Shown here: piece after piece, positions 1-64,000 of the stretch | Position numbering within the stretch: the stretch's first letter is position 1 | How the letters are laid out: the number at the start of each line of letters is the position of its first letter | NCBI GenBank assembly: GCA_001464695.1 | Contig: LNDQ01000079.1 | Span: 62,001 to 126,000, forward strand | DNA from: Betaproteobacteria bacterium Ga0077523 | GTDB lineage: Bacteria > Pseudomonadota > Gammaproteobacteria > Burkholderiales > Ga0077523 | Reading direction: 5' to 3' | Length of the DNA stretch: 64,000 bases | Program-made: the position numbers and the translations under genes | The notes under the pieces: generated by a model | The model's input: only the letters and a program-made list of their open reading frames with translations | Databases searched by the model: none | What the model was told of the DNA's origin: nothing

Positions 1-599
1 AACACGTGCGGATTGCCGAGCGTGTCGTAGGTCGTGCCCGATGTCGTGAAGTTGAAGCTCTGCGTATTGGTCGGGTCGAACGGTGCGACGGTCGGTTGCG
101 CGAGGCGCGAATCGAGGTTCACCCCGGCGGTGAAGTCCGAGGTCGCGAGCGGGGCGATGTCGGACGTGTCGAACTGGATCGGCGAAGGTTGTGCATTGAC
201 GATGTTGCCCATCGTGTCCACGCCCCAGCCGGTCAGGTTGAGGCCGTCCGAGTTCACGACGAAGCCCTGGCTGTCGAGCCGGAACTGGCCGTTGCGCGAG
301 TACGAGACCGTACCGTTGTCCTCGAGCCGGAAGAAGCCGCGGCCGGTGATGGCGATGTCGAGCGGGTTGTTGGTCGGCGAGATGTTGCCCTGGTTGAAGG
401 TCTGGGCGATGTTCATGACCTTCGAGCCGATACCGATCTGGCTGGCGCCGCCGCCGCCAAGCGATGACGCGAAGACGTCGGCAAACTGCGTGACCGACCC
501 CTTGAAGCCCACCACGGACGCGTTGGCGACGTTGTTGCCGACCACGTCGAGGTTCTTGGAAGCCGTGTTGAGACCGCTCAGTCCAGACTGGAAACCCAT
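1..599 (-). CDS. flgE: Flagellar hook protein FlgE (5' part; gene runs off the window start)
   Basis: The N-terminal 199 residues of the flagellar hook subunit, which polymerises outside the cell into the hook joining rod and filament. The translation begins MGFQSGLSGLNTASKNLDVV and continues with GNNVANASVVGFK, the N-terminal signature of the rod/hook family. This is followed by the conserved NPLDIAITGRGFF segment near residue 80 and the SYSRNGQF stretch near 97. The ATG at 599-597 has an AGGAG Shine-Dalgarno about seven bases upstream. It lies 24 bases after the flgD stop, in the order flgB-flgC-flgD-flgE. The C-terminal part lies beyond base 1. Identity is very secure; full length is unknown. 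Confidence 0.96.
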   Translation of the reverse strand, partial: MGFQSGLSGLNTASKNLDVVGNNVANASVVGFKGSVTQFADVFASSLGGGGASQIGIGSKVMNIAQTFNQGNISPTNNPLDIAITGRGFFRLEDNGTVSYSRNGQFRLDSQGFVVNSDGLNLTGWGVDTMGNIVNAQPSPIQFDTSDIAPLATSDFTAGVNLDSRLAQPTVAPFDPTNTQSFNFTTSGTTYDTLGNPHV

Positions 600-623
600 G
601 ATGCGCTCCTGTTATTCCTGATG

Positions 624-1304
624 TCAGATGATCTGCCGCACGCTCGCCACCGGGATGGCCCCGAGGCTCGCGGTGTTGAGGGTCACGCCGCCGTCGATCG
701 ACACGCTGTGCACGCGGCCGTAGCCGAGCGTGGTGGCGGTGACCTTGGAACCGTTTTCGTTGAATGCATCTACCTTGAAGCGATAGGAACCTGCGGGCAG
801 TTGCTCGGCCGCCCCCTCGGGCTGGCCGTCCCATGCGAAGGTGGACAAGCCCGCTTCGCGTGCGCCCAGATCGATCGATTCGACGGTCTCGCCGGCCGGT
901 CCGAGGATCGTGACGACGACCTTGTCGGCGGGCGCCGAGAGTTCGAGACCGGCGATGGCTCCGACTTCGGTGAGTTCCATGTGATTGCCTTCGGCGAGCA
1001 CACCGCGGCCGATCATCGAACTCGCCTGCAACGACTGGGCGGCCAGCATGCTGCTGCTCATGCCGTTGATCGACGCGTTGAGCTTGTCGATGCCGGACAC
1101 GGTGCTGATCTGCGCGATCTGGCTCGTCACTTCGGCGTTGTCGAGCGGATTCAGCGGATCCTGGTTCTTCATCTGCGTAACCAGCAGCTTCAGGAAGCGA
1201 TCCTGCGGGTCCTCCGCCTTCTTCGTGGTCGCCGTCGCGGACGACGAGCCCGACGAACCGGTAGCGGCGGTTGTGTTGTTGATGACGTCGAGCGGAGAAG
1301 CCAT
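624..1304 (-). CDS. flgD: Flagellar hook assembly (hook-capping) protein FlgD
   Basis: Scaffold that caps the growing hook and allows FlgE polymerisation; it leaves once the hook is complete. The 226-residue product starts MASPLDVINN and has a Ser/Thr/Ala-rich N-terminal tail. It carries the FlgD signature DRFLKLLVTQMKNQDPLNP near residues 36-54 and the Ig-like/FlgD-tudor half with a GPAGETV stretch and a SYRFKVDAFNENG strand. An in-frame extension upstream of the chosen ATG overlaps flgC and has no family similarity, so it was dropped. The gene sits 11 bases after flgC and 24 bases before flgE in one operon. Confidence 0.95.
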   Translation of the reverse strand: MASPLDVINNTTAATGSSGSSSATATTKKAEDPQDRFLKLLVTQMKNQDPLNPLDNAEVTSQIAQISTVSGIDKLNASINGMSSSMLAAQSLQASSMIGRGVLAEGNHMELTEVGAIAGLELSAPADKVVVTILGPAGETVESIDLGAREAGLSTFAWDGQPEGAAEQLPAGSYRFKVDAFNENGSKVTATTLGYGRVHSVSIDGGVTLNTASLGAIPVASVRQII

Positions 1305-1315
1305 GGCGGTAGCCT

Positions 1316-1723
1316 TCAGGAACCGAGGGAAAGAGTGCGCAGCAACAGATTCTTCGCCGTGTTCATCACGTCGGTGTTGAGCTGGTACGAGCGGGATGCG
1401 GAGATCATGTTGGTCATCTCCTCCACCACGTTCACGTTCGGGTAGGTGACATAGCCCTTGCCGTCGGCGAGCGGATGCTTGGGGTCGTACACCATGCGCG
1501 GCGGTGTCGGATCGTCGATGACACCATTCACCTTGACCGCCTGGGATACGCCGCCGCGGTTGAGCGGCACGGCCTGGAAGACGATCTGCTTCGCCTTGTA
1601 GGGCGTGCCGTTCGCGCTGACGGCGCTGTCGGCGTTGGCCATGTTCGAGGCGACCACGTTGAGGCGCTGCGACTGCGCGGAAAGCGCGGACGAGGCGATA
1701 TCGAAGACGGCGAAGAGGTTCAT
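1316..1723 (-). CDS. flgC: Flagellar proximal rod protein FlgC
   Basis: Rod subunit that assembles in the periplasm just above the MS ring. The 135-residue length is typical. The N-terminus (MNLFAVFDIASSALSAQSQR) and the LNVVASNMANADS motif at residues 21-33 are the axial-protein signature, and the C-terminal NVVEEMTNMISASRSYQLNT is the matching C-terminal axial motif. The gene lies 14 bases downstream of flgB, with the start at the ATG at 1723. It belongs to the sigma-54-driven flgB operon. Confidence 0.96.
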   Translation of the reverse strand: MNLFAVFDIASSALSAQSQRLNVVASNMANADSAVSANGTPYKAKQIVFQAVPLNRGGVSQAVKVNGVIDDPTPPRMVYDPKHPLADGKGYVTYPNVNVVEEMTNMISASRSYQLNTDVMNTAKNLLLRTLSLGS

Positions 1724-1737
1724 GGATCAGCGGCCCG

Positions 1738-2136
1738 TCATTGGCCCTGCAACGCCGTCTGCAGCGTGCGGATGCGCGAGTTGGTGAACGTGAGCGCCGC
1801 CTGATAGCGCATGGCGTTGTCGGAGAAGCGCCCCACTTCAGCGTCCATTTCAACGGTGTTGCCGTCGATCGACGACTGGACCGGCGTGCGGTACTGCAGC
1901 CGCGGGCCCCCGGCGGCGAGCGCCTTCGGATCCAGGTGGGAGCCGTCGGTACGGGCGAGCCGCAGGTCCGCGGTTTGGATCGCGCCGGCCATGGCCGTAC
2001 GGAAATCGAAGTCGCGGGCCTTGTAGTGCGGCGTGTCGGCGTTGGCGATGTTCCCCGCGATGACCCCGCTACGGTAGGCGCGCAGATTGAGCGCCTTCAC
2101 GTTCGGTGCGAGATAACTGTCGATGCGGTCGAGCAT
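1738..2136 (-). CDS. flgB: Flagellar proximal rod protein FlgB
   Basis: First rod subunit of the flagellar basal body. The start MLDRIDSYLAPNVKALNLRA gives the 132 residues usual for FlgB. The reading frame remains open upstream, but that part crosses the promoter and does not look like FlgB. The rod signature VIAGNIANADTPHYKARD lies at residues 23-40, and the C-terminus RYQAALTFTNSRIRTLQTAL is the paired helix. It is the first gene of the flgBCDE operon. A sigma-54-type promoter lies about 40 bases upstream, as expected of class II flagellar genes. Confidence 0.95.
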   Translation of the reverse strand: MLDRIDSYLAPNVKALNLRAYRSGVIAGNIANADTPHYKARDFDFRTAMAGAIQTADLRLARTDGSHLDPKALAAGGPRLQYRTPVQSSIDGNTVEMDAEVGRFSDNAMRYQAALTFTNSRIRTLQTALQGQ

Positions 2137-2174
2137 GGCAATGGGGCCGGTGGGGTTCTGACGGCCGCTTCTTT

Positions 2175-2190
2175 TGCAGATGCCGTGCCA
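2175..2190 (-). promoter_or_regulatory. Sigma-54 (RpoN) promoter of the flgBCDE operon
   Basis: Read on the minus strand this is TGGCACG-GCAT-CTGCA. It has the invariant GG and GC ten bases apart and one mismatch to the TGGCACG-N4-TTGCA consensus. The -12 element is about 39 bases before the flgB ATG, leaving a leader of about 28 bases. Class II flagellar operons commonly use sigma-54 with a FleQ/FlrC-type activator; no activator gene lies in the window. Confidence 0.8.
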
Positions 2191-2338
2191 TGGGTCCGAG
2201 GGCGGCTCGAACGACAAAATACAACAATTCAATCAATACATTACTGTATGCAGGCGACTCTGCGCTGCCGATCGAACTCGGCCGGCGCACCGGCTGCGAT
2301 GGAAGCCCTTGCCGGGTCCGGCAACGCCTTGCCGGGTG

Positions 2339-2404
2339 CTATTCCGCCGCCAGGACCCGGTTCTTGCCCTGTACCTTGGCCTGGTACATGGCCTTGTCGG
2401 CGCG
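2339..2404 (-). pseudogene. Displaced duplicate of the 3' end of the GGDEF gene
   Basis: This minus-strand stretch encodes the same last 21 residues as the intact cyclase gene ending at 2486 (RADKAMYQAK through NRVLAAE), followed by TAG. The two copies differ at nine of 66 positions, all synonymous or within the stop codon (TAG here, TGA in the gene). The copy has no start codon. It is separated from the intact gene end by a palindromic element. It looks like the former gene terminus, left behind when an element supplied a new one, or the reverse. Confidence 0.7.
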
Positions 2405-2479
2405 ACCGCGGAGGGAGGAGCAGTGCCTTCCGGCCTCAGGCCGGAAGGTGCGACCCCGCAGCGGGATGCAGGGCCGACA
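2395..2479. mobile_element. Palindromic insertion element, copy A (at the GGDEF gene 3' end)
   Basis: A short non-coding element. Its core, about 2408-2465, contains a 23-base palindrome at 2426-2448 (CCTTCCGGCCT and its complement), preceded by GGAGCAGTG and followed by TGCGACCCCG. The same core recurs at 11601-11654. TGTCGGC (2395-2401) and GCCGACA (2473-2479) form an outer inverted repeat whose sequence is that of the host gene codons. There is no coding capacity, so a mobile origin is inferred from the repeated core and the flanking gene-end duplication. Confidence 0.6.
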
Positions 2480-2485
2480 GCGAAC

Positions 2486-4225
2486 TCACTCTGCAGCCAG
2501 GACTCTGTTCTTGCCCTGCACCTTGGCCTGGTACATGGCCTTGTCGGCCCGTTGAAAAAGGGATTCGTCCGTATCCCCCTGCCGGTACTCGGCCACCCCG
2601 GCACTGAAGGTGATCAGCAGCCGCTCGTTGTTGTGCAGGAAGAAGCGGCGGGTCAGTTCGCGCTGCAGCCGTTCGGTCACCTTCACGGCTTCGCTCTGGC
2701 CGGTCTCCGTCAGGATGATGACGAACTCCTCGCCGCCGAAACGCGCGATGACGTCCGTGGGCCGGACGGTGTGCTTGATGACCTTGGCGAGGTGCACGAG
2801 CGCCGCATCGCCGGCGGAATGCCCGTAGGTGTCGTTCAGGCGCTTGAAGTTGTCCACGTCCAGCACTGCCACGCACAGCGGTTTCTTCGAGCGCTTGGCG
2901 CGGGCGATCTCGCGCTCCATCGCGTCTTCCATGCCGCGGCGGTTCAACGCGCCGGTCAGCTGATCCTCGCGTACCTGACCGCTCACGCGTTCCAGTTCGC
3001 CTTCCAGTTCGTGCACCCGCTGTTCGGCCACCTGGGCCTGCTGGCGCGAGGTCAGCAGTTCGTCGCGCGAGCGCATCATGTCCACCTGCATGCCGCGGGT
3101 GTCGGACATCAGCTCGTCGATCAGGGTCTTGAGGGCGTCCAGGTTGTCGGTGGCGCTGATGCGATCGGCATACCGCTCGATCTTGCCGTGGTATTCGACG
3201 GTGTTCTCGGTCACCTCGCCCAGGCGTTCGACGAACACGGCGAGCAGGCTCTTCAGCGTGGTCTTGGCCTCGCGCAGACTCGATTTCAGCTGGGTCTGCT
3301 TGAAGATGACTTCCTTGAAATGGCGCTCGGCGTCGCGAATGGTGCGCAACTCCACAGGCTGGTTGACGAGATCGCGCAGGATCGCGATCTGGCCGTGCAC
3401 CCACTGGTCGTCGTCCACCAGTTCGCCCAGGTTGTTCACCACCAGGCCGAGCAGCCGCATCAGGTTGTCGAGCAGCTCCTCGTCGGGTTCGACACGCAGT
3501 TCCACCTTGAGCCAGAACTGCTTCAGTTGGGCCGACAGGCGGGTCCAGTCTTCCGATTTCAGGCTCTCTCGCGCGCGCCGCGCCAGTTGCATGACCTCGG
3601 AATAGATTTCCGGATACCGATCGATCCGGGCGCCGACGCCGTTCTCGAGAATGCTGGCCACCAGCTCGTTGATCTCGGCGACCGGTCCCGATTCCACGGA
3701 CACGCCGGGCTGAGCGGCCCCCGAAGCCGCAGCCGAGGCGAGCACCGCCGAAGCCTCCTCAGTCCAGGACCGCATGAGGCCCTTCAGCTTGGCGCCGAGC
3801 TGTGCATCGCCGCCAAACGCGATCAGCAAGCGGTCGAGTCCCTCGCGTTTGCGGGCGGGCGTGATGCCCCGATGCTGGAGGTCGAGCTGGCGCAGCAGCT
3901 CGCGCAGCACCGGCCCGAGGTCGCCGGCGGCCGGCCGGTCGCGGTTGAGCGCCGCCTCGAGAGTCTTGGCGAATTCGTCCCAGGCGTGCTGTTCGGCCGC
4001 GCGCGCCAGGTTGCGCATCGTGACCTCGATCCCGTTGGCCTTCCCGGCACCCAGCCCGCGCAGTGCAGCCGCCAGGCGGCCGTTGCCGGTCTCGTCCCGC
4101 GGCTCCGCTCCCGTAATCTCGGCGTAGATGCGCTGATAGTTCTGCGGCGTGGGCGGCATGCGCCGCGTGGCCAGCAACTTCAACGTCTCGCGCGCTAGGT
4201 CGGTGGGATTGTTGGTGTCGGCCAT
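2486..4225 (-). CDS. Diguanylate cyclase (GGDEF domain) with a long helical N-terminal region
   Basis: Likely makes cyclic di-GMP from two GTP. The 579-residue protein has an N-terminal region of about 410 residues, mostly helical, that I do not recognise as a named sensor domain. A probable coiled coil at about 375-410 leads into a C-terminal GGDEF domain. The catalytic motif is GGEEF at residues 497-501. An RPTD inhibitory I-site lies exactly five residues upstream, so product feedback is expected. DVDNFKRLNDTYGH supplies the metal-binding Asp. No membrane segment is evident, so it is probably cytosolic. Placed between flgB and flgA with a sigma-28-like promoter, it may link motility to c-di-GMP. 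Its last 21 codons are duplicated just downstream across a palindromic element. Confidence 0.9.
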   Translation of the reverse strand: MADTNNPTDLARETLKLLATRRMPPTPQNYQRIYAEITGAEPRDETGNGRLAAALRGLGAGKANGIEVTMRNLARAAEQHAWDEFAKTLEAALNRDRPAAGDLGPVLRELLRQLDLQHRGITPARKREGLDRLLIAFGGDAQLGAKLKGLMRSWTEEASAVLASAAASGAAQPGVSVESGPVAEINELVASILENGVGARIDRYPEIYSEVMQLARRARESLKSEDWTRLSAQLKQFWLKVELRVEPDEELLDNLMRLLGLVVNNLGELVDDDQWVHGQIAILRDLVNQPVELRTIRDAERHFKEVIFKQTQLKSSLREAKTTLKSLLAVFVERLGEVTENTVEYHGKIERYADRISATDNLDALKTLIDELMSDTRGMQVDMMRSRDELLTSRQQAQVAEQRVHELEGELERVSGQVREDQLTGALNRRGMEDAMEREIARAKRSKKPLCVAVLDVDNFKRLNDTYGHSAGDAALVHLAKVIKHTVRPTDVIARFGGEEFVIILTETGQSEAVKVTERLQRELTRRFFLHNNERLLITFSAGVAEYRQGDTDESLFQRADKAMYQAKVQGKNRVLAAE

Positions 4226-4252
4226 GGGGGAAGGACGGGGGGCGTCGAAGGA

Positions 4253-4279
4253 TTATCGTCAATTCCGCATGCGAATTGA
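4253..4279 (-). promoter_or_regulatory. Candidate sigma-28 (FliA) promoter of the GGDEF gene
   Basis: Minus-strand TCAA-N15-GACGATAA, against the flagellar consensus TAAA-N15-GCCGATAA: two mismatches and exact spacing. The -10 box ends 28 bases before the cyclase ATG. The site lies in the short divergent interval shared with flgA. Confidence 0.5.
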
Positions 4280-4334
4280 GTGTACTTGCGGGCAGTCGTG
4301 CAGGCCGACGCCGGGCCCACTACAATCGCGGCCC

Positions 4335-5024
4335 ATGACGTGCTGGATGTTGCGACTGCTTGTGCTGCTGGCCGGGTTCCAGGGTACGGTCGCGGTCGCG
4401 CAGAATCAGGACCTCGATCTCCTGCGCAAGGCAGTGGTCGAGTTCGCGCGCAGCCAGACGGCCAAGCTGCCCGGCGAAGTCGAAATCGAGGTGGGCGCGC
4501 TCGACGAACGCCTCCAGCTGACCGCCTGCCAGGCCCTGCAGCCGTACCTGCCGGCGGGCGCCCGCCCATGGGGTCGCAGCAACATCGGTGTCCGGTGCCA
4601 GAAGCCCGAGAGCTGGTCGATCGTCGTCCCGATCACGGTCAAGGTGATGGGCGAGGCCCTGTACACGGCACGCCCCCTGGCGCGCGGCGAGCCGCTCACC
4701 GACCAGGACTTCACCGCCCAGCGCACCGATCTCGCACAGTTGCCGGCCGGCGTGCTCACCGACCGCGCCCAGGCGCTGGGACGCGTTCCCAACGTGTCTG
4801 TCGCCGCGGGGCTGCCGTTGCGGGCGGAGATGCTACGCGGAGCCTACGTCGTGACGCAGGGACAGGACGTACGCATCGTCTTTTCGGGTGACGGATTCAA
4901 GGTGAGCTCCGATGGCCGCGCGCTCGGCAACGCCGCACTCGGCGAGACAGTCCAGGTCCGGGCCGCCTCCGGCAAGGTGGTGAAAGGTCAGGCAAGCGCC
5001 GCCGGCGTGGTCGAGGTAAAGTGA
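4335..5024 (+). CDS. flgA: Flagellar basal body P-ring formation chaperone FlgA
   Basis: Periplasmic chaperone that helps FlgI assemble into the P ring. The start MTCWMLRLLVLLAGFQGTVA gives a cleavable signal peptide ending near AVA-Q and a 229-residue precursor. An earlier in-frame start at 4149 would overlap the divergent cyclase gene and lacks a signal peptide. The SAF-type domain is visible as ARPLARGEPLTDQDF at about residue 110, and the C-terminal GETVQVRAASGKVVKGQ strand-rich end is typical. It is divergent from the cyclase gene and followed by flgM and flgN. Confidence 0.93.
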   Translation: MTCWMLRLLVLLAGFQGTVAVAQNQDLDLLRKAVVEFARSQTAKLPGEVEIEVGALDERLQLTACQALQPYLPAGARPWGRSNIGVRCQKPESWSIVVPITVKVMGEALYTARPLARGEPLTDQDFTAQRTDLAQLPAGVLTDRAQALGRVPNVSVAAGLPLRAEMLRGAYVVTQGQDVRIVFSGDGFKVSSDGRALGNAALGETVQVRAASGKVVKGQASAAGVVEVK

Positions 5025-5122
5025 CGCCCGTGCGCGACATGTCGCTGCTCTCGCTGGTGCGGCATCGAGGCGTCAGATCGTTGAAATCCCGCAGATTACC
5101 CGCCGTGGTCATTCGTTCGTCC

Positions 5123-5150
5123 TAAAGTTATCGGGGATCGCGGCCGTAAA
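5123..5150 (+). promoter_or_regulatory. Candidate sigma-28 (FliA) promoter of flgM-flgN
   Basis: TAAAGTT followed by GCCGTAAA, with 16 bases between TAAA and GCCG (consensus 15). The -10 box ends 51 bases before the flgM GTG. The GCCGTAA core is the same as in the motC promoter of this window, which supports a local consensus. Confidence 0.6.
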
Positions 5151-5201
5151 CAGGTTCGGGCAAGGGGCATTCCCGCGCTCATACGTGACAAGAGGAACAT
5201 C

Positions 5202-5510
5202 GTGAAGATCAACAACTCGATCGGCAAGCCCACCGGAGTCAGCGCCCCGCAGGACGCGATCAGCGGGAAGCCGGTCGGGCCGACACCAGCCCCGAGCCGC
5301 ACCAGTGGCGACCGCGTAGCGATCACCTCGCTCTCGTCGCAACTTCAGGCGCTCGAAAGCCGCCTCGCGGACGTGAGCGTGGTCGACGTGGCGCGCGTGA
5401 GCGCGATCAAGCAGGCCATCTCCGAGGGCCGCTTCAACGTCGACTCCGAAGTGGTGGCCGACCGGCTCATCGCCACGGTCCGGGAATACCTCCTCAGCCA
5501 GAAGGGCTGA
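5202..5510 (+). CDS. flgM: Anti-sigma-28 factor FlgM
   Basis: Binds FliA and keeps late flagellar genes off until FlgM is exported through the finished hook-basal body. The 102-residue product starts at a GTG with an AGAGGA ribosome site; MKINNSIGKP is the usual FlgM N-terminus. A Pro/Ser-rich disordered first half precedes the C-terminal sigma-binding helices (VDVARVSAIKQAISEGRF near 60-77, then VADRLIATVREYL). flgN starts 17 bases downstream. FlgM and its target fliA (11679) are both in the window. Confidence 0.93.
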   Translation: MKINNSIGKPTGVSAPQDAISGKPVGPTPAPSRTSGDRVAITSLSSQLQALESRLADVSVVDVARVSAIKQAISEGRFNVDSEVVADRLIATVREYLLSQKG

Positions 5511-5527
5511 CGACGTAGAGGGCACGG

Positions 5528-6013
5528 GTGCCCGACCGCACTGACTTCATCGCGGCCCTCGAGACCGAACACGCCGCCTTCGAGGAATTCGTCGGCGTGC
5601 TGGAGGCGGAAAGTTCCGCCCTCGCTGCCAACGACATCGATGCACTGCCGGCCCTGGCCCGCGCCAAGTCCGACAAGGTCGTCCTGCTGTCGAGACTGTT
5701 CGAGGAACGCCGCGCGTTCATGCGTGCGGCCGGGTTCGAGGCTGACCGCACCGGCATGGCCCAGTGGATGATCGTGCAGGGCGGCGCCGACAGTGCACGA
5801 CTGTCCAAGCTGTGGGCCTCGCTACTGCAGTGCGCTGCCCACGCCCAGCAGTTGAATGAAGCGAACGGGGCGCTGATCGACACGCGCCTGCGCTTCAATC
5901 AGTCGGCACTGGCCGCCTTGCAGGCTGCGGCGCAGAACACCGCCGGCTACGGCCCCGACGGCACCACGACGTTGTCGTCGGGCCGCAGCGGACGGGACTT
6001 CGGCACGGCCTAG
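5528..6013 (+). CDS. flgN: Flagellar export chaperone FlgN
   Basis: Cytosolic chaperone for the hook-filament junction proteins FlgK and FlgL. The 161-residue, mostly helical protein starts at GTG (MPDRTDFIAALETEHAAFEE). The LLSRLFEERRAFM helix near residue 55 and the NEANGALIDTRLRFNQSALA segment near 115-134 match the FlgN family. The C-terminal tail is Gly/Ser-rich. It sits directly after flgM, the usual partner gene, and probably shares its sigma-28-like promoter. Confidence 0.9.
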   Translation: MPDRTDFIAALETEHAAFEEFVGVLEAESSALAANDIDALPALARAKSDKVVLLSRLFEERRAFMRAAGFEADRTGMAQWMIVQGGADSARLSKLWASLLQCAAHAQQLNEANGALIDTRLRFNQSALAALQAAAQNTAGYGPDGTTTLSSGRSGRDFGTA

Positions 6014-6060
6014 CCTCCGAACGATCATCGCCGCTGGCCGGCAACCAGGAAGCAACCCTT

Positions 6061-6162
6061 TCACCACGAAGGACACGAAGGAAAGCGAAGGAAATCCAAG
6101 CCGTAGTCCTTCGTGATCCTTCGTGTCCTTCGCGTCCTTCGTGGCAGCGGTGGCAGTTCGCA
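6061..6162. repeat. Imperfect inverted repeat of CACGAAGGA motifs
   Basis: The left arm at 6063-6090 (CACGAAGGACACGAAGGAAA and on) is complementary to the right arm at about 6108-6144, built of CCTTCGTG/CCTTCGCG units. The structure sits between the converging flgN and motD genes and could act as a two-way terminator. Similar CTTCGTG repeats occur in unrelated bacteria. Confidence 0.7.
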
Positions 6163-6182
6163 GTAGATGCTCGACTAGTCGC

Positions 6183-6962
6183 CTACGGTGTCGCAACCGG
6201 TGCGTCGGCAGCAGCGGCAGGCGGATTGCTCTCCCCCGCCGGCAGGATCATCACCGTCACGCGCCGGTTCCGGGCCTTGCCCTCGGGCGTGTCGTTGGTG
6301 TCGACGTTGCGATACTCGCCGTAGCCGATGGCGGCCATGCGCTCGGGCGCCACGCCGGCCTGGGTGAAGAGGCGCACCACGCGGCTCGCACGCGCGGCGG
6401 ACAACTCCCAGTTGGATGGGAACAATGGCGTTCCGATGGGGGCGTTGTCGGTGTGTCCTTCCACTTCGATCGCGTTCTCCGCGCCTGCCAGCACCTGGGC
6501 GACCGCCACCAGCGAGCGGACCGAACTGTCGTTCAACACGGCCTGCCCCGGGGCGAACAGCACGCTCGCATTGATCTCGACGGCGATGCCGCGGGCGCTC
6601 TCGGTGACCCGGACCTGGCCCTCCTTCACCAGCGGTTCCAGTACCTTGCGGATGTCGTCGGCCATGCCCTTCATCTTTGCCTCGACCCGGCGACGGCCGG
6701 CATCGACCGGCAGCTTGATCGGTAGCTGGATCGCCGGCTGCGACTGCTCGTCGCGGCGCGGCTCGAAGCGCGCCGGGACCCGGTCGTCGGGCTTGAACGC
6801 GTGCAGCAATGCGTCGGACAGCACACGGTACTTGCCTTCGTTGACCTGCGAGATGGCATACATCACGACGAAGAACGCAAACAGCAGCGTGATGAAATCG
6901 GCGTACGAAACCAGCCACCGCTCGTGGTTCTCGTGTTCTTCTTCGTGCCTGCGCCGGACCAT
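6183..6962 (-). CDS. motD: Flagellar motor stator protein MotD (MotB-type)
   Basis: Peptidoglycan-anchoring half of the second stator type (MotCD). It has an N-terminal charged stretch, one membrane helix at about 19-40 (SYADFITLLFAFFVVMYAIS) with the proton-binding Asp in SYADF, a plug/linker, and a C-terminal OmpA-like domain from about 130. That domain carries EVEGHTDNAPIG and the peptidoglycan-binding NWELSAARASRVV. The length of 259 residues fits. It follows motC after 16 bases. The HEEEHENHERW N-terminus and the pairing favour MotD over MotB, though the two names describe close paralogues. Confidence 0.9.
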   Translation of the reverse strand: MVRRRHEEEHENHERWLVSYADFITLLFAFFVVMYAISQVNEGKYRVLSDALLHAFKPDDRVPARFEPRRDEQSQPAIQLPIKLPVDAGRRRVEAKMKGMADDIRKVLEPLVKEGQVRVTESARGIAVEINASVLFAPGQAVLNDSSVRSLVAVAQVLAGAENAIEVEGHTDNAPIGTPLFPSNWELSAARASRVVRLFTQAGVAPERMAAIGYGEYRNVDTNDTPEGKARNRRVTVMILPAGESNPPAAAADAPVATP

Positions 6963-6978
6963 GCGTAGCGTGCTCGGG

Positions 6979-7731
6979 CTAACGGTCGCCCTCGGCGAGG
7001 TAGCCCGACAGGCGGCCTTCGATCACGCGCGGATTGTCGCCGTTGGCGATGGCCACCAGCCCGTCGATCAGCATCTCGCGGCGCTTGACCTCGCGGCCGA
7101 TGAGGACCTTGAGCTTGCCCGCCAGCGGCAGGAACAACAGGTTCGCCGAGCCGACGCCGTAGACCGTTGCCACGAAGGCCACCGCGATGCCCGCCCCGAG
7201 TTTCGAGGGGTCCGACAGGTTCTCCATCACATGGATCAAGCCCAGCACGGCACCGAGGATGCCCACGGTTGGGGCATATCCGCCGGCCGATTCCCAGATC
7301 CGTGCAGCGGTGCGATGGGATTGTTCGTAGGTGTCGATGTCGCGTTCCAGGATGTCGCGCAGCACCTGCGGTTCGGCACCGTCGATCAGCAATTGCAGGC
7401 CCTTGCGCTCGTACGTGCCACCGGCCGCAGTCAACTGCGGCTCGAGTGCAAGGAGGCCGCCGCGCCGGGCCGTGTTGCTCCAGTTGACGACGCGGCGGAT
7501 GAGGGCCCGATACTCGCAGGGGGGCGGCTGGAATGCCCACCGCGCGATGCGCATGCCCAGCGCGAAGACCGGCAAGGGGTACTGCAGCATGACCGCCCCC
7601 AGGGTCCCACCCATCACGATCACGAATGCCGTGGCCTGCACCAGCGCGGCCACATGTCCACCTTCCAGCCATTGGCCGCCGATGATGGCCACGGCGGCGA
7701 CGATGAGGCCAATGATGCTGAGGATGTCCAT
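6979..7731 (-). CDS. motC: Flagellar motor stator protein MotC (MotA-type)
   Basis: Channel-forming stator subunit. Start MDILSIIGLI gives 250 residues; a longer in-frame reading upstream crosses the sigma-28 promoter and was rejected. Four membrane segments are visible (about 4-20, 30-50, 150-172 and 180-202). The cytoplasmic loop carries the charged residues that contact FliG (LERDIDTYEQSH region), and the GYAPTVGILGAVLGLIHVM helix is the family hallmark. It is the first gene of motC-motD and carries a clear sigma-28 promoter. Confidence 0.92.
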   Translation of the reverse strand: MDILSIIGLIVAAVAIIGGQWLEGGHVAALVQATAFVIVMGGTLGAVMLQYPLPVFALGMRIARWAFQPPPCEYRALIRRVVNWSNTARRGGLLALEPQLTAAGGTYERKGLQLLIDGAEPQVLRDILERDIDTYEQSHRTAARIWESAGGYAPTVGILGAVLGLIHVMENLSDPSKLGAGIAVAFVATVYGVGSANLLFLPLAGKLKVLIGREVKRREMLIDGLVAIANGDNPRVIEGRLSGYLAEGDR

Positions 7732-7794
7732 GGATGGCGGGTCGGGATGAGGCGCGAACGGGAGCGCGGATGCCGTGGCGGCATCCCGAGCAGT

Positions 7795-7821
7795 GTTACG
7801 GCCCTCGAAAGGGAAACTTAA
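7795..7821 (-). promoter_or_regulatory. Sigma-28 (FliA) promoter of motC-motD
   Basis: Minus-strand TTAAGTTT-N11-GCCGTAAC, against the consensus TAAAGTTT-N11-GCCGATAA, with exact spacing. The -10 box lies 63 bases before the motC ATG. This is the best sigma-28 match in the window. Confidence 0.8.
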
Positions 7822-8018
7822 GCGGCGGGTTCGGCTGGCGAAACGCTGCCTGCTACGCAGTGGTCGGCCGGGGATGCTATGGTCCGCGTCGATACGAAGC
7901 GTGAGGCACCGCAACGGTGACGCATCATCTGCCTGGTTGCAGCCCGACAAACCCGCGGTCGGCGCCACTCCCATGAACGGCGCCGTGCGCCGTTCGTGAA
8001 GCTCGGCGGCCCGTCGTC

Positions 8019-9239
8019 ATGGACTCACTGATCGCGGCCGCCGCACGCGCCCTGGCCACCGGGGACGCGATCGGCGCACTCAAGTGGGTTGCCCTGCGCG
8101 ACGACCCACCCGCGCTGGCGCTGCGCGGCATCGCGATGGCCCAACTCGGCGAACTCCCACGCGCGCGGGAACTGTTGAGGAATGCTGCCCGCGGGTTCGG
8201 CGCCCACGAGGAGCTGGCGCGGGCACGCTGCATCGTCGCCGAAGCGGAAGTGGCGTTGGCCATGCGCGACCTCGGTGGGTCCGCGCGTCCCCTGGCGGCG
8301 GCGGCGACCACACTGGAAGCGCGCGCCGATCACGCCAACTCGCTGCAGGCGCATCTCATCGGGGCGCGACGGCTCCTGCTACTCGGTCGTCTCGACGAGG
8401 CGGCAACCGCGTTGGCGCACCTCGATGGGCGTTCCCTGCCGCCGTCGCTGGCTGCGGTGGCTGGCCTGATCACGGCCGAACTGGCGCTGCGATCGTTGCG
8501 GATCGACCCGGCGCAGGCGGCTCTCGCCCGCGCTCACGAAGCAGCCCAACGCGCACGCGTACCCGCGCTGCTCGCGGAGGTCGTGGAGGCATGGGCAGCG
8601 CTCGATCGTCCTGCAGCCCGGCGCATCGACGCGCATGGGGAACACCCGATTCGTCTCGCCGAAGTCGCCGCGCTGCTTGCGTCGGGCGCGCTGGTGGTCG
8701 ACGCCTGCCGTCGCGCTGTTCGCGCCGGTGCCGAGACGGTACCGCTCCTGCGCCGGCCCGTGCTGTTCGCGCTGGCGCGTGCGCTCGCCGAAGTCTGGCC
8801 AGGGGATGTCGATCGGGAGACCCTGATCGCACGCGCCTTTCGAACACGCCGCCCGGATGAGACGCATCGAGCGCGCCTGCGGGTCGAGATCGGCCGTCTG
8901 CGCACTCTCGTCGCGGCCGCAACACGCATCGAGGCCACGTCGCGCGGTTTCGTGCTCGAGCCACACAATGCGGATACCGTCGTCGTCCTGGCACCACCCA
9001 TCGATGGCGATCAGGCGTCGCTGGTGGCACTGCTCGCCGACGGTGCCGCCTGGTCGACCTCGGCGCTGGCACTGGCCCTCGGGGCCAGTCAACGCACCGT
9101 CCAGCGAGCCCTGGTCGAGCTGGAGCAAGCCGGGCGGGTACGCTCGATCGGACGTGCTCGGGCGCAGCGCTGGCTGGCACCGCCCCTGGCAGGATTCACG
9201 ACGATCTTGTTACTCCCCACTGCATTCCCGCTTGCGTAG
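8019..9239 (+). CDS. Winged-helix transcriptional regulator with helical-repeat N-terminus
   Basis: A 406-residue soluble protein. The first 250 residues are Ala/Leu/Arg-rich paired helices resembling TPR or activator-domain repeats. The RARLRVEIGRLRTLV stretch with ATSRGFVLEP near 290-320 resembles the C-terminal winged helix of OmpR/SARP-type domains. A second winged-helix segment (WSTSALALALGASQRTVQRA, then LVELEQAGRVRSIG) lies at about 345-378. It starts a same-strand run with the propeller, DUF899 and membrane genes and probably regulates them; this is inference. The 287 bases before it hold the motC promoter on the other strand and no further gene. Confidence 0.7.
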   Translation: MDSLIAAAARALATGDAIGALKWVALRDDPPALALRGIAMAQLGELPRARELLRNAARGFGAHEELARARCIVAEAEVALAMRDLGGSARPLAAAATTLEARADHANSLQAHLIGARRLLLLGRLDEAATALAHLDGRSLPPSLAAVAGLITAELALRSLRIDPAQAALARAHEAAQRARVPALLAEVVEAWAALDRPAARRIDAHGEHPIRLAEVAALLASGALVVDACRRAVRAGAETVPLLRRPVLFALARALAEVWPGDVDRETLIARAFRTRRPDETHRARLRVEIGRLRTLVAAATRIEATSRGFVLEPHNADTVVVLAPPIDGDQASLVALLADGAAWSTSALALALGASQRTVQRALVELEQAGRVRSIGRARAQRWLAPPLAGFTTILLLPTAFPLA

Positions 9240-9284
9240 AGTCCGCGTCGTGCAGTGCCGATCCGAGGCGCAAACAGGAGCCAG

Positions 9285-9965
9285 ATGATGACCCCCAAAA
9301 CCAGTAGCGACGGACACCAGGTACCGGCGCGTCCCGCCGAGATCGTGCGCGAGTACGGCCCCTTCGCCGGGTCCGACAGCATCGCTGGCGTCACCCACGA
9401 CGGGCGCCTGGTCTGGGCTGCCACCGGACCGAAACTGGTCGCGTTCGACCCGCAGAGCGGCGAAACCGAACGCACGATCGAAGTCGGATGCGATGCCGGC
9501 ACTGCCTTCGACGGAAAATTCCTCTATCAGATCGCCGAAGCACGCATCGACAAGATCGATCCGGCCACCGGCGACATCGTTGCATCGATTCCGGCCCCCG
9601 GCCACGGCAGCGACTCGGGCATGGCCTGGGCCGAAGGCAGTCTGTGGGTTGGGCAGCACCGCGATCGCAAGATCCACCAGATCGACCCCGCGACCGGCCG
9701 GATCGTGCGCACCATCGAGTCCAATCGCTTCGTCACCGGCGTGACCTGGGTCGAAGGCGAGCTGTGGCACGGCACCTGGGAAGGCGACGAGAGCGAGATT
9801 CGTCGCATCGACCCCGACAGTGGCGTCGTGCTCGAGCGTCTCCAGATGCCGCCCGGCGTCAACGTGAGCGGGCTCGAGTCCGACGGCGCCGACCTCTTCT
9901 ACTGCGGTGGCGGAGGTAGCGGCAAGGTCCGCGCGGTGCGACGCCCCAGCCGGGGCGGATCGTGA
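9285..9965 (+). CDS. Beta-propeller protein, glutamine cyclotransferase-like
   Basis: A 226-residue protein made of repeated blades with the pattern I-(D/A)-P-A-T-G followed by strands (KIDPATGDIVASI, QIDPATGRIVRTI, RIDPDSGVVLERL). This resembles glutaminyl cyclase/SMP-30-type propellers. No signal peptide or catalytic residue can be assigned, so enzyme activity is not claimed. Start at the first of two adjacent ATGs, with AGGAG nine bases upstream. It lies 45 bases after the regulator gene. A sugar or quinoprotein-like binding role is possible but unproven. Confidence 0.65.
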   Translation: MMTPKTSSDGHQVPARPAEIVREYGPFAGSDSIAGVTHDGRLVWAATGPKLVAFDPQSGETERTIEVGCDAGTAFDGKFLYQIAEARIDKIDPATGDIVASIPAPGHGSDSGMAWAEGSLWVGQHRDRKIHQIDPATGRIVRTIESNRFVTGVTWVEGELWHGTWEGDESEIRRIDPDSGVVLERLQMPPGVNVSGLESDGADLFYCGGGGSGKVRAVRRPSRGGS

Positions 9966-10119
9966 CCAGTCGCCCCTAGAGCCTCGCAATTCGGCCCGCA
10001 CGCCGGGCCCGTCAGCACCGTCCTGATTCGAGCATCGTCGATCGTCGATGCCCGCAGGGAGGGTTGTACCCGCCGCGCGCAGCGCAGCACTTTGAGCCAC
10101 CCGCCGAGGAGCACACACC

Positions 10120-10893
10120 ATGAACGCCACCGTCGACCACGCACACGCCACCAACCACCCCGTCGTATCCATGGACCAATGGATCACCGAGCGCACGGCG
10201 CTGCTCGCGCAGGAAAAGGAACTGACGCAATTGCGCGACCGGATCGCCCGTGAGCGTCGCGCACTGCCGTGGGTGCGTATCGAGAAGAACCATGTCTTCG
10301 ACACGCTCGAAGGCAGACGCTCCCTCTCCGATCTGTTCGAAGGGCGCCGCCAACTGGTAGTGCAGCACTTCATGTTCGCACCGGGTTGGGAACAAGGCTG
10401 CCCCAGTTGCTCGTTCATGGCCGACCACATCGACGGCGCGCGGCCACACCTGGCGCAACGCGACCTCACATTCCTGGCGGTCTCGCGCGCGCCGCTGGTC
10501 GACATCGAGCGTTTCCGGAACCGCATGGGCTGGCAGTTCAAGTGGGTATCCTCCCACGGCAGCGATTTCAACTACGACTTCGGCGTCAGTTTCAGAATGG
10601 AGGAACGCTCCAGTGGCAAGGTCCGCTACAACTACACCTTGCAGCCATTCCCGCACGAGGAAGCGCCGGGCATCAGTGCGTTCTATCAGGATGACACGGG
10701 CGCCGTGTTCCACACCTATTCAACCTACGGGCGCGGGGTGGAGTTGATGATGGGCGCGTACGACCTGCTGGACATCGCGCCCCGGGGACGCAACGAGGAG
10801 GACCTCGCCTATCCGATGGAATGGGTGCGTCATCACGATCGCTACGAGCTGAACCCGGTTGCGAAGGGATCATGCTGCGGCGGGCATGACTGA
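10120..10893 (+). CDS. DUF899 family thioredoxin-fold protein
   Basis: 257 residues matching the DUF899 pattern: an N-terminal helix region (WITERTALLAQEKELTQLRD), then RRALPWVRIEKNHVFD. Next comes a thioredoxin-like core with MFAPGWEQGCPSCSFMADHI near residue 91, whose CPSC pair is in the place of a redox motif. A conserved HTYSTYGRGVE stretch follows, and a C-terminal GSCCGGHD tail adds two cysteines. Function is unknown for the family; a role in redox or arsenic/metal stress has been guessed only from context elsewhere. AGGAGC precedes the ATG. The 154 bases before it show no gene. Confidence 0.85.
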   Translation: MNATVDHAHATNHPVVSMDQWITERTALLAQEKELTQLRDRIARERRALPWVRIEKNHVFDTLEGRRSLSDLFEGRRQLVVQHFMFAPGWEQGCPSCSFMADHIDGARPHLAQRDLTFLAVSRAPLVDIERFRNRMGWQFKWVSSHGSDFNYDFGVSFRMEERSSGKVRYNYTLQPFPHEEAPGISAFYQDDTGAVFHTYSTYGRGVELMMGAYDLLDIAPRGRNEEDLAYPMEWVRHHDRYELNPVAKGSCCGGHD

Positions 10894-10922
10894 GCCCGCA
10901 GCATCCCGCCAGGAAAACCAAA

Positions 10923-11552
10923 GTGGTAGATGCGTGGCCGTGGCTGGCGATTGCCGGCCTCGGCGCCCTGCACGGACTGAACCCGGCTACCGGCTGGATG
11001 TTCGCTGCAGCGTGCGGCCTGCAGGCCCGTGACAGTGCGCAAGCGCGGTACGCCCTGTTGCCCATTGCTATCGGGCACTTTGCGTCGATCGCGATCGTGG
11101 TATGTGCCGTCACTTGGGGTCAGTCCATGGACCGCACCCTGATTCAAGGCGTGGCCGGCGCCCTGCTCATCGGCGTCGTCCTGCTGCGCTTGCTGTTCGG
11201 TGCCAGCCGGCGCACGTGGGTCGGCGCGCATTCAGGTCACGCGGGCATCGCGCTTTGGTCTTGCCTGATGGGTACGACTCATGGGGCCGGACTGATGCTC
11301 GTGCCCGCACTCATGCCGCTTTGCCTTGCTGATGGTGCAACGCGTGCGGTTACCGCATCGGGTGCTCTGGTGCCGGCGCTCGCTGCGGTCGGCATCCATA
11401 CCGCGGCAATGCTCGTCACGACCGGCGGGATCGCCAGTGGCGTATGCCGCACCATCGCGATTCAGCCGCGCCTGCTCAGCGGCTCAGCAGCACACCACGC
11501 CTGGACCGCAACCCTGGCCGTCACCAGTGTGCTGGTGTTGGCCCTGCGCTAA
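10923..11552 (+). CDS. Hydrophobic integral membrane protein of unknown function
   Basis: 209 residues with about six predicted membrane helices (about 5-22, 42-62, 69-87, 105-125, 134-158 and 187-205). The start is a GTG 29 bases after the DUF899 stop, with the weak ribosome site AGGAAA. His residues sit in or near helices (GALHGLNPATG, GHFAS, GTTHGAGL), which could bind metal or haem, but no family is recognised. Co-directional with the DUF899 gene, so joint function is likely. Confidence 0.6.
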   Translation: MVDAWPWLAIAGLGALHGLNPATGWMFAAACGLQARDSAQARYALLPIAIGHFASIAIVVCAVTWGQSMDRTLIQGVAGALLIGVVLLRLLFGASRRTWVGAHSGHAGIALWSCLMGTTHGAGLMLVPALMPLCLADGATRAVTASGALVPALAAVGIHTAAMLVTTGGIASGVCRTIAIQPRLLSGSAAHHAWTATLAVTSVLVLALR

Positions 11553-11564
11553 TCGAATGGGTTG

Positions 11565-11602
11565 GCTAGTTCTTCGCGGTCCACTGCTTCATGCGCGACC
11601 GC
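11565..11602 (-). pseudogene. Displaced duplicate of the 3' end of fliA
   Basis: These 38 bases are identical to 11678-11715, which holds the last codons and stop of fliA. The copy encodes SRMKQWTAKN plus stop but has no start. It lies downstream of the gene, beyond a palindromic element like the one at 2395-2479. Confidence 0.8.
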
Positions 11603-11669
11603 GAAGGGCGGAGCAGTGCCTTCCGGTTTACCGGAAGGTGCGACCCCGTAGCGGTCGGAAGTCGCGCAT
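11591..11669. mobile_element. Palindromic insertion element, copy B (at the fliA 3' end)
   Basis: The core at 11601-11654 matches element A: GGAGCAGTG, then a CCTTCCGG-TTTA-CCGGAAGG hairpin at 11619-11638, then TGCGACCCCG. Outside it ATGCGCGAC (11591-11599) and GTCGCGCAT (11661-11669) form an inverted repeat that copies fliA codons. The element has no coding capacity. It may also terminate fliA transcription. A mobile origin is inferred. Confidence 0.65.
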
Positions 11670-11678
11670 CTCGTGGTG

Positions 11679-12410
11679 CTAGTTCTTCGCGGTCCACTGC
11701 TTCATGCGCGACCGCAGGCGGGCGACAGCCTGGCTGTGCAATTGGCACACGCGCGATTCGCTGACTCCCAGGACCTCGCCGATTTCCTTGAGGTTCATCT
11801 CCTGCTCGTAGTACAGGCCCATGACGAGCTTCTCGCGATCCGGCAGCGCGCTGATGGCCTGCACCAGGTTGCGGCGGAAGCCTTCGTCTTCGAGCGCTTC
11901 GAGCGGCCCACGCTGCGGATCGTTGCCGAGGTAGGAATCGAAGAAGTCGCTGTCCTCGGACTCCTGGAAGTCCTCGTAGTGCAGCAGCTGGTAGCCACGC
12001 GCATCGAGCAGCATGTGCTGATATTCGTCGAGCGGCACCTGCAGGTGCTCGGCGAGCTCGGTCTCGCGCGGCGCGCGTCCGTACTGCTGTTCGAGCTGGG
12101 ATACCGCGCTTTCGATCTTGCGCAGGTTCTTGCGCACGTTGCGCGGCAACCAGTCGGCCTGGCGCAGCTCGTCCAGTATCGAGCCGCGGATGCGCTGGAT
12201 CGCGTAGGTCTCGAACTGCGCGCCCTGCGTGTCGTCGAAGTTCTTGGCGGCATCCAGCAGGCCGATCAAGCCGGCCTGGATGAGGTCATCCACTTCGACA
12301 CTGGCCGGCAGCTTTGCCATGAAGTGATACGAGATACGCTTCACCAACGGCGCCAGTTCGTTGACGATGGCGTCGAGGTCGCGATTCGCGATGAAGGCGG
12401 GATTGACCAT
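11679..12410 (-). CDS. fliA: RNA polymerase sigma-28 factor FliA
   Basis: Sigma factor for late flagellar genes, inhibited by FlgM. The 243-residue product starts MVNPAFIANRDLDAIVNELA. Region 2 is seen as VEVDDLIQAGLIGLLDAAKN with YAIQRIRGSILDELRQ, region 3 as RKIESAVSQLEQQYGRAP, and region 4 as LPDREKLVMGLYYEQEMNLK with GVSESRVCQLHSQAV. The ATG overlaps the flhG stop (TGATG), so it is the last gene of flhB-flhA-flhF-flhG-fliA. Promoters matching its consensus stand before motC, flgM and the GGDEF gene. The terminal 38 bases are duplicated downstream. Confidence 0.97.
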   Translation of the reverse strand: MVNPAFIANRDLDAIVNELAPLVKRISYHFMAKLPASVEVDDLIQAGLIGLLDAAKNFDDTQGAQFETYAIQRIRGSILDELRQADWLPRNVRKNLRKIESAVSQLEQQYGRAPRETELAEHLQVPLDEYQHMLLDARGYQLLHYEDFQESEDSDFFDSYLGNDPQRGPLEALEDEGFRRNLVQAISALPDREKLVMGLYYEQEMNLKEIGEVLGVSESRVCQLHSQAVARLRSRMKQWTAKN

Positions 12411-13276
12411 CAGGTGCTCGCGGACAGCGCGGCGATGCGGCTTGCCTGCACCAGTCGTTGGACGAAGCCGTCGAGGCAGTCTTCGCCGGCATAGGGCCAT
12501 TGCATCACGGTGTCGGCCACACCGCGCAGCGCCGCGGCAGATGGCGCATCCGGGAATGCGCTCACCACCGCCTGCTTCAACTTGGTTGCCTTGCGCAAGG
12601 CGTCGTCTTCCGGCACCCAGCCGATCGACGAGAGCTTGACGCCCAGATACCGCTCGGCGGTGCTGTCCAGGTTGGCGAAGATCGCCTCGGCCTGCTCGGC
12701 GCTGCGCACACGATTGACCAGCACATGGAAGCGACGGCGTGCGAAATCCCACGTGAGCCGCTTGATGAGTGCATAGGCCTCCGTGATCGCATCGGCGGCG
12801 CCCGAAACCACGACGATCACCTCGGTCGATGCGAGCGAATAGCACGGCGCGCTGTCGGCCTCCGCAGAGGGCGCATCCACCAGCATCATGTCGATGGCCG
12901 GCTCGAGGGCACCGAAGGTCTTCACGAGGCGCGTTTCTTCGTCCGAAGGCAGGCCACCCAGGAGGCGCGTCGCCTCGGCCGCCGCGACGAAGCGAATGCC
13001 TTCCGGTCCGGTGACGAGGATATCGGCCAGCGCGCGGTCACGCCGCACGACGTCGGCCAGATCGTGCAGGACTCGCACGCCAAGATGATCGGCAACGCCG
13101 CGACGGTCGCCGTTCTGATCGAGTACACAGACGCTTTGCCCGCGGCGCGCCAGCGCGCAAGCGAGATTTGCGGCGATCGCGGAACGCCCGGTGCCTGCCT
13201 TGCCGGCGGTGAGAGTCACGGTTCGCACGAGGTTCCGCGCAAACAGGCGCCGCAGCCCTGCGGCCTGGTCCGGCAT
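12410..13276 (-). CDS. flhG: Flagellar number regulator FlhG/FleN (MinD-like ATPase)
   Basis: ParA/MinD-type ATPase that limits flagellar number together with FlhF. Start MPDQAAGLRRLFA gives 288 residues; a GTG four codons earlier is an alternative. The P-loop GKAGTGRS at residues 25-32 keeps the signature Lys but has Arg where the usual deviant Walker A (KGGxGKT) has its second Lys. IDMMLVDAPSAEADS is the Walker B region and VLVNRVRSAEQAEAIF the switch-side strand. It overlaps fliA by one base and follows flhF, the standard order. Confidence 0.88.
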   Translation of the reverse strand: MPDQAAGLRRLFARNLVRTVTLTAGKAGTGRSAIAANLACALARRGQSVCVLDQNGDRRGVADHLGVRVLHDLADVVRRDRALADILVTGPEGIRFVAAAEATRLLGGLPSDEETRLVKTFGALEPAIDMMLVDAPSAEADSAPCYSLASTEVIVVVSGAADAITEAYALIKRLTWDFARRRFHVLVNRVRSAEQAEAIFANLDSTAERYLGVKLSSIGWVPEDDALRKATKLKQAVVSAFPDAPSAAALRGVADTVMQWPYAGEDCLDGFVQRLVQASRIAALSAST

Positions 13277-13292
13277 CAACTCGGCCACGCCA

Positions 13293-14468
13293 TCAACCTC
13301 CCGACACCGCGGCAGGAGTGCGCCGCTGGGCCGCAAAGGCGAGCGGCGTTTCTTCGCGGCCCGCCCGGAATGCTCCCGGCGGCGGTTCACCGCGGAACGC
13401 GCGCTCCACCAGATAGAGGGCGCTCGCGAGATGCAGGTCTTCGGGCACGCGCTGGCCATTGGTCACGTAGTGCAGCGGCAATTTCGAGCGGACGATGACG
13501 TCCACCGCGCCGCCGAGCGACAAGGCCTCGTCGACCTTGGTGAGGACACAGCCGGCGAGGCCCTCGCCCCGGTAGCGCTGCACCGTGTCTTCCAGCGCCT
13601 CGCCCTGAGACACGGCGGACAGCAGCAGCAACCGCTGCACGCCCTTGCCGTGGCCGGTGAGCAAGGCCACCTGTTCGGCCACACGCTTGTCGCGCTGGCT
13701 CATGCCGACGGTATCGATCAGCACCAGCTTGCGCCCGCGCAGTTCCGCGAGAGTCACGGCGAGATCCTGCTCGTCCTTCACGGAGAACACCGGAACGCCG
13801 AGGATCTTTCCGTAGATGCGCAGCTGATCCACCGCACCGATCCGGTAGCTGTCGGTGGTCACCAGCGCCAGTTGGTGCGCGCCGTGCTGCAGGGTGCAGC
13901 TCGCCGCGAGCTTCGCGACCGTGGTGGTCTTGCCCACGCCGGTCGGCCCTACGAGCGCGTACACGCCACCCTTCGAGACGATGTCGTCGCCGGCGACGAC
14001 GCACCGCAGACTGTTGGCGAGCACCTGTCGGGCCCAGCGCATCGCACGCGTGCGGTCGTACAGCGTCGGCATGCGCGTCGACAGCGCCCGCGCGAAGCCG
14101 GGGCTGAAGCCGCGGCCCAGGAGTTCACGGATCAGCTCCGCCTGCACCGGCGAGCTGCGCGTGAGATCCTTCCATGCGAAACCCGCGAGCTGGCCTTCGA
14201 CCATGCCACGCAGCAGGCGCATTTCGTTGATGAGGTCCTGGGTGGTGACGGCGTCGCGCGCCATGAAGCGCTCGGGCAGTGCGGCGCTCGCCGGATTCGC
14301 CGGACTGGCGCTCATCACTTTCGCCACTTCCGGCTCGGCGACGGCCATGATCTCGACGCCGCCGTTCACCTGACGGTTGGACAGGATCAACGCGTCCGCA
14401 CCGAGCGCGTCGCGCACGTGCTTCAGCGCCTCGCGCGTGCTGGCCGCGAAGAACTTCCTAACCACCAT
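13293..14468 (-). CDS. flhF: Flagellar biosynthesis SRP-type GTPase FlhF
   Basis: SRP-family GTPase that places the flagellum at the cell pole. The 391 residues include the N-terminal B domain (MVVRKFFAASTREALKHVRD), an Ala/Pro linker near 50-65, an N-domain helix bundle and the G domain. Motifs are GPTGVGKTTT at about 174-183, TTDSYRIGAVDQLRIYG, VLIDTVGMSQRD and TKVDEALSLGG. It lies 12 bases after flhA and its stop overlaps the start region of flhG, so coupled translation is likely. Confidence 0.95.
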   Translation of the reverse strand: MVVRKFFAASTREALKHVRDALGADALILSNRQVNGGVEIMAVAEPEVAKVMSASPANPASAALPERFMARDAVTTQDLINEMRLLRGMVEGQLAGFAWKDLTRSSPVQAELIRELLGRGFSPGFARALSTRMPTLYDRTRAMRWARQVLANSLRCVVAGDDIVSKGGVYALVGPTGVGKTTTVAKLAASCTLQHGAHQLALVTTDSYRIGAVDQLRIYGKILGVPVFSVKDEQDLAVTLAELRGRKLVLIDTVGMSQRDKRVAEQVALLTGHGKGVQRLLLLSAVSQGEALEDTVQRYRGEGLAGCVLTKVDEALSLGGAVDVIVRSKLPLHYVTNGQRVPEDLHLASALYLVERAFRGEPPPGAFRAGREETPLAFAAQRRTPAAVSGG

Positions 14469-14480
14469 GACGCCGCCGCA

Positions 14481-16562
14481 TCACGCGCGACCTCCGAGGA
14501 CGGCAACCACTTTTATCGTACGGTTATCCGGAATCTCCGCGTGCGACAGAACTTTCATCTGCGGCGCGGCACGGCGCAGGAAGCGCGAGAGCAATGATCG
14601 CAGCGGCGCCGGGACCATCAGAATCGATGTCTGGCCCATGCTCTCCTGGTCTTGCACCAGTTTTGCAGCCTGCTTCAACAGGTTCTCCGCAAGGTTGGGT
14701 TCGAGGCCCGCGCCTTCCGGTCCCCTCGCCTGCGCGGCCTGCATGAGCACCTGCTCGAGAGTCGGATCGAGCGCGATGACCTGCAACTCTCCAGCTCCCG
14801 ACTGGACCGATTGGATGATAGCACGCGACATGGAGACTCTCACCGCCGCGGTGAGCTCGTCCGCATCCTGCGTGCGCGATGCATGTTCGGCCAGCGTCTC
14901 GAGGATCGTGCGCATGTCGCGGATATGAATGCCTTCGGAGAGCAGGTTCGCGAGCACCTTCTGCAGCGTGCCGAGCGGCACCAGCTTGGGCACCACTTCC
15001 TCGATGAGCTTGGGCGATTCCTTGGCGAGATGATCGAGCAGGTTCTGGACTTCCTCGCGGCCGAGCAACTCCGCCGCATGGGACTGGATCACGCTCGAGA
15101 GATGGGTCGCGATGACGGTGCCGGCATCGACGGCGGTGTAGCCCATGGAGATCGCCTGGTCGCGGGTCTCGGCGTTGACCCATACCGCCGGCAGGCCGAA
15201 CGCCGGATCGCGTGTCGGCGTGCCGGGCAAGGTGCCGACGGCCCGCCCCGGGTTGATCGCAAGGAACTGCCCGACGATCACGTCCCCGGCTCCCACTTCG
15301 ACGCCCTTCAGCGTGATGCGATAGCCGTTCGGCTTCAGCTCCAGGTTGTCGCGGATGTGCACCGCCGGCACCAGGAAGCCCATGTCCTGCGCGACCTTCT
15401 TGCGGATGCCCCGGATACGCCGCAGCAGGTCACCGTCGAGCGCCTTGTCCACCAGCGGAATCAGGCGATACCCCACTTCGAGGCCGAGCACGTCGACGGG
15501 CGCCACGTCCTGCCATCCGACTTCGCCCGTCTCCTGCGGCGGCGGCGGCGGCGGTGGCGCCGGCGGTTCCACCTGCTGGCGCTGCGACACCGCATAACCG
15601 ATGCCGGCGAACGCTGCTGAGATCAGGAGGAACGCGACGTGCGGCATCCCGGGAATGACGCCGAGCAACGCCAGGATCGACGCGACGATGAACATCACCT
15701 GAGGCCGCATGAACATCTGCGACACCATTTGCTGCGACAGGTCCTCGTCGGTCGCCACCCGGCTCACCACGACGCCGGCTGCCGTCGAGATGATGAGCGA
15801 GGGGATCTGCGCCACCAGGCCGTCGCCGATGGTGAGCAACGTGTAGGTCTGCGCCGCGGTGGCGAAATCGAGATCGTGCTGCACGATGCCGATCACGAGC
15901 CCGCCCAGGATGTTGATGATGGTGATGATCACGCCCGCGATCGCGTCGCCGCGGACGAACTTGCTGGCACCGTCCATGGAGCCGTAGAAGTCGGCCTCCT
16001 GCGCGATCTCGGCCCGGCGCTTGCGCGCTGCCTCCTCGCCGATCAGGCCGGCGTTGAGGTCGGCATCGATCGCCATTTGCTTGCCGGGCATCGCATCCAG
16101 CGTGAAGCGCGCCGACACCTCGGCGATGCGGCCGGCGCCCTTGGTGATGACGACGAAGTTGATGACCACGAGGATCACGAACACGACGATGCCGACGGCG
16201 TAATTGCCGCCCACGAGGAAGTTGCCGAAGGCCTCGATCACGTGACCGGCCGCCCCCGGTCCTTCGTGTCCCTGCAGCAGCACCACGCGCGTCGAAGCGA
16301 CGTTGAGGGACAGGCGCAGCAGCGTCGTCACCAGCAGCACGGTCGGAAACGCGGAGAAGTCGAGCGGCTTCAGCGCCAGCAGCGCCACCAGCAGCACGAT
16401 CATCGACACGGCGATGTTGAACGTGAACAGCAGGTCGAGCAGGACGGTCGGCAGGGGCAGCGTCATCATCCCGAGGATCAGGATGATGAGGATCGGCCCG
16501 GCGAGGGTCTGGACCGACAGGCGCGGTGCGCCGGTGGCAGCGGTGGTGGGCGCCTCGGCCAT
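14481..16562 (-). CDS. flhA: Flagellar export gate protein FlhA
   Basis: Export-gate membrane protein of the flagellar type III secretion system. 693 residues: about eight membrane helices in the first 330 residues and a large cytoplasmic domain that docks chaperone-substrate complexes. The family signature TTLLRLSLNVASTRVVLLQG lies near residues 79-98, and GDAIAGVIITIINILGGLVI lies in the core. A poly-proline linker (PPAPPPPPPP) near 332 separates membrane and cytosolic parts and is longer than usual. Between flhB and flhA lie 231 bases of three repeat units. Confidence 0.97.
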   Translation of the reverse strand: MAEAPTTAATGAPRLSVQTLAGPILIILILGMMTLPLPTVLLDLLFTFNIAVSMIVLLVALLALKPLDFSAFPTVLLVTTLLRLSLNVASTRVVLLQGHEGPGAAGHVIEAFGNFLVGGNYAVGIVVFVILVVINFVVITKGAGRIAEVSARFTLDAMPGKQMAIDADLNAGLIGEEAARKRRAEIAQEADFYGSMDGASKFVRGDAIAGVIITIINILGGLVIGIVQHDLDFATAAQTYTLLTIGDGLVAQIPSLIISTAAGVVVSRVATDEDLSQQMVSQMFMRPQVMFIVASILALLGVIPGMPHVAFLLISAAFAGIGYAVSQRQQVEPPAPPPPPPPQETGEVGWQDVAPVDVLGLEVGYRLIPLVDKALDGDLLRRIRGIRKKVAQDMGFLVPAVHIRDNLELKPNGYRITLKGVEVGAGDVIVGQFLAINPGRAVGTLPGTPTRDPAFGLPAVWVNAETRDQAISMGYTAVDAGTVIATHLSSVIQSHAAELLGREEVQNLLDHLAKESPKLIEEVVPKLVPLGTLQKVLANLLSEGIHIRDMRTILETLAEHASRTQDADELTAAVRVSMSRAIIQSVQSGAGELQVIALDPTLEQVLMQAAQARGPEGAGLEPNLAENLLKQAAKLVQDQESMGQTSILMVPAPLRSLLSRFLRRAAPQMKVLSHAEIPDNRTIKVVAVLGGRA

Positions 16563-16566
16563 GCTT

Positions 16567-16803
16567 CAGGGCCGCCCCAGGAGGGCCGGCCCCCTTGGGA
16601 GGAAAGGCCGATGGGGATTCGGGGCGGTCGTCATCTCAGCCCGCGCCGGGCCGCCCCAAGAGGGCTGGCCCCCTTGGGGGGAGAGGCCGAAGGCCTTTCG
16701 GGGGGGCGTCACCTCAGTCCTCGCCGGGCCGCCCCAAGAGGGCTGGCCCCCTTTGGGGGGAGAGGCCGAAGGCCTTTCGGGGGGGGCGTCACCTCACCCC
16801 TCG
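16567..16803. repeat. Three tandem copies of a 78-base GC-rich repeat between flhB and flhA
   Basis: Units begin near 16567, 16647 and 16725. Each contains GGGCCGCCCCA, GGCTGGCCCCCTTGGGGGG and AGGCCGAAGGCCTTTCGGGG, i.e. nested palindromes, and ends with a CTCA. Units two and three are nearly identical; unit one has diverged. The flhB stop codon lies in the last CTCA. A related single copy is at 24845-24919 and a degenerate one at 56370-56431. The repeat splits an otherwise continuous operon. Confidence 0.85.
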
Positions 16804-17942
16804 TCCCGCTCGAGGGCCGGATCGAAACCCGGCGGCAACGCGATGTCGCCCGGCGCCACCGGCGCCGTGCCCCCGTAGATCGAATGGCGTTCGAGCTGGT
16901 ACACATAAGCCAGCACTTCGGCCACCGCGGTGTAGAGCGGCGCGGGAATCTCCTGGCCGAGCTCCGCATGCGCGTGCAGCGCCCGGGCAAGAGGCGGTAC
17001 GCGCACCACCGGGACGCTGTTCTCGCGGGCGATCTCGACGATGCGCTCGGCGAGCAGTTCCGAGCCCTTGGCCACGACGGCGGGCGCGCGCATCGCGGAC
17101 TCGGCGTAACGCAGCGCCACCGCGAAGTGCGTCGGGTTGGTGACGACCACGTCGGCCTTCGGTACCTCCGCCATCATGCGGCGGCGGGCAGCGTCGCGCT
17201 GCAGCTGGCGGATGCGCGCCTTGATCTGTGGGTCGCCTTCCTGCTCTTTCTGTTCCTGCCGGACTTCGTCCTTGGTCATGCGCAGCTGCCGCGCGTGATC
17301 CCAGATCTGGTATGGCACGTCGATCGCCACGATCAGCGACATGGCGCCCACCACGATGAGAAACGAGAACGCCAGCAGCCGCCCCAGGTGACCGAGGGCC
17401 GCCGTGGTCGGCTCGACGGCGAGGCCGAGCATCGGTTCGATCTGTGCGTACAGGACCCAAGCCGCCACGCCGCCCACCAGCACCGCCTTGGCGAGCGCCT
17501 TGCCGAGCTCAACCGCACCGTGGGCGGAGAACAGCCGGCCGAGGCCCGTGAGCGGATTCATCCGGCTGAAGTTGGGCACCAACGCCTCGGTGCTGAACAG
17601 CCAACCGCTCAGCACCAGCGGTGCCAGCAGGGCGACCAGCATCATCAGCAGCATGAAGGGTGCGAAGCCGGTGAGCACGCCGACGGCCGCGTCGAACAGA
17701 CGCGAGCTCATCGCATCGGTCCGGAATGCGGCCGCGCGATCCACGGTGAGCCCGAGAGTCATCATGGTCTCGAGACTCCCGATCAGCATGCGACCGAGGT
17801 AGTACATCCCGCCGCCCGCAGCCAGCAATACCGCGAAGGTGGCCCACTCGGGCGATCGGGGTACCTGTCCCTTGGCCCGCGCTTCCTCCAGTCGTCGAGG
17901 TGACGCTGGCTCTGTTTTCTCGAGATCGCTGTCTTCGGCCAT
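16794..17942 (-). CDS. flhB: Flagellar export switch protein FlhB
   Basis: Membrane protein that switches export specificity from hook to filament subunits by self-cleavage. Start MAEDSDLEKTEPASPRRLEE gives 382 residues; an open extension upstream is not FlhB-like. Four membrane helices lie at about 30-50, 85-115, 138-160 and 185-210. The cleavage motif NPTHFAVAL is intact at about residue 266 and is followed by the usual GSELLAERIVEIARENSVPV. The last residues and stop lie in a repeat unit (see 16567-16803), so the C-terminus may have been altered. Confidence 0.95.
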   Translation of the reverse strand: MAEDSDLEKTEPASPRRLEEARAKGQVPRSPEWATFAVLLAAGGGMYYLGRMLIGSLETMMTLGLTVDRAAAFRTDAMSSRLFDAAVGVLTGFAPFMLLMMLVALLAPLVLSGWLFSTEALVPNFSRMNPLTGLGRLFSAHGAVELGKALAKAVLVGGVAAWVLYAQIEPMLGLAVEPTTAALGHLGRLLAFSFLIVVGAMSLIVAIDVPYQIWDHARQLRMTKDEVRQEQKEQEGDPQIKARIRQLQRDAARRRMMAEVPKADVVVTNPTHFAVALRYAESAMRAPAVVAKGSELLAERIVEIARENSVPVVRVPPLARALHAHAELGQEIPAPLYTAVAEVLAYVYQLERHSIYGGTAPVAPGDIALPPGFDPALERDEG

Positions 17943-18039
17943 GCCTTCCTCGTGATGCGGCTGAGTGTAGCACGCACAATCCCGCCTGGTTTGTGAGAGC
18001 AAGCCCGCCGTCGCCCGAAACCACCTGCCCCAAGGAGCC

Positions 18040-18660
18040 ATGATGACTCGATCCGTCCAACTGGTTGCCGGTGCGATGTTCGCGCTGCTCGCCGAAGGCG
18101 CCGCGGCCCAGAGCGCCAAGATCGGCGACTTCGAGTACTACGCCGGCATCGGCGGTGGCTCGACCAAGATGCGCGGCTACTGCGAAGCGATCAATGCGAA
18201 CGCCGGTTTCGTCGGTTCGTGCGACGAGACCACCGCCGGATTCAAGGCTTTCGCCGGGTGGAAGTTGCATCGCAATTTCGGCCTGGAAGCGGGTGTGGCG
18301 AATTTCGGCGACGCACGCGCGGACGGCACCCTGAACGGCACGCCGGTGATCGGCCGCTGGCAGGGGTATGGCGTCGACCTGAGCGCAATCGGGTTCCTGC
18401 CGCTCGGGCAACATTTCGAGTTGTTCGCGAAGGGTGGGGTTGCCTTCTGGGACATCAAGTCGACCACCCTCAACACGGCAAGCGGCAGCATCAACGACCG
18501 CGGCTTCAGCGGCGTGCTCGGCGCCGGTGGCACCTGGTGGCTGATGCCGCAGGTGGGTCTGCGCCTGCAGTACGAGCGCTTCCAGAACGTCGGAGACGAG
18601 AGTGTCCAGGTGCGCGCCAACGTGGACTTCATCTCGCTCAACGTGGTCGGGCGCTTCTGA
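18040..18660 (+). CDS. Outer-membrane beta-barrel protein (OmpA-barrel-like)
   Basis: 206 residues with a signal peptide (MMTRSVQLVAGAMFALLAEG, cleavage near AAA-Q) and alternating strand pattern: YYAGIGGGSTKM, FKAFAGWKLHRNFGLEAGVA, YGVDLSAIGFLPL, ELFAKGGVAFWDI, GGTWWLMPQVGLRLQYERF. The last strand ends in Phe (VVGRF), as in outer-membrane barrels. Two cysteines (YCEAIN, GSCDE) could pair in a loop. AAGGAGC precedes the start. Resembles OmpA-like transmembrane/surface-antigen barrels; specific role unknown. Confidence 0.75.
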   Translation: MMTRSVQLVAGAMFALLAEGAAAQSAKIGDFEYYAGIGGGSTKMRGYCEAINANAGFVGSCDETTAGFKAFAGWKLHRNFGLEAGVANFGDARADGTLNGTPVIGRWQGYGVDLSAIGFLPLGQHFELFAKGGVAFWDIKSTTLNTASGSINDRGFSGVLGAGGTWWLMPQVGLRLQYERFQNVGDESVQVRANVDFISLNVVGRF

Positions 18661-18727
18661 CGACTGCGCACCGTCGGTCAACGGCGACAGCCCGGAGGGC
18701 GTTTCCGGCTCATTGACCATTTGTTCG

Positions 18728-18752
18728 AATCAGAACTAACATTGTTCTGATT
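18728..18752. promoter_or_regulatory. Palindromic operator before the MarR gene
   Basis: AATCAGAAC-N7-GTTCTGATT is a perfect nine-base inverted repeat. It overlaps TTCGAATCAGAA and TTCTGATTAGAA, two copies of a similar half-site pair. The site ends 20 bases before the MarR GTG, so autoregulation is likely. Confidence 0.7.
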
Positions 18753-18772
18753 AGAACATTCCAAGGGCCATC

Positions 18773-19282
18773 GTGGCGGAAACGTTCTTGCGGACGCTAC
18801 GCAGTCTCACGACCTGCTATCAGGCATTCGCGGCCTACTCGGCCGCGCATGTGCGGCAGCTCGGCCTGACGCCGCCGCAATTCGACGTGCTGGCGACCCT
18901 CGGCAACACCGACGGCATGTCGTGCCGCGAACTGGGCGAGCGCACCCTCATCACCAAGGGCACCCTGACGGGCGTGCTCGACCGGCTCGAAGCGCGCCGC
19001 CTGCTCCGCCGCACCCCGAGCGAGCAGGACCGGCGCAGCGTGTTCGTGCAGCTCACGCCGGCCGGCGAAGCGCTGTTCGCCAAAGTCTTCCCGCGGCACC
19101 TCACCCATTTGCGGCCGGCGTTCGCAGAATTGAACGCTCGCGAGCTGGAGGCACTCGAAGCGTTGCTCGGCCGCCTGACCCGGCGGTTCGTGGCCGACGC
19201 GGGTGATGCCGCGGAAGCCCCGAGCCCCAAGGGCCGCATGATCGCCGCATCCCATCGCACCGCCACCAGAAGCACCCGATGA
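18773..19282 (+). CDS. MarR family transcriptional regulator
   Basis: 169 residues with the MarR winged helix: LTPPQFDVLATLGNTDGMSC, ELGERTLITKGTLTGVLDRL as the recognition helix, and TPSEQDRRSVFVQLTPAGEA as the wing. The start is GTG. The C-terminal 20 residues are Ser/Arg/Thr-rich and overlap the start of the cytochrome b561 gene by four bases, so the regulator and cytochrome are translationally linked. A palindrome (18728-18752) overlaps its promoter region. It may control the b561-YceI genes. Confidence 0.88.
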   Translation: MAETFLRTLRSLTTCYQAFAAYSAAHVRQLGLTPPQFDVLATLGNTDGMSCRELGERTLITKGTLTGVLDRLEARRLLRRTPSEQDRRSVFVQLTPAGEALFAKVFPRHLTHLRPAFAELNARELEALEALLGRLTRRFVADAGDAAEAPSPKGRMIAASHRTATRSTR

Positions 19283-19989
19283 CCCGTTACACCAAAGTCG
19301 CTGCTGCACTGCACTGGCTGATTGCCGTCGCGATCCTGGCGAACTTCGTCTTCGGCACCTGGATGGTGGATCTCGACCTGAGCCCGGCCAAGCTGCGCTA
19401 CTACTCGTATCACAAGTGGCTCGGCGTCAGCGTCTTCCTGCTGGTGCTGCTGCGCATCGCCTGGCGGATCAGCCACCGGCCGCCGGTGCTTCCGGCGCAC
19501 ATGCCGACATGGGAGCGCGTCGCAGCCGGTGTCTCGCACTTCGCGCTGTACGGCCTCACCCTCGCGGTCCCGCTCTCCGGTTGGTTGTTCAGTTCGGCCA
19601 AGGGCTTCAAGACGGTCTACTTCGCGGTCATCCCGATTCCGGATCTCCTCGCCAAGAATCCGCCGCTCGCGGACACGCTGAAGCTGTGGCATCTGTCGCT
19701 CAACTACGTCATGGCGCTGCTCGTCCTGCTGCACGTGGCCGCCGCCCTCAAGCATCACTTCATGGACCGCGACGACGTGCTCGTCCGCATGTGGCCGTTC
19801 GGCCGGTCCGGTTCACCCTCCTCGCCCTCGTCGCCCTGCCTGTCGGCGCCGCACCGCTCGCCGTGGACCTGGCCAGAAGCGAGATCACGTTCCAGTCGAA
19901 GCAGATGGGCGTGCCGGTGGACGGCAAGGTGCGCAAGTTCGACATGCAGCTCGATTTCGACGCCAAGAAGCCGGAGGCCGGCAGCGTGA
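19279..19989 (+). CDS. Cytochrome b561 family protein; 3' end runs out of family into the next gene
   Basis: Four-helix membrane cytochrome with two b haems, moving electrons at the inner membrane. Helices lie at about 8-28, 45-65, 85-105 and 140-160. Haem-ligand histidines fit ALHWLIA, YHKWLGVS, SHFALYG and LHVAAALKHH. The family part ends near residue 175 (HHFMDRDDVLVRMWPFG). After that the frame continues about 60 residues of Ser/Arg/Pro-rich sequence that is plainly the YceI gene read out of frame, stopping at 19989. A lost stop or frameshift is likely. Confidence 0.8.
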   Translation: MTRYTKVAAALHWLIAVAILANFVFGTWMVDLDLSPAKLRYYSYHKWLGVSVFLLVLLRIAWRISHRPPVLPAHMPTWERVAAGVSHFALYGLTLAVPLSGWLFSSAKGFKTVYFAVIPIPDLLAKNPPLADTLKLWHLSLNYVMALLVLLHVAAALKHHFMDRDDVLVRMWPFGRSGSPSSPSSPCLSAPHRSPWTWPEARSRSSRSRWACRWTARCASSTCSSISTPRSRRPAA

Positions 19990-20351
19990 AGATCGAGCTC
20001 GACTCCGCATCCATCGACGCCGGCAGCGACGAAGCCAACGCGGAGATCGTGAAGCGCGGCTGGATGGACGCCGCCAAATTCCCGAAGGTGACGTTCGTGT
20101 CGTCTTCGGTGAAGACGCTCGCGGGCGGCCGCTTCGAGGTGACCGGCAAGATGAGCATCAAGGGCATCACGCGCGACCTCACCGCCCCGTTCACCGTGAA
20201 GGCCCAGGGCAGCGCTCAGCTGTTCGAGGGTGCCTTCGTGCTGAAACGGCTCGAGTTCAAGATCGGCGAAGGGCCGTGGTCCGACACCGAGACCGTGGCA
20301 GACGAGGTGCAGATCCGTTTCAAGGTGCTGGCCAATCCGGCGCCGAAGTGA
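19791..20351 (+). CDS. YceI family periplasmic lipid-binding protein (copy 1)
   Basis: 186 residues from a GTG at 19791, which gives a signal peptide (AVRPVRFTLLALVALPVGAA). No ATG is available nearby. YceI lipocalin-like barrel: ARSEITFQSKQMGVPVDGKV, then ASIDAGSDEANAEI, AKFPKVTFVSSSVK, MSIKGITRDLTAPF and EVQIRFKVLA. YceI proteins bind isoprenoids in the periplasm and often accompany cytochrome b561, as here. The gene overlaps the reading frame of the cytochrome by 199 bases, which is abnormal and points to a frameshift at the junction. Confidence 0.85.
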   Translation: MAVRPVRFTLLALVALPVGAAPLAVDLARSEITFQSKQMGVPVDGKVRKFDMQLDFDAKKPEAGSVKIELDSASIDAGSDEANAEIVKRGWMDAAKFPKVTFVSSSVKTLAGGRFEVTGKMSIKGITRDLTAPFTVKAQGSAQLFEGAFVLKRLEFKIGEGPWSDTETVADEVQIRFKVLANPAPK

Positions 20352-20382
20352 ACCAGAAGACAACCGGAGGAAACCAACCGTG

Positions 20383-20943
20383 ATGAGAATGCTCGCGCTG
20401 TTCGCCACGCTGTGTGCCGCACCCGCTCTCGCCGCCCCCGAGAGTTTCACTCTGGATTCGCGCCACACCTTTCCCACCTTCCAGGTGAATCACCTCGGCG
20501 TGTCGATGCAGTTCGGCCGCTTCAACAAGACCACCGGCAAGATCGTGGTGGATCGCGAGGCGCGCACCGGATCGATCGACATCGCGATCGACCCCGCCTC
20601 CATCGACATGGGCATCGACAAGTGGGACGAAGCCATGCGCGGCGAGGATTGGTTCAACGTCGAGAAGTTTCCCGCGATGGGCTTCAAGTCGCAGAAACTC
20701 ACCTTCGACGGCGACAAGGTGACCGGCGCGGAAGGCGAGTTCACGCTGCTCGGCGTTGCCCGCCCCGTAACCGTGAAGCTCGCGGGCTTCAACTGCATTG
20801 CCCACCCGCTCAACAAGAAGACCGTATGCGGCGGCACCGCCACGGCCACCCTCAAGCGTTCGGAATTCGGTCTGACCAAGGGACTGCCCGGCATCGGTGA
20901 TGAAGTCCAGATCACCGTGCCGGTGGAGTCCTTCAAGGACTGA
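20383..20943 (+). CDS. YceI family periplasmic protein (copy 2)
   Basis: An intact YceI protein of 186 residues with signal peptide MRMLALFATLCAAPALA. A GTG directly before the ATG is an alternative start that adds one residue. The family pattern is complete: SRHTFPTFQVNHLGVSMQFG, TGKIVVDREARTGSID, EDWFNVEKFPAMGFKSQ and TLLGVARPVTVKL. Two cysteines (NCIAHP and VCGGTA) are shared with copy 3, suggesting a disulfide. GGAGG lies 9-12 bases upstream. Second of three tandem YceI genes. Confidence 0.92.
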   Translation: MRMLALFATLCAAPALAAPESFTLDSRHTFPTFQVNHLGVSMQFGRFNKTTGKIVVDREARTGSIDIAIDPASIDMGIDKWDEAMRGEDWFNVEKFPAMGFKSQKLTFDGDKVTGAEGEFTLLGVARPVTVKLAGFNCIAHPLNKKTVCGGTATATLKRSEFGLTKGLPGIGDEVQITVPVESFKD

Positions 20944-21009
20944 CCGCATCCGGCACTCGTTCATGCGATCGCGATGCGACCGCACCATCCCTCAAGGAGC
21001 CTACCCATC

Positions 21010-21535
21010 ATGAAGCGTTCTCTCGTCGCAATGCTGTTGTCCTCGTCCCTCGCCCTGCCCGCGTTCGCGGCCGATTCGTACACGGCCGACCCGTCGCACA
21101 CGTATCCGAATTTCGAGATCAGCCATCTCGGCTTCTCCGCTCGATACCGCTGCGAAATCCGGGACGGTCGACATCACCATCGACACCGCCTCGCTGCATA
21201 CCGGCTGGCAGAAGCGCGACGATCACCTGAAGAGCGAGGAATTCTTCAACGTCGCGAAGTTTCCGACCATGACCTACAAGTCGAGCAAGTTGAAGTTCGA
21301 CGGTGACAAGCTGACTGGCGTGGATGGCGAACTCACCCTGCTCGGCGTGACCAAGCCGGTCAATCTGACGGTGAGCGACTTCAAGTGCGGCGCACACCCG
21401 ATCAACAAGAAGGCAATGTGCGGTGCCAACGCTTCGGCGACCATCAAGCGCACCGAGTTCGGTCTGTCGGCCTACGTGCCGGCGATCTCGGATGAGGTCA
21501 AGCTCGAGATCCAGATCGAGGCCGTGAAGGACTGA
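21010..21535 (+). pseudogene. YceI family gene (copy 3), broken by a deletion and frameshift
   Basis: Begins as a normal YceI precursor (MKRSLVAMLLSSSLALPAFA, then HTYPNFEISHLGFSA) with an AAGGAGC ribosome site. At about 21140 the family sequence jumps to another frame, resuming DTAAKSGTVDITIDTASLHT through to EIQIEAVKD and the stop at 21535. Compared with copy 2, about 15 residues (the QFGRFNKTTGKI part) are missing at the joint. So a deletion of about 45-50 bases not divisible by three inactivated the gene. The rest is well preserved, suggesting a recent event or an assembly error. Confidence 0.8.
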
Positions 21536-21678
21536 CTGTGCTTGGCCGTTAGGCCATCGACCTCCGGGCGATGGGTGGCCGGCGAGGGCCGGGCGGAAGG
21601 TTCGGCAAGGCCCCTCCGGAACGGGGCGCCACGACTGAGGTCATACTGGCGTCCCGCCCTCCCATCCACGAGGCCGCC

Positions 21679-22224
21679 ATGTCGACCATTACTTCCAAGC
21701 TGTTTCTCACCTGTCTGATTCTGCTGTCATTTCCGGCGGCGGCGCAGGTGCACAAATGGGTCGACGACAAGGGGCGGGTGCACTATGGCGACCAGGCCCC
21801 GAGCGGTCGGGCCAGCGAGACGCTGGCCATCCCGACGCGCAGCGCCGAGTTTCCGGCCACCGACGGCAGCTGCCAGAGCCTGCGCTGCCAATATGAGCGC
21901 ATGCGCGCCGATCGGCTGCGCGAGGACGAAGATCGCCGCCGGGAGATCATCGCCGGCTACGACATGCAGCAGCGCAGCGCGCAATCCTGGAACGACCTGC
22001 ACGCGACCCTGGCCCAGCGCGACCGCATCCGCCAGTCCGAATGGGATGCGTTCCGTTTCGGCCCCACGCCGATGGATGTGCGCCTGCAGCGCGACCGGGT
22101 CTTCTCGCGCGCCCCGACCTTCGGCGGCGGAGTGATCGTGTCGCGGCCTGCCTTCGGCGGCAATCGGCAGCACAGTCCGGCCGCATCCGCCGGCAGCCGG
22201 CTGAATCTCGGCAACAGGCGCTGA
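21679..22224 (+). CDS. DUF4124 domain protein (copy 1)
   Basis: 181-residue secreted protein. Signal peptide MSTITSKLFLTCLILLSFPA ends near AAA-Q, followed at once by the DUF4124 motif VHKWVDDKGRVHYGDQAP. A Cys pair (SCQSLRCQYERMR) is shared with the two next genes. The C-terminal half is Arg-rich and low in known features. Function of DUF4124 is unknown; it is frequent in beta- and gammaproteobacteria. The 143 bases before it hold no gene. Confidence 0.8.
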   Translation: MSTITSKLFLTCLILLSFPAAAQVHKWVDDKGRVHYGDQAPSGRASETLAIPTRSAEFPATDGSCQSLRCQYERMRADRLREDEDRRREIIAGYDMQQRSAQSWNDLHATLAQRDRIRQSEWDAFRFGPTPMDVRLQRDRVFSRAPTFGGGVIVSRPAFGGNRQHSPAASAGSRLNLGNRR

Positions 22225-22252
22225 CCGCCGGGTTCGCGCGGGCACCACTGCC

Positions 22253-22762
22253 ATGCGCACGTTGGCCCTCTTGGTCGTAGCACTCGGATGCGCCATGGCA
22301 CCGGCATCCGCGCAGGTCTACAAATGGGTGGATGAGCGCGGGGTGACACACTATTCCGAACGCCCCCCGGTCAATGCCAAGGCGAAGCCGACCCGGAAGC
22401 TCGACATCACCCTGCGTGGCAACGACCTGCCGGCAGCCGAACAGGAATGCAGCACCATCCGCTGCCAGTACGAACGGCTGCGCCGCGACCGGCTGCTGCG
22501 CGAGGCCGACCAGCGGGAAGAGGAAGAATCGCGCGCCCGCGTCGCGGCCGTCACGCCCACACCGGCGGTGCCGCCCGGTACCGCGGGCGGCGGCGTGATC
22601 GGCGATGTCTACGCGCCGATCTACGCTCGGCCGGTTGCGGGTGTGCGCCCGTTGCCCGTACCGATGCCGTTGCCTTTGCCAACGCCGCACCCGCTACTGC
22701 CAGCACCGGCTGCAGAACCGAGCGTGTCCATCGGGCGCGGCTCCAGCGGCATCGGGCGATGA
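22253..22762 (+). CDS. DUF4124 domain protein (copy 2)
   Basis: 169 residues; signal peptide MRTLALLVVALGCAMAPASA, then DUF4124 (VYKWVDERGVTHYSERPP). The Cys-pair segment EQECSTIRCQYERLRRDRLL is followed by a proline-rich C-terminus (VPMPLPLPTPHPLLPAPA) that probably spans the periplasm or lies extended. Starts 28 bases after copy 1 and its stop overlaps the start of copy 3 (ATGA), so the three form one transcription unit. Confidence 0.8.
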   Translation: MRTLALLVVALGCAMAPASAQVYKWVDERGVTHYSERPPVNAKAKPTRKLDITLRGNDLPAAEQECSTIRCQYERLRRDRLLREADQREEEESRARVAAVTPTPAVPPGTAGGGVIGDVYAPIYARPVAGVRPLPVPMPLPLPTPHPLLPAPAAEPSVSIGRGSSGIGR

Positions 22763-23298
22763 AACCGCGCGGGGTGTTTGCGGCTTTCGCTCTGTGGGGC
22801 GTGGTTTGCGCGATCACCGCAACCGCTGGCGAACCGCAGGTGTACAAATGGAAGGATGCGAACGGTGTCACGCACTACGGCGAGCGGCCGCCGGAAGGTC
22901 GCCCGTCCCGTGCCGTCGAAGTGGGCCGCGAGCCCGGCACCGCGCGCGACAGCACCGCTGGCGACTGCGCATCAATCCGATGCCAATACGAGCGTCTGCG
23001 CAACGATCGCATGGTGGAGGAAGCCGAACGTCGCGCCGAACGGGAGTCCACTGCCAAGCGCGCGGCGCAGCAACCGGCTGCGCGCGGCATGACCTTCGAC
23101 GTGTACGCACGCATCGATCGCGGCATGACCGAGGGTGAGGTGATGCTGCGTGCCGGTCCGCCCGACTACGAGGCGACCGACGCCTATCGGATCGGCAAGA
23201 CGTGGTTCTACTATCCGACGTCGAGCGACCCGTTCACGACCATGATCACCCTGCGCAGTGGGCGGGTCTTCGAACTGGATCGCGTGCGGAAATTCTAG
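22759..23298 (+). CDS. DUF4124 domain protein (copy 3) with a BamE/SmpA-like C-terminus
   Basis: 179 residues; signal peptide (MKPRGVFAAFALWGVVCAIT) and DUF4124 (VYKWKDANGVTHYGERPP), then the same Cys pair (DCASIRCQYERLRNDRM). Unlike its neighbours it ends in RIDRGMTEGEVMLRAGPPDY followed by IGKTWFYYPT, a pattern like the SmpA/BamE small-lipoprotein fold. That domain usually mediates protein contacts in the outer membrane. Similarity is by eye only. Confidence 0.75.
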   Translation: MKPRGVFAAFALWGVVCAITATAGEPQVYKWKDANGVTHYGERPPEGRPSRAVEVGREPGTARDSTAGDCASIRCQYERLRNDRMVEEAERRAERESTAKRAAQQPAARGMTFDVYARIDRGMTEGEVMLRAGPPDYEATDAYRIGKTWFYYPTSSDPFTTMITLRSGRVFELDRVRKF

Positions 23299-23309
23299 GG
23301 CTGCCTGCC

Positions 23310-23440
23310 CCCACCCCAGCCCTCCCCCGACAAAGTCGGGGGAGGGAACCGTAGCTCCTTCCCCCAACTTTGTTGGGGGAAGGCGGGGGATGGGGGCAGC
23401 GAAGCGCCCAACTTCGTTGGGGGAAGGTTGGGATGGGGGC
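23310..23440. repeat. Palindromic repeats of the CCTTCCCCCAAC family
   Basis: Two full hairpins, CCTCCCCCGAC/GTCGGGGGAGG and CCTTCCCCCAAC/GTTGGGGGAAGG, and one half copy with GGGGGAAGGTTGGGATGGG. They fill the gap between the converging DUF4124 and Rieske genes and could terminate both. Relatives occur at 45725-45848 and inside aceE (55815-55857). Confidence 0.85.
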
Positions 23441-23446
23441 AACGAA

Positions 23447-23767
23447 CTAATCCCAGCGATCGTCCCGCACCAGCACGTTGCCGTCGTCGAGCTTCACCGG
23501 AAAAGCCGCCGTAGGCTCGTAGGCAGGCGCCGTCAGCGCCTCGCCCGTGCGAATGCAGAACCGCGCCCCGTGGCGCGGGCAGATCACCTGATCGCCCTCC
23601 ACGCCGCCACCCGACAGCACGCCGCCGTCGTGCGTGCAGACGTCCTCGATGGCGTAGAAGGAACCGTCGAGATTGAAGACCAGGATGCTTGTCCCGTCTG
23701 CATCCACCACCCGATGTTCGCCGGGCGCAAAGTCTTCGGCGCGCCCGACCAGCACCCAGTCGCTCAA
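23447..23767 (-). CDS. Rieske [2Fe-2S] ferredoxin (non-haem dioxygenase ferredoxin type)
   Basis: 106-residue small Rieske protein carrying one [2Fe-2S] cluster. Ligands are CTHDGG (Cys/His) and CPRHGARF (Cys/His), spaced as in biphenyl-dioxygenase-type ferredoxins. The start is a TTG overlapping the stop of the Nfu gene (TTGA); earlier in-frame starts would read through Nfu. No oxygenase subunits lie nearby. As the last gene of the SUF operon it may carry electrons for assembly or be a cluster recipient; this is inference. Confidence 0.88.
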   Translation of the reverse strand: MSDWVLVGRAEDFAPGEHRVVDADGTSILVFNLDGSFYAIEDVCTHDGGVLSGGGVEGDQVICPRHGARFCIRTGEALTAPAYEPTAAFPVKLDDGNVLVRDDRWD

Positions 23768-24330
23768 ACGGGCACCACCTCCAAGGTGGGATCCACCTGG
23801 TGCACGAGACTTTCGATCCCGGACAAGGTACCGGAGAGCGAACTCGGGCAACTCCCGCACGCGCCCTGGTAGTGGACGCGCAGCTCGTTACCCTCGAGGC
23901 CGACGATGTAGAGGTCACCGCCATCGCCCTGAAGATAGGGCCGGACGCGCTCGTCCAGCAAGTCGCTGATCGCCCGCAGCTTGTCGCGGTCCGCGTCGGA
24001 CAGATTGGGATCGTCCAGCAATGCGGCGCCGGCGCTGCCGTAGCTCGCCGACTGCTCCTCGGCGGCGGCCGCTTCGCGAATCGGCACCGCCACCTTCTTC
24101 AGCAACGCCGACCAGTCGGCCTCGCCATCCTGGGTCACGGTGAGCCAGTGATCGACGTAGAACACGTTGGTCACGTGCTCATGCTCGAAGATCGCAGCCG
24201 CCAGCGGATCGTCCTTTGCGTCCTCGGCCGAGTCGTACGAATGCGCGACACCCCAGGTGAGCGGCTCCTTGAGGATGAACTTCATCGCGTTCGGATTCGG
24301 CGTGCGTTCGACTTCGGCGATCTTGGGCAT
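23764..24330 (-). CDS. Nfu-type iron-sulfur carrier protein (NifU C-terminal domain)
   Basis: 188 residues with an N-terminal Nfu_N domain (ERTPNPNAMKFILKEPLTWG) and a C-terminal NifU-like domain. The latter has the CGSC motif in VHYQGACGSCPSSLSGTLSG, which binds a [4Fe-4S] cluster for delivery to target proteins. QGDGGDLYIVGLEGNELRV is the typical lead-in. Part of the SUF operon: 25 bases after sufU and overlapping the Rieske gene by four bases. Confidence 0.92.
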   Translation of the reverse strand: MPKIAEVERTPNPNAMKFILKEPLTWGVAHSYDSAEDAKDDPLAAAIFEHEHVTNVFYVDHWLTVTQDGEADWSALLKKVAVPIREAAAAEEQSASYGSAGAALLDDPNLSDADRDKLRAISDLLDERVRPYLQGDGGDLYIVGLEGNELRVHYQGACGSCPSSLSGTLSGIESLVHQVDPTLEVVPV

Positions 24331-24355
24331 TGGATAGAGCTAAGAGGAAATCGGC

Positions 24356-24835
24356 TCAGGCGCTCTGAGCAACGGGGTCGTTGTCACCTTCGGTGCTGAC
24401 CACAGCCTGCGACTGCACGGCTGCATGCAGTGTGTGCCAGGGAAGGATGGCGCACTTCACGCGCGATGGCAGGTCCTTCACGCCGGCGAACACGGTGAGG
24501 CGGCCGAGATGGTTTGCATCCTTCGCCACGTCCAGGGTGCCGGTGGCCATGCCGCGGAACTCCCCGACCAGCCGCTCGGCATCGGCAACCGATTTGCCTT
24601 TGACGTTGGCGGTCATCATCGAAGCGGAAGCCTTGCAGATGGCGCACGACTGGCCTTCGAAAGCGACACTCTCGATCACATCGCCCGCCACCTTGAGATC
24701 GAGCCGGATGTGATCGCCGCAGAGCGGATTCAAGCCTTCCGATCGATGCGTGGCATCCGGCAGCTTGCCGTAGTTGCGCGGCTTGCGATTGTGATCGAGG
24801 ATCACTTCCTGATAGAGCTGTTTGCTGTCGGTCAT
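24356..24835 (-). CDS. sufU: SufU-type iron-sulfur scaffold/sulfur acceptor
   Basis: 159-residue IscU-like protein. The three conserved cysteines lie in LNPLCGDHIRL, GQSCAICKASASMM and SRVKCAILPW, and the insertion between the second and third blocks is of the SufU kind. N-terminus MTDSKQLYQEVILDHNRKPR is typical. SufU usually accepts sulfur from SufS. It lies downstream of sufS, separated by 84 bases that contain one GC-rich repeat. The C-terminus past residue 140 is variable. Confidence 0.92.
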   Translation of the reverse strand: MTDSKQLYQEVILDHNRKPRNYGKLPDATHRSEGLNPLCGDHIRLDLKVAGDVIESVAFEGQSCAICKASASMMTANVKGKSVADAERLVGEFRGMATGTLDVAKDANHLGRLTVFAGVKDLPSRVKCAILPWHTLHAAVQSQAVVSTEGDNDPVAQSA

Positions 24836-24844
24836 GAATTCAGC

Positions 24845-24919
24845 CCTCGCCGGGCCGCCCCAAGAGGGCTGGCCCCCTTGGGGGGAGAGGCCGCTAGGCC
24901 TGTCGGGGGGGATCTCATC
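24845..24919. repeat. GC-rich palindromic repeat between sufS and sufU
   Basis: A single copy of the 78-base family seen at 16567-16803 (GGGCCGCCCCAAGAGGGCTG, then CCCCCTTGGGGGGAGAGGCC). As at flhB, it abuts the stop codon of the upstream gene, here sufS, with the CTCATCTCA edge forming the TGA. Confidence 0.85.
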
Positions 24920-26178
<1,259 letters not shown>

Positions 26179-26182
<4 letters not shown>

Positions 26183-27489
26183 GAGGCGAGTTCCTTCGCG
26201 CCGGTCTGCTCCAGCACGGTGGCGCGCAACTGCGCCGCCAGCGAGGGCAACGGGATGCGGTTCACGATGTCGGCCGCGAATGCGTAAGTGAGGAGGTTGC
26301 GCGCCGCGGTGTCGTCCAGACCACGGCTGCGCAGATAGAACACTTCTTCGGCTTCGAGCTGCCCGACGGTGGCGCCGTGCGAGCATTTCACGTCGTCGGC
26401 GAAGATCTCGAGCTGCGGCTTGGTGTCGACGTGTGCCTTGTCCGACAGCAGGAGGTTGCGGCTCTCCTGACCGGAGTCGGTCCGTTGCGCGTTCTCGCGC
26501 ACCAGCACGCGCCCGTTGAATACGGCGTGTGCACCACCGCCGGCCACGCACTTGTGCAGTTGCCGGCTGGTGCCGTGCGGCAAGGCGTGATCGATGAAGC
26601 TGTGGGTATCCGCAAGCTGACGCCCGGCGATCAACGCGAGGCCGTCCAGATGGCATTGCGCGCCAGGACCGGCCTGCACCACGTTCAGGTTCTGTCGCGA
26701 TATGCGCGCGCCCAGCGCGATACTGTTCGACCGGTACCGCCCATCGCGTTCGATGCGCACGGCACTCGTGGCAACGTGGAATGCCGCCTTGCTGTCGCGC
26801 TGCAGCTTCACGTGGTGCACGAACGCATTGGGCGCCACGACGATCTCGCTCACGGCGTTCACGCAGTACGCACCATCGTGCAGCGTCACGAAGTCCTCGA
26901 CCAGCGTGACTTCAGCGCCGGCTTCAGCCGCCACCAGCACGCGCGGATGCATCGCTACGTCCTTCTGCGTGCTGACGAACAGCACGTGCACCGGCTCGGC
27001 AATCCTGCTGCCGGCACGGGCAACGACGGTCGCGCCATCCTGGAGGTAAGCCGTGTTCAAGGCGACGAACAGGTCTCGCTGAAAGTCCGCGAGGTGCCCG
27101 AGCTGCGCTTCCACGATCGCTGTACTACGCTCTATGCCAACCGCGAGCGGCGCCGCGAACAACGGCCCATCGGACGCCGGCAGCGCCGACAGCTTCGGCG
27201 CGAACCGACCGTCGACGAACACCAGCCGAACGCTCGCCTCCGGCACGATCCAGGGCGCCAGCCGAGCGGCCTCGAGCAGAGGCCCATCGGCCGAACGGAA
27301 AGCGAGGCGGTACAACGGCGACAGATCCGTGAAGCGCCAGTCCTCGTCGCGCACGGTCGGCACGGCAAGCGCGTTAGCGCGCTCCAGCGCCGCAGCGCGC
27401 AGGCGATTGACCCAGGTCAGCGAACCGGCGGGGACTGCGGCCTGGCCCGCGAGCAGGCTGTCGCGGAACGCGGTGCTGGCGGCTTCCAT
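26179..27489 (-). CDS. sufD: Fe-S cluster assembly protein SufD
   Basis: Partner of SufB in the SufBC2D scaffold. 436 residues with the right-handed beta-helix core and the conserved C-terminal block FADDVKCSHGATVGQLEAEE, followed by FYLRSRGLDDTAARNLLTYA, which supplies the conserved Cys/His at the SufB-SufD interface. The start is the ATG within TGATG overlapping sufC; a GTG one codon earlier is possible. Overlaps on both sides show tight coupling. Confidence 0.95.
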
Positions 27490-28271
27490 CACGCTGCCTG
27501 GCGCGCCTCGGCAGCGACCCAGTCGTAGCCGCGCGATTCCAGCTCGAGTGCGAGTTCCTTGCCGCCAGTCTTGATGATGCGGCCGCCTTCCATCACGTGC
27601 ACGTAGTCGGGCACGATGTAGTTGAGCAGTCGCTGGTAGTGCGTGACCAGCACGATTCCGTTGGCGGACGTGCGCAGTGCATTGACGCCACCGGCCACGA
27701 CCCGCAAGGCGTCGATGTCGAGCCCGGAATCGGTCTCGTCGAGAACGGCGAGCTTCGGTTCCAGCAAGGCCATCTGCAGGATCTCGTTGCGTTTCTTCTC
27801 GCCGCCGGAAAACCCTTCGTTGACGCTGCGATCGAGGAATGCCGGATCCATCTCGAGCAGCTTCATCTTCTCGCGCACGAAATCGTCGAACTCGAGCGGG
27901 TCGAGTTCGTCCTTGCCGCGGGCCCCTTGCACCGTGTTGTAGGTCAGGCGCAGGAACTGGCTATTGGCGACCCCCGGCACTTCCACCGGATACTGGAAGC
28001 CCAGGAACAACCCGGCACGCGCCCGCTCTTCCGGAGCCTGGGCGAACAGATCGGTGCCGTCGAAGCTCGCCGAACCGCCGGTCACCTCGTAGGACGGATG
28101 ACCCGCGAGCACCTTCGCGAACGTGCTCTTGCCCGAGCCGTTCGGACCCATGATCGCGTGCACTTCGCCGGCGCGCACCGTGAAGTCGATGCCCTTAAGG
28201 ATCGGCGTGCCGCCGATCGAGGCCGAGAGGTTCTTCACTTCCAGCAGCACTCTGGCTCCGGCTTCGATCAT
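27489..28271 (-). CDS. sufC: Fe-S cluster assembly ATPase SufC
   Basis: ABC-type ATPase that drives conformational change in SufBC2D. 260 residues; Walker [10 protein letters not shown] near 42-50, Q-loop [10 protein letters not shown], signature [11 protein letters not shown], Walker [16 protein letters not shown] and the switch His in [12 protein letters not shown]. The N-terminus has five to eight residues more than common. Overlaps sufB and sufD by a few bases each. Confidence 0.97.
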
Positions 28272-29704
28272 CCGACGCTTCCTTCGAGCTTCAGGCCGAG
28301 CAGCCTTCCGGCTTCCACGGCGAATTCCATGGGCAGTTGCGTGAAGACGTCCTTCACGAAACCGTTGATGATCATCGACACCGCTTCCTCGTTGCCGATG
28401 CCGCGGCTCGCGAAATAGAAGAGCTGGTCCTCACCGATCTTCGACGTGGTCGCCTCGTGCTCCACCTTCGCCGTGTTGTTCTGCACCTGGATGTAGGGGA
28501 AGGTGTTCGCGCCGCAGCGATCGCCGATCAGCATCGAGTCGCACTGCGAGAAATTGCGCGCACCCTCGGCCTTCGGTCCGATCTTCACCAGGCCGCGGTA
28601 GGAGTTGTTCGACTGGCCGGCGGAAATGCCCTTGGAGATGATGGTGCTGCGGGTGTTCTTCCCGATGTGGACCATCTTCGTCCCGGTATCGGCCTGCTGC
28701 TTGTGGTTGGTCAGCGCCACGGAATAGAACTCGCCCACCGAGTTGTCGCCCAGCAGCACACAGGACGGATACTTCCACGTGATCGCGGAGCCGGTTTCCA
28801 CCTGCGTCCAGCTGATGCGCGAATTGACACCCTTGCACAGCCCGCGCTTGGTGACGAAGTTGTAGATGCCACCGACACCGTTCGCGTCGCCGGCGTACCA
28901 GTTCTGCACGGTCGAGTACTTGATGTCCGCACGATCGAGAGCAACCAGTTCCACCACCGCCGCGTGCAGCTGGTTGGTGTCGAACTGTGGCGCCGTACAG
29001 CCTTCGAGATAGCTCACCGACGCGCCCTCTTCGGCGACGATCAGCGTGCGTTCGAACTGGCCGGATTCCTGGGTGTTGATGCGGAAGTAGGTGGAGAGCT
29101 CCATCGGGCATTTGACGCCCTTGGGAATGAAACAGAACGAGCCGTCCGTGAACACGGCGGAATTGAGCGCTGCGTAGAAGTTATCCCCTGCCGGCACCAC
29201 CGTGCCGAGGTACTTGCGCACCAGTTCCGGGTGTTCCTGCACGGCTTCCGAGAACGAACAGAAGATCACCCCGACGTCGGCGAGCTTCTTCTTGTAAGTG
29301 GTGGTGACCGACACGCTGTCGAAGATCACGTCCACCGCCACACCGGCGAGCGCGGCCTGTTCGTGCATCGGTACGCCGAGCTTCTCGAAGGTGCGCAGCA
29401 GCTCCGGATCGACCTCGTCCATGGACGCGAGCTTCTTCCTCGGCTTCGGCGCCGAGTAGTAGCTGATCGCCTGGAAATCGATCTTGGGGTAGTGCACGTT
29501 CGGCCACGCGGGCTCGGTCATCGTGAGCCAGTGGCGGTAAGCCTGGAGGCGGAACTCGAGCAGCCAGTCCGGCTCGTTCTTCTTGTGCGAGATCAACCGG
29601 ATGACGTCCTCGCTCAACCCGCGCGCGACGGTGTCCGACTCGATGTCGGTCACGAACCCGTGCTTGTAGGGCTGATCGATCAGGTTCTGCAGGACCGCGC
29701 TCAT
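28268..29704 (-). CDS. sufB: Fe-S cluster assembly scaffold SufB
   Basis: Main scaffold on which the SUF system builds clusters. 478 residues from [20 protein letters not shown]. Recognisable blocks are [60 protein letters not shown] and, near the C-terminus, [20 protein letters not shown] followed by [20 protein letters not shown]. Conserved cysteines include the one in GDRCGANT. An upstream open extension in the iscA gap was rejected. Confidence 0.97.
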
Positions 29705-29721
29705 CGCTTCCGTTCCGTGCC

Positions 29722-30045
29722 CTAGACGTTGAAGCTCTCGCCGCAGCCGCACTGGCTCTTGGCGTTGGGGTTCTCGACCTTGAAGACTTCCTTGAAACCG
29801 TCGCGGACGAAATCAAGGGTCGAGCCATCCAGGACACGCAGTGCCTCCTGGTCCACCACGACCTTTGCGTCGTGGGCTTCGAACAGCTGGTCGCCGGTGC
29901 CCACCTCCTCCGCCACGTCGAAGGTGTAGGCGAGTCCGGAACAGCCCACCTTGCGCACGCCGAGGCGCAGACCCATGCCGCCGCGTTTGCCCACGATGGA
30001 GTTGCGGATGTGCTTCGCCGCGCTTTCGGTCAACGTGATCGCCAC
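29722..30045 (-). CDS. IscA/SufA-type iron-sulfur carrier
   Basis: A-type carrier of 107 residues from a GTG ([20 protein letters not shown]) preceded by GAGGAGG. A more upstream ATG at 30072 overlaps the iscR stop and is less likely. The three ligand cysteines are in [10 protein letters not shown] and the C-terminal CGCGESFNV. The sequence looks more IscA-like than SufA-like, but it sits at the head of sufBCDS, so its role is as the A-type carrier of this SUF operon. Confidence 0.9.
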
Positions 30046-30071
30046 TGTTGCTGCCTCCTCGAGTCTGCCCA

Positions 30072-30563
30072 TCAAGCCGATACCGCCGGCTCCTTGCCCT
30101 GGTCGCAGCGCGAGCCACGGCGTTCGGGCATTTCCACCACCTGCGGCTGTTTCGCCGGATCGCGCTGTTCCGCCACGAGCTGCGCCAGCGTCACCGCCTG
30201 CAGGTAATCGAAGATATGGGTGTTGAGCCGCGTCCAAAGGTCGTGGGTGAGACATTTGCGGTCGTCGTGACAGTTTTCCTTGCCGCCGCACTGGGTTGCG
30301 TCGATCGGCTCGTCGACCGCCAGGATGACGTCGGCCACCGAGACGTCCGCGGTCTTCTTGGCGAGCGTGTAGCCGCCCCCCGGCCCGCGGGTGCTGTTGA
30401 CCAGACCCTGGCGGCGCAGCCGCCCGAACAGCTGCTCCAGGTAGGAGAGCGAGATCTTCTGCCGCTCGCTGATGTCGGCCAGCGTGACGGGGCCCTGGCC
30501 GTCGCGCAGCGCGAGATCGATCATGGCGGTGACTGCAAAACGGCCCTTAGTGGTGAGTCGCAT
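30072..30563 (-). CDS. iscR: Iron-sulfur-sensing regulator IscR (Rrf2 family)
   Basis: [2Fe-2S] Rrf2-type regulator that senses cluster supply. 163 residues; winged helix [20 protein letters not shown] with [20 protein letters not shown] as recognition helix and [11 protein letters not shown] as wing. Cluster ligands are [13 protein letters not shown] plus the following His (C-x5-C-x5-C). First gene of the iscR-iscA-sufBCDS-sufU-nfu-Rieske run. Its own promoter carries a type-1-like IscR site, so feedback repression is expected. Confidence 0.95.
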
Positions 30564-30633
30564 GGCGCCCTCGTGTGGATTGAACCTCAGGAATCTGCTG
30601 CTGCCCTTGTGCGCCCCTCGACGCTTCAGACGG

Positions 30634-30683
30634 GTACCTGATTATTTTGGTCAAGTATAAAAGTGCCCGACCGTTTCAGTCAA
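30634..30683 (-). promoter_or_regulatory. Sigma-70 promoter with IscR type-1-like site before iscR
   Basis: On the minus strand, -35 TTGACT (30683-30678) and -10 TATACT (30659-30654) are 18 bases apart. Overlapping the -10 is ATACTTGACC-N7-TCAGGTAC (30658-30634), close in pattern to the E. coli iscR operator. The -35 lies across the cysE stop codon, so the operon promoter begins inside the 3' end of cysE. Confidence 0.7.
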
Positions 30684-31428
30684 CAATGCGGTTGAGGTAG
30701 GCCGGGTCGAACTTGTCGGCGGTGGCTTTGGAATCCTCCACGTGGCCACCGAGGCGCTCGATCTCGGACCGCAGCGCCCCGATCTGCTTTTCCTGGACGG
30801 CCATATGATCGATCAGGCCATGAATGGCCTTCACCATGGGGTCGTTCATGTCGGCCCCGACGGCATAGGCTGAAAATCCCATCTTTTCAGCACGTTGTTC
30901 GCGCGTCTGGCCTTCGCCGGACTCGATGATCCGGGCCGGAATGCCCACCGCGGTGCTGCCCGCCGGCACGTCGCGGACCACCACGGCATTCGATCCGATC
31001 TTGGCGTTATCGCCCACGGTGATGGGACCCAGGACCTTGGCGCCGGCCCCGATCACCACGCCTTCACCCAGGGTCGGGTGGCGTTTGCCCTTGTTCCAGG
31101 AAGTGCCACCCAAGGTAACGCCGTGATACAGGGTGCAATCGTCGCCGATCTCCGCCGTCTCGCCGATAACGATCCCCATTCCGTGGTCAATGAAGAACCG
31201 GCGGCCGATGCGCGCACCCGGATGAATCTCGATACCGGTCAGCCAGCGGGCGATCGCCGACACCCAGCGGGCCAGCCAGAGCAGCTTCCACATCCACAGG
31301 CGATGGGCTACGCGATGGAACAGCAGCGCATGGAAGCCCGGGTAACAGGTGACGACCTCCCACGCTGACCGTGCCGCGGGGTCGCGGTCGAACACCACCC
31401 GGATCTCTTCTCTCACCTTGGCCAGCAT
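30676..31428 (-). CDS. cysE: Serine O-acetyltransferase CysE
   Basis: Makes O-acetylserine, the cysteine precursor, from serine and acetyl-CoA. 250 residues; helical N-terminus ([20 protein letters not shown]), then left-handed beta-helix hexapeptides with the active-site His segments [19 protein letters not shown] and [19 protein letters not shown]. The C-terminus is about 60 residues longer than the short CysE forms. It lies immediately upstream of iscR on the same strand; cysteine is the sulfur source for SufS. Confidence 0.95.
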
Positions 31429-31487
31429 CGTCGTTCCAGTCGCACCTCGCGTGAACCGGTCACGTTACTGAAACCCCAGTGTTTCGG

Positions 31488-32213
31488 TCAACTTCTCCGG
31501 GACTTCGACACCTTGTTGAGGAGTCCGCGAAGGATCCGCACCTCCTCCTGGTCCACCCGGGCCTTGGCGATCAGGCGGCGCAGGCGCGGCAGCAGGCGCT
31601 TCGGGTTCTCGGGGTCGAAGAAGCCGATGTTCGCCAGCACCTCTTCCAGATGAGCGTGCAGATGCTCCAGATCGTCGAACGTCGGCCTGGCAGCCGCTTC
31701 GACTTCGGGTACGAAATCACCCAACGCGGCGAGGCGCACTTCGTAGGCGAACACCTGGACGGCCTGCGCCAGATTGAGCGACGTGTAGTCGGGATTCGCA
31801 GGAATGTGCGCGAGCAACGAACACTTGCGCACTTCGTCGACCGTGAGCCCGTTCGCTTCGGTGCCGAAGACCAGGGCTACGTCGCCAGAACCCGCATCTT
31901 CCATCGCGCGCGCCGCGGCGGCGCGACAGGTCACCAGTTCCGGCGCCATCTCATAGGTGTGGCTCACCGTGGCGATGGCGAGCACCGTGCCGGCGAGCGC
32001 CTCGTCGAGCGACCCGACCACTCGCGCCGCGCCGAGCACGTCGAGCGCGTTCGATGACAGCGCATCGGCTTGCGCGTCGGGGAAGCGCTTCGGATTCACC
32101 AGGACTAGCCGCTTGAGACCCATCGTCTTCATTGCGCGCGCGGTCGCACCGATGTTGCCGGGATGGGTCGTGTGCGAAAGCACGACGCGCACGCGTGCGA
32201 GCCGGTCAATCAC
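31488..32213 (-). CDS. trmJ: tRNA (cytidine/uridine-2'-O-)-methyltransferase TrmJ
   Basis: SPOUT-family enzyme methylating the ribose of position 32 in tRNAs. 241 residues from a GTG. Motifs are [20 protein letters not shown] at the N-terminus, [36 protein letters not shown] and the knot segment [20 protein letters not shown]. The C-terminal helical extension ([16 protein letters not shown]) is typical of TrmJ. It is divergent from suhB, a common neighbour, and ends 59 bases from cysE. Confidence 0.95.
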
Positions 32214-32284
32214 GGTTGCGCCCGCCGGGATCGGGAGTTCGATCGGCTAGAATGCGCGTCTTTCGCCATTGCGCCGCGCCCACC

Positions 32285-33094
32285 ATGCATCACATGCTCA
32301 ATATCGCGGTGAAGGCCGCGCGCCGCGCCGGCAGCATCATCGCGCGCGCGTCGGACAACCTCGACATCCTCACTGTCCGCCACAAGTCCCTGAACGACCT
32401 CGTCTCGGAAGTCGACAAGGCGGCCGAAGAGGCGATCATCGACACGTTGAGGACCGCCTATCCCGATCACGCGTTCCTCGGAGAGGAAAGCGGCGCTTCG
32501 GGCGAATCGGACCACGTGTGGATCATCGATCCGCTCGACGGCACCACCAATTTCCTGCACGGTTTTCCGGTCTACTGCGTGTCGATCGCAATGACCTTGA
32601 AGGGCGTGCTGACCCATGGGGTCATCTTCGACCCGGTGCGTAACGATCTCTTCACCTCCTCGCGCGGCAGCGGTGCGTTTCTCAACGACCGCCGCCTGCG
32701 GGTCTCCAAACGCGAGAAGCTCATCGACACGCTGATCGGCACCGGTTTTCCGTTCCGCATCCAGGAACATACCGACGCCTACGTCGCGATGATGAAGGAC
32801 TTCATGCACAAGACGGCAGGCATCCGTCGTCCGGGTGCGGCTGCGCTCGATCTCGCGAACGTCGCTGCCGGACGCCTCGATGGTTTCTGGGAAATCGGGC
32901 TTTCGCCTTGGGACATGGCGGCGGGCGCGCTGATGATCCAGGAAGCGGGTGGGCTCGTCGGTGACCTGCAAGGCAACGAGGGCTATCTGGAGAAGGGCAT
33001 GATCGTGGCGGCCAGCCCGAAGATATTCCCGCAGATGCTGAGCGTGATCGGCAGCCATCTCACGCCGGCCTTGCGAGCAACTCCACCCGGCTGA
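32285..33094 (+). CDS. suhB: Inositol-1-monophosphatase SuhB
   Basis: Mg2+-dependent phosphatase acting on inositol-1-phosphate; in other bacteria SuhB also joins the rRNA antitermination complex. 269 residues ([20 protein letters not shown]; an ATG three codons later is possible). The metal-binding motifs are GEESG near 67, [14 protein letters not shown] near 86-99 and [15 protein letters not shown] near 213. Open frame upstream overlaps trmJ and was rejected. Confidence 0.95.
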
Positions 33095-33121
33095 GGTCGG
33101 CGAGGCCCGATCGTACGGCAG

Positions 33122-35917
33122 TCAGGACTTGCGGTCGATCCGGGCGAGCAGCTGCTGCAACTCCGCCTTGTCGGCGAAGGCGGGGCTGTTGCTCACCAGC
33201 CAGTTCAACTGCTCGCGGGCCTTGGCTGTATGGCCTGCCGACAGATAGAGCTTGGCGAGATTCAGGCGGAACGGCCCTGCCTCGGGGGCGGCGGCCACCA
33301 CCTGCTGCTGCAACTCGATTGCCTTGTCCAACTGATTCTCGCTGGCATAGGCGAGCGCGAGCGTGTCCATGAGCGCCGGGTTCTGCGGCGAGACCTTCAA
33401 GGCGCGCAGCGCAAACGCGGATGCGCCCGGCCGCCCCTGCTGCACCAGCACCCAGGCCACGTTGTTGAGGCCTTGGGCGTCCTCAGCATCGCGTTCGACG
33501 ACCATGCGGTAGTAGCGCTCGGCGAGCGGCCAATCCTTTGCCGCGACGGCGCGATCGCCGAGGTACTGCGGGAACGAGACGTCGGTCGGATGCTGGCCGA
33601 GCCACGTCGATGCAAGGCGGTCGGCTTCGGCATTCTTCTTCTGCGCCAGCAGGACCTGATGCAGACGCCGCGCCGCTTCGTCAGGCTTTTCCTTGGTGAC
33701 CGCCGTGCGCAACATCCTCTCGGCGGCCGGAAGATCGCCGCGCAGCACCTCGAGCTCACCTTCCATGAGAAATCCGGCGGCCTCGTTCGGATGGCGCTTC
33801 TGATGGTCCCGAACGAGTGCCTGTGCCTGGACCAGATCCTTGTCGAGCGCTGCGAGACTGACGGCGACGCGCAGAACCTGCACGGACTCCGGCGCGATGA
33901 TGCTCGCCCGTCGCACCGCAGCTCTCGCCCCGGTGAGATCCTTCGCGCGCACGTGGATATCCACCATCTTGAGATGCGGCGCCGCCGACTTCGGCAGCAT
34001 CGCTGCGAGGCGCCCATAGGTGATGAGGGCCTGCTGGGTCTCGCCGCTGGCGGCTTGCGACTGGCCGAGGCGATCGAGAAACTCGACATCTTCCGGCCAC
34101 ACAGCCACGGCCGCCTGCGCGACGGTGACCGCCGCCTTGAACTCGCGCCGGCTGACGTAGTGATCGATGAGAATCAGGCGGGGCCCCCGATTGCTGGGAT
34201 GGGCCGTGATGGCCTGGTTCAGCAGTTTGGCAGCCTCCGCCGCGCCGCCTTCGCGCGCGTGGATCTCGGCCAGCGCGAGCAGCGCCTGCAGTTGATTGGG
34301 GTCCTTGGCGAGCAGCGCCTGAAAGCGCCCCTTCGCGGCATCGCGCCGACCCTGGGCGAGGTCGATGCCCGCCAGCGCCGCGATGGCCGCATAGTGCTGC
34401 GGGTCCTTTTGGAGTGCGCGTTCGAAATGGGCGCGCGCGCTATCGATCTTGCCGCGGCGCAGTTCGATACGACCGCGCAGCTCGTGCGGCAGTGCGCTGT
34501 CAGGCTGGTCGCGCGCGACCACCTCCACCGCCGCCGCCGCTCGATCCAGTTCGCCGCGGGCCAGCAAGGCGCTGACGAGCGCGAGGGCAGCCGTGGGATT
34601 GTTCGCTTGCCGGGCAACGGACTGCAGTTCCACGATCGCTGCGTCGGACGGATCCCGATAGGCCTGGGTGACCGCCTTGGCCATCGCGACACCTTCGTTC
34701 TTGGGCAACAGCTTCATCGCGCGCGCATAGAGCGCATCCGCTGCCTTGGCATCGTCCGTCATGAGACGTGCCTGAGCCATGAGGATCAGCGCCTCGACCG
34801 GCGCGTTACCCCCTTCCACGAGAGGCCGCAAGGCTTCGAGCGCCTTGCCGTACTGGCCGGATACCACGTAGGCCCGACCGAGCAGCACCCGCGGAGCCGC
34901 CGCCTGGGGCGCCAGGGCGGACGCGCGCAACAACAACGCCTCCGCCTGGGCGGGCGACTTGAGGTCGATCTCCGCAGCGCCGGCCAGTTGCAGCAGCGAC
35001 ACGTTGCTGGTGCCGCGCCCGATGAGTTCGCCGGTCAGCTCGCGCGTGCGCTTCACTTCACCCCGCAGGTAGGCAAGCTTCGCTTCGTAGAAACGCGTCT
35101 GGGGATTGTTCGGCAGGACCTCGCGCATGGCCTTCCATTGCGTCTCTGCGGCCACCATGTCGGGCGGCGACAGGTAGGCGGAGATCAACGCCGCGTGCGC
35201 CGAGACGGAATCGGGCTTGAGTTGCAGCGCCTTGCGGAAGGCCTCGATCGCCTGGGACCGTTCGCCCGCGGTCTCCGCGAGCTGCCCCTTGAGGATCCAC
35301 GCCTGGACGTTGTCGGGCGCCTTGACGATGATCCGGTCGACCATCTCGGCCGCGCGGGTCACATTGCCGCGCACTGCCGTGAGGTTGGTGGCCATCAGCA
35401 GTGCAGGCACATGGCCTGGAACGCGTTCCAGGGCGGCTGCCACTGCCAGATCGGCCTCGCGCAGCGATCCCTGGGACTGATAGGCGGACGCGATCGTCGT
35501 CTTCAGCTCAGCAGTCGGCAGCTTCTCCGTGAACTCGGTCTCGCCGTAGGTATCGGTCAGCTTGCGGTACTTCTGCTGGACCAGCAGCGCGCGCGCCAGT
35601 TGCGGCACGACTTCCTCGGCCGGGTGCTTGAGGCGCAATGCCCGCTCGAGCTCGATCTCCGCACCGGCTGCGTCGCCCGATTCGAGCAGTGCACGGCCCA
35701 GGAGATACCGTGCCTCGGGCCCTTCGTCACCCTGCTGCAGCAGGTTCTTGAGTTCGATGGTCGCCGTGGAGGCCTGCCCTGATTCCAGATGCTGCCGGGC
35801 CGACTGCAGGGTCCCGGCTTCGTTCACCCGGTCGCAACCGGCGGCGAGCAACACCAAGCCGATTGCAAGTGTGCGGAAGTCGAATGTGCGCGCGCCTTCG
35901 AGGGTTGATGGGACCAA
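33122..35917 (-). CDS. prsT: PrsT-type TPR lipoprotein of the PEP-CTERM/exopolysaccharide system
   Basis: A large protein of about 931 residues made almost wholly of TPR units (for example QAWILKGQLAETAGERSQAI and LNNVAWVLVQQGRPGASAFA). It has a lipoprotein signal ending LVLLAAGC, so it is probably anchored in the outer membrane. Length and the N-terminal QSARQHLESGQASTATIELK match the PEP-CTERM-linked PrsT family. I chose the TTG at 35917: it has AGGAG at the right distance, a normal signal length, and lies about 40 bases after the predicted sigma-54 start. An ATG at 35950 would leave almost no leader. The next gene upstream encodes a PEP-CTERM protein. Confidence 0.85.
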   Translation of the reverse strand: MVPSTLEGARTFDFRTLAIGLVLLAAGCDRVNEAGTLQSARQHLESGQASTATIELKNLLQQGDEGPEARYLLGRALLESGDAAGAEIELERALRLKHPAEEVVPQLARALLVQQKYRKLTDTYGETEFTEKLPTAELKTTIASAYQSQGSLREADLAVAAALERVPGHVPALLMATNLTAVRGNVTRAAEMVDRIIVKAPDNVQAWILKGQLAETAGERSQAIEAFRKALQLKPDSVSAHAALISAYLSPPDMVAAETQWKAMREVLPNNPQTRFYEAKLAYLRGEVKRTRELTGELIGRGTSNVSLLQLAGAAEIDLKSPAQAEALLLRASALAPQAAAPRVLLGRAYVVSGQYGKALEALRPLVEGGNAPVEALILMAQARLMTDDAKAADALYARAMKLLPKNEGVAMAKAVTQAYRDPSDAAIVELQSVARQANNPTAALALVSALLARGELDRAAAAVEVVARDQPDSALPHELRGRIELRRGKIDSARAHFERALQKDPQHYAAIAALAGIDLAQGRRDAAKGRFQALLAKDPNQLQALLALAEIHAREGGAAEAAKLLNQAITAHPSNRGPRLILIDHYVSRREFKAAVTVAQAAVAVWPEDVEFLDRLGQSQAASGETQQALITYGRLAAMLPKSAAPHLKMVDIHVRAKDLTGARAAVRRASIIAPESVQVLRVAVSLAALDKDLVQAQALVRDHQKRHPNEAAGFLMEGELEVLRGDLPAAERMLRTAVTKEKPDEAARRLHQVLLAQKKNAEADRLASTWLGQHPTDVSFPQYLGDRAVAAKDWPLAERYYRMVVERDAEDAQGLNNVAWVLVQQGRPGASAFALRALKVSPQNPALMDTLALAYASENQLDKAIELQQQVVAAAPEAGPFRLNLAKLYLSAGHTAKAREQLNWLVSNSPAFADKAELQQLLARIDRKS

Positions 35918-35967
35918 CGGCAACTCCTGGTTGTTAGGTCGATCGTCCATTATGGGAGATCGTGACT

Positions 35968-35983
35968 CGCAATGCCCGTACCA
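35968..35983 (-). promoter_or_regulatory. Sigma-54-type promoter of prsT
   Basis: Minus-strand TGGTACG-GGCA-TTGCG keeps the GG-N10-GC core and differs from consensus at one -24 base and the last position. The predicted start is near 35957. Confidence 0.65.
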
Positions 35984-36021
35984 TGCCCGAGCATTCCGAC
36001 CGCCCCGGCAAGGGACGGCGC

Positions 36022-36062
36022 AAAAAACAGCGGCCCGCGGCGCTGAATCGCCGCGGGCCGCT
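36022..36062 (-). terminator. Intrinsic terminator after the PEP-CTERM gene
   Basis: A perfect 14-base stem (AGCGGCCCGCGGCG and complement) with a six-base loop, followed on the minus strand by a run of six T (36027-36022). It insulates the PEP-CTERM gene from prsT. Confidence 0.9.
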
Positions 36063-36099
36063 TCGAACGACCTGCTTGAATGCTGACGGTGCTGTCAGG

Positions 36100-36948
36100 T
36101 CACTTCTTCTTGCGGCGCGCCGCCCATCCACCGCCCAACAGGGCCAGACCCGCCAGCGCCAGGCTGGAAGGTTCCGGCACCCGACCGGGATCGCCTCCAG
36201 TCGCCGCCGCGCAAATGATGGCCTCTAGCTGAGCTTCCACCGTGACGTCGGTCAAGGGACCCGAGATGAAACCACCGCCCGTGTTCTGATAGGTGGTGCC
36301 ACCGACCGTGCCGCCCACTGCCATGGCCTGGAACAGCGGGGACACCGCAGCCGTCACCGGATCGTCAGCGACCCACGCGAACAGCAAAATGCCGGCGTTC
36401 TTCGCGGCGGTGTTGGCCACCAGGGCAGCGGCGTAGTCATCTGCCGCGACTGGCGTGCCGTTCTCGGTCCCTTCGTCGCCGATCGTCACGATCGCCCGGA
36501 AGTAGTTCTGGCCAGGCAGTGCGTCGTTGTTCCACTGGTAGTGATTCACGAGGTCCGTGACCACCGGACCGTTGTCCTCGATGTGGTTGGTCACCACGAC
36601 GCGGGGCGGATCCCCCGGCGCAGTGGGCAGAGCATCGATGTACCCCGTTACGGACTCGTTGAACGTCGTTCCGCTGATTCCGTCAATGCCGAAGAAGCGC
36701 GCACGGACATAGCAGTCGATCTGCGGGCAGTCCAGGTTACGGATCGCTTCCGCGGCGCGCAGGCCGATGGACGCGATGTCGTCGGTCATGCTTGCGCTGG
36801 TGTCGATGGCAAACACGATATCCAGGATGCTGGTGGCCGTTGCCTGGCTCACAGCATCCCCGCCGATGATCAGTACGGCATTACTGGACATCGGCATGGC
36901 TGTCGCGGCTGCGAACGCTGCGATCGTTGTGATTTTCGATAGCCTCAA
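36100..36948 (-). CDS. Secreted von Willebrand factor A-domain protein with PEP-CTERM sorting tail
   Basis: 282 residues from a TTG (GGGAGA six bases upstream) that yields a signal peptide (RLSKITTIAAFAAATAMPMS). The vWA metal site is intact (IVFAIDTSASM near 47) with downstream TIGDEGTENG. The C-terminus is a PEP-CTERM signal: VPEPSSLALAGLALLGGGWA plus RRKKK, i.e. PEP motif, hydrophobic helix and basic tail. Such tails are processed by exosortase (XrtA/EpsH) and the protein is released or kept at the surface. No exosortase lies in the window. Longer upstream readings cross the sigma-54 promoter and were rejected. Confidence 0.85.
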   Translation of the reverse strand: MRLSKITTIAAFAAATAMPMSSNAVLIIGGDAVSQATATSILDIVFAIDTSASMTDDIASIGLRAAEAIRNLDCPQIDCYVRARFFGIDGISGTTFNESVTGYIDALPTAPGDPPRVVVTNHIEDNGPVVTDLVNHYQWNNDALPGQNYFRAIVTIGDEGTENGTPVAADDYAAALVANTAAKNAGILLFAWVADDPVTAAVSPLFQAMAVGGTVGGTTYQNTGGGFISGPLTDVTVEAQLEAIICAAATGGDPGRVPEPSSLALAGLALLGGGWAARRKKK

Positions 36949-37011
36949 GACTGTCTCCCTCTTGTTGTGTGGTCGGCGGCGCAGACCGGAAGCGGAACCC
37001 GGCAACCTTTG

Positions 37012-37027
37012 AGCACGCGGCATGCCA
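37012..37027 (-). promoter_or_regulatory. Sigma-54-type promoter of the PEP-CTERM gene
   Basis: Minus-strand TGGCATG-CCGC-GTGCT, with GG-N10-GC intact. It lies 64 bases before the TTG start. PEP-CTERM genes are often driven by RpoN and the PrsR/PrsK system, which this site fits. Confidence 0.65.
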
Positions 37028-37585
37028 TGATTTTTTTCATCATTAGAACAATTACATAAGAACGCTATCTCGAACAAAAATCGAAATGTTGTAAAGATTT
37101 TCAACGCGCTGGCCGCGGCCGTAGCGGCCACCTCGAGCAGCCCGCTCGAGGGCGCACTGCCCGGCGCGAATACCACCGAGCCACACCACCGTTCGCGGCG
37201 ATCCACACCTCACCGCCGATTCGCCCACCTTGAAGTAAGGTGGTGGCTCCCATAGAGTGATCCGATGGAGAATGCCCGGATCCACCTTCACGGCGAGGCA
37301 CTCGATGCCCGCGGGATCAGCGGGCGGACGCATCGTCGAGTCGAACGAGTCATCGTTCGCGACCGCTTTTGCTGGGGCGAAGCAGCGCCAGGAACATCGA
37401 TGTCGCGCGCAGTACGCGATCACGACGGAACTTGATCCGCTGCATCGCCATACCGGGAGAGCGCCGCATGCCCTCCTCGCACTCGGCATCAGGGCGGGCC
37501 GCGCCCGCCCGGCGCCCGCATTGGGCAACGGCGCTGGTACATTCAACCGCCGCGTGTCCCGAGGCAGCTACCAATCGTTGACCGC
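37028..37585. other. Intergenic region between the PEP-CTERM gene and mutS
   Basis: The part at 37028-37110 is AT-rich and probably holds activator sites for the sigma-54 promoter. The rest is GC-rich with small inverted repeats (for example CTCGAGCAGCCCGCTCGAG at 37133-37151). A 56-codon frame at 37265-37435 has no ribosome site and no recognisable product. No gene is called here. Confidence 0.5.
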
Positions 37586-40171
37586 ATGAACACACCAGTC
37601 CACCCGCCTGAACACGCTGGCCACACCAAGATGATGCAGCAGTACCTGCGCATCAAGGCTCAGCACCCGGACATGCTGCTGTTCTACCGCATGGGCGACT
37701 TCTACGAGTTGTTCTTCGAGGACGCCGAGCGCGCCGCGAAGCTGCTCGACATCACGCTCACCCGGCGCGGCGCCTCGGCGGGCGAGCCGATCAAGATGGC
37801 CGGCGTGCCCTACCACGCCGTCGAGCAGTACCTCGCGAAGCTGGTGAAGCTCGGCGAATCGGTCGCGATCTGCGAGCAGATCGGCGACCCGGCCACGTCC
37901 AAGGGCCCGGTCGAACGCCAGGTGCAGCGCGTCGTGACACCCGGCACGTTGACCGACGCGGCACTGCTGGACGACCGGCGCGACAATGTGTTGCTGGCGC
38001 TGGCACGCGCGAAGGGCGTTCTCGGACTCGCCTGGCTCTCCTTGAGTTCGGGCCGATTGCGAGTCCTGGAAACTACACCCACCGAACTCGCGTCGGAGCT
38101 ATCGCGCCTCGCCCCGGCGGAGATCGTGTTCGCGGACGACGACGGCAGCCCGACCCTCGACGGCGCCGGCATCGCCTTGAAGCGGTTGCCGCCGTGGCAG
38201 TTCGACGTGGACAGCGGCCGTCGGCTGTTGTGCGAGCAGTTCGGCACTCGCGACCTCGCCGGATTCGGCGCCGACGAACTCGGTCCGGCACTGGGCGCGG
38301 CGGGAGCCCTCCTCCAATACGCCCGCACGACCCAGGGTGCGACTCTCGCTCACGTGCGCGAACTGGGTGTCGAGCAATCGGACGATGTGGTGGTTCTCGA
38401 CCCCGCAACGCGGCGCAATCTGGAGATCTCCGAAACGCTGCGAGGCGAACCCGCACCGACCCTGCTTTCAGTGCTGGACCATTGTGCGACCAGCATGGGC
38501 AGCCGCCTGATGCGCCATTGGCTGCATCACCCGTTGCGCGACCGGATGGTGCTGCGCGGACGGCTGGCAGCCGTCGCCGCGCTGCGCGAAGGTCCGGGCG
38601 AAGCTCTGCGCACGGTGCTGCGCGAGTGTGCCGACGTTGAACGCATCACCGCCCGCGTCGCTCTGAAGAGCGCCCGACCGCGCGACCTGTCCGGGCTGCG
38701 CGACACGCTCGCCCGTGCCCCGGAGATCACCGCGCTGCTCGCACCGAGCGACACGCCGCGCGTCTCCCGCCTCGCGAGCGCACTGCACGTCGACCCCGCG
38801 ATCACCGAACGCCTGCAGCGCACGCTGCTGGACACCCCGGCAGCCACCATTCGCGACGGCGGCGTGATCGCCGATGGATTCGACACCGACCTCGACGAGT
38901 TGCGCTCGCTGCAGAACGACAGCGGCACCTTCCTGCTGCAACTCGAGACGCGCGAGCGGGAGCGTACCGGCATCGCGAATCTCAAGGTCGAGTACAACCG
39001 CGTGCACGGCTTCTACATCGAGGTCACCAACGCCAATGCCGACAAGGTGCCCGACGACTATCGCCGTCGCCAGACTCTAAAGAACGCCGAGCGCTACATC
39101 ACGCCCGAACTGAAGGCGTTCGAGGACAAGGCGCTCTCCGCCCAGGATCGTGCGCTCGCCCGCGAGAAGCTGTTGTACGAAGAACTGCTGGAATGGCTGG
39201 CCCCGCACATCGTGGTCCTGCAGGCGACTGCCGCCGCCCTCGGCGAACTCGACGTCCTCGCCACCTTCGGCGAGCGCGCGCAGGTCCTGGGCCTGGTCGC
39301 GCCCGATCTCGTCGAGGACGACGGACTGGAGATCGAAGCGGGTCGCCATCCGGTCGTCGAGCGCCAGGTGGAGAATTTCGTCCCGAACGACACCCGCCTG
39401 CACGACGCGCGGCGCATGCTGCTCATCACCGGCCCCAACATGGGCGGCAAGTCCACCTACATGCGGCAGGTGGCACTCATCACACTGCTCGCCCACTGCG
39501 GCAGCTTCGTGCCGGCGACCCGCGCCCGCATCGGACCGATCGATCGCATCTTCACCCGCATCGGTGCCGCGGACGACCTGGCCGGCGGCCGTTCCACCTT
39601 CATGGTGGAGATGACGGAAGCGGCGAACATCCTGCACAACGCGACGGAACGCTCGCTCGTGCTCATGGACGAAGTGGGCCGCGGCACATCGACCTTCGAT
39701 GGCCTCGCACTGGCATGGGCCATCGCCCGCCACCTGGTCGAGAAGAACCGTGCCCTCAGCCTGTTCGCCACGCACTACTTCGAGCTGACCCGCCTCGCAG
39801 AGGACTATCGCGAAGTCGCCAACGTGCATCTCGACGCCGTCGAACACAAGGACCGCATCGTGTTCCTGCACGCGGTGGAGGAAGGACCAGCGTCGCAAAG
39901 CTACGGGTTGCAGGTCGCACAGCTCGCCGGCGTGCCCGGCGCCGTCATCCGCAGCGCGCGCCGGAAACTCGCTGATCTGGAATCGGCGGCCAGCCCGCAA
40001 GGCGATCTGTTCTTCGGTGCACCGCCGAACGTCTCGTCCGAGACGACGACCGGGCCGGACGCCCAGCCCTTGCTTGCACGCCTCGCAGCCATCGACCCCG
40101 ACGGTCTCGCACCGCGCGAAGCCCTGGAACTGCTCTACGAACTCAAGCGCCTGGCGGGTGATGCGCCGTAG
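37586..40171 (+). CDS. mutS: DNA mismatch repair protein MutS
   Basis: Mismatch-recognition ATPase that recruits MutL. 861 residues, a normal MutS1 length. The mismatch-binding Phe-x-Glu lies in [11 protein letters not shown] (residues 33-43, F39 and E41). The connector, lever and clamp domains follow. ATPase motifs are GPNMGGKST at 616-624, [16 protein letters not shown] with D695/E696, and [13 protein letters not shown]. The C-terminal end contains the usual [11 protein letters not shown] oligomerisation helix. Start at ATG 37586. It overlaps the following phosphoesterase gene by 11 bases. Confidence 0.97.
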
Positions 40172-41096
40172 CCTGGCCGCAGTAGCCCTACTGGCCGGAT
40201 GCACCCTGTCGGCCGCCGAATCCTTCACCTTCGCGGCACTGGGCGACGCCCCATACAACTGGAATGAGCGCGATGCCATGGTCCGGATGCTCGACGGCTT
40301 CAGCCGCGAGAGTCTCGCCTTCGCGGTGCACATTGGTGATATCAAGAGCGGCCACAGCGACTGCAGCGACGCGACCTACTCCGATCGCCTGAAGCTGCTG
40401 GACGACACGCCTGTTCCCCTGATCCTGATCCCCGGCGACAACGACTGGACCGACTGCAATCGCATTACCAGCGGCGGCTGGGTGCCGGAAGAACGGCTCG
40501 CGAAGCTGCGGGAAATGTTCTTCACCCGACCCGAATCTCTCGGCAGGCAACGCATGGCACTCGAGCGCCAGCCCGTCATCGAGGCCGGTTGTTGCCCGGA
40601 GAACGTCCGGTGGTGGCACATCGGCATTCTGTTCGTCGGCCTGCACATAGTGGGTTCAGCGAACAATCGGGGCTCCGGCCAGGACCCGACGCCGGAGTTC
40701 GCGGCCCGCAATTCGGCCAATATCCAGTGGCTCAAAGAGAGCTTTGCGATGGCGCACACCCGAGGCTCCGCAGGAATAGTCCTGTTCATCCACGCGAACG
40801 CGAACATCGAACGCATACCTCGATTCCACCGCGCGTACGTCGATGTACTCGAACTCCTGAAGGACGAGACGGTCCTGTTCGGCCGGCCCGTGCTATTGGT
40901 ACATGGCGACACGCATCGCTTCCGGCTTGACCGGCCGTGGTGGCAGGCCAAGACGAGCGCAGGCATTCCGAACCTTCAGCGCGTGGAAGTTCCGGGCTCA
41001 CCGACCGTGGCCTGGGTGCCGGTCCACGTGGATCCAAAGTCGTCCGATATCTTCACCGTAATGGCTCCGAGGTTGGCACCAGCACCGGCGAGATAG
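40161..41096 (+). CDS. Secreted calcineurin-like metallophosphoesterase
   Basis: 311 residues; signal peptide or lipoprotein signal [20 protein letters not shown] (LAGC fits a lipobox). The two-metal site pattern is partly visible: [28 protein letters not shown] and, near the C-terminus, [11 protein letters not shown]. This is a metallophosphoesterase layout with GDIK in place of GDxx and GDND for GNHD. Substrate unknown. The gene overlaps the end of mutS. Confidence 0.8.
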
Positions 41097-41124
41097 GGCA
41101 TCACCGGCTCGCGCGTGCGCCAGG

Positions 41125-41955
41125 TCAGTTCACTTTGGCGAACCACTCCGCTGTCTGCTCGTCCGCGGGAAAGAACAGCTCGAGCCTCAAATTCTGCAGC
41201 GAGACGTCGAGTGGCGTGCCGACCGTCGCGATGATCGAAAATAGGCAGAGGCGAGTCTCGCCGCGAACGAATCGGATCACCAGCGTGGGCGGCAGGTGCT
41301 GTTCGAGATGCAGGGTTCGATCGATCGCGGCGACGTCGGGCAGTTTCAGCACCGCGTCGAGCAGACCGGCCGCTGCGCTGCCGGGACCATCCGCCATCGC
41401 CTCGGCCCGCAGGCGGAGCACTGACCATGCCGCCACTTCCGACCAGTTCTCGACCGCCGGTCGCAATCCATCCGGCCGGAGCACGATCTCGATCGCGTTG
41501 ACCGGGCCTTGACCCAGCAAGGCTTCGGGTGCAAGTCCGCTCAGAAAACCGAGCAGCGAACCCAGACGCGCGTTGGCTCGGATAATATTGTGGGCCTCGT
41601 CCACGACCAGTGCCGGATAGGGTTCCTGCTGTTTCAGCAGATGCTCGATGGCGCGATCGATCGGCCGCATGTCGGGCGCGTCGAAGGCGCGTTCCGCGTA
41701 GACCGGGGCGAATCCCGCTGACAGCAGCATCGCGTTCTGCTGATGCAGGGGCACGTTGAGCGCCGCGGCCAGGTGCAGCACCGTGTCGCGGCTCGGGCGG
41801 CTGCGTCCCGATTCGAGAAAGCTCAGGTGCCTCTGCGAAACACCGCACGTGAGCGATAGGTCGAGCTGGCTCGTGCCGCGCGCGTGGCGCCACTCGCGCA
41901 GCATCGGGCCGAATCCGGCCGTGGGTGTGGTTCGGTTGGCTGTGTTGGTTTTCAT
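41125..41955 (-). CDS. XRE-family regulator with MmyB-like ligand domain
   Basis: 276 residues. The helix-turn-helix is at about 16-70 (LREWRHARGTSQLDLSLTCG, VSQRHLSFLESGRSRPSRDT). It is followed by the MmyB-like PAS-related domain (ALVVDEAHNIIRANARLGSL near 118) that binds a fatty-acid-like ligand in characterised relatives. It is divergent from a small membrane-protein gene, and a perfect 17-base palindrome lies between them. Confidence 0.88.
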   Translation of the reverse strand: MKTNTANRTTPTAGFGPMLREWRHARGTSQLDLSLTCGVSQRHLSFLESGRSRPSRDTVLHLAAALNVPLHQQNAMLLSAGFAPVYAERAFDAPDMRPIDRAIEHLLKQQEPYPALVVDEAHNIIRANARLGSLLGFLSGLAPEALLGQGPVNAIEIVLRPDGLRPAVENWSEVAAWSVLRLRAEAMADGPGSAAAGLLDAVLKLPDVAAIDRTLHLEQHLPPTLVIRFVRGETRLCLFSIIATVGTPLDVSLQNLRLELFFPADEQTAEWFAKVN

Positions 41956-41990
41956 GACGTCATTGTCCTACCCGGCGCGGCGGCCGCGCC

Positions 41991-42007
41991 ATTACCTCCC
42001 AGGTAAT
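41991..42007. promoter_or_regulatory. Palindromic operator between the XRE and membrane-protein genes
   Basis: ATTACCTCCCAGGTAAT, two perfect seven-base arms with a three-base spacer, located 36 bases from the regulator start and 64 from the divergent start. Likely binding site of the XRE regulator. Confidence 0.65.
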
Positions 42008-42070
42008 TGCGGGGGCGCAACGGGGATTCGAAGATGGCATCGCAGTCCCAACCCAACACAGGAGAACATC

Positions 42071-42496
42071 ATGTCGCATGCCAATTCGCAAACGCCGGAT
42101 TCCCGCGCCTTCGATCACAAACCGTTGCCCTTCTACGTGGGTGCCATCGCCGATACCGTGGTCGGCGTCGGTCTGGTGTCGTTCGCAGAAGCCATCGCGC
42201 CGATGATTCTGCCGGACCACGCCAGCATCCTCGGCATCGCCGTCTCGTCGGTGTTGCGCTTCCTCGGCCTGTTCCTGCTCGTGTTCGCGCTCGATACTGT
42301 CGTGGTCGCCCGCTCCAGTGGTGCACTCGGTCGCTTTCGTTCGTGGATCGTCGCTGCCAACTGGGCGACAGTCGCTGCGGCCGTGCTGGTGCTCGGCCTG
42401 TGGCATGGATCCCTGTCGCTCCTCGGCATCGCCGCGGTAACTGCGATCGCGTTGGCCGTGGGTGTCTTTGCCTCCCTGCAGCAACGCGCCATCTGA
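42071..42496 (+). CDS. Small integral membrane protein of unknown function
   Basis: 141 residues from ATG 42071 with AGGAGA upstream. Four predicted membrane helices (about 22-42, 55-78, 90-110 and 115-135). The N-terminal 18 residues are polar (MSHANSQTPDSRAFDHK). It may be a target of the divergent XRE regulator. Earlier in-frame starts overlap that gene and were rejected. No family recognised with certainty. Confidence 0.75.
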   Translation: MSHANSQTPDSRAFDHKPLPFYVGAIADTVVGVGLVSFAEAIAPMILPDHASILGIAVSSVLRFLGLFLLVFALDTVVVARSSGALGRFRSWIVAANWATVAAAVLVLGLWHGSLSLLGIAAVTAIALAVGVFASLQQRAI

Positions 42497-42503
42497 CTTC
42501 GAG

Positions 42504-42612
42504 TCAGGCGAACTTCACCAGGCAAGCGCCCGCATCGTCCTCGTTGTACTCGCCGCCCAGCAGGCTTGCGCGCGCCGCGTCAGCAGCCACCTGGGCGGCA
42601 ACACGTCGGCGT
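42504..42612 (-). pseudogene. Possible 3' remnant of a lost gene
   Basis: The minus strand encodes a protein-like end, RRVAAQVAADAARASLLGG followed by EYNEDDAGACLVKFA and TGA, with no start codon or upstream domain. The composition and the final ACLVKFA resemble the tail of an FAD/NAD-dependent oxidoreductase, but this is only an impression. It fills the gap between the membrane-protein gene and the acyl-CoA dehydrogenase. Confidence 0.35.
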
Positions 42613-42637
42613 GCGCACCGTTCTGACCTTGAGCAGG

Positions 42638-43813
42638 TCAGAGCATTCTCTTTGCCACTTCCTCCAGCATCACCTCGGTCGCTCCGCCACCGATGGCCTG
42701 AACGCGCGCATCGCGCGCCATGCGCTCGATCGCGCTCTCGCGCATGTAGCCCATGCCGCCGTGGAACTGCAGGCAGTCATACATCACTTCGTTCACCAAT
42801 GTACCGGCGAGGGCCTTGATCATCGACACCTCCTTGGTGACCGACTGGCCCTGCGCGTCGCGCCAGGCCGTGTTGTAGATCAGCGCCTGCGCAGCCTCGA
42901 CCTGCGCGGCGCGCATCGCGAGCCGATGCCGGATCGCCTGCTTGTCCCATAGGTTCGCGCCGAACGCCTTGCGATTGCGGACCCAGTCGAGGGTGATCTC
43001 GATCGCTTTCGCGGCCTCGCCCATGGCCTGGGCACCCAACACGATGCGCTCGTTCTGCAGGTTGCGCATCAGCGCGTGGAAGCCGCGGTTTTCTTCGCCC
43101 AGCAGGTTCTCCGCCGGAATGCGGCAACCGTCGAACACCAGCTCGGCCGTGTCGCTCGAAAGCCAGCCCTGCTTCTTGAGCGGACGGGCAACGCTGAATC
43201 CGGGCGCGCCCTTCTCGACGATGAACATCGACACCTGGTGGTTGCGCCCGCTCTCGCCGGTCTTCGCCGCGACGAAGTACACGTCGCCGTACACACCGTT
43301 GGTGATGAACATCTTGGCCCCGTTCAACACCCAATCGTTGCCGTCGCGCCGTGCCGTGGTCCGCATCGACGCGAGATCGGAGCCGGCATCGGGCTCGGTC
43401 ATCGCCACCGCCGCAATCCGGCGCCCCGCGATGAAATCCGGCATGTAGCGTTCGATCTGTGCCTTCGAGCCCGCGTGCTGCAGATGCGGGCTCGCCATGT
43501 CGGTGTGCACCAGCACGGTGATCGCGAAGCCACCGTAGGTCGACCGGCCCAGTTCCTCGGCCAGCACCACCGTGGACAATGTGTCGAGACCGCTGCCGCC
43601 GTATTCCGGATCGTAGCGGATGCCGAACAGGCCGAGCTCGCCCATCTCTCGCAGGATCTCGCGCGGCACATAACCCTGCTCTTCCCACGCGTCGGCGTGC
43701 GGAAGGACACGCTCGGCGATGAAGCGACGCACGGTGTCACGCAACAGCTCGTGGTCGTGCGTGAAGAACGGCGAGCGGCGGTTGTCGAGCGGTGGACTGG
43801 CGGGGGCGTTCAT
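42638..43813 (-). CDS. Acyl-CoA dehydrogenase
   Basis: FAD enzyme that introduces the alpha-beta double bond in acyl-CoA. 391 residues from MNAPASPPLDNRRSPFFTHD. Signatures are AVAMTEPDAGSDLASMRT (near 138), WVLNGAKMFITNG and the C-terminal YDCLQFHGGMGYMRES. The usual YEGT catalytic Glu position reads GGGATEVM, so the base is probably the Glu in LQNERIVLG, as in isovaleryl-CoA or long-chain types; this is inference. Substrate unknown. Confidence 0.92.
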   Translation of the reverse strand: MNAPASPPLDNRRSPFFTHDHELLRDTVRRFIAERVLPHADAWEEQGYVPREILREMGELGLFGIRYDPEYGGSGLDTLSTVVLAEELGRSTYGGFAITVLVHTDMASPHLQHAGSKAQIERYMPDFIAGRRIAAVAMTEPDAGSDLASMRTTARRDGNDWVLNGAKMFITNGVYGDVYFVAAKTGESGRNHQVSMFIVEKGAPGFSVARPLKKQGWLSSDTAELVFDGCRIPAENLLGEENRGFHALMRNLQNERIVLGAQAMGEAAKAIEITLDWVRNRKAFGANLWDKQAIRHRLAMRAAQVEAAQALIYNTAWRDAQGQSVTKEVSMIKALAGTLVNEVMYDCLQFHGGMGYMRESAIERMARDARVQAIGGGATEVMLEEVAKRML

Positions 43814-43851
43814 CGGTGGCTCCTGGGCGTCGAGGGCGAACGATAGCGCAG

Positions 43852-44487
43852 TCAGCCGTCGGCGGCGCGCCAGAGATACCACGCCGCGACGCTGCGGTAG
43901 GGTGCCCAGCGCTCTCCATGTTCCGCGAGCTGCTTCGGCGTCACCGGGGCTCGGCGCCGGGCCATCCGGTCGAAACCGCTGCGCACGCCGAAATCGCCCA
44001 CGGGAAGCACGTCGAGCCGGCCCAGGGTGAAGATCAGCATCATCTCGACCGTCCAGCGGCCCACACCCTTGATCGATGTCAGCCGCTCGATGATCGTTGC
44101 GTCGGAGAGGCGACTCAGGTCGCCACGACGCACCGGCACGACACCATCGCGCGCACCCGCGGCGATCGCCTGGATGTAGGACGATTTCTGCCGCGACAAT
44201 CCGACACCTCGCAACGTGGCCTCGTCGGCGGCCAGGACCTCGTCTGGCGTGGGAAACGGCGAGGCCGGATACAGCGCCATGAAGCGGCCGAGAATCGCCT
44301 TGGCTGCGGTACCGTGAAGCTGCTGAAACATCACCGCCCGGACCAGGCTCTCGTAGGGTGAGCGCTTCCAGTACGGTGTCAGTCCGCATGGACCATGCGC
44401 AGCGACCAGGCGCGCCATGCGCGGATCGATCTCGGCGAGCCTGGCGGCTGCACGAGCGAGTTCGCCGGCGTGGCGCTGCGGTGTCAT
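43852..44487 (-). CDS. AlkA-like DNA-3-methyladenine glycosylase (HhH-GPD)
   Basis: Base-excision repair glycosylase for alkylated bases. 211 residues from MTPQRHAGELARAAARLAEI. Helix-hairpin-helix LTSIKGVGRWTVEMMLIFTL at about 133-152 is followed by the catalytic Asp in LDVLPVGDFGVRSG. SLVRAVMFQQLHGTAAKAIL is the typical substrate-pocket helix. It lacks the N-terminal TBP-like domain of E. coli AlkA, as in the short AlkA/Mag forms. Confidence 0.92.
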   Translation of the reverse strand: MTPQRHAGELARAAARLAEIDPRMARLVAAHGPCGLTPYWKRSPYESLVRAVMFQQLHGTAAKAILGRFMALYPASPFPTPDEVLAADEATLRGVGLSRQKSSYIQAIAAGARDGVVPVRRGDLSRLSDATIIERLTSIKGVGRWTVEMMLIFTLGRLDVLPVGDFGVRSGFDRMARRRAPVTPKQLAEHGERWAPYRSVAAWYLWRAADG

Positions 44488-44537
44488 CGTTGTTTCCTCA
44501 TCGGGCGGGACCGGTCCGCGATCGTGACCGGCTCTGC

Positions 44538-44990
44538 TCAAGCCTGCAAGATGGGTACATCCGTCGGCGCTCCCACCAAAGCGGCGAGACGACGCAGGTT
44601 GCCACGCACCTCGCGCCGGTACAGCCACCCGACGATCGGCGCCATGGGGCCGAACGGCATCGTCACCGAAATGCCCAGGACGACGCGGCAACCACCTGGG
44701 GTCGATTCCACGCGCCGAAATCCCTCTACTGCACCGTCGTCCGACCGAAACCGAAAGGCACGACCGGGGACGACGTCGGCAATGCGAGCCACCGTCCGGT
44801 GCACGCTGCCGAGGAATTTCAAGTCCTCGAACGTACGCGTGCCCTCCTGGACCAGTCCCGCTGGTTCGTGACGCATGCGCACGCCGCGGCGCCAGTCGGG
44901 ATCGCGCCCGTAGTCGCCGACGATGTTCCACACAACCGCCGGGGCCACCGGCAGGTCGATCGAGACTTCATGGGAAAAGCTGCCGCTCAA
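44538..44990 (-). CDS. SRPBCC (START/polyketide cyclase-like) family protein
   Basis: 150 residues of the helix-grip fold: HEVSIDLPVAPAVVWNIVGD at the start, a central WRRGVRMRHEPAG, and the C-terminal helix MAPIVGWLYRREVRGNLRRL. The start is a TTG with GGAGG nine bases upstream. Function cannot be told from sequence; such proteins bind hydrophobic ligands. Divergent from a MarR gene with several palindromes between, so probably regulated by it. Confidence 0.8.
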   Translation of the reverse strand: MSGSFSHEVSIDLPVAPAVVWNIVGDYGRDPDWRRGVRMRHEPAGLVQEGTRTFEDLKFLGSVHRTVARIADVVPGRAFRFRSDDGAVEGFRRVESTPGGCRVVLGISVTMPFGPMAPIVGWLYRREVRGNLRRLAALVGAPTDVPILQA

Positions 44991-45070
44991 GGGGAGGTCC
45001 TCCTGGGTTGGTACAGCGGGGTGCTGGGCCCGCCGGCGGGGCCGGCATGCCCGATTCTGTCTCGCCTACA

Positions 45071-45135
45071 AGTATCTTCATTTCAAGATAAAAGCCAAGA
45101 TGCCTTCTTGTCAAGTAACTTGATATCGAGATACT
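45071..45135. promoter_or_regulatory. Cluster of palindromes between SRPBCC and MarR genes
   Basis: TATCTT-N6-AAGATA (45073-45090), the perfect TCAAGTAACTTGA (45111-45123) and an overlapping ACTTGATATCGAG that is one base from palindromic. Repeated ACTTGA/TCAAGT half-sites fit MarR operators and lie within 75 bases of the MarR ATG. Confidence 0.65.
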
Positions 45136-45143
45136 ATCGTTCC

Positions 45144-45710
45144 ATGGAAAACCGCACGGACGCGGTCGATCACTTCATCGCCGCCTGGCGGGCGGAGCGG
45201 CCCGATCTCGATCTGCGCGCGATGGCAACCATCGGGCGTCTCGGGCGCACCACGGCCCTGGTACGCAAGTTGGTGGAAGGCGAACTGGCAACGTTCGATC
45301 TCGCCGTGGCCGATTTCGACGTACTCGCCACGTTGCGGCGCGCGGGCCCGCCCTATCGCGTGACGCCTACGCAGCTCTACAAGAGCCTGATGCTCACCTC
45401 GGGCACGATGACGAGCCGGCTCGACAATCTCGAGCAGCGCGGCCTCGTGGCGCGCGCCGACGACCCGGGCGATCGGCGCGGCATCCTGGTCACGCTCACG
45501 CCGGCCGGGCTGAAGCGCGTGGATGCTGCGGTCACTGCCCACGTCGCGAACGAAGCACGCATCCTGTCGGCGCTCACGCGGACGGAACAGACGGCGCTCG
45601 ACGCCATCCTGCGCAAACTGCTGCTGAACCTGGATCCCGAGAGCGCGGTGGCGGACGAGGCGCCGCGTCGCGACAGGGTGGCGAGAGTGCGGCGGGGGAA
45701 GCGCCGGTAG
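45144..45710 (+). CDS. MarR family transcriptional regulator
   Basis: 188 residues from MENRTDAVDHFIAAWRAERP. The winged-helix region is FDVLATLRRAGPPYRVTPTQ with LTSGTMTSRLDNLEQRGLVA as recognition helix and DPGDRRGILVTLTPAGLKRV as wing. The Arg/Asp-rich tail (RRDRVARVRRGKRR) is unusual. Earlier in-frame starts overlap the divergent SRPBCC gene. Operators lie just upstream. Confidence 0.9.
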   Translation: MENRTDAVDHFIAAWRAERPDLDLRAMATIGRLGRTTALVRKLVEGELATFDLAVADFDVLATLRRAGPPYRVTPTQLYKSLMLTSGTMTSRLDNLEQRGLVARADDPGDRRGILVTLTPAGLKRVDAAVTAHVANEARILSALTRTEQTALDAILRKLLLNLDPESAVADEAPRRDRVARVRRGKRR

Positions 45711-45724
45711 TTCCGGCTCTTGCT

Positions 45725-45848
45725 CGCACCCCCATTCCAGCCTTCCCCCAGCAATGCTGGGGGAAGGAGCCCGCCAATTGGGTCGGAAAGATCGCCAATG
45801 CACTCCTTCCCCCGGCTGCGCCGGGGGAAGGCTGGGATGGGGGCAACA
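45725..45848. repeat. Pair of CCTTCCCCC palindromes in inverted arrangement
   Basis: CCTTCCCCCAGC-AAT-GCTGGGGGAAGG and CCTTCCCCCGGC-TGC-GCCGGGGGAAGG, framed by ACCCCCATTCCAGCC on the left and GGCTGGGATGGGGG on the right, which are mutually inverted. The whole forms a bilateral element between converging genes (MarR and RES). Same family as 23310-23440. Confidence 0.85.
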
Positions 45849-45869
45849 AAATCGCCACAGCCCCCCTAG

Positions 45870-46547
45870 CTAGGACACCTCCTCATACACCCCGCTGAAC
45901 TGCACGCCATCCCAGACATACAAGAGGTGCGCAGCGTGCACGCAATCCCGCGCGCCATTCGGCTTGAACAGTCCGACGCAGCGCCCGCCGTCCTTCCGAA
46001 CACTGCGATAGACCACCCCCGCCGAACCCTTCTCGCGTAGCGCGCCGCCGAGTTGCTGCGATACCGAGTAGCTGTCCGGATCGTGGACCGCAGGATCGAT
46101 CGCCTCACCACGCAGGTCGTGCAGCCTCGCATCGATGATCACGTGATAGAGCCGCATGGCGAGCGACATGGGCGGCACGCTCGTGGCGGCGAGGAAGCGC
46201 GCGTGGTGGTGGCGCGTCTCCGCGATCGCCGTGGGTCGGTCGCCCGCTGCATAGAACACGCCATAGCTGCCGTCGGAGAAGCGGCTGCCGAGGGGATTCA
46301 GATAGGTGAAAGCCGCCATGATGGGGCCGCTGCCGAGTCCGAAGACTCGATCCTCCGGCGGCACGAGCGCCAGCGCGCCGTACTCCTCACGAACGCGATC
46401 GTTGGTCAGCGCCTCCAGTGCATACAACGCCTCGAAGTCCCCGGAACCCGCCACGCGGTCGAACAGGTACACCGTGGGGTGACGCGTGGGCACGATGCGG
46501 CAGGCGGGATCCCAGTGGATCCGGCGCAGCGGCGGCGCTACGACCAA
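45870..46547 (-). CDS. RES-domain toxin
   Basis: 225 residues; RES-family toxins deplete NAD+ by degrading or transferring ADP-ribose. Family features are the Arg in RIHWDPACRIVPTRH, GSRFSDGSYGVFYAAGDRPT, AIAETRHHHARFL with the catalytic Glu, and the C-terminal SxxxG-type GVVYRSVR. The start is a TTG overlapping the antitoxin end by ten bases, so translation is coupled. The mRNA order antitoxin-toxin is usual. Confidence 0.88.
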   Translation of the reverse strand: MVVAPPLRRIHWDPACRIVPTRHPTVYLFDRVAGSGDFEALYALEALTNDRVREEYGALALVPPEDRVFGLGSGPIMAAFTYLNPLGSRFSDGSYGVFYAAGDRPTAIAETRHHHARFLAATSVPPMSLAMRLYHVIIDARLHDLRGEAIDPAVHDPDSYSVSQQLGGALREKGSAGVVYRSVRKDGGRCVGLFKPNGARDCVHAAHLLYVWDGVQFSGVYEEVS

Positions 46548-46954
46548 CCACCACCCCGCGCGGCATCGAGATAGCGTCGCACCAGATTGAGATCGCTCAC
46601 GTTGCCGGCGAGCATGCGCTCCAGCGCCGGCTTCCCGCCGAACGGTGGCGCGGTATTCGGCTGCCGCACCCAGGCATCCGCCGCCTGCGGTTGCGGCAGG
46701 AGGATCTGCAACGCCTGGTAGATGCCGAGGATGTTGGACAGCCGCTCGAGCGTATCGCGCGAGAGCTTGGCCTTCTCGGGCACCTTGCGCCAGGCGAAGA
46801 AGGTGGAGCGCGGCGGGTCACCCAGCAGGCGCAGTTGCTCGTCCACGGAGAGACCCCATGCGGCCGCGATCCGGATGAAGGCACGCAGCCCCGCAGCGCT
46901 CATGTCCTCGAGGGTGGGCGCGTGAACCGAACGGTCGCGACGGGCAGGGGTCAT
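46538..46954 (-). CDS. Xre/MbcA/ParS-type antitoxin
   Basis: 138 residues partnered with the RES toxin. The N-terminal helix-turn-helix-like region (LRAFIRIAAAWGLSVDEQLR, RSTFFAWRKVPEKAKLSRDT) is followed by the toxin-binding C-terminal domain (WVRQPNTAPPFGGKPALERM and RRYLDAARGGGWS), a pattern of DUF2384/Xre antitoxins. Starts at the ATG; a TTG directly before it is less likely. Confidence 0.85.
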   Translation of the reverse strand: MTPARRDRSVHAPTLEDMSAAGLRAFIRIAAAWGLSVDEQLRLLGDPPRSTFFAWRKVPEKAKLSRDTLERLSNILGIYQALQILLPQPQAADAWVRQPNTAPPFGGKPALERMLAGNVSDLNLVRRYLDAARGGGWS

Positions 46955-47016
46955 CAAGGGCCGATCTTAAACCAGACTTTTTCTGTTGAAAAGTCCGTAC
47001 AAGTACTACAAAGCGA

Positions 47017-47403
47017 TCAAGCGCAGTACAGGGAGAATTCCATCTCCACCGTCGCTCCGGCCGGCAATGCGGCGACCCCGATGGAGGTCCGGGCAGGCGG
47101 ATCGACCGTGCTGAACACTTCTTCCCAGGCCCGGTTGATCTCGGAGAACTGATCCATGCGGGTGGTATAGATGCGCGCCTGCACCAGGTGCTCGAGTGTC
47201 AGCTCCCAGTCGGGCAATGCCAGTTGCAGCAGCTTCAGTATCTGCCGGGTCTCGCAGTAGGTTCCCCCGCCCACGAGCTGACCGGTGGCAGGATCGAAGC
47301 CGATCATGCCGGACAAGAAATAGAACGGGCCCGTCCGCACGCACGGCGTATAGCGATAGCGCGGCGTGTACAGCTTGTCGGATCTCAACAGTTGTCGACT
47401 CAT
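47017..47403 (-). CDS. RidA family deaminase, possibly 2-aminomuconate deaminase
   Basis: 128-residue Rid-family protein ([20 protein letters not shown] at the start; [20 protein letters not shown] at the end). The substrate Arg is in [12 protein letters not shown]. RidA enzymes hydrolyse enamines/imines; a subgroup is the 2-aminomuconate deaminase of aminophenol degradation. Being divergent from the meta-cleavage hydratase and decarboxylase genes, the latter role is plausible but not shown. Plain RidA is the alternative. Confidence 0.82.
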
Positions 47404-47452
47404 TTTTCTCCGCCTCCTTCGTTCGCGCGGGCATGAGGCTCGCGCTATGAGA

Positions 47453-47466
47453 ACTATACGTGTAGT
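47453..47466. promoter_or_regulatory. Candidate operator between RidA and hydratase genes
   Basis: ACTATACGTGTAGT is palindromic except for one base pair (ACTA-T-ACGT-G-TAGT). It lies mid-way in the divergent interval. Confidence 0.4.
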
Positions 47467-47551
47467 GCCGCCGTTCCGAGCATGTCCGCCCCACTTGCAG
47501 TCGCCGCCTCTTCTGCGATCATTGAGGATTGCACCAGAAGCGGGAGTCTTC

Positions 47552-48343
47552 ATGCCCCCCCACGACGCCGCCATCCTGGCTGCCGCAGAGCGGATCCGAA
47601 CAGCCCACGAAACCAACCAACCGACACCGCCCGTCCGCGACCAGTTGCCACCCGGTGACGTGGCTGCCGCCTACGCCGTCCAGAAGGTCAACACCGACCA
47701 CTGGCTGGATGCGCGCCGACGCCTAGTCGGTCGCAAGATCGGCCTCACGTCGAAGGTGGTGCAGAAGCAACTCGGCGTGGACTCTCCCGACTTCGGCATG
47801 CTGTTCGCCGACATGGCACTGGCCGACGGTGAAGATGTCGCCCTGGGACGCGTCATGCAGCCGAAGGTGGAAGCCGAAGTGGCACTCGTCATGGAGCGGG
47901 ACCTCGCCGTGCCGGACCCGACGCTGACGGAACTCATCTCCGCCGTGGCCTATGCAGTGCCCGCCATCGAGATTGTCGGTAGCCGCATCGCCAACTGGGA
48001 CATCAAGCTGGTGGACACCATCGCCGACAACGCCTCATCCGGCCTCTTCGTGCTCGGAACGACACCGGTCGGACTCGCAGGGCTCGACCTGCGCCTCGCG
48101 GGGATGGTCATGGAACGCCGTGGCGACCAGGTTTCCATCGGCGCCGGAGCAGCCTGCCTCGGCAATCCGTTGAACGCAGCGTTGTGGCTGGCACGCACCA
48201 TGGTGCGCGTCGGCTCACCGCTGCGCGCAGGCGACATCGTGATGACCGGCGCGCTCGGCCCGATGGTGACCGTGGTACCCGGCGACGTGATCGAAGTCCG
48301 CATCGGTGGGCTCGGTAGCGTGCGTACTGCCTTTTCCGCGTGA
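47552..48343 (+). CDS. 2-oxopent-4-enoate hydratase (2-keto-4-pentenoate hydratase)
   Basis: 263 residues of the FAH-like hydratase/decarboxylase family. It adds water to 2-hydroxypenta-2,4-dienoate in the lower meta-cleavage pathway. Features are [45 protein letters not shown] (metal-binding Glu pair), [12 protein letters not shown] and [11 protein letters not shown]. The GLTSK and DSPDFGMLF motifs favour hydratase over decarboxylase. It is 13 bases upstream of the decarboxylase gene. The two enzymes act in sequence and often form a complex. Confidence 0.88.
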
Positions 48344-48356
48344 CCGGGAGCAGACC

Positions 48357-49124
48357 ATGACTGACATCCAGAAACTGGCCGGTACCGTCGACAACGCCGC
48401 GCGCGAAGCGCGGGCAATCGCTCAACTGAGTACCGGCACCACCCTCACTCTCGCGCAGGCATACGCCATCCAGAAAGCTTCCATCGGCCTGAGACTCGCC
48501 CGCGGCGAGCGTCGCGTCGGCGTCAAGATGGGATTCACCAACCGCGCCAAAGCCGTGCAGATGGGCGTGCACGACATCGTCTGCGGTCGTCTGACCGACA
48601 GCATGGTCATCGAGGACGGCGGCACCGTCGACTTTGCGCGTTACGTGCATCCGCGCATTGAACCCGAGGTCGCCTTCCTGCTGAAAGCCCCGCTGGAGGG
48701 TAGCGTGACGCCGGCCCAGGCCCTGGCAGCCGTCGAGGCCATCGCGCCTGCCATGGAACTGATCGATTCGCGCTATGAGAACTTCAAGTTCTCGCTGGAA
48801 GACGTGGTCGCCGACAACGCCTCCTCGTCGGGATTCGTCGTCGGTCCGTGGCACCGACCGGACGTCGATTTCTCCAACCTGGGGATCGTGTTGTCCTTCG
48901 ATGGCAGGCCGGTACAGATCGGATCGAGTGCAGCCATCCTCGGGCATCCGTTGCGTTCACTGGTGGCTGCAGCTCGCATGTCGACTGCAGGCGGCGAACG
49001 CCTGGAAGCAGGCTGGATCGTGATGGCCGGGAGCGCCACCACCGCGGAACCGCTGCAGCGCGGACTCTTCGTTCAGACCGAGATCCAGACCCTGGGGCGG
49101 GTCGCTTTCACTGTCGGCACCTGA
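48357..49124 (+). CDS. 4-oxalocrotonate (2-oxo-3-hexenedioate) decarboxylase
   Basis: 255-residue paralogue of the preceding gene that removes CO2 from 2-oxohex-3-enedioate to give the hydratase substrate. Features are GVKMGFTNRAKAVQMGVHD, YVHPRIEPEVAFLLKAPLEG (metal ligands), APAMELIDSRYENFKFSLED and DNASSSGFVVGPW. The SRYENFKF segment is characteristic of the decarboxylase branch. GGGAG precedes the ATG. No ring-cleaving dioxygenase or semialdehyde dehydrogenase lies in the window. Confidence 0.88.
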   Translation: MTDIQKLAGTVDNAAREARAIAQLSTGTTLTLAQAYAIQKASIGLRLARGERRVGVKMGFTNRAKAVQMGVHDIVCGRLTDSMVIEDGGTVDFARYVHPRIEPEVAFLLKAPLEGSVTPAQALAAVEAIAPAMELIDSRYENFKFSLEDVVADNASSSGFVVGPWHRPDVDFSNLGIVLSFDGRPVQIGSSAAILGHPLRSLVAAARMSTAGGERLEAGWIVMAGSATTAEPLQRGLFVQTEIQTLGRVAFTVGT

Positions 49125-49160
49125 CGCGGTCACGTGCGGCTCAGGTATGGCGAGGGCTCC

Positions 49161-50180
49161 CTACTTCCCCAACCCGCTCCCCGCCGCCGACGCCTTGCGC
49201 CGCGCCAGCAGGATCTCTTGCGACAACTGCCACACTGCCATCGCGTAGTTCTGGCTGCGGTTGTAGCGCGTGATCACGTAGAAGTTGTCGAGTCCCAGCC
49301 AGTACTCCGGCCCGCCGTCGCCCTGGAACAGCATGAGTGCGGCGTTCTCGCCGTCGCGCAGCGGCCGGTGCGGCGTGACCCCTTTCTCCTCGATCTGCGC
49401 CGCGGAATGCACCGGTCGCACGCCCAGGCGCACCAGTTCATCGGCGCGTTGCGCGTCGGTCACGTTCGCCCGCAATGCCACCTCGCCGGTCCATCGCCAG
49501 CCGAACTCCTTGAGGTAGTTGGCGACGCTGCCGATCGCGTCCGCGGGACTCGCCCAGAGATCGACGCGACCGTCGTCGTCGAAGTCGCGGGCGTAGCGCC
49601 GGTAGCTCGATGGAATGAACTGAGGTGCTCCCATGGCGCCGGCGTATGAGCCGCGCAGCGCTAGCGGGTCGAGATCGAGGTCGCGGCAAAGCAACAGGAA
49701 TTCCTCCAGTTCGCCCTGGAAGAATGTCGACCGTGCCGGCACCTCGAATGCGAGAGTGGCGACCGCATCGAGGACGCGGTAGCTGCCCATGTTGCGTCCG
49801 TACAGTGTTTCGATCCCGATGATCGACACGATCAGCTCTTCGGGCACACCGAACGTTTCGCGCGCGCGCTGCAGCGTCGCCCCGTTCGCGGCCCAGTAGC
49901 GCACGCCGCCGTCGATGCGTTGCCGACTGAGCAGGCCGACTCTGAAGTCTTTCCACGGCCTGGACGTGGCGGGAGCGTTCACGGCCTGGATGACGCTCTG
50001 CTGGAACTGGATCTTGAGCAGCGTCTCGCGGACCCGATCCTCGTCGAGCCTGTGCTTCGCCACCACGCGGTCTGCGAAGATCTGCATGTCTTCGCGCAAC
50101 TGCGGCGGAAACTCGTAGGCGCTGACAGATGTGGCGGTACCCGCTCCCACCAGCAGCACGGCCAGCGCTGCAAGCCTCAC
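49161..50180 (-). CDS. mltB: Lytic murein transglycosylase B
   Basis: Cleaves peptidoglycan glycan strands with formation of 1,6-anhydro-muramic acid. 339 residues from a GTG giving a signal peptide (RLAALAVLLVGAGTATSVSA). The catalytic Glu is in SIIGIETLYGRNMGSYRVLD; SYAGAMGAPQFIPSSYRRYA and VDLWASPADAIGSVANYLKE are MltB signatures. No lipobox is seen, so this is a soluble periplasmic form. The GTG overlaps the ccmI stop (GTGA). Confidence 0.93.
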   Translation of the reverse strand: MRLAALAVLLVGAGTATSVSAYEFPPQLREDMQIFADRVVAKHRLDEDRVRETLLKIQFQQSVIQAVNAPATSRPWKDFRVGLLSRQRIDGGVRYWAANGATLQRARETFGVPEELIVSIIGIETLYGRNMGSYRVLDAVATLAFEVPARSTFFQGELEEFLLLCRDLDLDPLALRGSYAGAMGAPQFIPSSYRRYARDFDDDGRVDLWASPADAIGSVANYLKEFGWRWTGEVALRANVTDAQRADELVRLGVRPVHSAAQIEEKGVTPHRPLRDGENAALMLFQGDGGPEYWLGLDNFYVITRYNRSQNYAMAVWQLSQEILLARRKASAAGSGLGK

Positions 50181-51385
50181 GGCCGCACGCGATCGATCAG
50201 CACCGCGATGCCGCTCGTGCCGGGCTTCACTTCCGTGCTCGAACCCTCGAGATCCCCGCTGGCCGGCGTGGCGCTGCCGGATTTCGATACGCGTGCGCCG
50301 ACGATCACGAGCGGAAACGCGGACAGTTGCAGGCCTTCGGCCATCGCCATCGTATCGTCGAGACTGAAGTCCGTGGGCAGGTCCTTCACCTGACGGCGCA
50401 GGATCGCGAGCGGCATGCGCGGGCCGTTCGCGGCGCGCGCGAAGATGAACACGGTGTCGTCGGGCGCTGCCTTGGCCTTCAACGCCGCAGCCAGGTCCAC
50501 CCTGCCCGTCACCTTTGCACCCGCTGCCTTCGGCTGGGCGCTGGCGGCCAGTGCCGCCCGGGCTTCCGCAATGCCGCCCTGCACCGCCCGCTGGTATTCC
50601 GAACCGGGTTCCGCCAGCTTGAGCAGGCGCTCCCACAGAGCGATCGCCTTGCGATAGTCCTTGATCTCGAACGCTGCGGTCCCCAGAAGCGCCAGGGCTT
50701 TCGCATTCTGCGGATCGAGGGCCAGCGCCCGGTTGGCCACCTCGACCGCCTGTGGACCGATCGAGCCGCGCCCCGCCACGGCAAGCGCCTCCGCGAAATC
50801 CGCCAGGAGCCCCGCATCCTGGGGCTTGAGCTGCGCGGCACGGCTGAAGGCAAGCGCCGAGTCCGCCGGCTTGCCCAGCGCCAGATAGGACCGTCCGAGC
50901 ATCGTCCAACCGATCACGTCGTCGGGTCGACTCTGCATCTTCCTGGCGAGTTGAGCCGTCAGGTCGAGCATCTTCCTGCGCTCTGCAGCCTCCTGCTCGG
51001 TCATGCCGAGCCGCACCACCGGGTCGAGCGCCGCCGGCTGTCCCAGCAACAGGTACAGGATCACCGCTACCGAAGGGACCGCCACGCCGACGATCCCGGC
51101 AGCAATCCAGTTCCGGCGGCGCGATGCCGCCGCTGCCTGAGACCCGTTCCCGACCTCCTCGAGCACCCGCCCCTCGAGCTCCAGCTTCGCCTGGACGTGC
51201 TGGTCCGCCGAGATCGTGCCGCGCGCAAGATCGGCCTCGAGTTCGGCGAGTTGATCTCGATACACCGAAAGATTGGCCGCACTGCCGCTCGGACCGCCGG
51301 CGGACATGCGCTTCACCAGCGGTGGCAACAGGAAGGCGAGCGCGACGGCAAGAAGCAGCGCCGCCGCGACCAGAAACGCGATCAT
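50177..51385 (-). CDS. ccmI: Cytochrome c biogenesis factor CcmI (CycH-like, TPR)
   Basis: Holds apocytochrome c for haem ligation. 402 residues from MIAFLVAAALLLAVALAFLL: an N-terminal membrane helix, YRDQLAELEADLARGTISAD (typical CcmI), a second helix at about 94-114, then TPR repeats (WTMLGRSYLALGKPADSALA; ALALLGTAAFEIKDYRKAIA) and a strand-rich C-terminal domain (DDTVFIFARAANGPRMPLAI). It is isolated from any other ccm gene here. Confidence 0.9.
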   Translation of the reverse strand: MIAFLVAAALLLAVALAFLLPPLVKRMSAGGPSGSAANLSVYRDQLAELEADLARGTISADQHVQAKLELEGRVLEEVGNGSQAAAASRRRNWIAAGIVGVAVPSVAVILYLLLGQPAALDPVVRLGMTEQEAAERRKMLDLTAQLARKMQSRPDDVIGWTMLGRSYLALGKPADSALAFSRAAQLKPQDAGLLADFAEALAVAGRGSIGPQAVEVANRALALDPQNAKALALLGTAAFEIKDYRKAIALWERLLKLAEPGSEYQRAVQGGIAEARAALAASAQPKAAGAKVTGRVDLAAALKAKAAPDDTVFIFARAANGPRMPLAILRRQVKDLPTDFSLDDTMAMAEGLQLSAFPLVIVGARVSKSGSATPASGDLEGSSTEVKPGTSGIAVLIDRVRP

Positions 51386-51491
51386 CGGGTGGGGCCTGAA
51401 GGTCCCGCGATCGGGTTCGCGGGGCAACGGAAAGAGGCGCGGATTATACCGGCGCGCCCTCGTCCGCCGCGGGTCACAGGGGCGCGCGCCC

Positions 51492-52895
51492 TCAGAACAC
51501 CGATTCCACGTACAACGAGATGTAGTTCGAACCGCCGTCCACGTCGTTGAACATGTCCGCAGAACCGAAGATGCCGGACCGGTGGATCACCGCCACGCCG
51601 AAGTACGTTTCCTGCAGTGGCTTGTAGCGCACGATGTCGCCGACGCTCACGTCGATGCTCACGTCGAGCGCGCACAACAAGCGCGACGTGTTGGGGTTCT
51701 TCTTCGCGATGTCGCGCTGTTCCAGCGCCGGCACACGGTCCACGTACGAGAGCCCCTGGCCGAATCCGAACCGCGTCTTCACGTACTTGCTCCAAGGAAA
51801 GCCGTAGTAGAAACCCTTGAGATAAAGGGCCACACCGTTGCCGTCGGGTTGTATGCCCTGGTCGAGATAGCGCATGTACGCGCCCTTCACCCAGATATCC
51901 ACCGGCCAGTCGTTGAAGCGCTCGTCGAGCATGCGGCCAACCTCGATGCTCGCGACCCCGGTGCGTTCCGGACTCAGTTCGAAATCGCCACCTGGAATGA
52001 TGCCGAGCAGGCTGGCTTCCGCATTCCAGCCGCGCGCAACGCGGACCGACCACTTCGCACTCGATGATCCCGATGCATCCGGTGGGGCTTTGATGCCGTT
52101 GTCGCCGAAGCGGTACTGGTAGCCCGCGAACGCCGTGAAGTCGGTGGCGCGCTCCACGATGGGACTGTCGCCGATCGAACCGCTGTAGCGCGTGACCGCG
52201 AGACTGCCGATCAGGTAGTTGTTGGTGGTGAGCCGGTAGCTGCCATGGAGGGCGGCACGCACGCTGGCGGAGCTGCCCGGCGCGTAGGCCGGACGATCGG
52301 GTCGGGCTTCGCCGGCCTGCACGCCATAGTAGTAGTCGGCGAGATCGCGGCTGTAGCCGGTCAGGATCACCGTGGGCCGCAGGCGCAAGGCGCCGAAATC
52401 CCAGTTGCGCGCCCACGCACCCGACACCTCATAGCCGTGATGAGTGTCGGAAATATCGCCGAGCACGTCCACCGAGAACTCGCCCAGTGCCGTGCCGAAG
52501 ATCGCGGACAGTCCGCCGTCGAGCGCGGTCGTACGGAACATGCCTTCCAGGTACTGCCCGGTCTCGCCGCGATAGTTCGTGAGACGTCCTTGTGCCACCG
52601 CTTCGAGCTGGAAGGACGGGGTGTCGATCAGGCGCAATCCGCCACGGGTACCACGCAGATACGCGCGCTTGCCTTCGTACGTGAGGATCGGATAGAGGTC
52701 GGCCGAGCCGGACTCGCCGCGGTAGGGCGATTGCTCCAGGCGCGTGCCGATGCCAAGACCCCACCGACCATCGCGGTCGGGCATCAACCCGCGCGGGATG
52801 ACGGTGTCGTTGTTGTCGGCATACACGCTCGTCGCGATCGCCATGCCCAATGCACCGCAGAATGCGCGTGCGCGCACTCCCGCACGGCGCGTCAT
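51492..52895 (-). CDS. MipA/OmpV-family outer-membrane protein
   Basis: 467 residues; signal peptide ending near SVYA-D. MipA/OmpV features are WGLGIGTRLEQSPYRGESGS, YPILTYEGKRAYLRGTRGGL and the barrel strands that follow (YSRDLADYYYGV near 180). It is about 200 residues longer than ordinary MipA. The extra C-terminal part (from about 275) also looks like a barrel and ends YISLYVESVF with a terminal Phe, so it may be a fused or larger barrel. Role unknown; the name comes from family similarity. Confidence 0.8.
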   Translation of the reverse strand: MTRRAGVRARAFCGALGMAIATSVYADNNDTVIPRGLMPDRDGRWGLGIGTRLEQSPYRGESGSADLYPILTYEGKRAYLRGTRGGLRLIDTPSFQLEAVAQGRLTNYRGETGQYLEGMFRTTALDGGLSAIFGTALGEFSVDVLGDISDTHHGYEVSGAWARNWDFGALRLRPTVILTGYSRDLADYYYGVQAGEARPDRPAYAPGSSASVRAALHGSYRLTTNNYLIGSLAVTRYSGSIGDSPIVERATDFTAFAGYQYRFGDNGIKAPPDASGSSSAKWSVRVARGWNAEASLLGIIPGGDFELSPERTGVASIEVGRMLDERFNDWPVDIWVKGAYMRYLDQGIQPDGNGVALYLKGFYYGFPWSKYVKTRFGFGQGLSYVDRVPALEQRDIAKKNPNTSRLLCALDVSIDVSVGDIVRYKPLQETYFGVAVIHRSGIFGSADMFNDVDGGSNYISLYVESVF

Positions 52896-52908
52896 CGACG
52901 AGCCTCCG

Positions 52909-53430
52909 TCATCGCGCTTTGCGTGTGCGAGGAGTCGCAGCCCGGCGCGACCGACCGGCTTCCGCCGGCAACGGCAGCGCCGTCTGGTACTTCACCTGCT
53001 TCAGCGAGAAACTCGACTGGATGTTGCCCACGCTGGGCACGCGCGAGAGGAAGTTCACGATGAAGTCCTGCAGCGCCTGCATGTCCGGCACGACCACGCG
53101 CAGCAGGTAGTCCGCATCGCCGGTCATGAGGTAGCACTCCATCACCTCGGGCCGATCGAGCATCGCCTTCTCGAACGCCTCGAGCGAGGGTTCGATCTGC
53201 CGCTCCAGCCGCACGCGGATGAACACCGACAACTGGAGCCCGAGCTTGAGCGGGTCGAGGACCGTCACGTAGCGGCTGATGTAGCCCGCCGCCTCGAGCG
53301 CCCGCACTCTCGCGAGGCAAGGCGAAGGCGAAAGGTTCACCGCACGAGCCAACTCGACGTTGGAAAGGCGGGCGTTGTCCTGCAGCAGGCGAAGAATGCG
53401 CCAATCGATCGCGTCCGGCATGGTCGGCAT
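52909..53430 (-). CDS. Lrp/AsnC family regulator
   Basis: 173 residues from [20 protein letters not shown]. Helix-turn-helix [20 protein letters not shown] at about 23-42, then the RAM ligand-binding domain ([40 protein letters not shown]). It is divergent from aceE across 155 bases, which makes it a likely regulator of aceE, as PdhR or Lrp is elsewhere. The C-terminal tail is Arg-rich. Confidence 0.9.
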
Positions 53431-53585
53431 GACGTGCTGTGGTAAGGCGTACTGGCAGCATTTTATTCCGTATTGCGTCGGGATCAATGGGGAGAACGCA
53501 ACCCCATGCTCGGGGCTTCGCGGTACGATGCGAGAAGCGTTGCGGCTGCCGTAGGGCGGCGCGGAGTGTACATGAGGACTTTGAC

Positions 53586-56360
53586 ATGACCGATCTTTCC
53601 GATCTCTCGAAATTCGACACCTCCTTCTTCTGGCGGGTGCTGCCCAAGGATCTCGATCCCACCGAAACCAAGGAGTGGCTGGAGGCGTTCGACGCGATCC
53701 TCGAGACCGAAGGGTCCGAGCGTGCCACCTTCATGCTGCGCAAGCTGCTCGACCATGCACGCCGCAGGCGCGTGCCGATTCCACCGGTGTTCAACACCCC
53801 CTATGCAAACACCATTTCGCTGGCCGACCAGCCGCCTTTCCCCGGCAACCTCGAAACCGAGCAGCGCCTGATCGGCCTGGTCCGCTGGAATGCGCTGGCG
53901 ATGGTGGTTCGTGCCAACAAGGCCCATGCCGAGCTCGGCGGACACATCGCGAGCTACGCCTCGGCCGCCGACCTCTTCGAAGTCGGCTTCAACCACTTCT
54001 TCCGCGCCGGCCAGTCGGGCGATCTCGTCTACTTCCAGCCGCACTCGGCGCCTGGTATCTACTCACGGGCGTTTCTGGAGGGCCGGCTCACCGGCGAACA
54101 GCTCGACAACTACCGCCGCGAAACCGGCCTCACGCCGGGCGCGTCGCCGCCTGGCGCGCGCGGCAGTGCGCACTCCGGTCCCGGCCTGTGTTCCTATTGC
54201 CACCCGTATCTCATGCCGGAGCTGTGGCAGTTCCCCACCGGCTCCATGGGACTGGGCCCGCTCAACGCGATCTACCAGGCGCGCTTCCTCCGCTACCTGC
54301 AGGACCGCGGCATTCTGGACGCGGCCAACCGCAAGGTATGGGCATTCCCGGGCGACGGCGAGATGGACGAACCGGAGTCGCTGGCCGGCCTGTCGCTCGC
54401 CGCCCGCGAAGGTCTCGACAACCTCATTTTCGTGGTGAACTGCAATCTGCAACGCCTGGACGGCCCGGTGCGCGGCAACGGCTCGGTCATCCAGGAACTG
54501 GAAGGCCTCTTCGCCGGCGCCGGCTGGAACGTGGTCAAGCTGCTCTGGGGTAGCGAATGGGACTCTCTGTTCGCACGCGATCACGACAACGTGATCATCA
54601 AGCGCCTGCACGAAACCGTGGACGGTGAGTTCCAGAAGTACGCTGCCACCGACGGCCGCTTCAACCGCGAGAATTTCTTCAACAAGTACCCCGAGCTGCA
54701 GGCCCTGGTCGCCCACATGTCCGACGAGGACATCGATCGCCTGCGTCGCGGCGGCCACGACCCGGTCAAGATCTACGCGGCCTACCACGCCGCGGTGAAC
54801 CACAAGGGTCAACCGACGGTGATCCTGGCCCAGACCAAGAAGGGCTACGGCATGGGTCACTGGGGCCAGGGCAAGATGACCACGCACCAGCAGAAGAAGC
54901 TGGATGACGAAGCGCTGCTCGCCTTCCGCGATCGCTTCTCGCTGCCGCTGTCCGATGCGCAGGTGACACAGCTCGAGTTCCACAAGCCGGCGGCCGACAG
55001 CCCCGAGATGAAGTACCTGCGCGCGCGCCGGGAGGCGCTCGGCGGCTACATGCCGCAGCGGGTGCCGAAGAGCAAGGCGCTGCCGGTGCCGGCGCGGTCG
55101 ACCATCACGAAGTTCCTGGAAGGCACGGCCGGGCGCGAACAGTCCACCACGATGGTGTTCGTGCAGATGCTCACCCAATGGCTCAAGGACGCGGCACTGG
55201 GCAAACATATCGTGCCCATCGTCGCCGACGAGGCCCGCACCTTCGGCATGCAGGCGCTGTTCCGCCAGGTGGCGATCTATTCCTCCGTGGGCCAACTCTA
55301 CGAACCCGAGGACAAGGACGAGCTGCTCTACTACAAGGAAGCGAAGGACGGCCAGATCCTCGAAGAGGGCATCAGCGAAGCCGGCGCCATCTCCTCGTGG
55401 ATCGCTGCGGCCACCAGCTACAGCTCGCACGGCGTGCCGATGCTGCCGTTCTACATCTTCTATTCGTGCTTCGGCTTCCAGCGCATCGGTGACCTGGTAT
55501 GGGCGGCGGGCGATTCGCGCGCCCGCGGATTTCTGCTCGGCGCCACGGCCGGCCGCACGACGCTTTCCGGCGAAGGCCTGCAGCACGAAGACGGCTCGAG
55601 CCACCTGCTCTACTCCACCGTGCCGAACTGCGTGTGCTACGACCCGTGCTACGGATATGAACTCGCGCTCATCGTTCAGGACGGCGCTCGGCGCATGCTG
55701 GAAGACCAGGAAGACGTCTTCTACTACGTGACGGTGATGAACGAGAACTACGCGCATCCCGGCATGCCGGCGGGCGCGGAAGAAGGCATCCTCAAGGGAA
55801 TGTACCGTCTTCGGCCTTCTCCCCTCCCCCTCATGGGGGAGGGCAAGGGTGGGGGTGGTCACCGCCCGCGTGCGCAACTCCTCGGCTCCGGCACGATCCT
55901 GCGCGAAGTCATCGCCGCGGCCGAACTCCTGGAGAACGACTGGAACGTCGGCGCCGACGTCTGGAGCGTCACCAGCTTCACCGAACTGCGCCGCGAAGGT
56001 CTCGCGATCGAACGCTCCAACCGCCTGAATCCGGGCGAGGCAGATCGCAAGACCTGGGTCGAACGCTGCCTCGACGGCACGCAAGGCCCGGTCATCGCAT
56101 CCACCGACTACATGCGCGCGCTGCCGGACATGATCCGCGCCTGGGTGCCGCGCCGCTACGTCACTCTCGGGACCGACGGCTTCGGCCGCAGCGATACGCG
56201 CGCGGCGTTGCGACGCTTCTTCGAGGTCGACCGGTTCCACGTGGTGATCGCGACGCTGAAGGCGCTGGCCGACGATGGCACCGTGCCACGCGACGCGGTG
56301 AAGCAGGCGATCGCGAAGTACGGCATCGACGGCTCGGCACCGGAGCCCTGGGCCGCGTAA
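53586..56360 (+). CDS. aceE: Pyruvate dehydrogenase E1 component AceE (homodimeric type)
   Basis: Thiamine-diphosphate E1 that decarboxylates pyruvate and acetylates the E2 lipoyl group. 924 residues from [20 protein letters not shown]. The ThDP site is [20 protein letters not shown] with [12 protein letters not shown] near 285. [20 protein letters not shown] and [20 protein letters not shown] are in the C-terminal half. Residues about 743-762 ([16 protein letters not shown] and on) have no counterpart in E. coli AceE and come from a palindromic repeat read in frame; the frame then resumes normally with [12 protein letters not shown]. No aceF or lpd follows. Alternative: a sequence-tolerated surface loop in a working enzyme. 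Confidence 0.95.
55815..55857. repeat. Palindromic repeat translated in frame inside aceE
   Basis: CCCTCCCCC-TCAT-GGGGGAGGG (55822-55843) followed by CAAGGGTGGGGGTGG, part of a repeat family widespread in bacteria and normally intergenic. The net gain is about 11 codons against E. coli AceE, with no frameshift. Confidence 0.85.
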
Positions 56361-56369
56361 GCAAGGAAA

Positions 56370-56431
56370 CTCAGCCCCAAGAAGGCTGTCCCCGGGGTGA
56401 AGGGCCACAGGCCCATCGGGGGGCCGTACTG
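56370..56431. repeat. Degenerate GC-rich repeat at the aceE/MFS junction
   Basis: CTCAGCCCCAAGAAGGCTG, CCCCGGGG and GGCCCATCGGGGGGCC resemble a decayed unit of the 78-base family at 16567. It lies between converging stop codons and could terminate both genes. Confidence 0.55.
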
Positions 56432-57637
56432 CTAGCGCGCCACCAGCGCGCGCTGAAGCGCGAATGCGGTAGCGCCGCACACGGCGATCACGACGGCCAT
56501 CGGCAGTGCCGAACCGTCGTGCCACCACCCTACTGCAGCACCAGCCACTGCCGCGATCGCGAACTGCACCGTGCCGAGCAGCGCCGATGCACTGCCCGCA
56601 CGGTCCGGGAACGGGCCCATGGCTCCCGCGGCTGCGTTGGGATACGAGAAGCCCAGGCTCGCGACGTAGCCGAACAACGGCACCAACAGGCCGATCAATC
56701 CACCCCACCGGGTCCACGCCGCGACCACGAGGAGCACGCCGAAGAGCGCATTGGCCAGATTCGCCCAGGCGAGCAACCGGTCCGGACCGAGGCGCATGAC
56801 GAGCCGCGCGTTGATCTGCGAGGCGGTGATGAGCCCCAGCGCGTTGGCGCCGAACAGCCAGCCGTAAGCGCCCGCAGGCACGCCGTAGACGTCGATGAAG
56901 ACGAACGGCGAGCCCGAGATATAGGCGAACATCCCGGCCTGCGCGAACCCGCCGGCGAGCGTGTATCCGAGGAAGCGCCGATGTCCGAGCAGTTGCCCGT
57001 AGTCGCGCAGGACCGACCGCACGCCCAGGCGCTTCAAAGATCGCTGGCGCGTTTCCGGCAGTCCGAGGAAGGCAGCAGCCAGGCAGACAAGTCCGAACGC
57101 GAGCAAGGTCCAGAAGATCGACCGCCAGCCCGACACCGCCAGCAACCAGCCGCCCGCCAGTGGTGCGAGCATCGGCGCTGCCCCCATGACCAGCATCATG
57201 GTCGAGAGCATCCGCGCCGATCCCCATTGGTCGAACAGGTCCCGCACGACCGCCCGCGCGATGACCACGCCGGCGCAACCGCCGAGGGCCTGGGCGAAGC
57301 GCCACGCGATCAGACTCTCGGCACTGCCCGCCACCGCGCAGCCGGCCGTCGCCACCGCATACAGCACGAGTCCCAAGTAGAGCGGCGGCTTGCGCCCGAA
57401 GCGATCGGCCAGCGGACCGTACAGTGCCTGGCCGAGAGCCAGCCCGACGAAGAACGCCGACAACGTGAGCTGCGTGGCCGCGGTCGAGGCGCCGAACTCG
57501 GCGGCAAGCGTCGGCAGGCTCGGCAGATACATGTCGATCGACATCGGCGCGAAGGCACTGAGGGCGCCGAGAATCAGGACCAGTCGAAGGCGGGAGGGCA
57601 CGGGAGAAGTAGCGACGTTGCCGGCAAGTGTACCCAC
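56432..57637 (-). CDS. Bcr/CflA family MFS drug exporter
   Basis: Proton-driven exporter of the 12-helix major facilitator superfamily. 401 residues from a GTG. FAPMSIDMYLPSLPTLAAEF at about 29-48 is the Bcr/CflA hallmark. QALYGPLADRFGRKPPLYLG is the loop 2-3 motif A, and RFAQALGGCAGVVIARAVVR lies in helix 4-5. Substrate cannot be told. Divergent from the mutarotase gene across 38 bases. Confidence 0.9.
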   Translation of the reverse strand: MGTLAGNVATSPVPSRLRLVLILGALSAFAPMSIDMYLPSLPTLAAEFGASTAATQLTLSAFFVGLALGQALYGPLADRFGRKPPLYLGLVLYAVATAGCAVAGSAESLIAWRFAQALGGCAGVVIARAVVRDLFDQWGSARMLSTMMLVMGAAPMLAPLAGGWLLAVSGWRSIFWTLLAFGLVCLAAAFLGLPETRQRSLKRLGVRSVLRDYGQLLGHRRFLGYTLAGGFAQAGMFAYISGSPFVFIDVYGVPAGAYGWLFGANALGLITASQINARLVMRLGPDRLLAWANLANALFGVLLVVAAWTRWGGLIGLLVPLFGYVASLGFSYPNAAAGAMGPFPDRAGSASALLGTVQFAIAAVAGAAVGWWHDGSALPMAVVIAVCGATAFALQRALVAR

Positions 57638-57675
57638 TCGAACGGCGGTGCCTCCCGAGAAGGCATAATCTGCGC

Positions 57676-58521
57676 ATGGCCTCCTTCGCTGCCGAGAACG
57701 TCCACGGACTCGACGCCCTGCGCCTCACCGCCCCCGATGGCGCCAGCGCGCTGGTCACCGGGCACGGTGCTCACCTTCTCTCGTGGATCCCGGCTGGTGG
57801 CGATGAGCGCCTGTACCTGTCGGAGACCGCCGTCTATGCCCCCGACACACCGATTCGCGGCGGCATTCCGGTGATCTTTCCGCAGTTCGGCACCCTCGGA
57901 CCCCTTGCGCGGCACGGCTTCGCGCGGACCGCCTCGTGGACGCTCGACGAGAGTCGGGCCGGTGCCGATTACGCAATGGCGACTTGGTATCTCGACGGCA
58001 ACGCGACCACCCGCGCACTCTGGCCCCACGACTTCCACGCCGAACTGACCGTGAGCGTGGGCGGCAGTCAACTCGATGTGGAGCTCGCGATCGAGAACAC
58101 CGGTTCCGAGCCGTTCGATTTCACAGCCGCCCTGCACACCTACCTGCGAGTGCGCGAGATCGAACATGCGAAGCTCACCGGGCTCGAGCACACTGAGTTC
58201 CGCGACCAACTCGCCGGCGGCAAGGTGCGCACGGAACCGCACGAAACGATGGCCTTCGATGGCCCCATCGATCGCATCCATCTCAACGTGCCGCCGCGAC
58301 TGTTCCTGAGCGAATCCGGACGCCGGCTGCTCATCGAATCGAGCGGGTTCCCCGACGCGGTGATCTGGAACCCCTGGGACACCGGCACCGCGGCATTCAA
58401 GGACCTGCCACCCCTCGGGTTTCGTCGCATGCTGTGCGTCGAAGCGGCGGCGATCGGCACGCCCGTGACCGTGAAGCCGGGCCTGGTATGGGCAGGGCGA
58501 CAGACGCTGGTGGCGATGTAG
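57676..58521 (+). CDS. D-hexose-6-phosphate mutarotase (YeaD-like aldose epimerase)
   Basis: 281-residue galactose-mutarotase-fold enzyme that interconverts anomers of glucose-6-phosphate-type sugars. Features are GGIPVIFPQFGTLGPLARHG (about 55-74), the catalytic His in FTAALHTYLRVREIEHAKLT and the catalytic Glu in RRMLCVEAAAIGTPV. NPWDTGTAAFKDLPP is the substrate loop. Start at ATG 57676. The acyltransferase gene starts 20 bases downstream. Confidence 0.92.
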   Translation: MASFAAENVHGLDALRLTAPDGASALVTGHGAHLLSWIPAGGDERLYLSETAVYAPDTPIRGGIPVIFPQFGTLGPLARHGFARTASWTLDESRAGADYAMATWYLDGNATTRALWPHDFHAELTVSVGGSQLDVELAIENTGSEPFDFTAALHTYLRVREIEHAKLTGLEHTEFRDQLAGGKVRTEPHETMAFDGPIDRIHLNVPPRLFLSESGRRLLIESSGFPDAVIWNPWDTGTAAFKDLPPLGFRRMLCVEAAAIGTPVTVKPGLVWAGRQTLVAM

Positions 58522-58541
58522 TCCGACCTTCACGACATGAC

Positions 58542-59813
58542 ATGTCGCGCCTGCTGACGTTCGTTCCGCCCCGACCGAAGCGCTGGATGATCGGCATGTT
58601 GACGCCCGTCAGCCGCGGCGTGTTCCTGCGCGGCCTGATGAAGGTGGCGCGGATCGACTTTCCCGAGGCCGACGAAGCGCGCTTCCGGGCGCACGTGAAC
58701 GCCGACACCGCGGCGTTCATCGCGCCGAACCATCCCGAGTTCCTCACCGACTGGCTGCTCGACAAGGAACTGTCGGCGCGCCACGCTCCGTTGATGGCGA
58801 GTTGGGCCACCCACGACGTGGTGAACGGCATGGGCGCGGCCATGCAATGGTTCTGGTTGAGCAACAACCTCATCGCCCAGATTCCCGGTGCCGGCGGGGC
58901 CGCCGGCAAGGAATACTCGACCGAATGGGCACTGCAGGGTCACGCCGTACTGCTGCATCCCGAGGGCAGCGTCGCCTGGACGGCCGATCGCGTGCAACCG
59001 TTGTTCGGCGGCGTCGCGGACATGGCGCTCGAAGCGGCTCGACGTGCTCAGGCCGCGTCGCCCACCCGACCCGTGTACGTGGTCCCGGTCGTGTGGTGCT
59101 ACCGGTTCACCGGCGACGTTCACGAGGCGCTCGGCGATGAACTCGATCGGGTGGAGCGCAAGGTCGGTCACCGTGGGCGTCGTGGCGCCACACCGGCAGA
59201 GCGCGTACTCGATCTCTACACGACGATGCTCGAACGGGACGAACGACACTGGCAGCTGCGTGCGGGACCGGACCAACCGTTCGCCGCTCGCCAGAGGTCC
59301 ATGCTGATCGCCCTGACTGATCATCTTCACGCGCAGCTCGACACCGCCGGTTTCGGATCGCTGGAATCGAATACCGACGACGCGTTCGATCGCGGACGAA
59401 CCGCGGTACGACGCGCGGATCACTGGATGCGCGATCCGGCATCGCAGACTTCAGTGACGCGCGAAGTAGTCCGGGCCGCGGCGAAGACGTTGCGTCGTGC
59501 GATGCGATTCGACCCTTCGTGGTATCCGTCGGCTCAGCTCACACAGGAACAGGTGGCTGAAAACGTGAAGCGCCTGCGCACCGACTATTGCTTCACCGGA
59601 TTGGGCGACCACATGCACCGCTTCGTGCCGCGACCGGTGGGACCGCGGGTCGTGCACATGCGCGTGCCGCAACCCATCGAGGTCACCAGCGTCGACACGA
59701 CCGACGCGCTGCTCCTCGAGTTGCGTCGGCGCATGCAGCGAGTCCTCGACGACCTGGCTGCGCAGCAACTCACCACCACGGGCACACGGGCCTACCCGAA
59801 TCCCTTTCGTTGA
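58542..59813 (+). CDS. PlsC-like phospholipid/glycerol acyltransferase
   Basis: 423 residues, longer than a plain PlsC. The acyltransferase motifs are AAFIAPNHPEFLTDWLLDKE (NHxxxxD type, about 51-70) and AVLLHPEGSVAWTADRVQPL (PEG motif III, about 130-149). The His in motif I is in a HPEFLTD setting. The C-terminal 200 residues are helical and have no recognised family. No signal or membrane segment is strong. Substrate unknown. Confidence 0.75.
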   Translation: MSRLLTFVPPRPKRWMIGMLTPVSRGVFLRGLMKVARIDFPEADEARFRAHVNADTAAFIAPNHPEFLTDWLLDKELSARHAPLMASWATHDVVNGMGAAMQWFWLSNNLIAQIPGAGGAAGKEYSTEWALQGHAVLLHPEGSVAWTADRVQPLFGGVADMALEAARRAQAASPTRPVYVVPVVWCYRFTGDVHEALGDELDRVERKVGHRGRRGATPAERVLDLYTTMLERDERHWQLRAGPDQPFAARQRSMLIALTDHLHAQLDTAGFGSLESNTDDAFDRGRTAVRRADHWMRDPASQTSVTREVVRAAAKTLRRAMRFDPSWYPSAQLTQEQVAENVKRLRTDYCFTGLGDHMHRFVPRPVGPRVVHMRVPQPIEVTSVDTTDALLLELRRRMQRVLDDLAAQQLTTTGTRAYPNPFR

Positions 59814-59822
59814 GACCCCCGC

Positions 59823-60371
59823 TCAGCGCGGCAAAATGATCGGCGCCACCGGATCGGCCGGCGTGACGACCGGCGGTACAACGGGGACCGGCACACCGGA
59901 CTGCAACGGCAGGAACGTGCGCGGGCCCTGATCGCGGACCCGGGTCCACATCACGTCGGGGTCCGCAGCAAAGATGCTCGCCCGCTCGAACTGGTGGACC
60001 TGCACACCACGACCGAGCGGCGGTTCGAAACTCGGTGCCACCGCCACCTCGTTGGGACGCAGCTCCCGGTACAGCCGGCGCTCGAAATCACGCGCGTCGA
60101 TGAAAGCGCGCCGGCCGTCGTCGAATTCGACCCGATAGATCGGATCGCTCGGCGGCCACGGGCCGCCGACCTGGACCTCTACGATGCGAAAGCGCGCCTT
60201 GGCGCGCACGGAGCGGCGATCGCGGAGCGACAGGTCACCAAAGAACTCGACGCTCGTTTCCGACAGCGCGGGGCGCGCCCAGAACCATTGGCCCACCCGG
60301 CCGTCGGCCCCATCACCCGCAGCAGCTTCGACCGCCAGCAGAAGCAGCGGCAACCAGACCCATCGTGCCAT
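59823..60371 (-). CDS. Hypothetical secreted protein
   Basis: 182 residues with a signal peptide (MARWVWLPLLLLAVEAAAGD). The mature part is strand-rich (RFRIVEVQVGGPWPPSDPIY, RVEFDDGRRAFIDARDFERR) and ends in a proline/valine-rich tail (VPVPVVPPVVTPADPVAPII). No known domain. It lies 38 bases after the RND pump gene on the same strand and might be a periplasmic partner, but this is only context. Confidence 0.65.
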   Translation of the reverse strand: MARWVWLPLLLLAVEAAAGDGADGRVGQWFWARPALSETSVEFFGDLSLRDRRSVRAKARFRIVEVQVGGPWPPSDPIYRVEFDDGRRAFIDARDFERRLYRELRPNEVAVAPSFEPPLGRGVQVHQFERASIFAADPDVMWTRVRDQGPRTFLPLQSGVPVPVVPPVVTPADPVAPIILPR

Positions 60372-60409
60372 CGTCGGCCCTCACCGCCGGTACGGCCCGG
60401 GCGCTCGCC

Positions 60410-63400
60410 TCAGGTACCGCTTTCGGCCGGTCCCGCTCCGACCACCAGGGGCGGCATCCGTTCCCGCCGCCCTTCGAACCAGCCGTACAGACACGGCACC
60501 ACGAGCAGCGTCAACGCCGTCGAGGAGAACAGGCCGCCGATCACGACCACTGCGAGCGGCCGCGTGACCTCCGAGCCCGGCCCGGTCGAGAACAGCATGG
60601 GGATCAACGCCAGCAGCGCAACCGAGGCCGTCATCAACACCGGCCGCAGCCGGTGGGAGCACCCCTCGATCACCGCCTCGGTCCGGTCGAGTCCCTGCTC
60701 GCGCAGTTCGCGGATGAAGCTCACCAAGACCACGCCGTTCAACACGGCAATGCCCCACAGATTGATGAAACCCACGGCCGCCGGCACGCTGAGGTACTCG
60801 CCTGAAACGAACAGGCCGACAACGCCGCCGATCGCCGCCAGGGGCAGGACCGTGATCACGAGCGTCGCATAGCGGACCGCACCGAACAGCATGAACAGCA
60901 GGAAGAAGATGGCGGCGATCGTGATGGGAATGATGATGCCGAGGCGTTTCAGGGCCCGTTCCATATTCTCGAACTGACCACCCCACGAGAGGTAGTACCC
61001 CGTCGGCAGCGTCACCTCACGGGCAATGCGCTGCTGTGCCTCGGCCACGAAGCCGCCGAGATCCCGCCCGGTCACGTTCACGCCGACCACCAGGCGCCGC
61101 CGCCCGCTCTCCCGGGAAATCTGCGCCGGCCCTTCGTCCAGCACGATGCGCGCAACGTTGCTCAAGGGTACGAGTCCGCCGTTGGGCGCCTGCAGCATGA
61201 TGGATCCGATCGCCCTGATGTTGTTGCGGTACTGTTCCGGGAAACGCACCACCGCCTGGAAGCGCCGCTCGCCCTCGTAGACCGTGGTCGCTTCCCGGCC
61301 CTTCACCGCGATCTCGATCGTGTCGTTCACCTCCTCGACGTTGAGACCGTAGCGGGCGATGAGATCGCGGTCGATGTCGATGTTGAGGTACTCCTGGCCG
61401 GATCCGCGTTCGATCCTGAGATCGGTGGCGCCCTGCATGCTCCTCAGGACGCGGGCGATGTCGTCCCCGGTGCGCTTCAGTTGATCGAGGTCCTCGCCGA
61501 AGATCTTGACGGCCACCTGGGACCGTACGCCAGAGACCATCTCGTCTACGCGCGCCGCGATCGGCTGACTGATCGACAATTCCACGCCGGGAAGACCATG
61601 GAGTACATCGCGGATGCGTTGGTTGAAATCCGCTTGCGTCCAGCCCTTGGGCCACTCCGAACGCGGCACCAGGGTCGCTATGGGATCCGACTCGTGCGGC
61701 TGACCCGGGTCCGCCGGTGACTCACCGCGGCCCAGGCGCGCCACCACCATTTCGACACCGGGCACGGTCATGATCTGACGCAACGCCTGGGTCTCGATCT
61801 TGACCGACTCGTCCACCGAGATCTTCGGGGCACGCACCAGCACCGGCGTCACCGATCCTTCCTGCATGATCGGAATGAATGCCGTGCCCAGAAACGGCAC
61901 CAGCGCGACACTTCCGACCATCGCGCCGACCGCGCCAGCGACGATCTTGCGGGGATTCGCCAGGGACCAGCGCAGCGCCGGCATGTAGGCGCGCTTCACG
62001 CGCGCCAGCAGCCATGTGTCGTGGTCGGCGCCGCCCTTCAGGATGAAAGCGCACAGCATCGGCGACATCGTGAAGGACAGGATGAGGGAGATGGTGAGTG
62101 CGATCGCGATGGTGAGGGCGAGCGGCGCGAACATCTTGCCCTCCATACCCTCGAGAGACAGCAGCGGCAGGAACACGAGAATGATGATGCCCACGCCGTA
62201 GAGGACGGGCGTGCCGACCTCCGCCGCTGCCGCACCGATGAGTTGAAGCCGCGCTCGACCCCGGTTCGCAGGGTCTCCCAGTCGCGCGAAGGTGTTCTCC
62301 ACCACCACCACCGAACCGTCCACCATCAGGCCGATGGCGATGGCGAGCCCACCGAGCGACATGAGGTTCGCGGACAGTCCGATGCGGTTCATCACGAAGA
62401 AGGTGAGCAGCGGCGTGAGACACAGGGTCGCCACCACGATCAGGCTCGAGCGAACATCCCCCAGGAAGATGAAGAGCACCACGATCACGAGGATCACGCC
62501 TTCGAGCAGGACCTTCGCGATCGTGTTCATCGCCGACTCGACCAGCATCGTGCGGTCGTAGAAGGGCACGATCTGCAGTCCACCCGGCAGCAGCTTCTGC
62601 TCGTTGATCTCCGCCACACGGTCCTTGATGCGGTTCACGATCTCGCGGGCATTGCCGCCCCGGATCATCTGGACGATGGCGGCGACCATCTCGGTCTGCC
62701 CATTCTTGACCGCTGCACCCTGACGTACCTCGGTGTCGAACCGCACTTCCGCCACGTCGCGCACGTACACGGGCGTGCCCTGGTTCTCCTTGAGGACGAT
62801 GTTGCCGATGTCGGCGAGCGAACGGATCAGGCCCTGTCCGCGCACCAGGTATTGCTCGGGTCCGGACGGGACTACCCCGCCTGAGCTGTTGGCGTTGTTC
62901 CGTGCGAGGGCCTGATGCAGGTCGGTGACCGTGAGTCCGAAGTGCCGCAGGCGGTCCGGATTGATGTAGGCGAGATACTGCTTGGCGAAACCGCCCTGGG
63001 TGTTGATCTCCGCCACACCCTGGATCGAGCGCAGCATCGGCCGGACCACCCAGTCCTGGATGGTGCGACGTTCCGTGAGTTCCTCCTTCGTCATTTCGCG
63101 ATAGCTGCCGTCGGCGAGCCGGTCGCTCGGGTGTTCCAGCGTGTACTGGTAGACCTCGCCGAGGCCGGTGGTTACCGGACCGAGCACGGGGCGGATCCCG
63201 GCCGGCATCTGCGCGGAGGCCTCGATCAGGCGCTCCAGAACAATCTGGCGTGCGAAGTACACGTCGGTGCTGTCGGTGAACACGAGCGTGATGAGCGAAA
63301 TGCCGTTGCGGTTGAGCGAGCGCATCTCCACCAGGCCCGGTAGCCCGGTCATGGCGATCTCGATCGGGATCGTGATGAAACGCTCCACTTCCGTCGGAGG

Positions 63401-63568
63401 ACGGCCGGGCGCCTCGGTCGCCACCTGGACCTGGATATTGGTGACGTCGGGGAATGCGTCGACGGAAAGACCGCGCACGGCGAAGAGGCCAGCCACGGCG
63501 AGGACGCAGCAGACGACCGCAACGAGGATGCGTTGCTTCAAGGACCAGCGGATGAGCGATTCGATCAT
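60410..63568 (-). CDS. CzcA/CusA-type RND efflux pump (heavy-metal efflux family)
   Basis: 1052-residue inner-membrane proton-driven exporter. N-terminal MIESLIRWSLKQRILVAVVC and VDAFPDVTNIQVQVATEAPG are HME-RND signatures; ERFITIPIEIAMTGLPGLVE and RNNANSSGGVV follow. The helix-4 proton-relay segment is LAIAIGLMVDGSVVVVENTF (about 401-420). It has the VDG Asp and VEN Glu but lacks the first Asp of the CzcA DFG pattern, so it is nearer to CusA. The metal cannot be assigned. The usual upstream membrane-fusion and outer-membrane genes are missing from the window. Confidence 0.92.
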   Translation of the reverse strand: MIESLIRWSLKQRILVAVVCCVLAVAGLFAVRGLSVDAFPDVTNIQVQVATEAPGRPPTEVERFITIPIEIAMTGLPGLVEMRSLNRNGISLITLVFTDSTDVYFARQIVLERLIEASAQMPAGIRPVLGPVTTGLGEVYQYTLEHPSDRLADGSYREMTKEELTERRTIQDWVVRPMLRSIQGVAEINTQGGFAKQYLAYINPDRLRHFGLTVTDLHQALARNNANSSGGVVPSGPEQYLVRGQGLIRSLADIGNIVLKENQGTPVYVRDVAEVRFDTEVRQGAAVKNGQTEMVAAIVQMIRGGNAREIVNRIKDRVAEINEQKLLPGGLQIVPFYDRTMLVESAMNTIAKVLLEGVILVIVVLFIFLGDVRSSLIVVATLCLTPLLTFFVMNRIGLSANLMSLGGLAIAIGLMVDGSVVVVENTFARLGDPANRGRARLQLIGAAAAEVGTPVLYGVGIIILVFLPLLSLEGMEGKMFAPLALTIAIALTISLILSFTMSPMLCAFILKGGADHDTWLLARVKRAYMPALRWSLANPRKIVAGAVGAMVGSVALVPFLGTAFIPIMQEGSVTPVLVRAPKISVDESVKIETQALRQIMTVPGVEMVVARLGRGESPADPGQPHESDPIATLVPRSEWPKGWTQADFNQRIRDVLHGLPGVELSISQPIAARVDEMVSGVRSQVAVKIFGEDLDQLKRTGDDIARVLRSMQGATDLRIERGSGQEYLNIDIDRDLIARYGLNVEEVNDTIEIAVKGREATTVYEGERRFQAVVRFPEQYRNNIRAIGSIMLQAPNGGLVPLSNVARIVLDEGPAQISRESGRRRLVVGVNVTGRDLGGFVAEAQQRIAREVTLPTGYYLSWGGQFENMERALKRLGIIIPITIAAIFFLLFMLFGAVRYATLVITVLPLAAIGGVVGLFVSGEYLSVPAAVGFINLWGIAVLNGVVLVSFIRELREQGLDRTEAVIEGCSHRLRPVLMTASVALLALIPMLFSTGPGSEVTRPLAVVVIGGLFSSTALTLLVVPCLYGWFEGRRERMPPLVVGAGPAESGT

Positions 63569-63677
63569 GAATGATGCGAGTGGTCAGGTAGCCTGCAAAG
63601 GAAGGGGCGAACGGCCGCCGCGTGTCGGCCACGCAGGGTCGGTTCCGGGAAGCACTCGCCCGGCAGGCAGCCTCGCT

Positions 63678-64000
63678 TCACAGGAAGGAGTCGGCCAAGC
63701 GTGCGACGTTCTGCGCCATGCGGGCAGCGACCGGGCGGTCGGCCCATGCATTCGGCGTCAAGCGTTCGCTGTCCGCAAAGTAGCGGTCCTGGATGCCCCG
63801 CAGGCTCGCGACGATCGCGCGATCGTAGATGAGCAGGCTCGCCTCCGCGTTGAGCGAGAACGAGCGGATGTCGGCGTTGACCGAGCCGATCATCGCCACG
63901 TCGTCGTCGACGCTCATGTGCTTCGCGTGCAGGAAACGCGGCCGGTAGAGGTAGACGCCGACACCTGCATCGAGCAGGGCCTCGTAATAGCTCTGTTGCG
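63678..64000 (-). CDS. Cardiolipin synthase/phospholipase D family protein (3' part)
   Basis: The last 107 codons of a gene running off the window end. It contains the second HKD motif, LHAKHMSVDDDVAMIGSVNA (His-x-Lys-x4-Asp), preceded by SYYEALLDAGVGVYLYRP and followed by DIRSFSLNAEASLLIYD, as in ClsA-type cardiolipin synthases that join phosphatidylglycerol molecules. The N-terminal half, including any membrane anchor, is outside the window. 109 bases with no gene separate it from the RND pump. Confidence 0.9.
   Translation of the reverse strand, partial: QQSYYEALLDAGVGVYLYRPRFLHAKHMSVDDDVAMIGSVNADIRSFSLNAEASLLIYDRAIVASLRGIQDRYFADSERLTPNAWADRPVAARMAQNVARLADSFL

Follow-up and report, generated by a model that had tools for sequence, protein, structure and literature searches.

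Phage 21 and e14 integrate at the 3' end of icd, where the gene is restored by a second gene end with silent differences, which displaces the native one. The guide sequences of IS200/IS605 elements such as IS608 lie in the flank beside a hairpin and pair with the target over about 4 nt. Integron attC sites fold into a hairpin with an inner asymmetry and a variable tip. Microhomology-mediated restart and the correction of quasi-palindromes are established processes. REP sequences and BIMEs are, in the parts of PMC3733652 that describe them, short imperfect palindromes with a conserved foot and a variable tip that lie at the 3' ends of genes and form inverted dimers and, with their flanking DNA, tandem clusters. 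The window analysed here, a stretch of 64,000 nt from Betaproteobacteria bacterium Ga0077523 (genome G000), holds two gene ends that are duplicated beside a hairpin of about 70 nt. This hairpin is a member of a REP-like family of structured hairpins, and no description matching the family or the duplicated gene ends was found in the literature searched. All functions given below are predicted from sequence.

The gene that we take to be fliA (sigma-28) is located at 11679..12410 on the minus strand and encodes 243 amino acids plus a stop codon from a predicted start codon. Its 3' end is the inner copy of a 38-bp direct repeat (11678..11715, minus strand), which covers the final fliA codons, the stop and one base. 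The outer copy (11565..11602, minus strand) is identical, as the preliminary description had reported, and the repeat scores 38 against 13 for the best of 100 shuffles. This score rejects a chance duplication, which had already been called unlikely, and further repeats at rho, folE2, fdxA, an ilvD-like gene and the start of kdsA point the same way. The hairpin element (11588..11662, plus strand) is a covariance-model match of 78 bits with the form GGAGCAG-stem-TGCGACCCC. A segment within fliA, X1 (GTCGCGCAT, 11704..11712, minus strand), recurs beyond the stop as an inverted copy, X' (ATGCGCGAC, 11661..11669, minus strand). A second copy of X, X2, can be read from the sequence in the far flank of the hairpin (11591..11599, minus strand), where the outer fliA end starts. 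On the minus strand, the stop at 11679 is followed by a few bases, X', the hairpin, the second copy of the codons and stop, and the end of a convergent gene, and the two copies are 113 bp apart. The same arrangement is found at fliA in G004 and in the MAG JAIEQG01, presumed to be G005, and similar ones occur in genomes of 7 to 40 contigs, which excludes an assembly artefact of a single MAG. The fliA gene of G010 is followed by a single decayed element and has no duplicate.

The region behind fliA in the window (8019-11552) encodes several genes between fliA and the presumed motA, the last of which is convergent to fliA. A similar stretch follows fliA in G004 and G005, and in seven more distant relatives a motA-like gene starts at most about 360 bases after fliA. 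Further along the window (16569-16803), a palindrome-rich unit of 79 bp (GGGCTGGCCCCCTTGGGGG...) is present in three tandem copies between two large ORFs of the flagellar cluster.

The second duplicated end belongs to a gene of 579 amino acids (2486..4225, minus strand), presumed to encode a GGDEF domain, which terminates in the inner gene end. The inner copy (2496..2548) and the outer copy (2349..2401), both on the minus strand, form a 53-bp repeat with 3 mismatches; the outer copy is close to the element-free gene end of G005. The hairpin (2395..2472, plus strand) is a covariance-model match of 81 bits, and the parts follow one another as at fliA, with X1 (GGGCCGACA, 2542..2550, minus strand) within the gene, X' (TGTCGGCCC, 2471..2479, minus strand) beyond the stop, and X2 (GCGCCGACA, 2395..2403, minus strand), as read from the sequence, at the start of the outer end with 7 of 9 bases as in X1. 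The copies are 147 bp apart and differ at 6 of 20 codons, all six differences being synonymous. In G011 this gene has a single element and no duplicate. The two window hairpins are 86% identical over 65 bases, in agreement with the earlier matching of their cores (11601-11654 and 2408-2465), and they are the only strong copies found in this genome of 4.7 Mb, which is 87% complete. The covariance model identified two weaker composite copies with 150 of 4729 candidates scored. Composite repeats with two inverted hairpins (GGAGGAGGGGCCCC variant) were seen elsewhere in the window's genome at L131 and L133 (contigs C39 and C135). The idea in the preliminary description that the reading frame is preserved holds only insofar as the inner copy completes the gene; the copies themselves are separated by 113 bp at fliA and by 147 bp at GGDEF. 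Readthrough to the outer stop is rejected because not every observed spacing (113, 145 and 147 bp) is divisible by three.

The hairpin consists of an outer stem, an invariant foot of GGAGCA / TGCGACC and a variable apical stem, and its consensus reads outer stem, AGGGCGGAGCAG, variable apical stem, TGCGACCCCG, outer stem. RNAalifold predicts 18 pairs, 11 of which show two-sided changes. In a structure-fitted alignment of 118 distinct rows, pairs are formed in 85.1% of cells; covariation scores 0.412, whereas shuffles score 0.121 and slid partners no more than 0.081. A pattern search matched 12 of 200 genomes of the order, one of them (G060, L043) through an apparent chance match in a coding region. 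A covariance model built from 19 copies gave matches at E 1e-5 in 38 of 300 Burkholderiales genomes, for each of which 16 candidates were scored, and within the window's family it matched 8 of 12 genomes at E 0.1. Each matching genome has 1-12 matches at E 1e-5, numbers that are lower bounds because so few candidates (16) were scored per genome, and the genome set consists mostly of drafts and offers few orthologue pairs. Inverted pairs about 20 bp apart are present at many loci, and G004, G060, G196 and G101 contain arrays that have at least two cores; contigs of G005 and G004 end within arrays.

No Rfam family matched the window above its gathering threshold, and the five relaxed matches in eight loci do not overlap the element, so a known RNA family is rejected. 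The element contains no integrase gene at the window loci, where the insert is too short to code. Carriage by a plasmid, phage or virus is likewise rejected, since phages and viral contigs gave no match to the element and plasmids gave a single weak match, on a Streptomyces plasmid, covering 37% of the query. Three further arrangements were observed. Two elements 10 kb apart in G001 (L119 at C22:74732 and L126 at C22:64606) have about 35 bp of left flank in common, and one therefore seems to have been copied with part of its neighbour's flank. At L154/L171 of G101, a two-hairpin stretch is present three times, 141 bp apart, in an open frame beside an Oxidored_q2 gene, and the element may therefore be translated there. 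In G083 (L060 and like loci), the hairpin lies inside a larger repeat with the ends GCTGTTGAAAAA...TTTTCAACAGC, which looks as if a MITE took up the hairpin.

For a survey of gene-end duplications, 82 loci were picked by hand from 124 model matches (85 sources, E <=0.001), with second matches at one place omitted and the loci not all independent. A direct repeat scoring at least 17 spans the element at 14 of them, with lengths of 27-108 bp; four of the 14 are composite, tandem or weak (L154, L168, L120, L176). The remaining 68 have no clear direct repeat at this score, which addresses repeats longer than a few bases, and at least two of the 68 hold strongly diverged copies (rho of G176 and the ilvD-like gene of G277). 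The fliA end is duplicated in G000, G004 and G005 and the GGDEF end in G000 and G004. In families other than the window's, duplications are found at the ends of rho (G104, G060, G196 and G176, and decayed in G219), folE2 (G241), fdxA (G101 and G099) and the ilvD-like gene (G277), and at the start of kdsA (G267); rho of G058 has a 160-bp tandem repeat lacking the canonical core. Pfam supports folE2 (GCHY-1) and the ferredoxin (Fer4, DUF3470) and finds an ATP-synt_ab domain in both rho genes tested; rho, ilvD, kdsA and pntB are names that we assume. Element-free relatives exist for rho (six g85 genomes and others), folE2 (seven), fdxA, GGDEF (G005) and the ilvD-like gene (G025). At duplicated 3' ends the element lies behind the stop codon in a single orientation relative to the gene, and copies in the opposite orientation also stand behind stop codons that show no duplication (pntB-like gene of G010, L056). 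The duplication of a gene end beside the hairpin is recurrent and not general.

Likeness between the two copies stops at the stop codon in 7 of 9 cases, with 5-8 of 24 bases identical beyond it, in a set that counts fliA twice (two genomes) and does not include the G060, G196 and G004 arrays, in which the units extend past the stop. This is also the pattern for orthologous gene ends. Likeness continues past the stop in fdxA of G101 (16/24 bases) and in rho of G104 (24/24), where the repeat is 108 bp long and both copies include 33 bp after the stop as well as X'. Over the coding part compared, the copies are identical in fliA of G000, fdxA of G101 and rho of G104, the last also beyond the stop. 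Most codon changes that separate the copies are silent (24 of 30, where 20% is the expectation; p 2e-12 against random change). This set omits rho of G176 (7 synonymous, 1 nonsynonymous) and the ilvD-like gene (13/1), both found through peptide likeness, as well as the first against the third copy of G004 (3/3) and fdxA of G099 (3/5); the synonymous share with these added is 50/66. The rho gene of G060 contributed just the 12 codons conserved in two of its copies, and neither the frameshifted half nor the third copy, in which a stop is present, entered the count; nor did the decayed rho of G219.

The outer copy looks like a gene end that was once in use before it was joined, because a copy that was never used should lack the silent bias. 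Some outer copies are decaying through amino-acid changes or frameshifts, namely fdxA of G099 (3 synonymous, 5 nonsynonymous), rho of G219 and half of rho of G060. At two loci the outer copy is followed by the same bases as the gene end in a relative that lacks the element there (G277 compared with G025, and G000 compared with G005). The GGDEF outer end of G000 differs from G005 at 2 of 63 bases and the inner end at 9 of 63; in rho of G176 it is the inner copy that looks native. An excess divergence of the inner end was withdrawn, as it is not significant with adequate gene-body stretches: the ilvD-like inner end gives p 0.71, 0.19 and 0.22 against 120, 240 and 480 nt of gene body and p 0.017 against 60 nt alone, GGDEF gives p 1.0 to 0.07 (60 to 600 nt), and folE2 gives p 0.21.

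The gene and the element are connected by X', which follows the stop, adjoins the hairpin and is an inverted copy of X in the last codons at most duplicated ends. A perfect inverted repeat of at least 9 bp is present at 12 of 21 element-bearing ends and at none of 25 element-less orthologous ends (p 8e-6), the 21 being partly picked by eye and including four rho ends with no canonical core (G101, G115, G058 and G219) that were partly chosen for a visible X/X'. Element-bearing rho of G238 (5 bp) and the pntB-like gene of G010 (7 bp) had been left out, as had three element-less rho ends (6-7 bp); with the omitted ends added, the counts are 12/23 and 0/28. The mean longest repeat is 9.0 at element-bearing and 6.24 at element-less ends. 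When the comparison is limited to canonical cores and one per lineage, 7 of 10 ends reach 9 bp (p 2e-5). Across 79 loci, the gene-side arm pairs upstream over a greater length (mean 8.15) than the far arm does downstream (mean 6.71), although many of these arms belong to the second hairpin of composite elements.

X' mostly tracks X between species in rho, fdxA (G101, G176), folE2 and GGDEF. In rho, GACCTGGAAGCC is matched by GGCTTCCAGGTC in G104 and ACCTCGAGGCG by CGCCTCGAGGT in G060, with the same amino acids encoded. In all five gene groups (5/5) a species' own X/X' pairs are longer on average than cross-species pairs, although single cross pairs equal or exceed them, as in GGDEF (10 against an own value of 9). 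The predicted fold of rho of G104 pairs X with X' and is no more stable than shuffles (z -0.38), and in the best fold of window positions 2400-2556, at the GGDEF end, X1 and X' are unpaired. The outer gene end starts at or near X, and X2 matches X exactly at fliA, at 7 of 9 bases at the window GGDEF end and poorly at folE2, rho of G104 and rho of G176.

We favour, with a probability of about 0.4, microhomology-mediated joining of the hairpin flank to the gene end carried by a sister or allelic chromosome, and we infer the joining process and the reason for X' from the patterns above. A fork or break would stall at the hairpin and, where X2 matches X, would restart by microhomology at X, with the sister chromosome or incoming allelic DNA as partner. 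Restart on the sister would copy the gene end and the element again and produce tandem arrays, such as those at rho in G060 and G196. Restart on an element-free allele would append the native gene end as a second one, together with the sequence downstream of it, as may have occurred at fliA, GGDEF, folE2 and the ilvD-like gene. Deletion between the two gene ends could remove the element again, which may be the history of GGDEF in G005. The duplication would then be a by-product of recombination at the element. Tandem slippage alone is rejected; it accounts for the arrays and not for the native downstream sequence behind the outer copy. The origin of X', and the reason for its match to X (pairing in mRNA or DNA, or templated correction), fall outside this explanation. 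Several observations count against it. The array units (G004, G060, G196) and rho of G104 pass the stop, and plain local duplication therefore explains them as well. Also counted are the native-looking inner copy in rho of G176, the decaying outer copies, the poor X2 at folE2, rho of G104 and rho of G176, the GGDEF fold lacking X1:X' pairing, and the rho G104 fold that is no better than shuffles.

The tracking of X by X' could instead reflect selection on RNA, with pairing of X and X' across the stop and the core hairpin protecting or regulating the mRNA 3' end and the duplication incidental. The core covariation is consistent with this, as are the X' changes that follow synonymous changes in X in rho (G104/G060), folE2, fdxA and GGDEF, and the retention of X/X' at rho of G101 and G115 where the canonical core is gone. 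We nevertheless consider it somewhat unlikely, given that one species' X can pair equally well with another's X' (the GGDEF cross pair of 10), that the window GGDEF fold leaves X and X' apart, that rho of G238 has the element and no X' near the stop, and that templated correction of imperfect palindromes would yield the same pattern. Transposition with long, variable target-site duplications (38-108 bp), in which strands are nicked far apart, the hairpin is inserted and the copies diverge, would produce the identical coding copies of fliA (G000), fdxA (G101) and rho (G104) and the identity past the stop in the last. An insertion process that targets gene ends had been suggested in the preliminary description: the involvement of gene ends extends to other genes and families, and the target-duplicating insertion itself is not well supported. 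The copies do not appear to be regular target duplications, because 68 of 82 loci lack a repeat scoring at least 17, the copies cease to be alike at the stop codon in 7 of 9 cases and the differences are mostly synonymous although the outer copy is not the gene's end; arrays with several cores also argue against it. Core copies with short fixed target duplications or none had been named beforehand as contrary evidence, and the 68 loci largely answer to this. Such transposition is accordingly judged unlikely.

If the hairpin moves with its gene end, a mobile cassette made up of a replacement gene end, stop, X' and hairpin might enter at X, with X' as a base-pairing address in the manner of the guide in IS200/IS605 single-strand transposition. 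Such a protein-free unit of about 110-150 bp would be directed by X' to the same conserved gene (rho, fdxA and others) across bacteria, and after its entry the native gene end would be preceded by another; if true, the element could be addressed while encoding no protein itself. The start of the outer end at or near X, the match of X' to X per gene and mostly per species, the native bases that follow the outer copy in G277 and G000, the presence of the element at rho and fdxA in several families and the single orientation at duplicated 3' ends all fit a cassette. Each part of this proposal, from the addressed unit to the second gene end that it would leave, seems improbable to us: some units are local copies (rho of G104), the inner end does not stand out from the gene body as significantly more foreign, opposite-orientation copies stand behind stops with no duplication (pntB-like gene of G010, L056), and we know of no enzyme for it. 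Mobilisation as a REP element by a RAYT transposase would supply an enzyme, and the search for one, proposed in the preliminary description, covered Y1/RAYT genes. The palindromic form, the position at gene ends and the inverted dimers agree with a RAYT, Y1 proteins above the cut-off are encoded in 14 of 18 genomes, and in G140 (L107, ~2825-2900) two GTAG palindromes GTAGGAGCGAATTCATTCGCGACCCC lie by a Y1 gene with a foot, GGAGC/GCGACCCC, that resembles the element's. The case is weakened and now very improbable, because 0 of 30 Y1 loci (from 33 matches in 18 genomes, which are incomplete) are accompanied by a consensus copy, the sole matches nearby having up to 3 mismatches, because G004, G037 and G046 bear the element with no Y1 match at E 0.001, and because no invariant GTAG tag is found among the 19 copies aligned.

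Should microhomology-mediated joining hold, a common bacterial repeat would preserve the trace of recombination at gene ends between alleles with the element and alleles lacking it, and a non-coding hairpin would be tied to coding sequence by an inverted repeat that tracks synonymous changes. It becomes testable how REP-like palindromes lacking a known transposase reach gene ends, and whether codons near the stop are constrained by pairing with the 3' UTR.

Among known systems, the element shares with REP and BIME, as portrayed in the relevant parts of PMC3733652, the imperfect palindrome with conserved foot and variable tip, the place at gene 3' ends, and the inverted dimers and tandem clusters with flanking DNA; the gene-end duplication and X/X' pairing seen here are not features of that portrayal. 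It differs from the GTAG and CGTC families in its consensus, its greater length and the lack of a GTAG or CGTC tag in 19 copies, and from REP sequences served by a RAYT in having no consensus copy beside 30 Y1 genes and perhaps in copy number, its 1-12 matches per genome being a lower bound. Unlike a transposon that duplicates its target, it has no direct repeat of fixed length at each copy, and unlike an intrinsic terminator it shows no T run by eye after the window cores. It is like attC in being a folded hairpin with an inner asymmetry and a variable tip, and unlike it in having no AAC/GTT boxes among the invariant positions and in a unit that carries a gene end rather than a gene. As in IS200/IS605, the flank adjacent to the hairpin can pair with a target sequence, here over 8-12 nt that differ at each locus and with no transposase found. 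A silently different second gene end may be common to this element and to integrative elements at 3' ends such as phage 21/e14, either copy here being a candidate for the foreign one, and the difference lies in the unit, which is non-coding, measures about 110-150 bp and belongs to one hairpin family that serves many genes.
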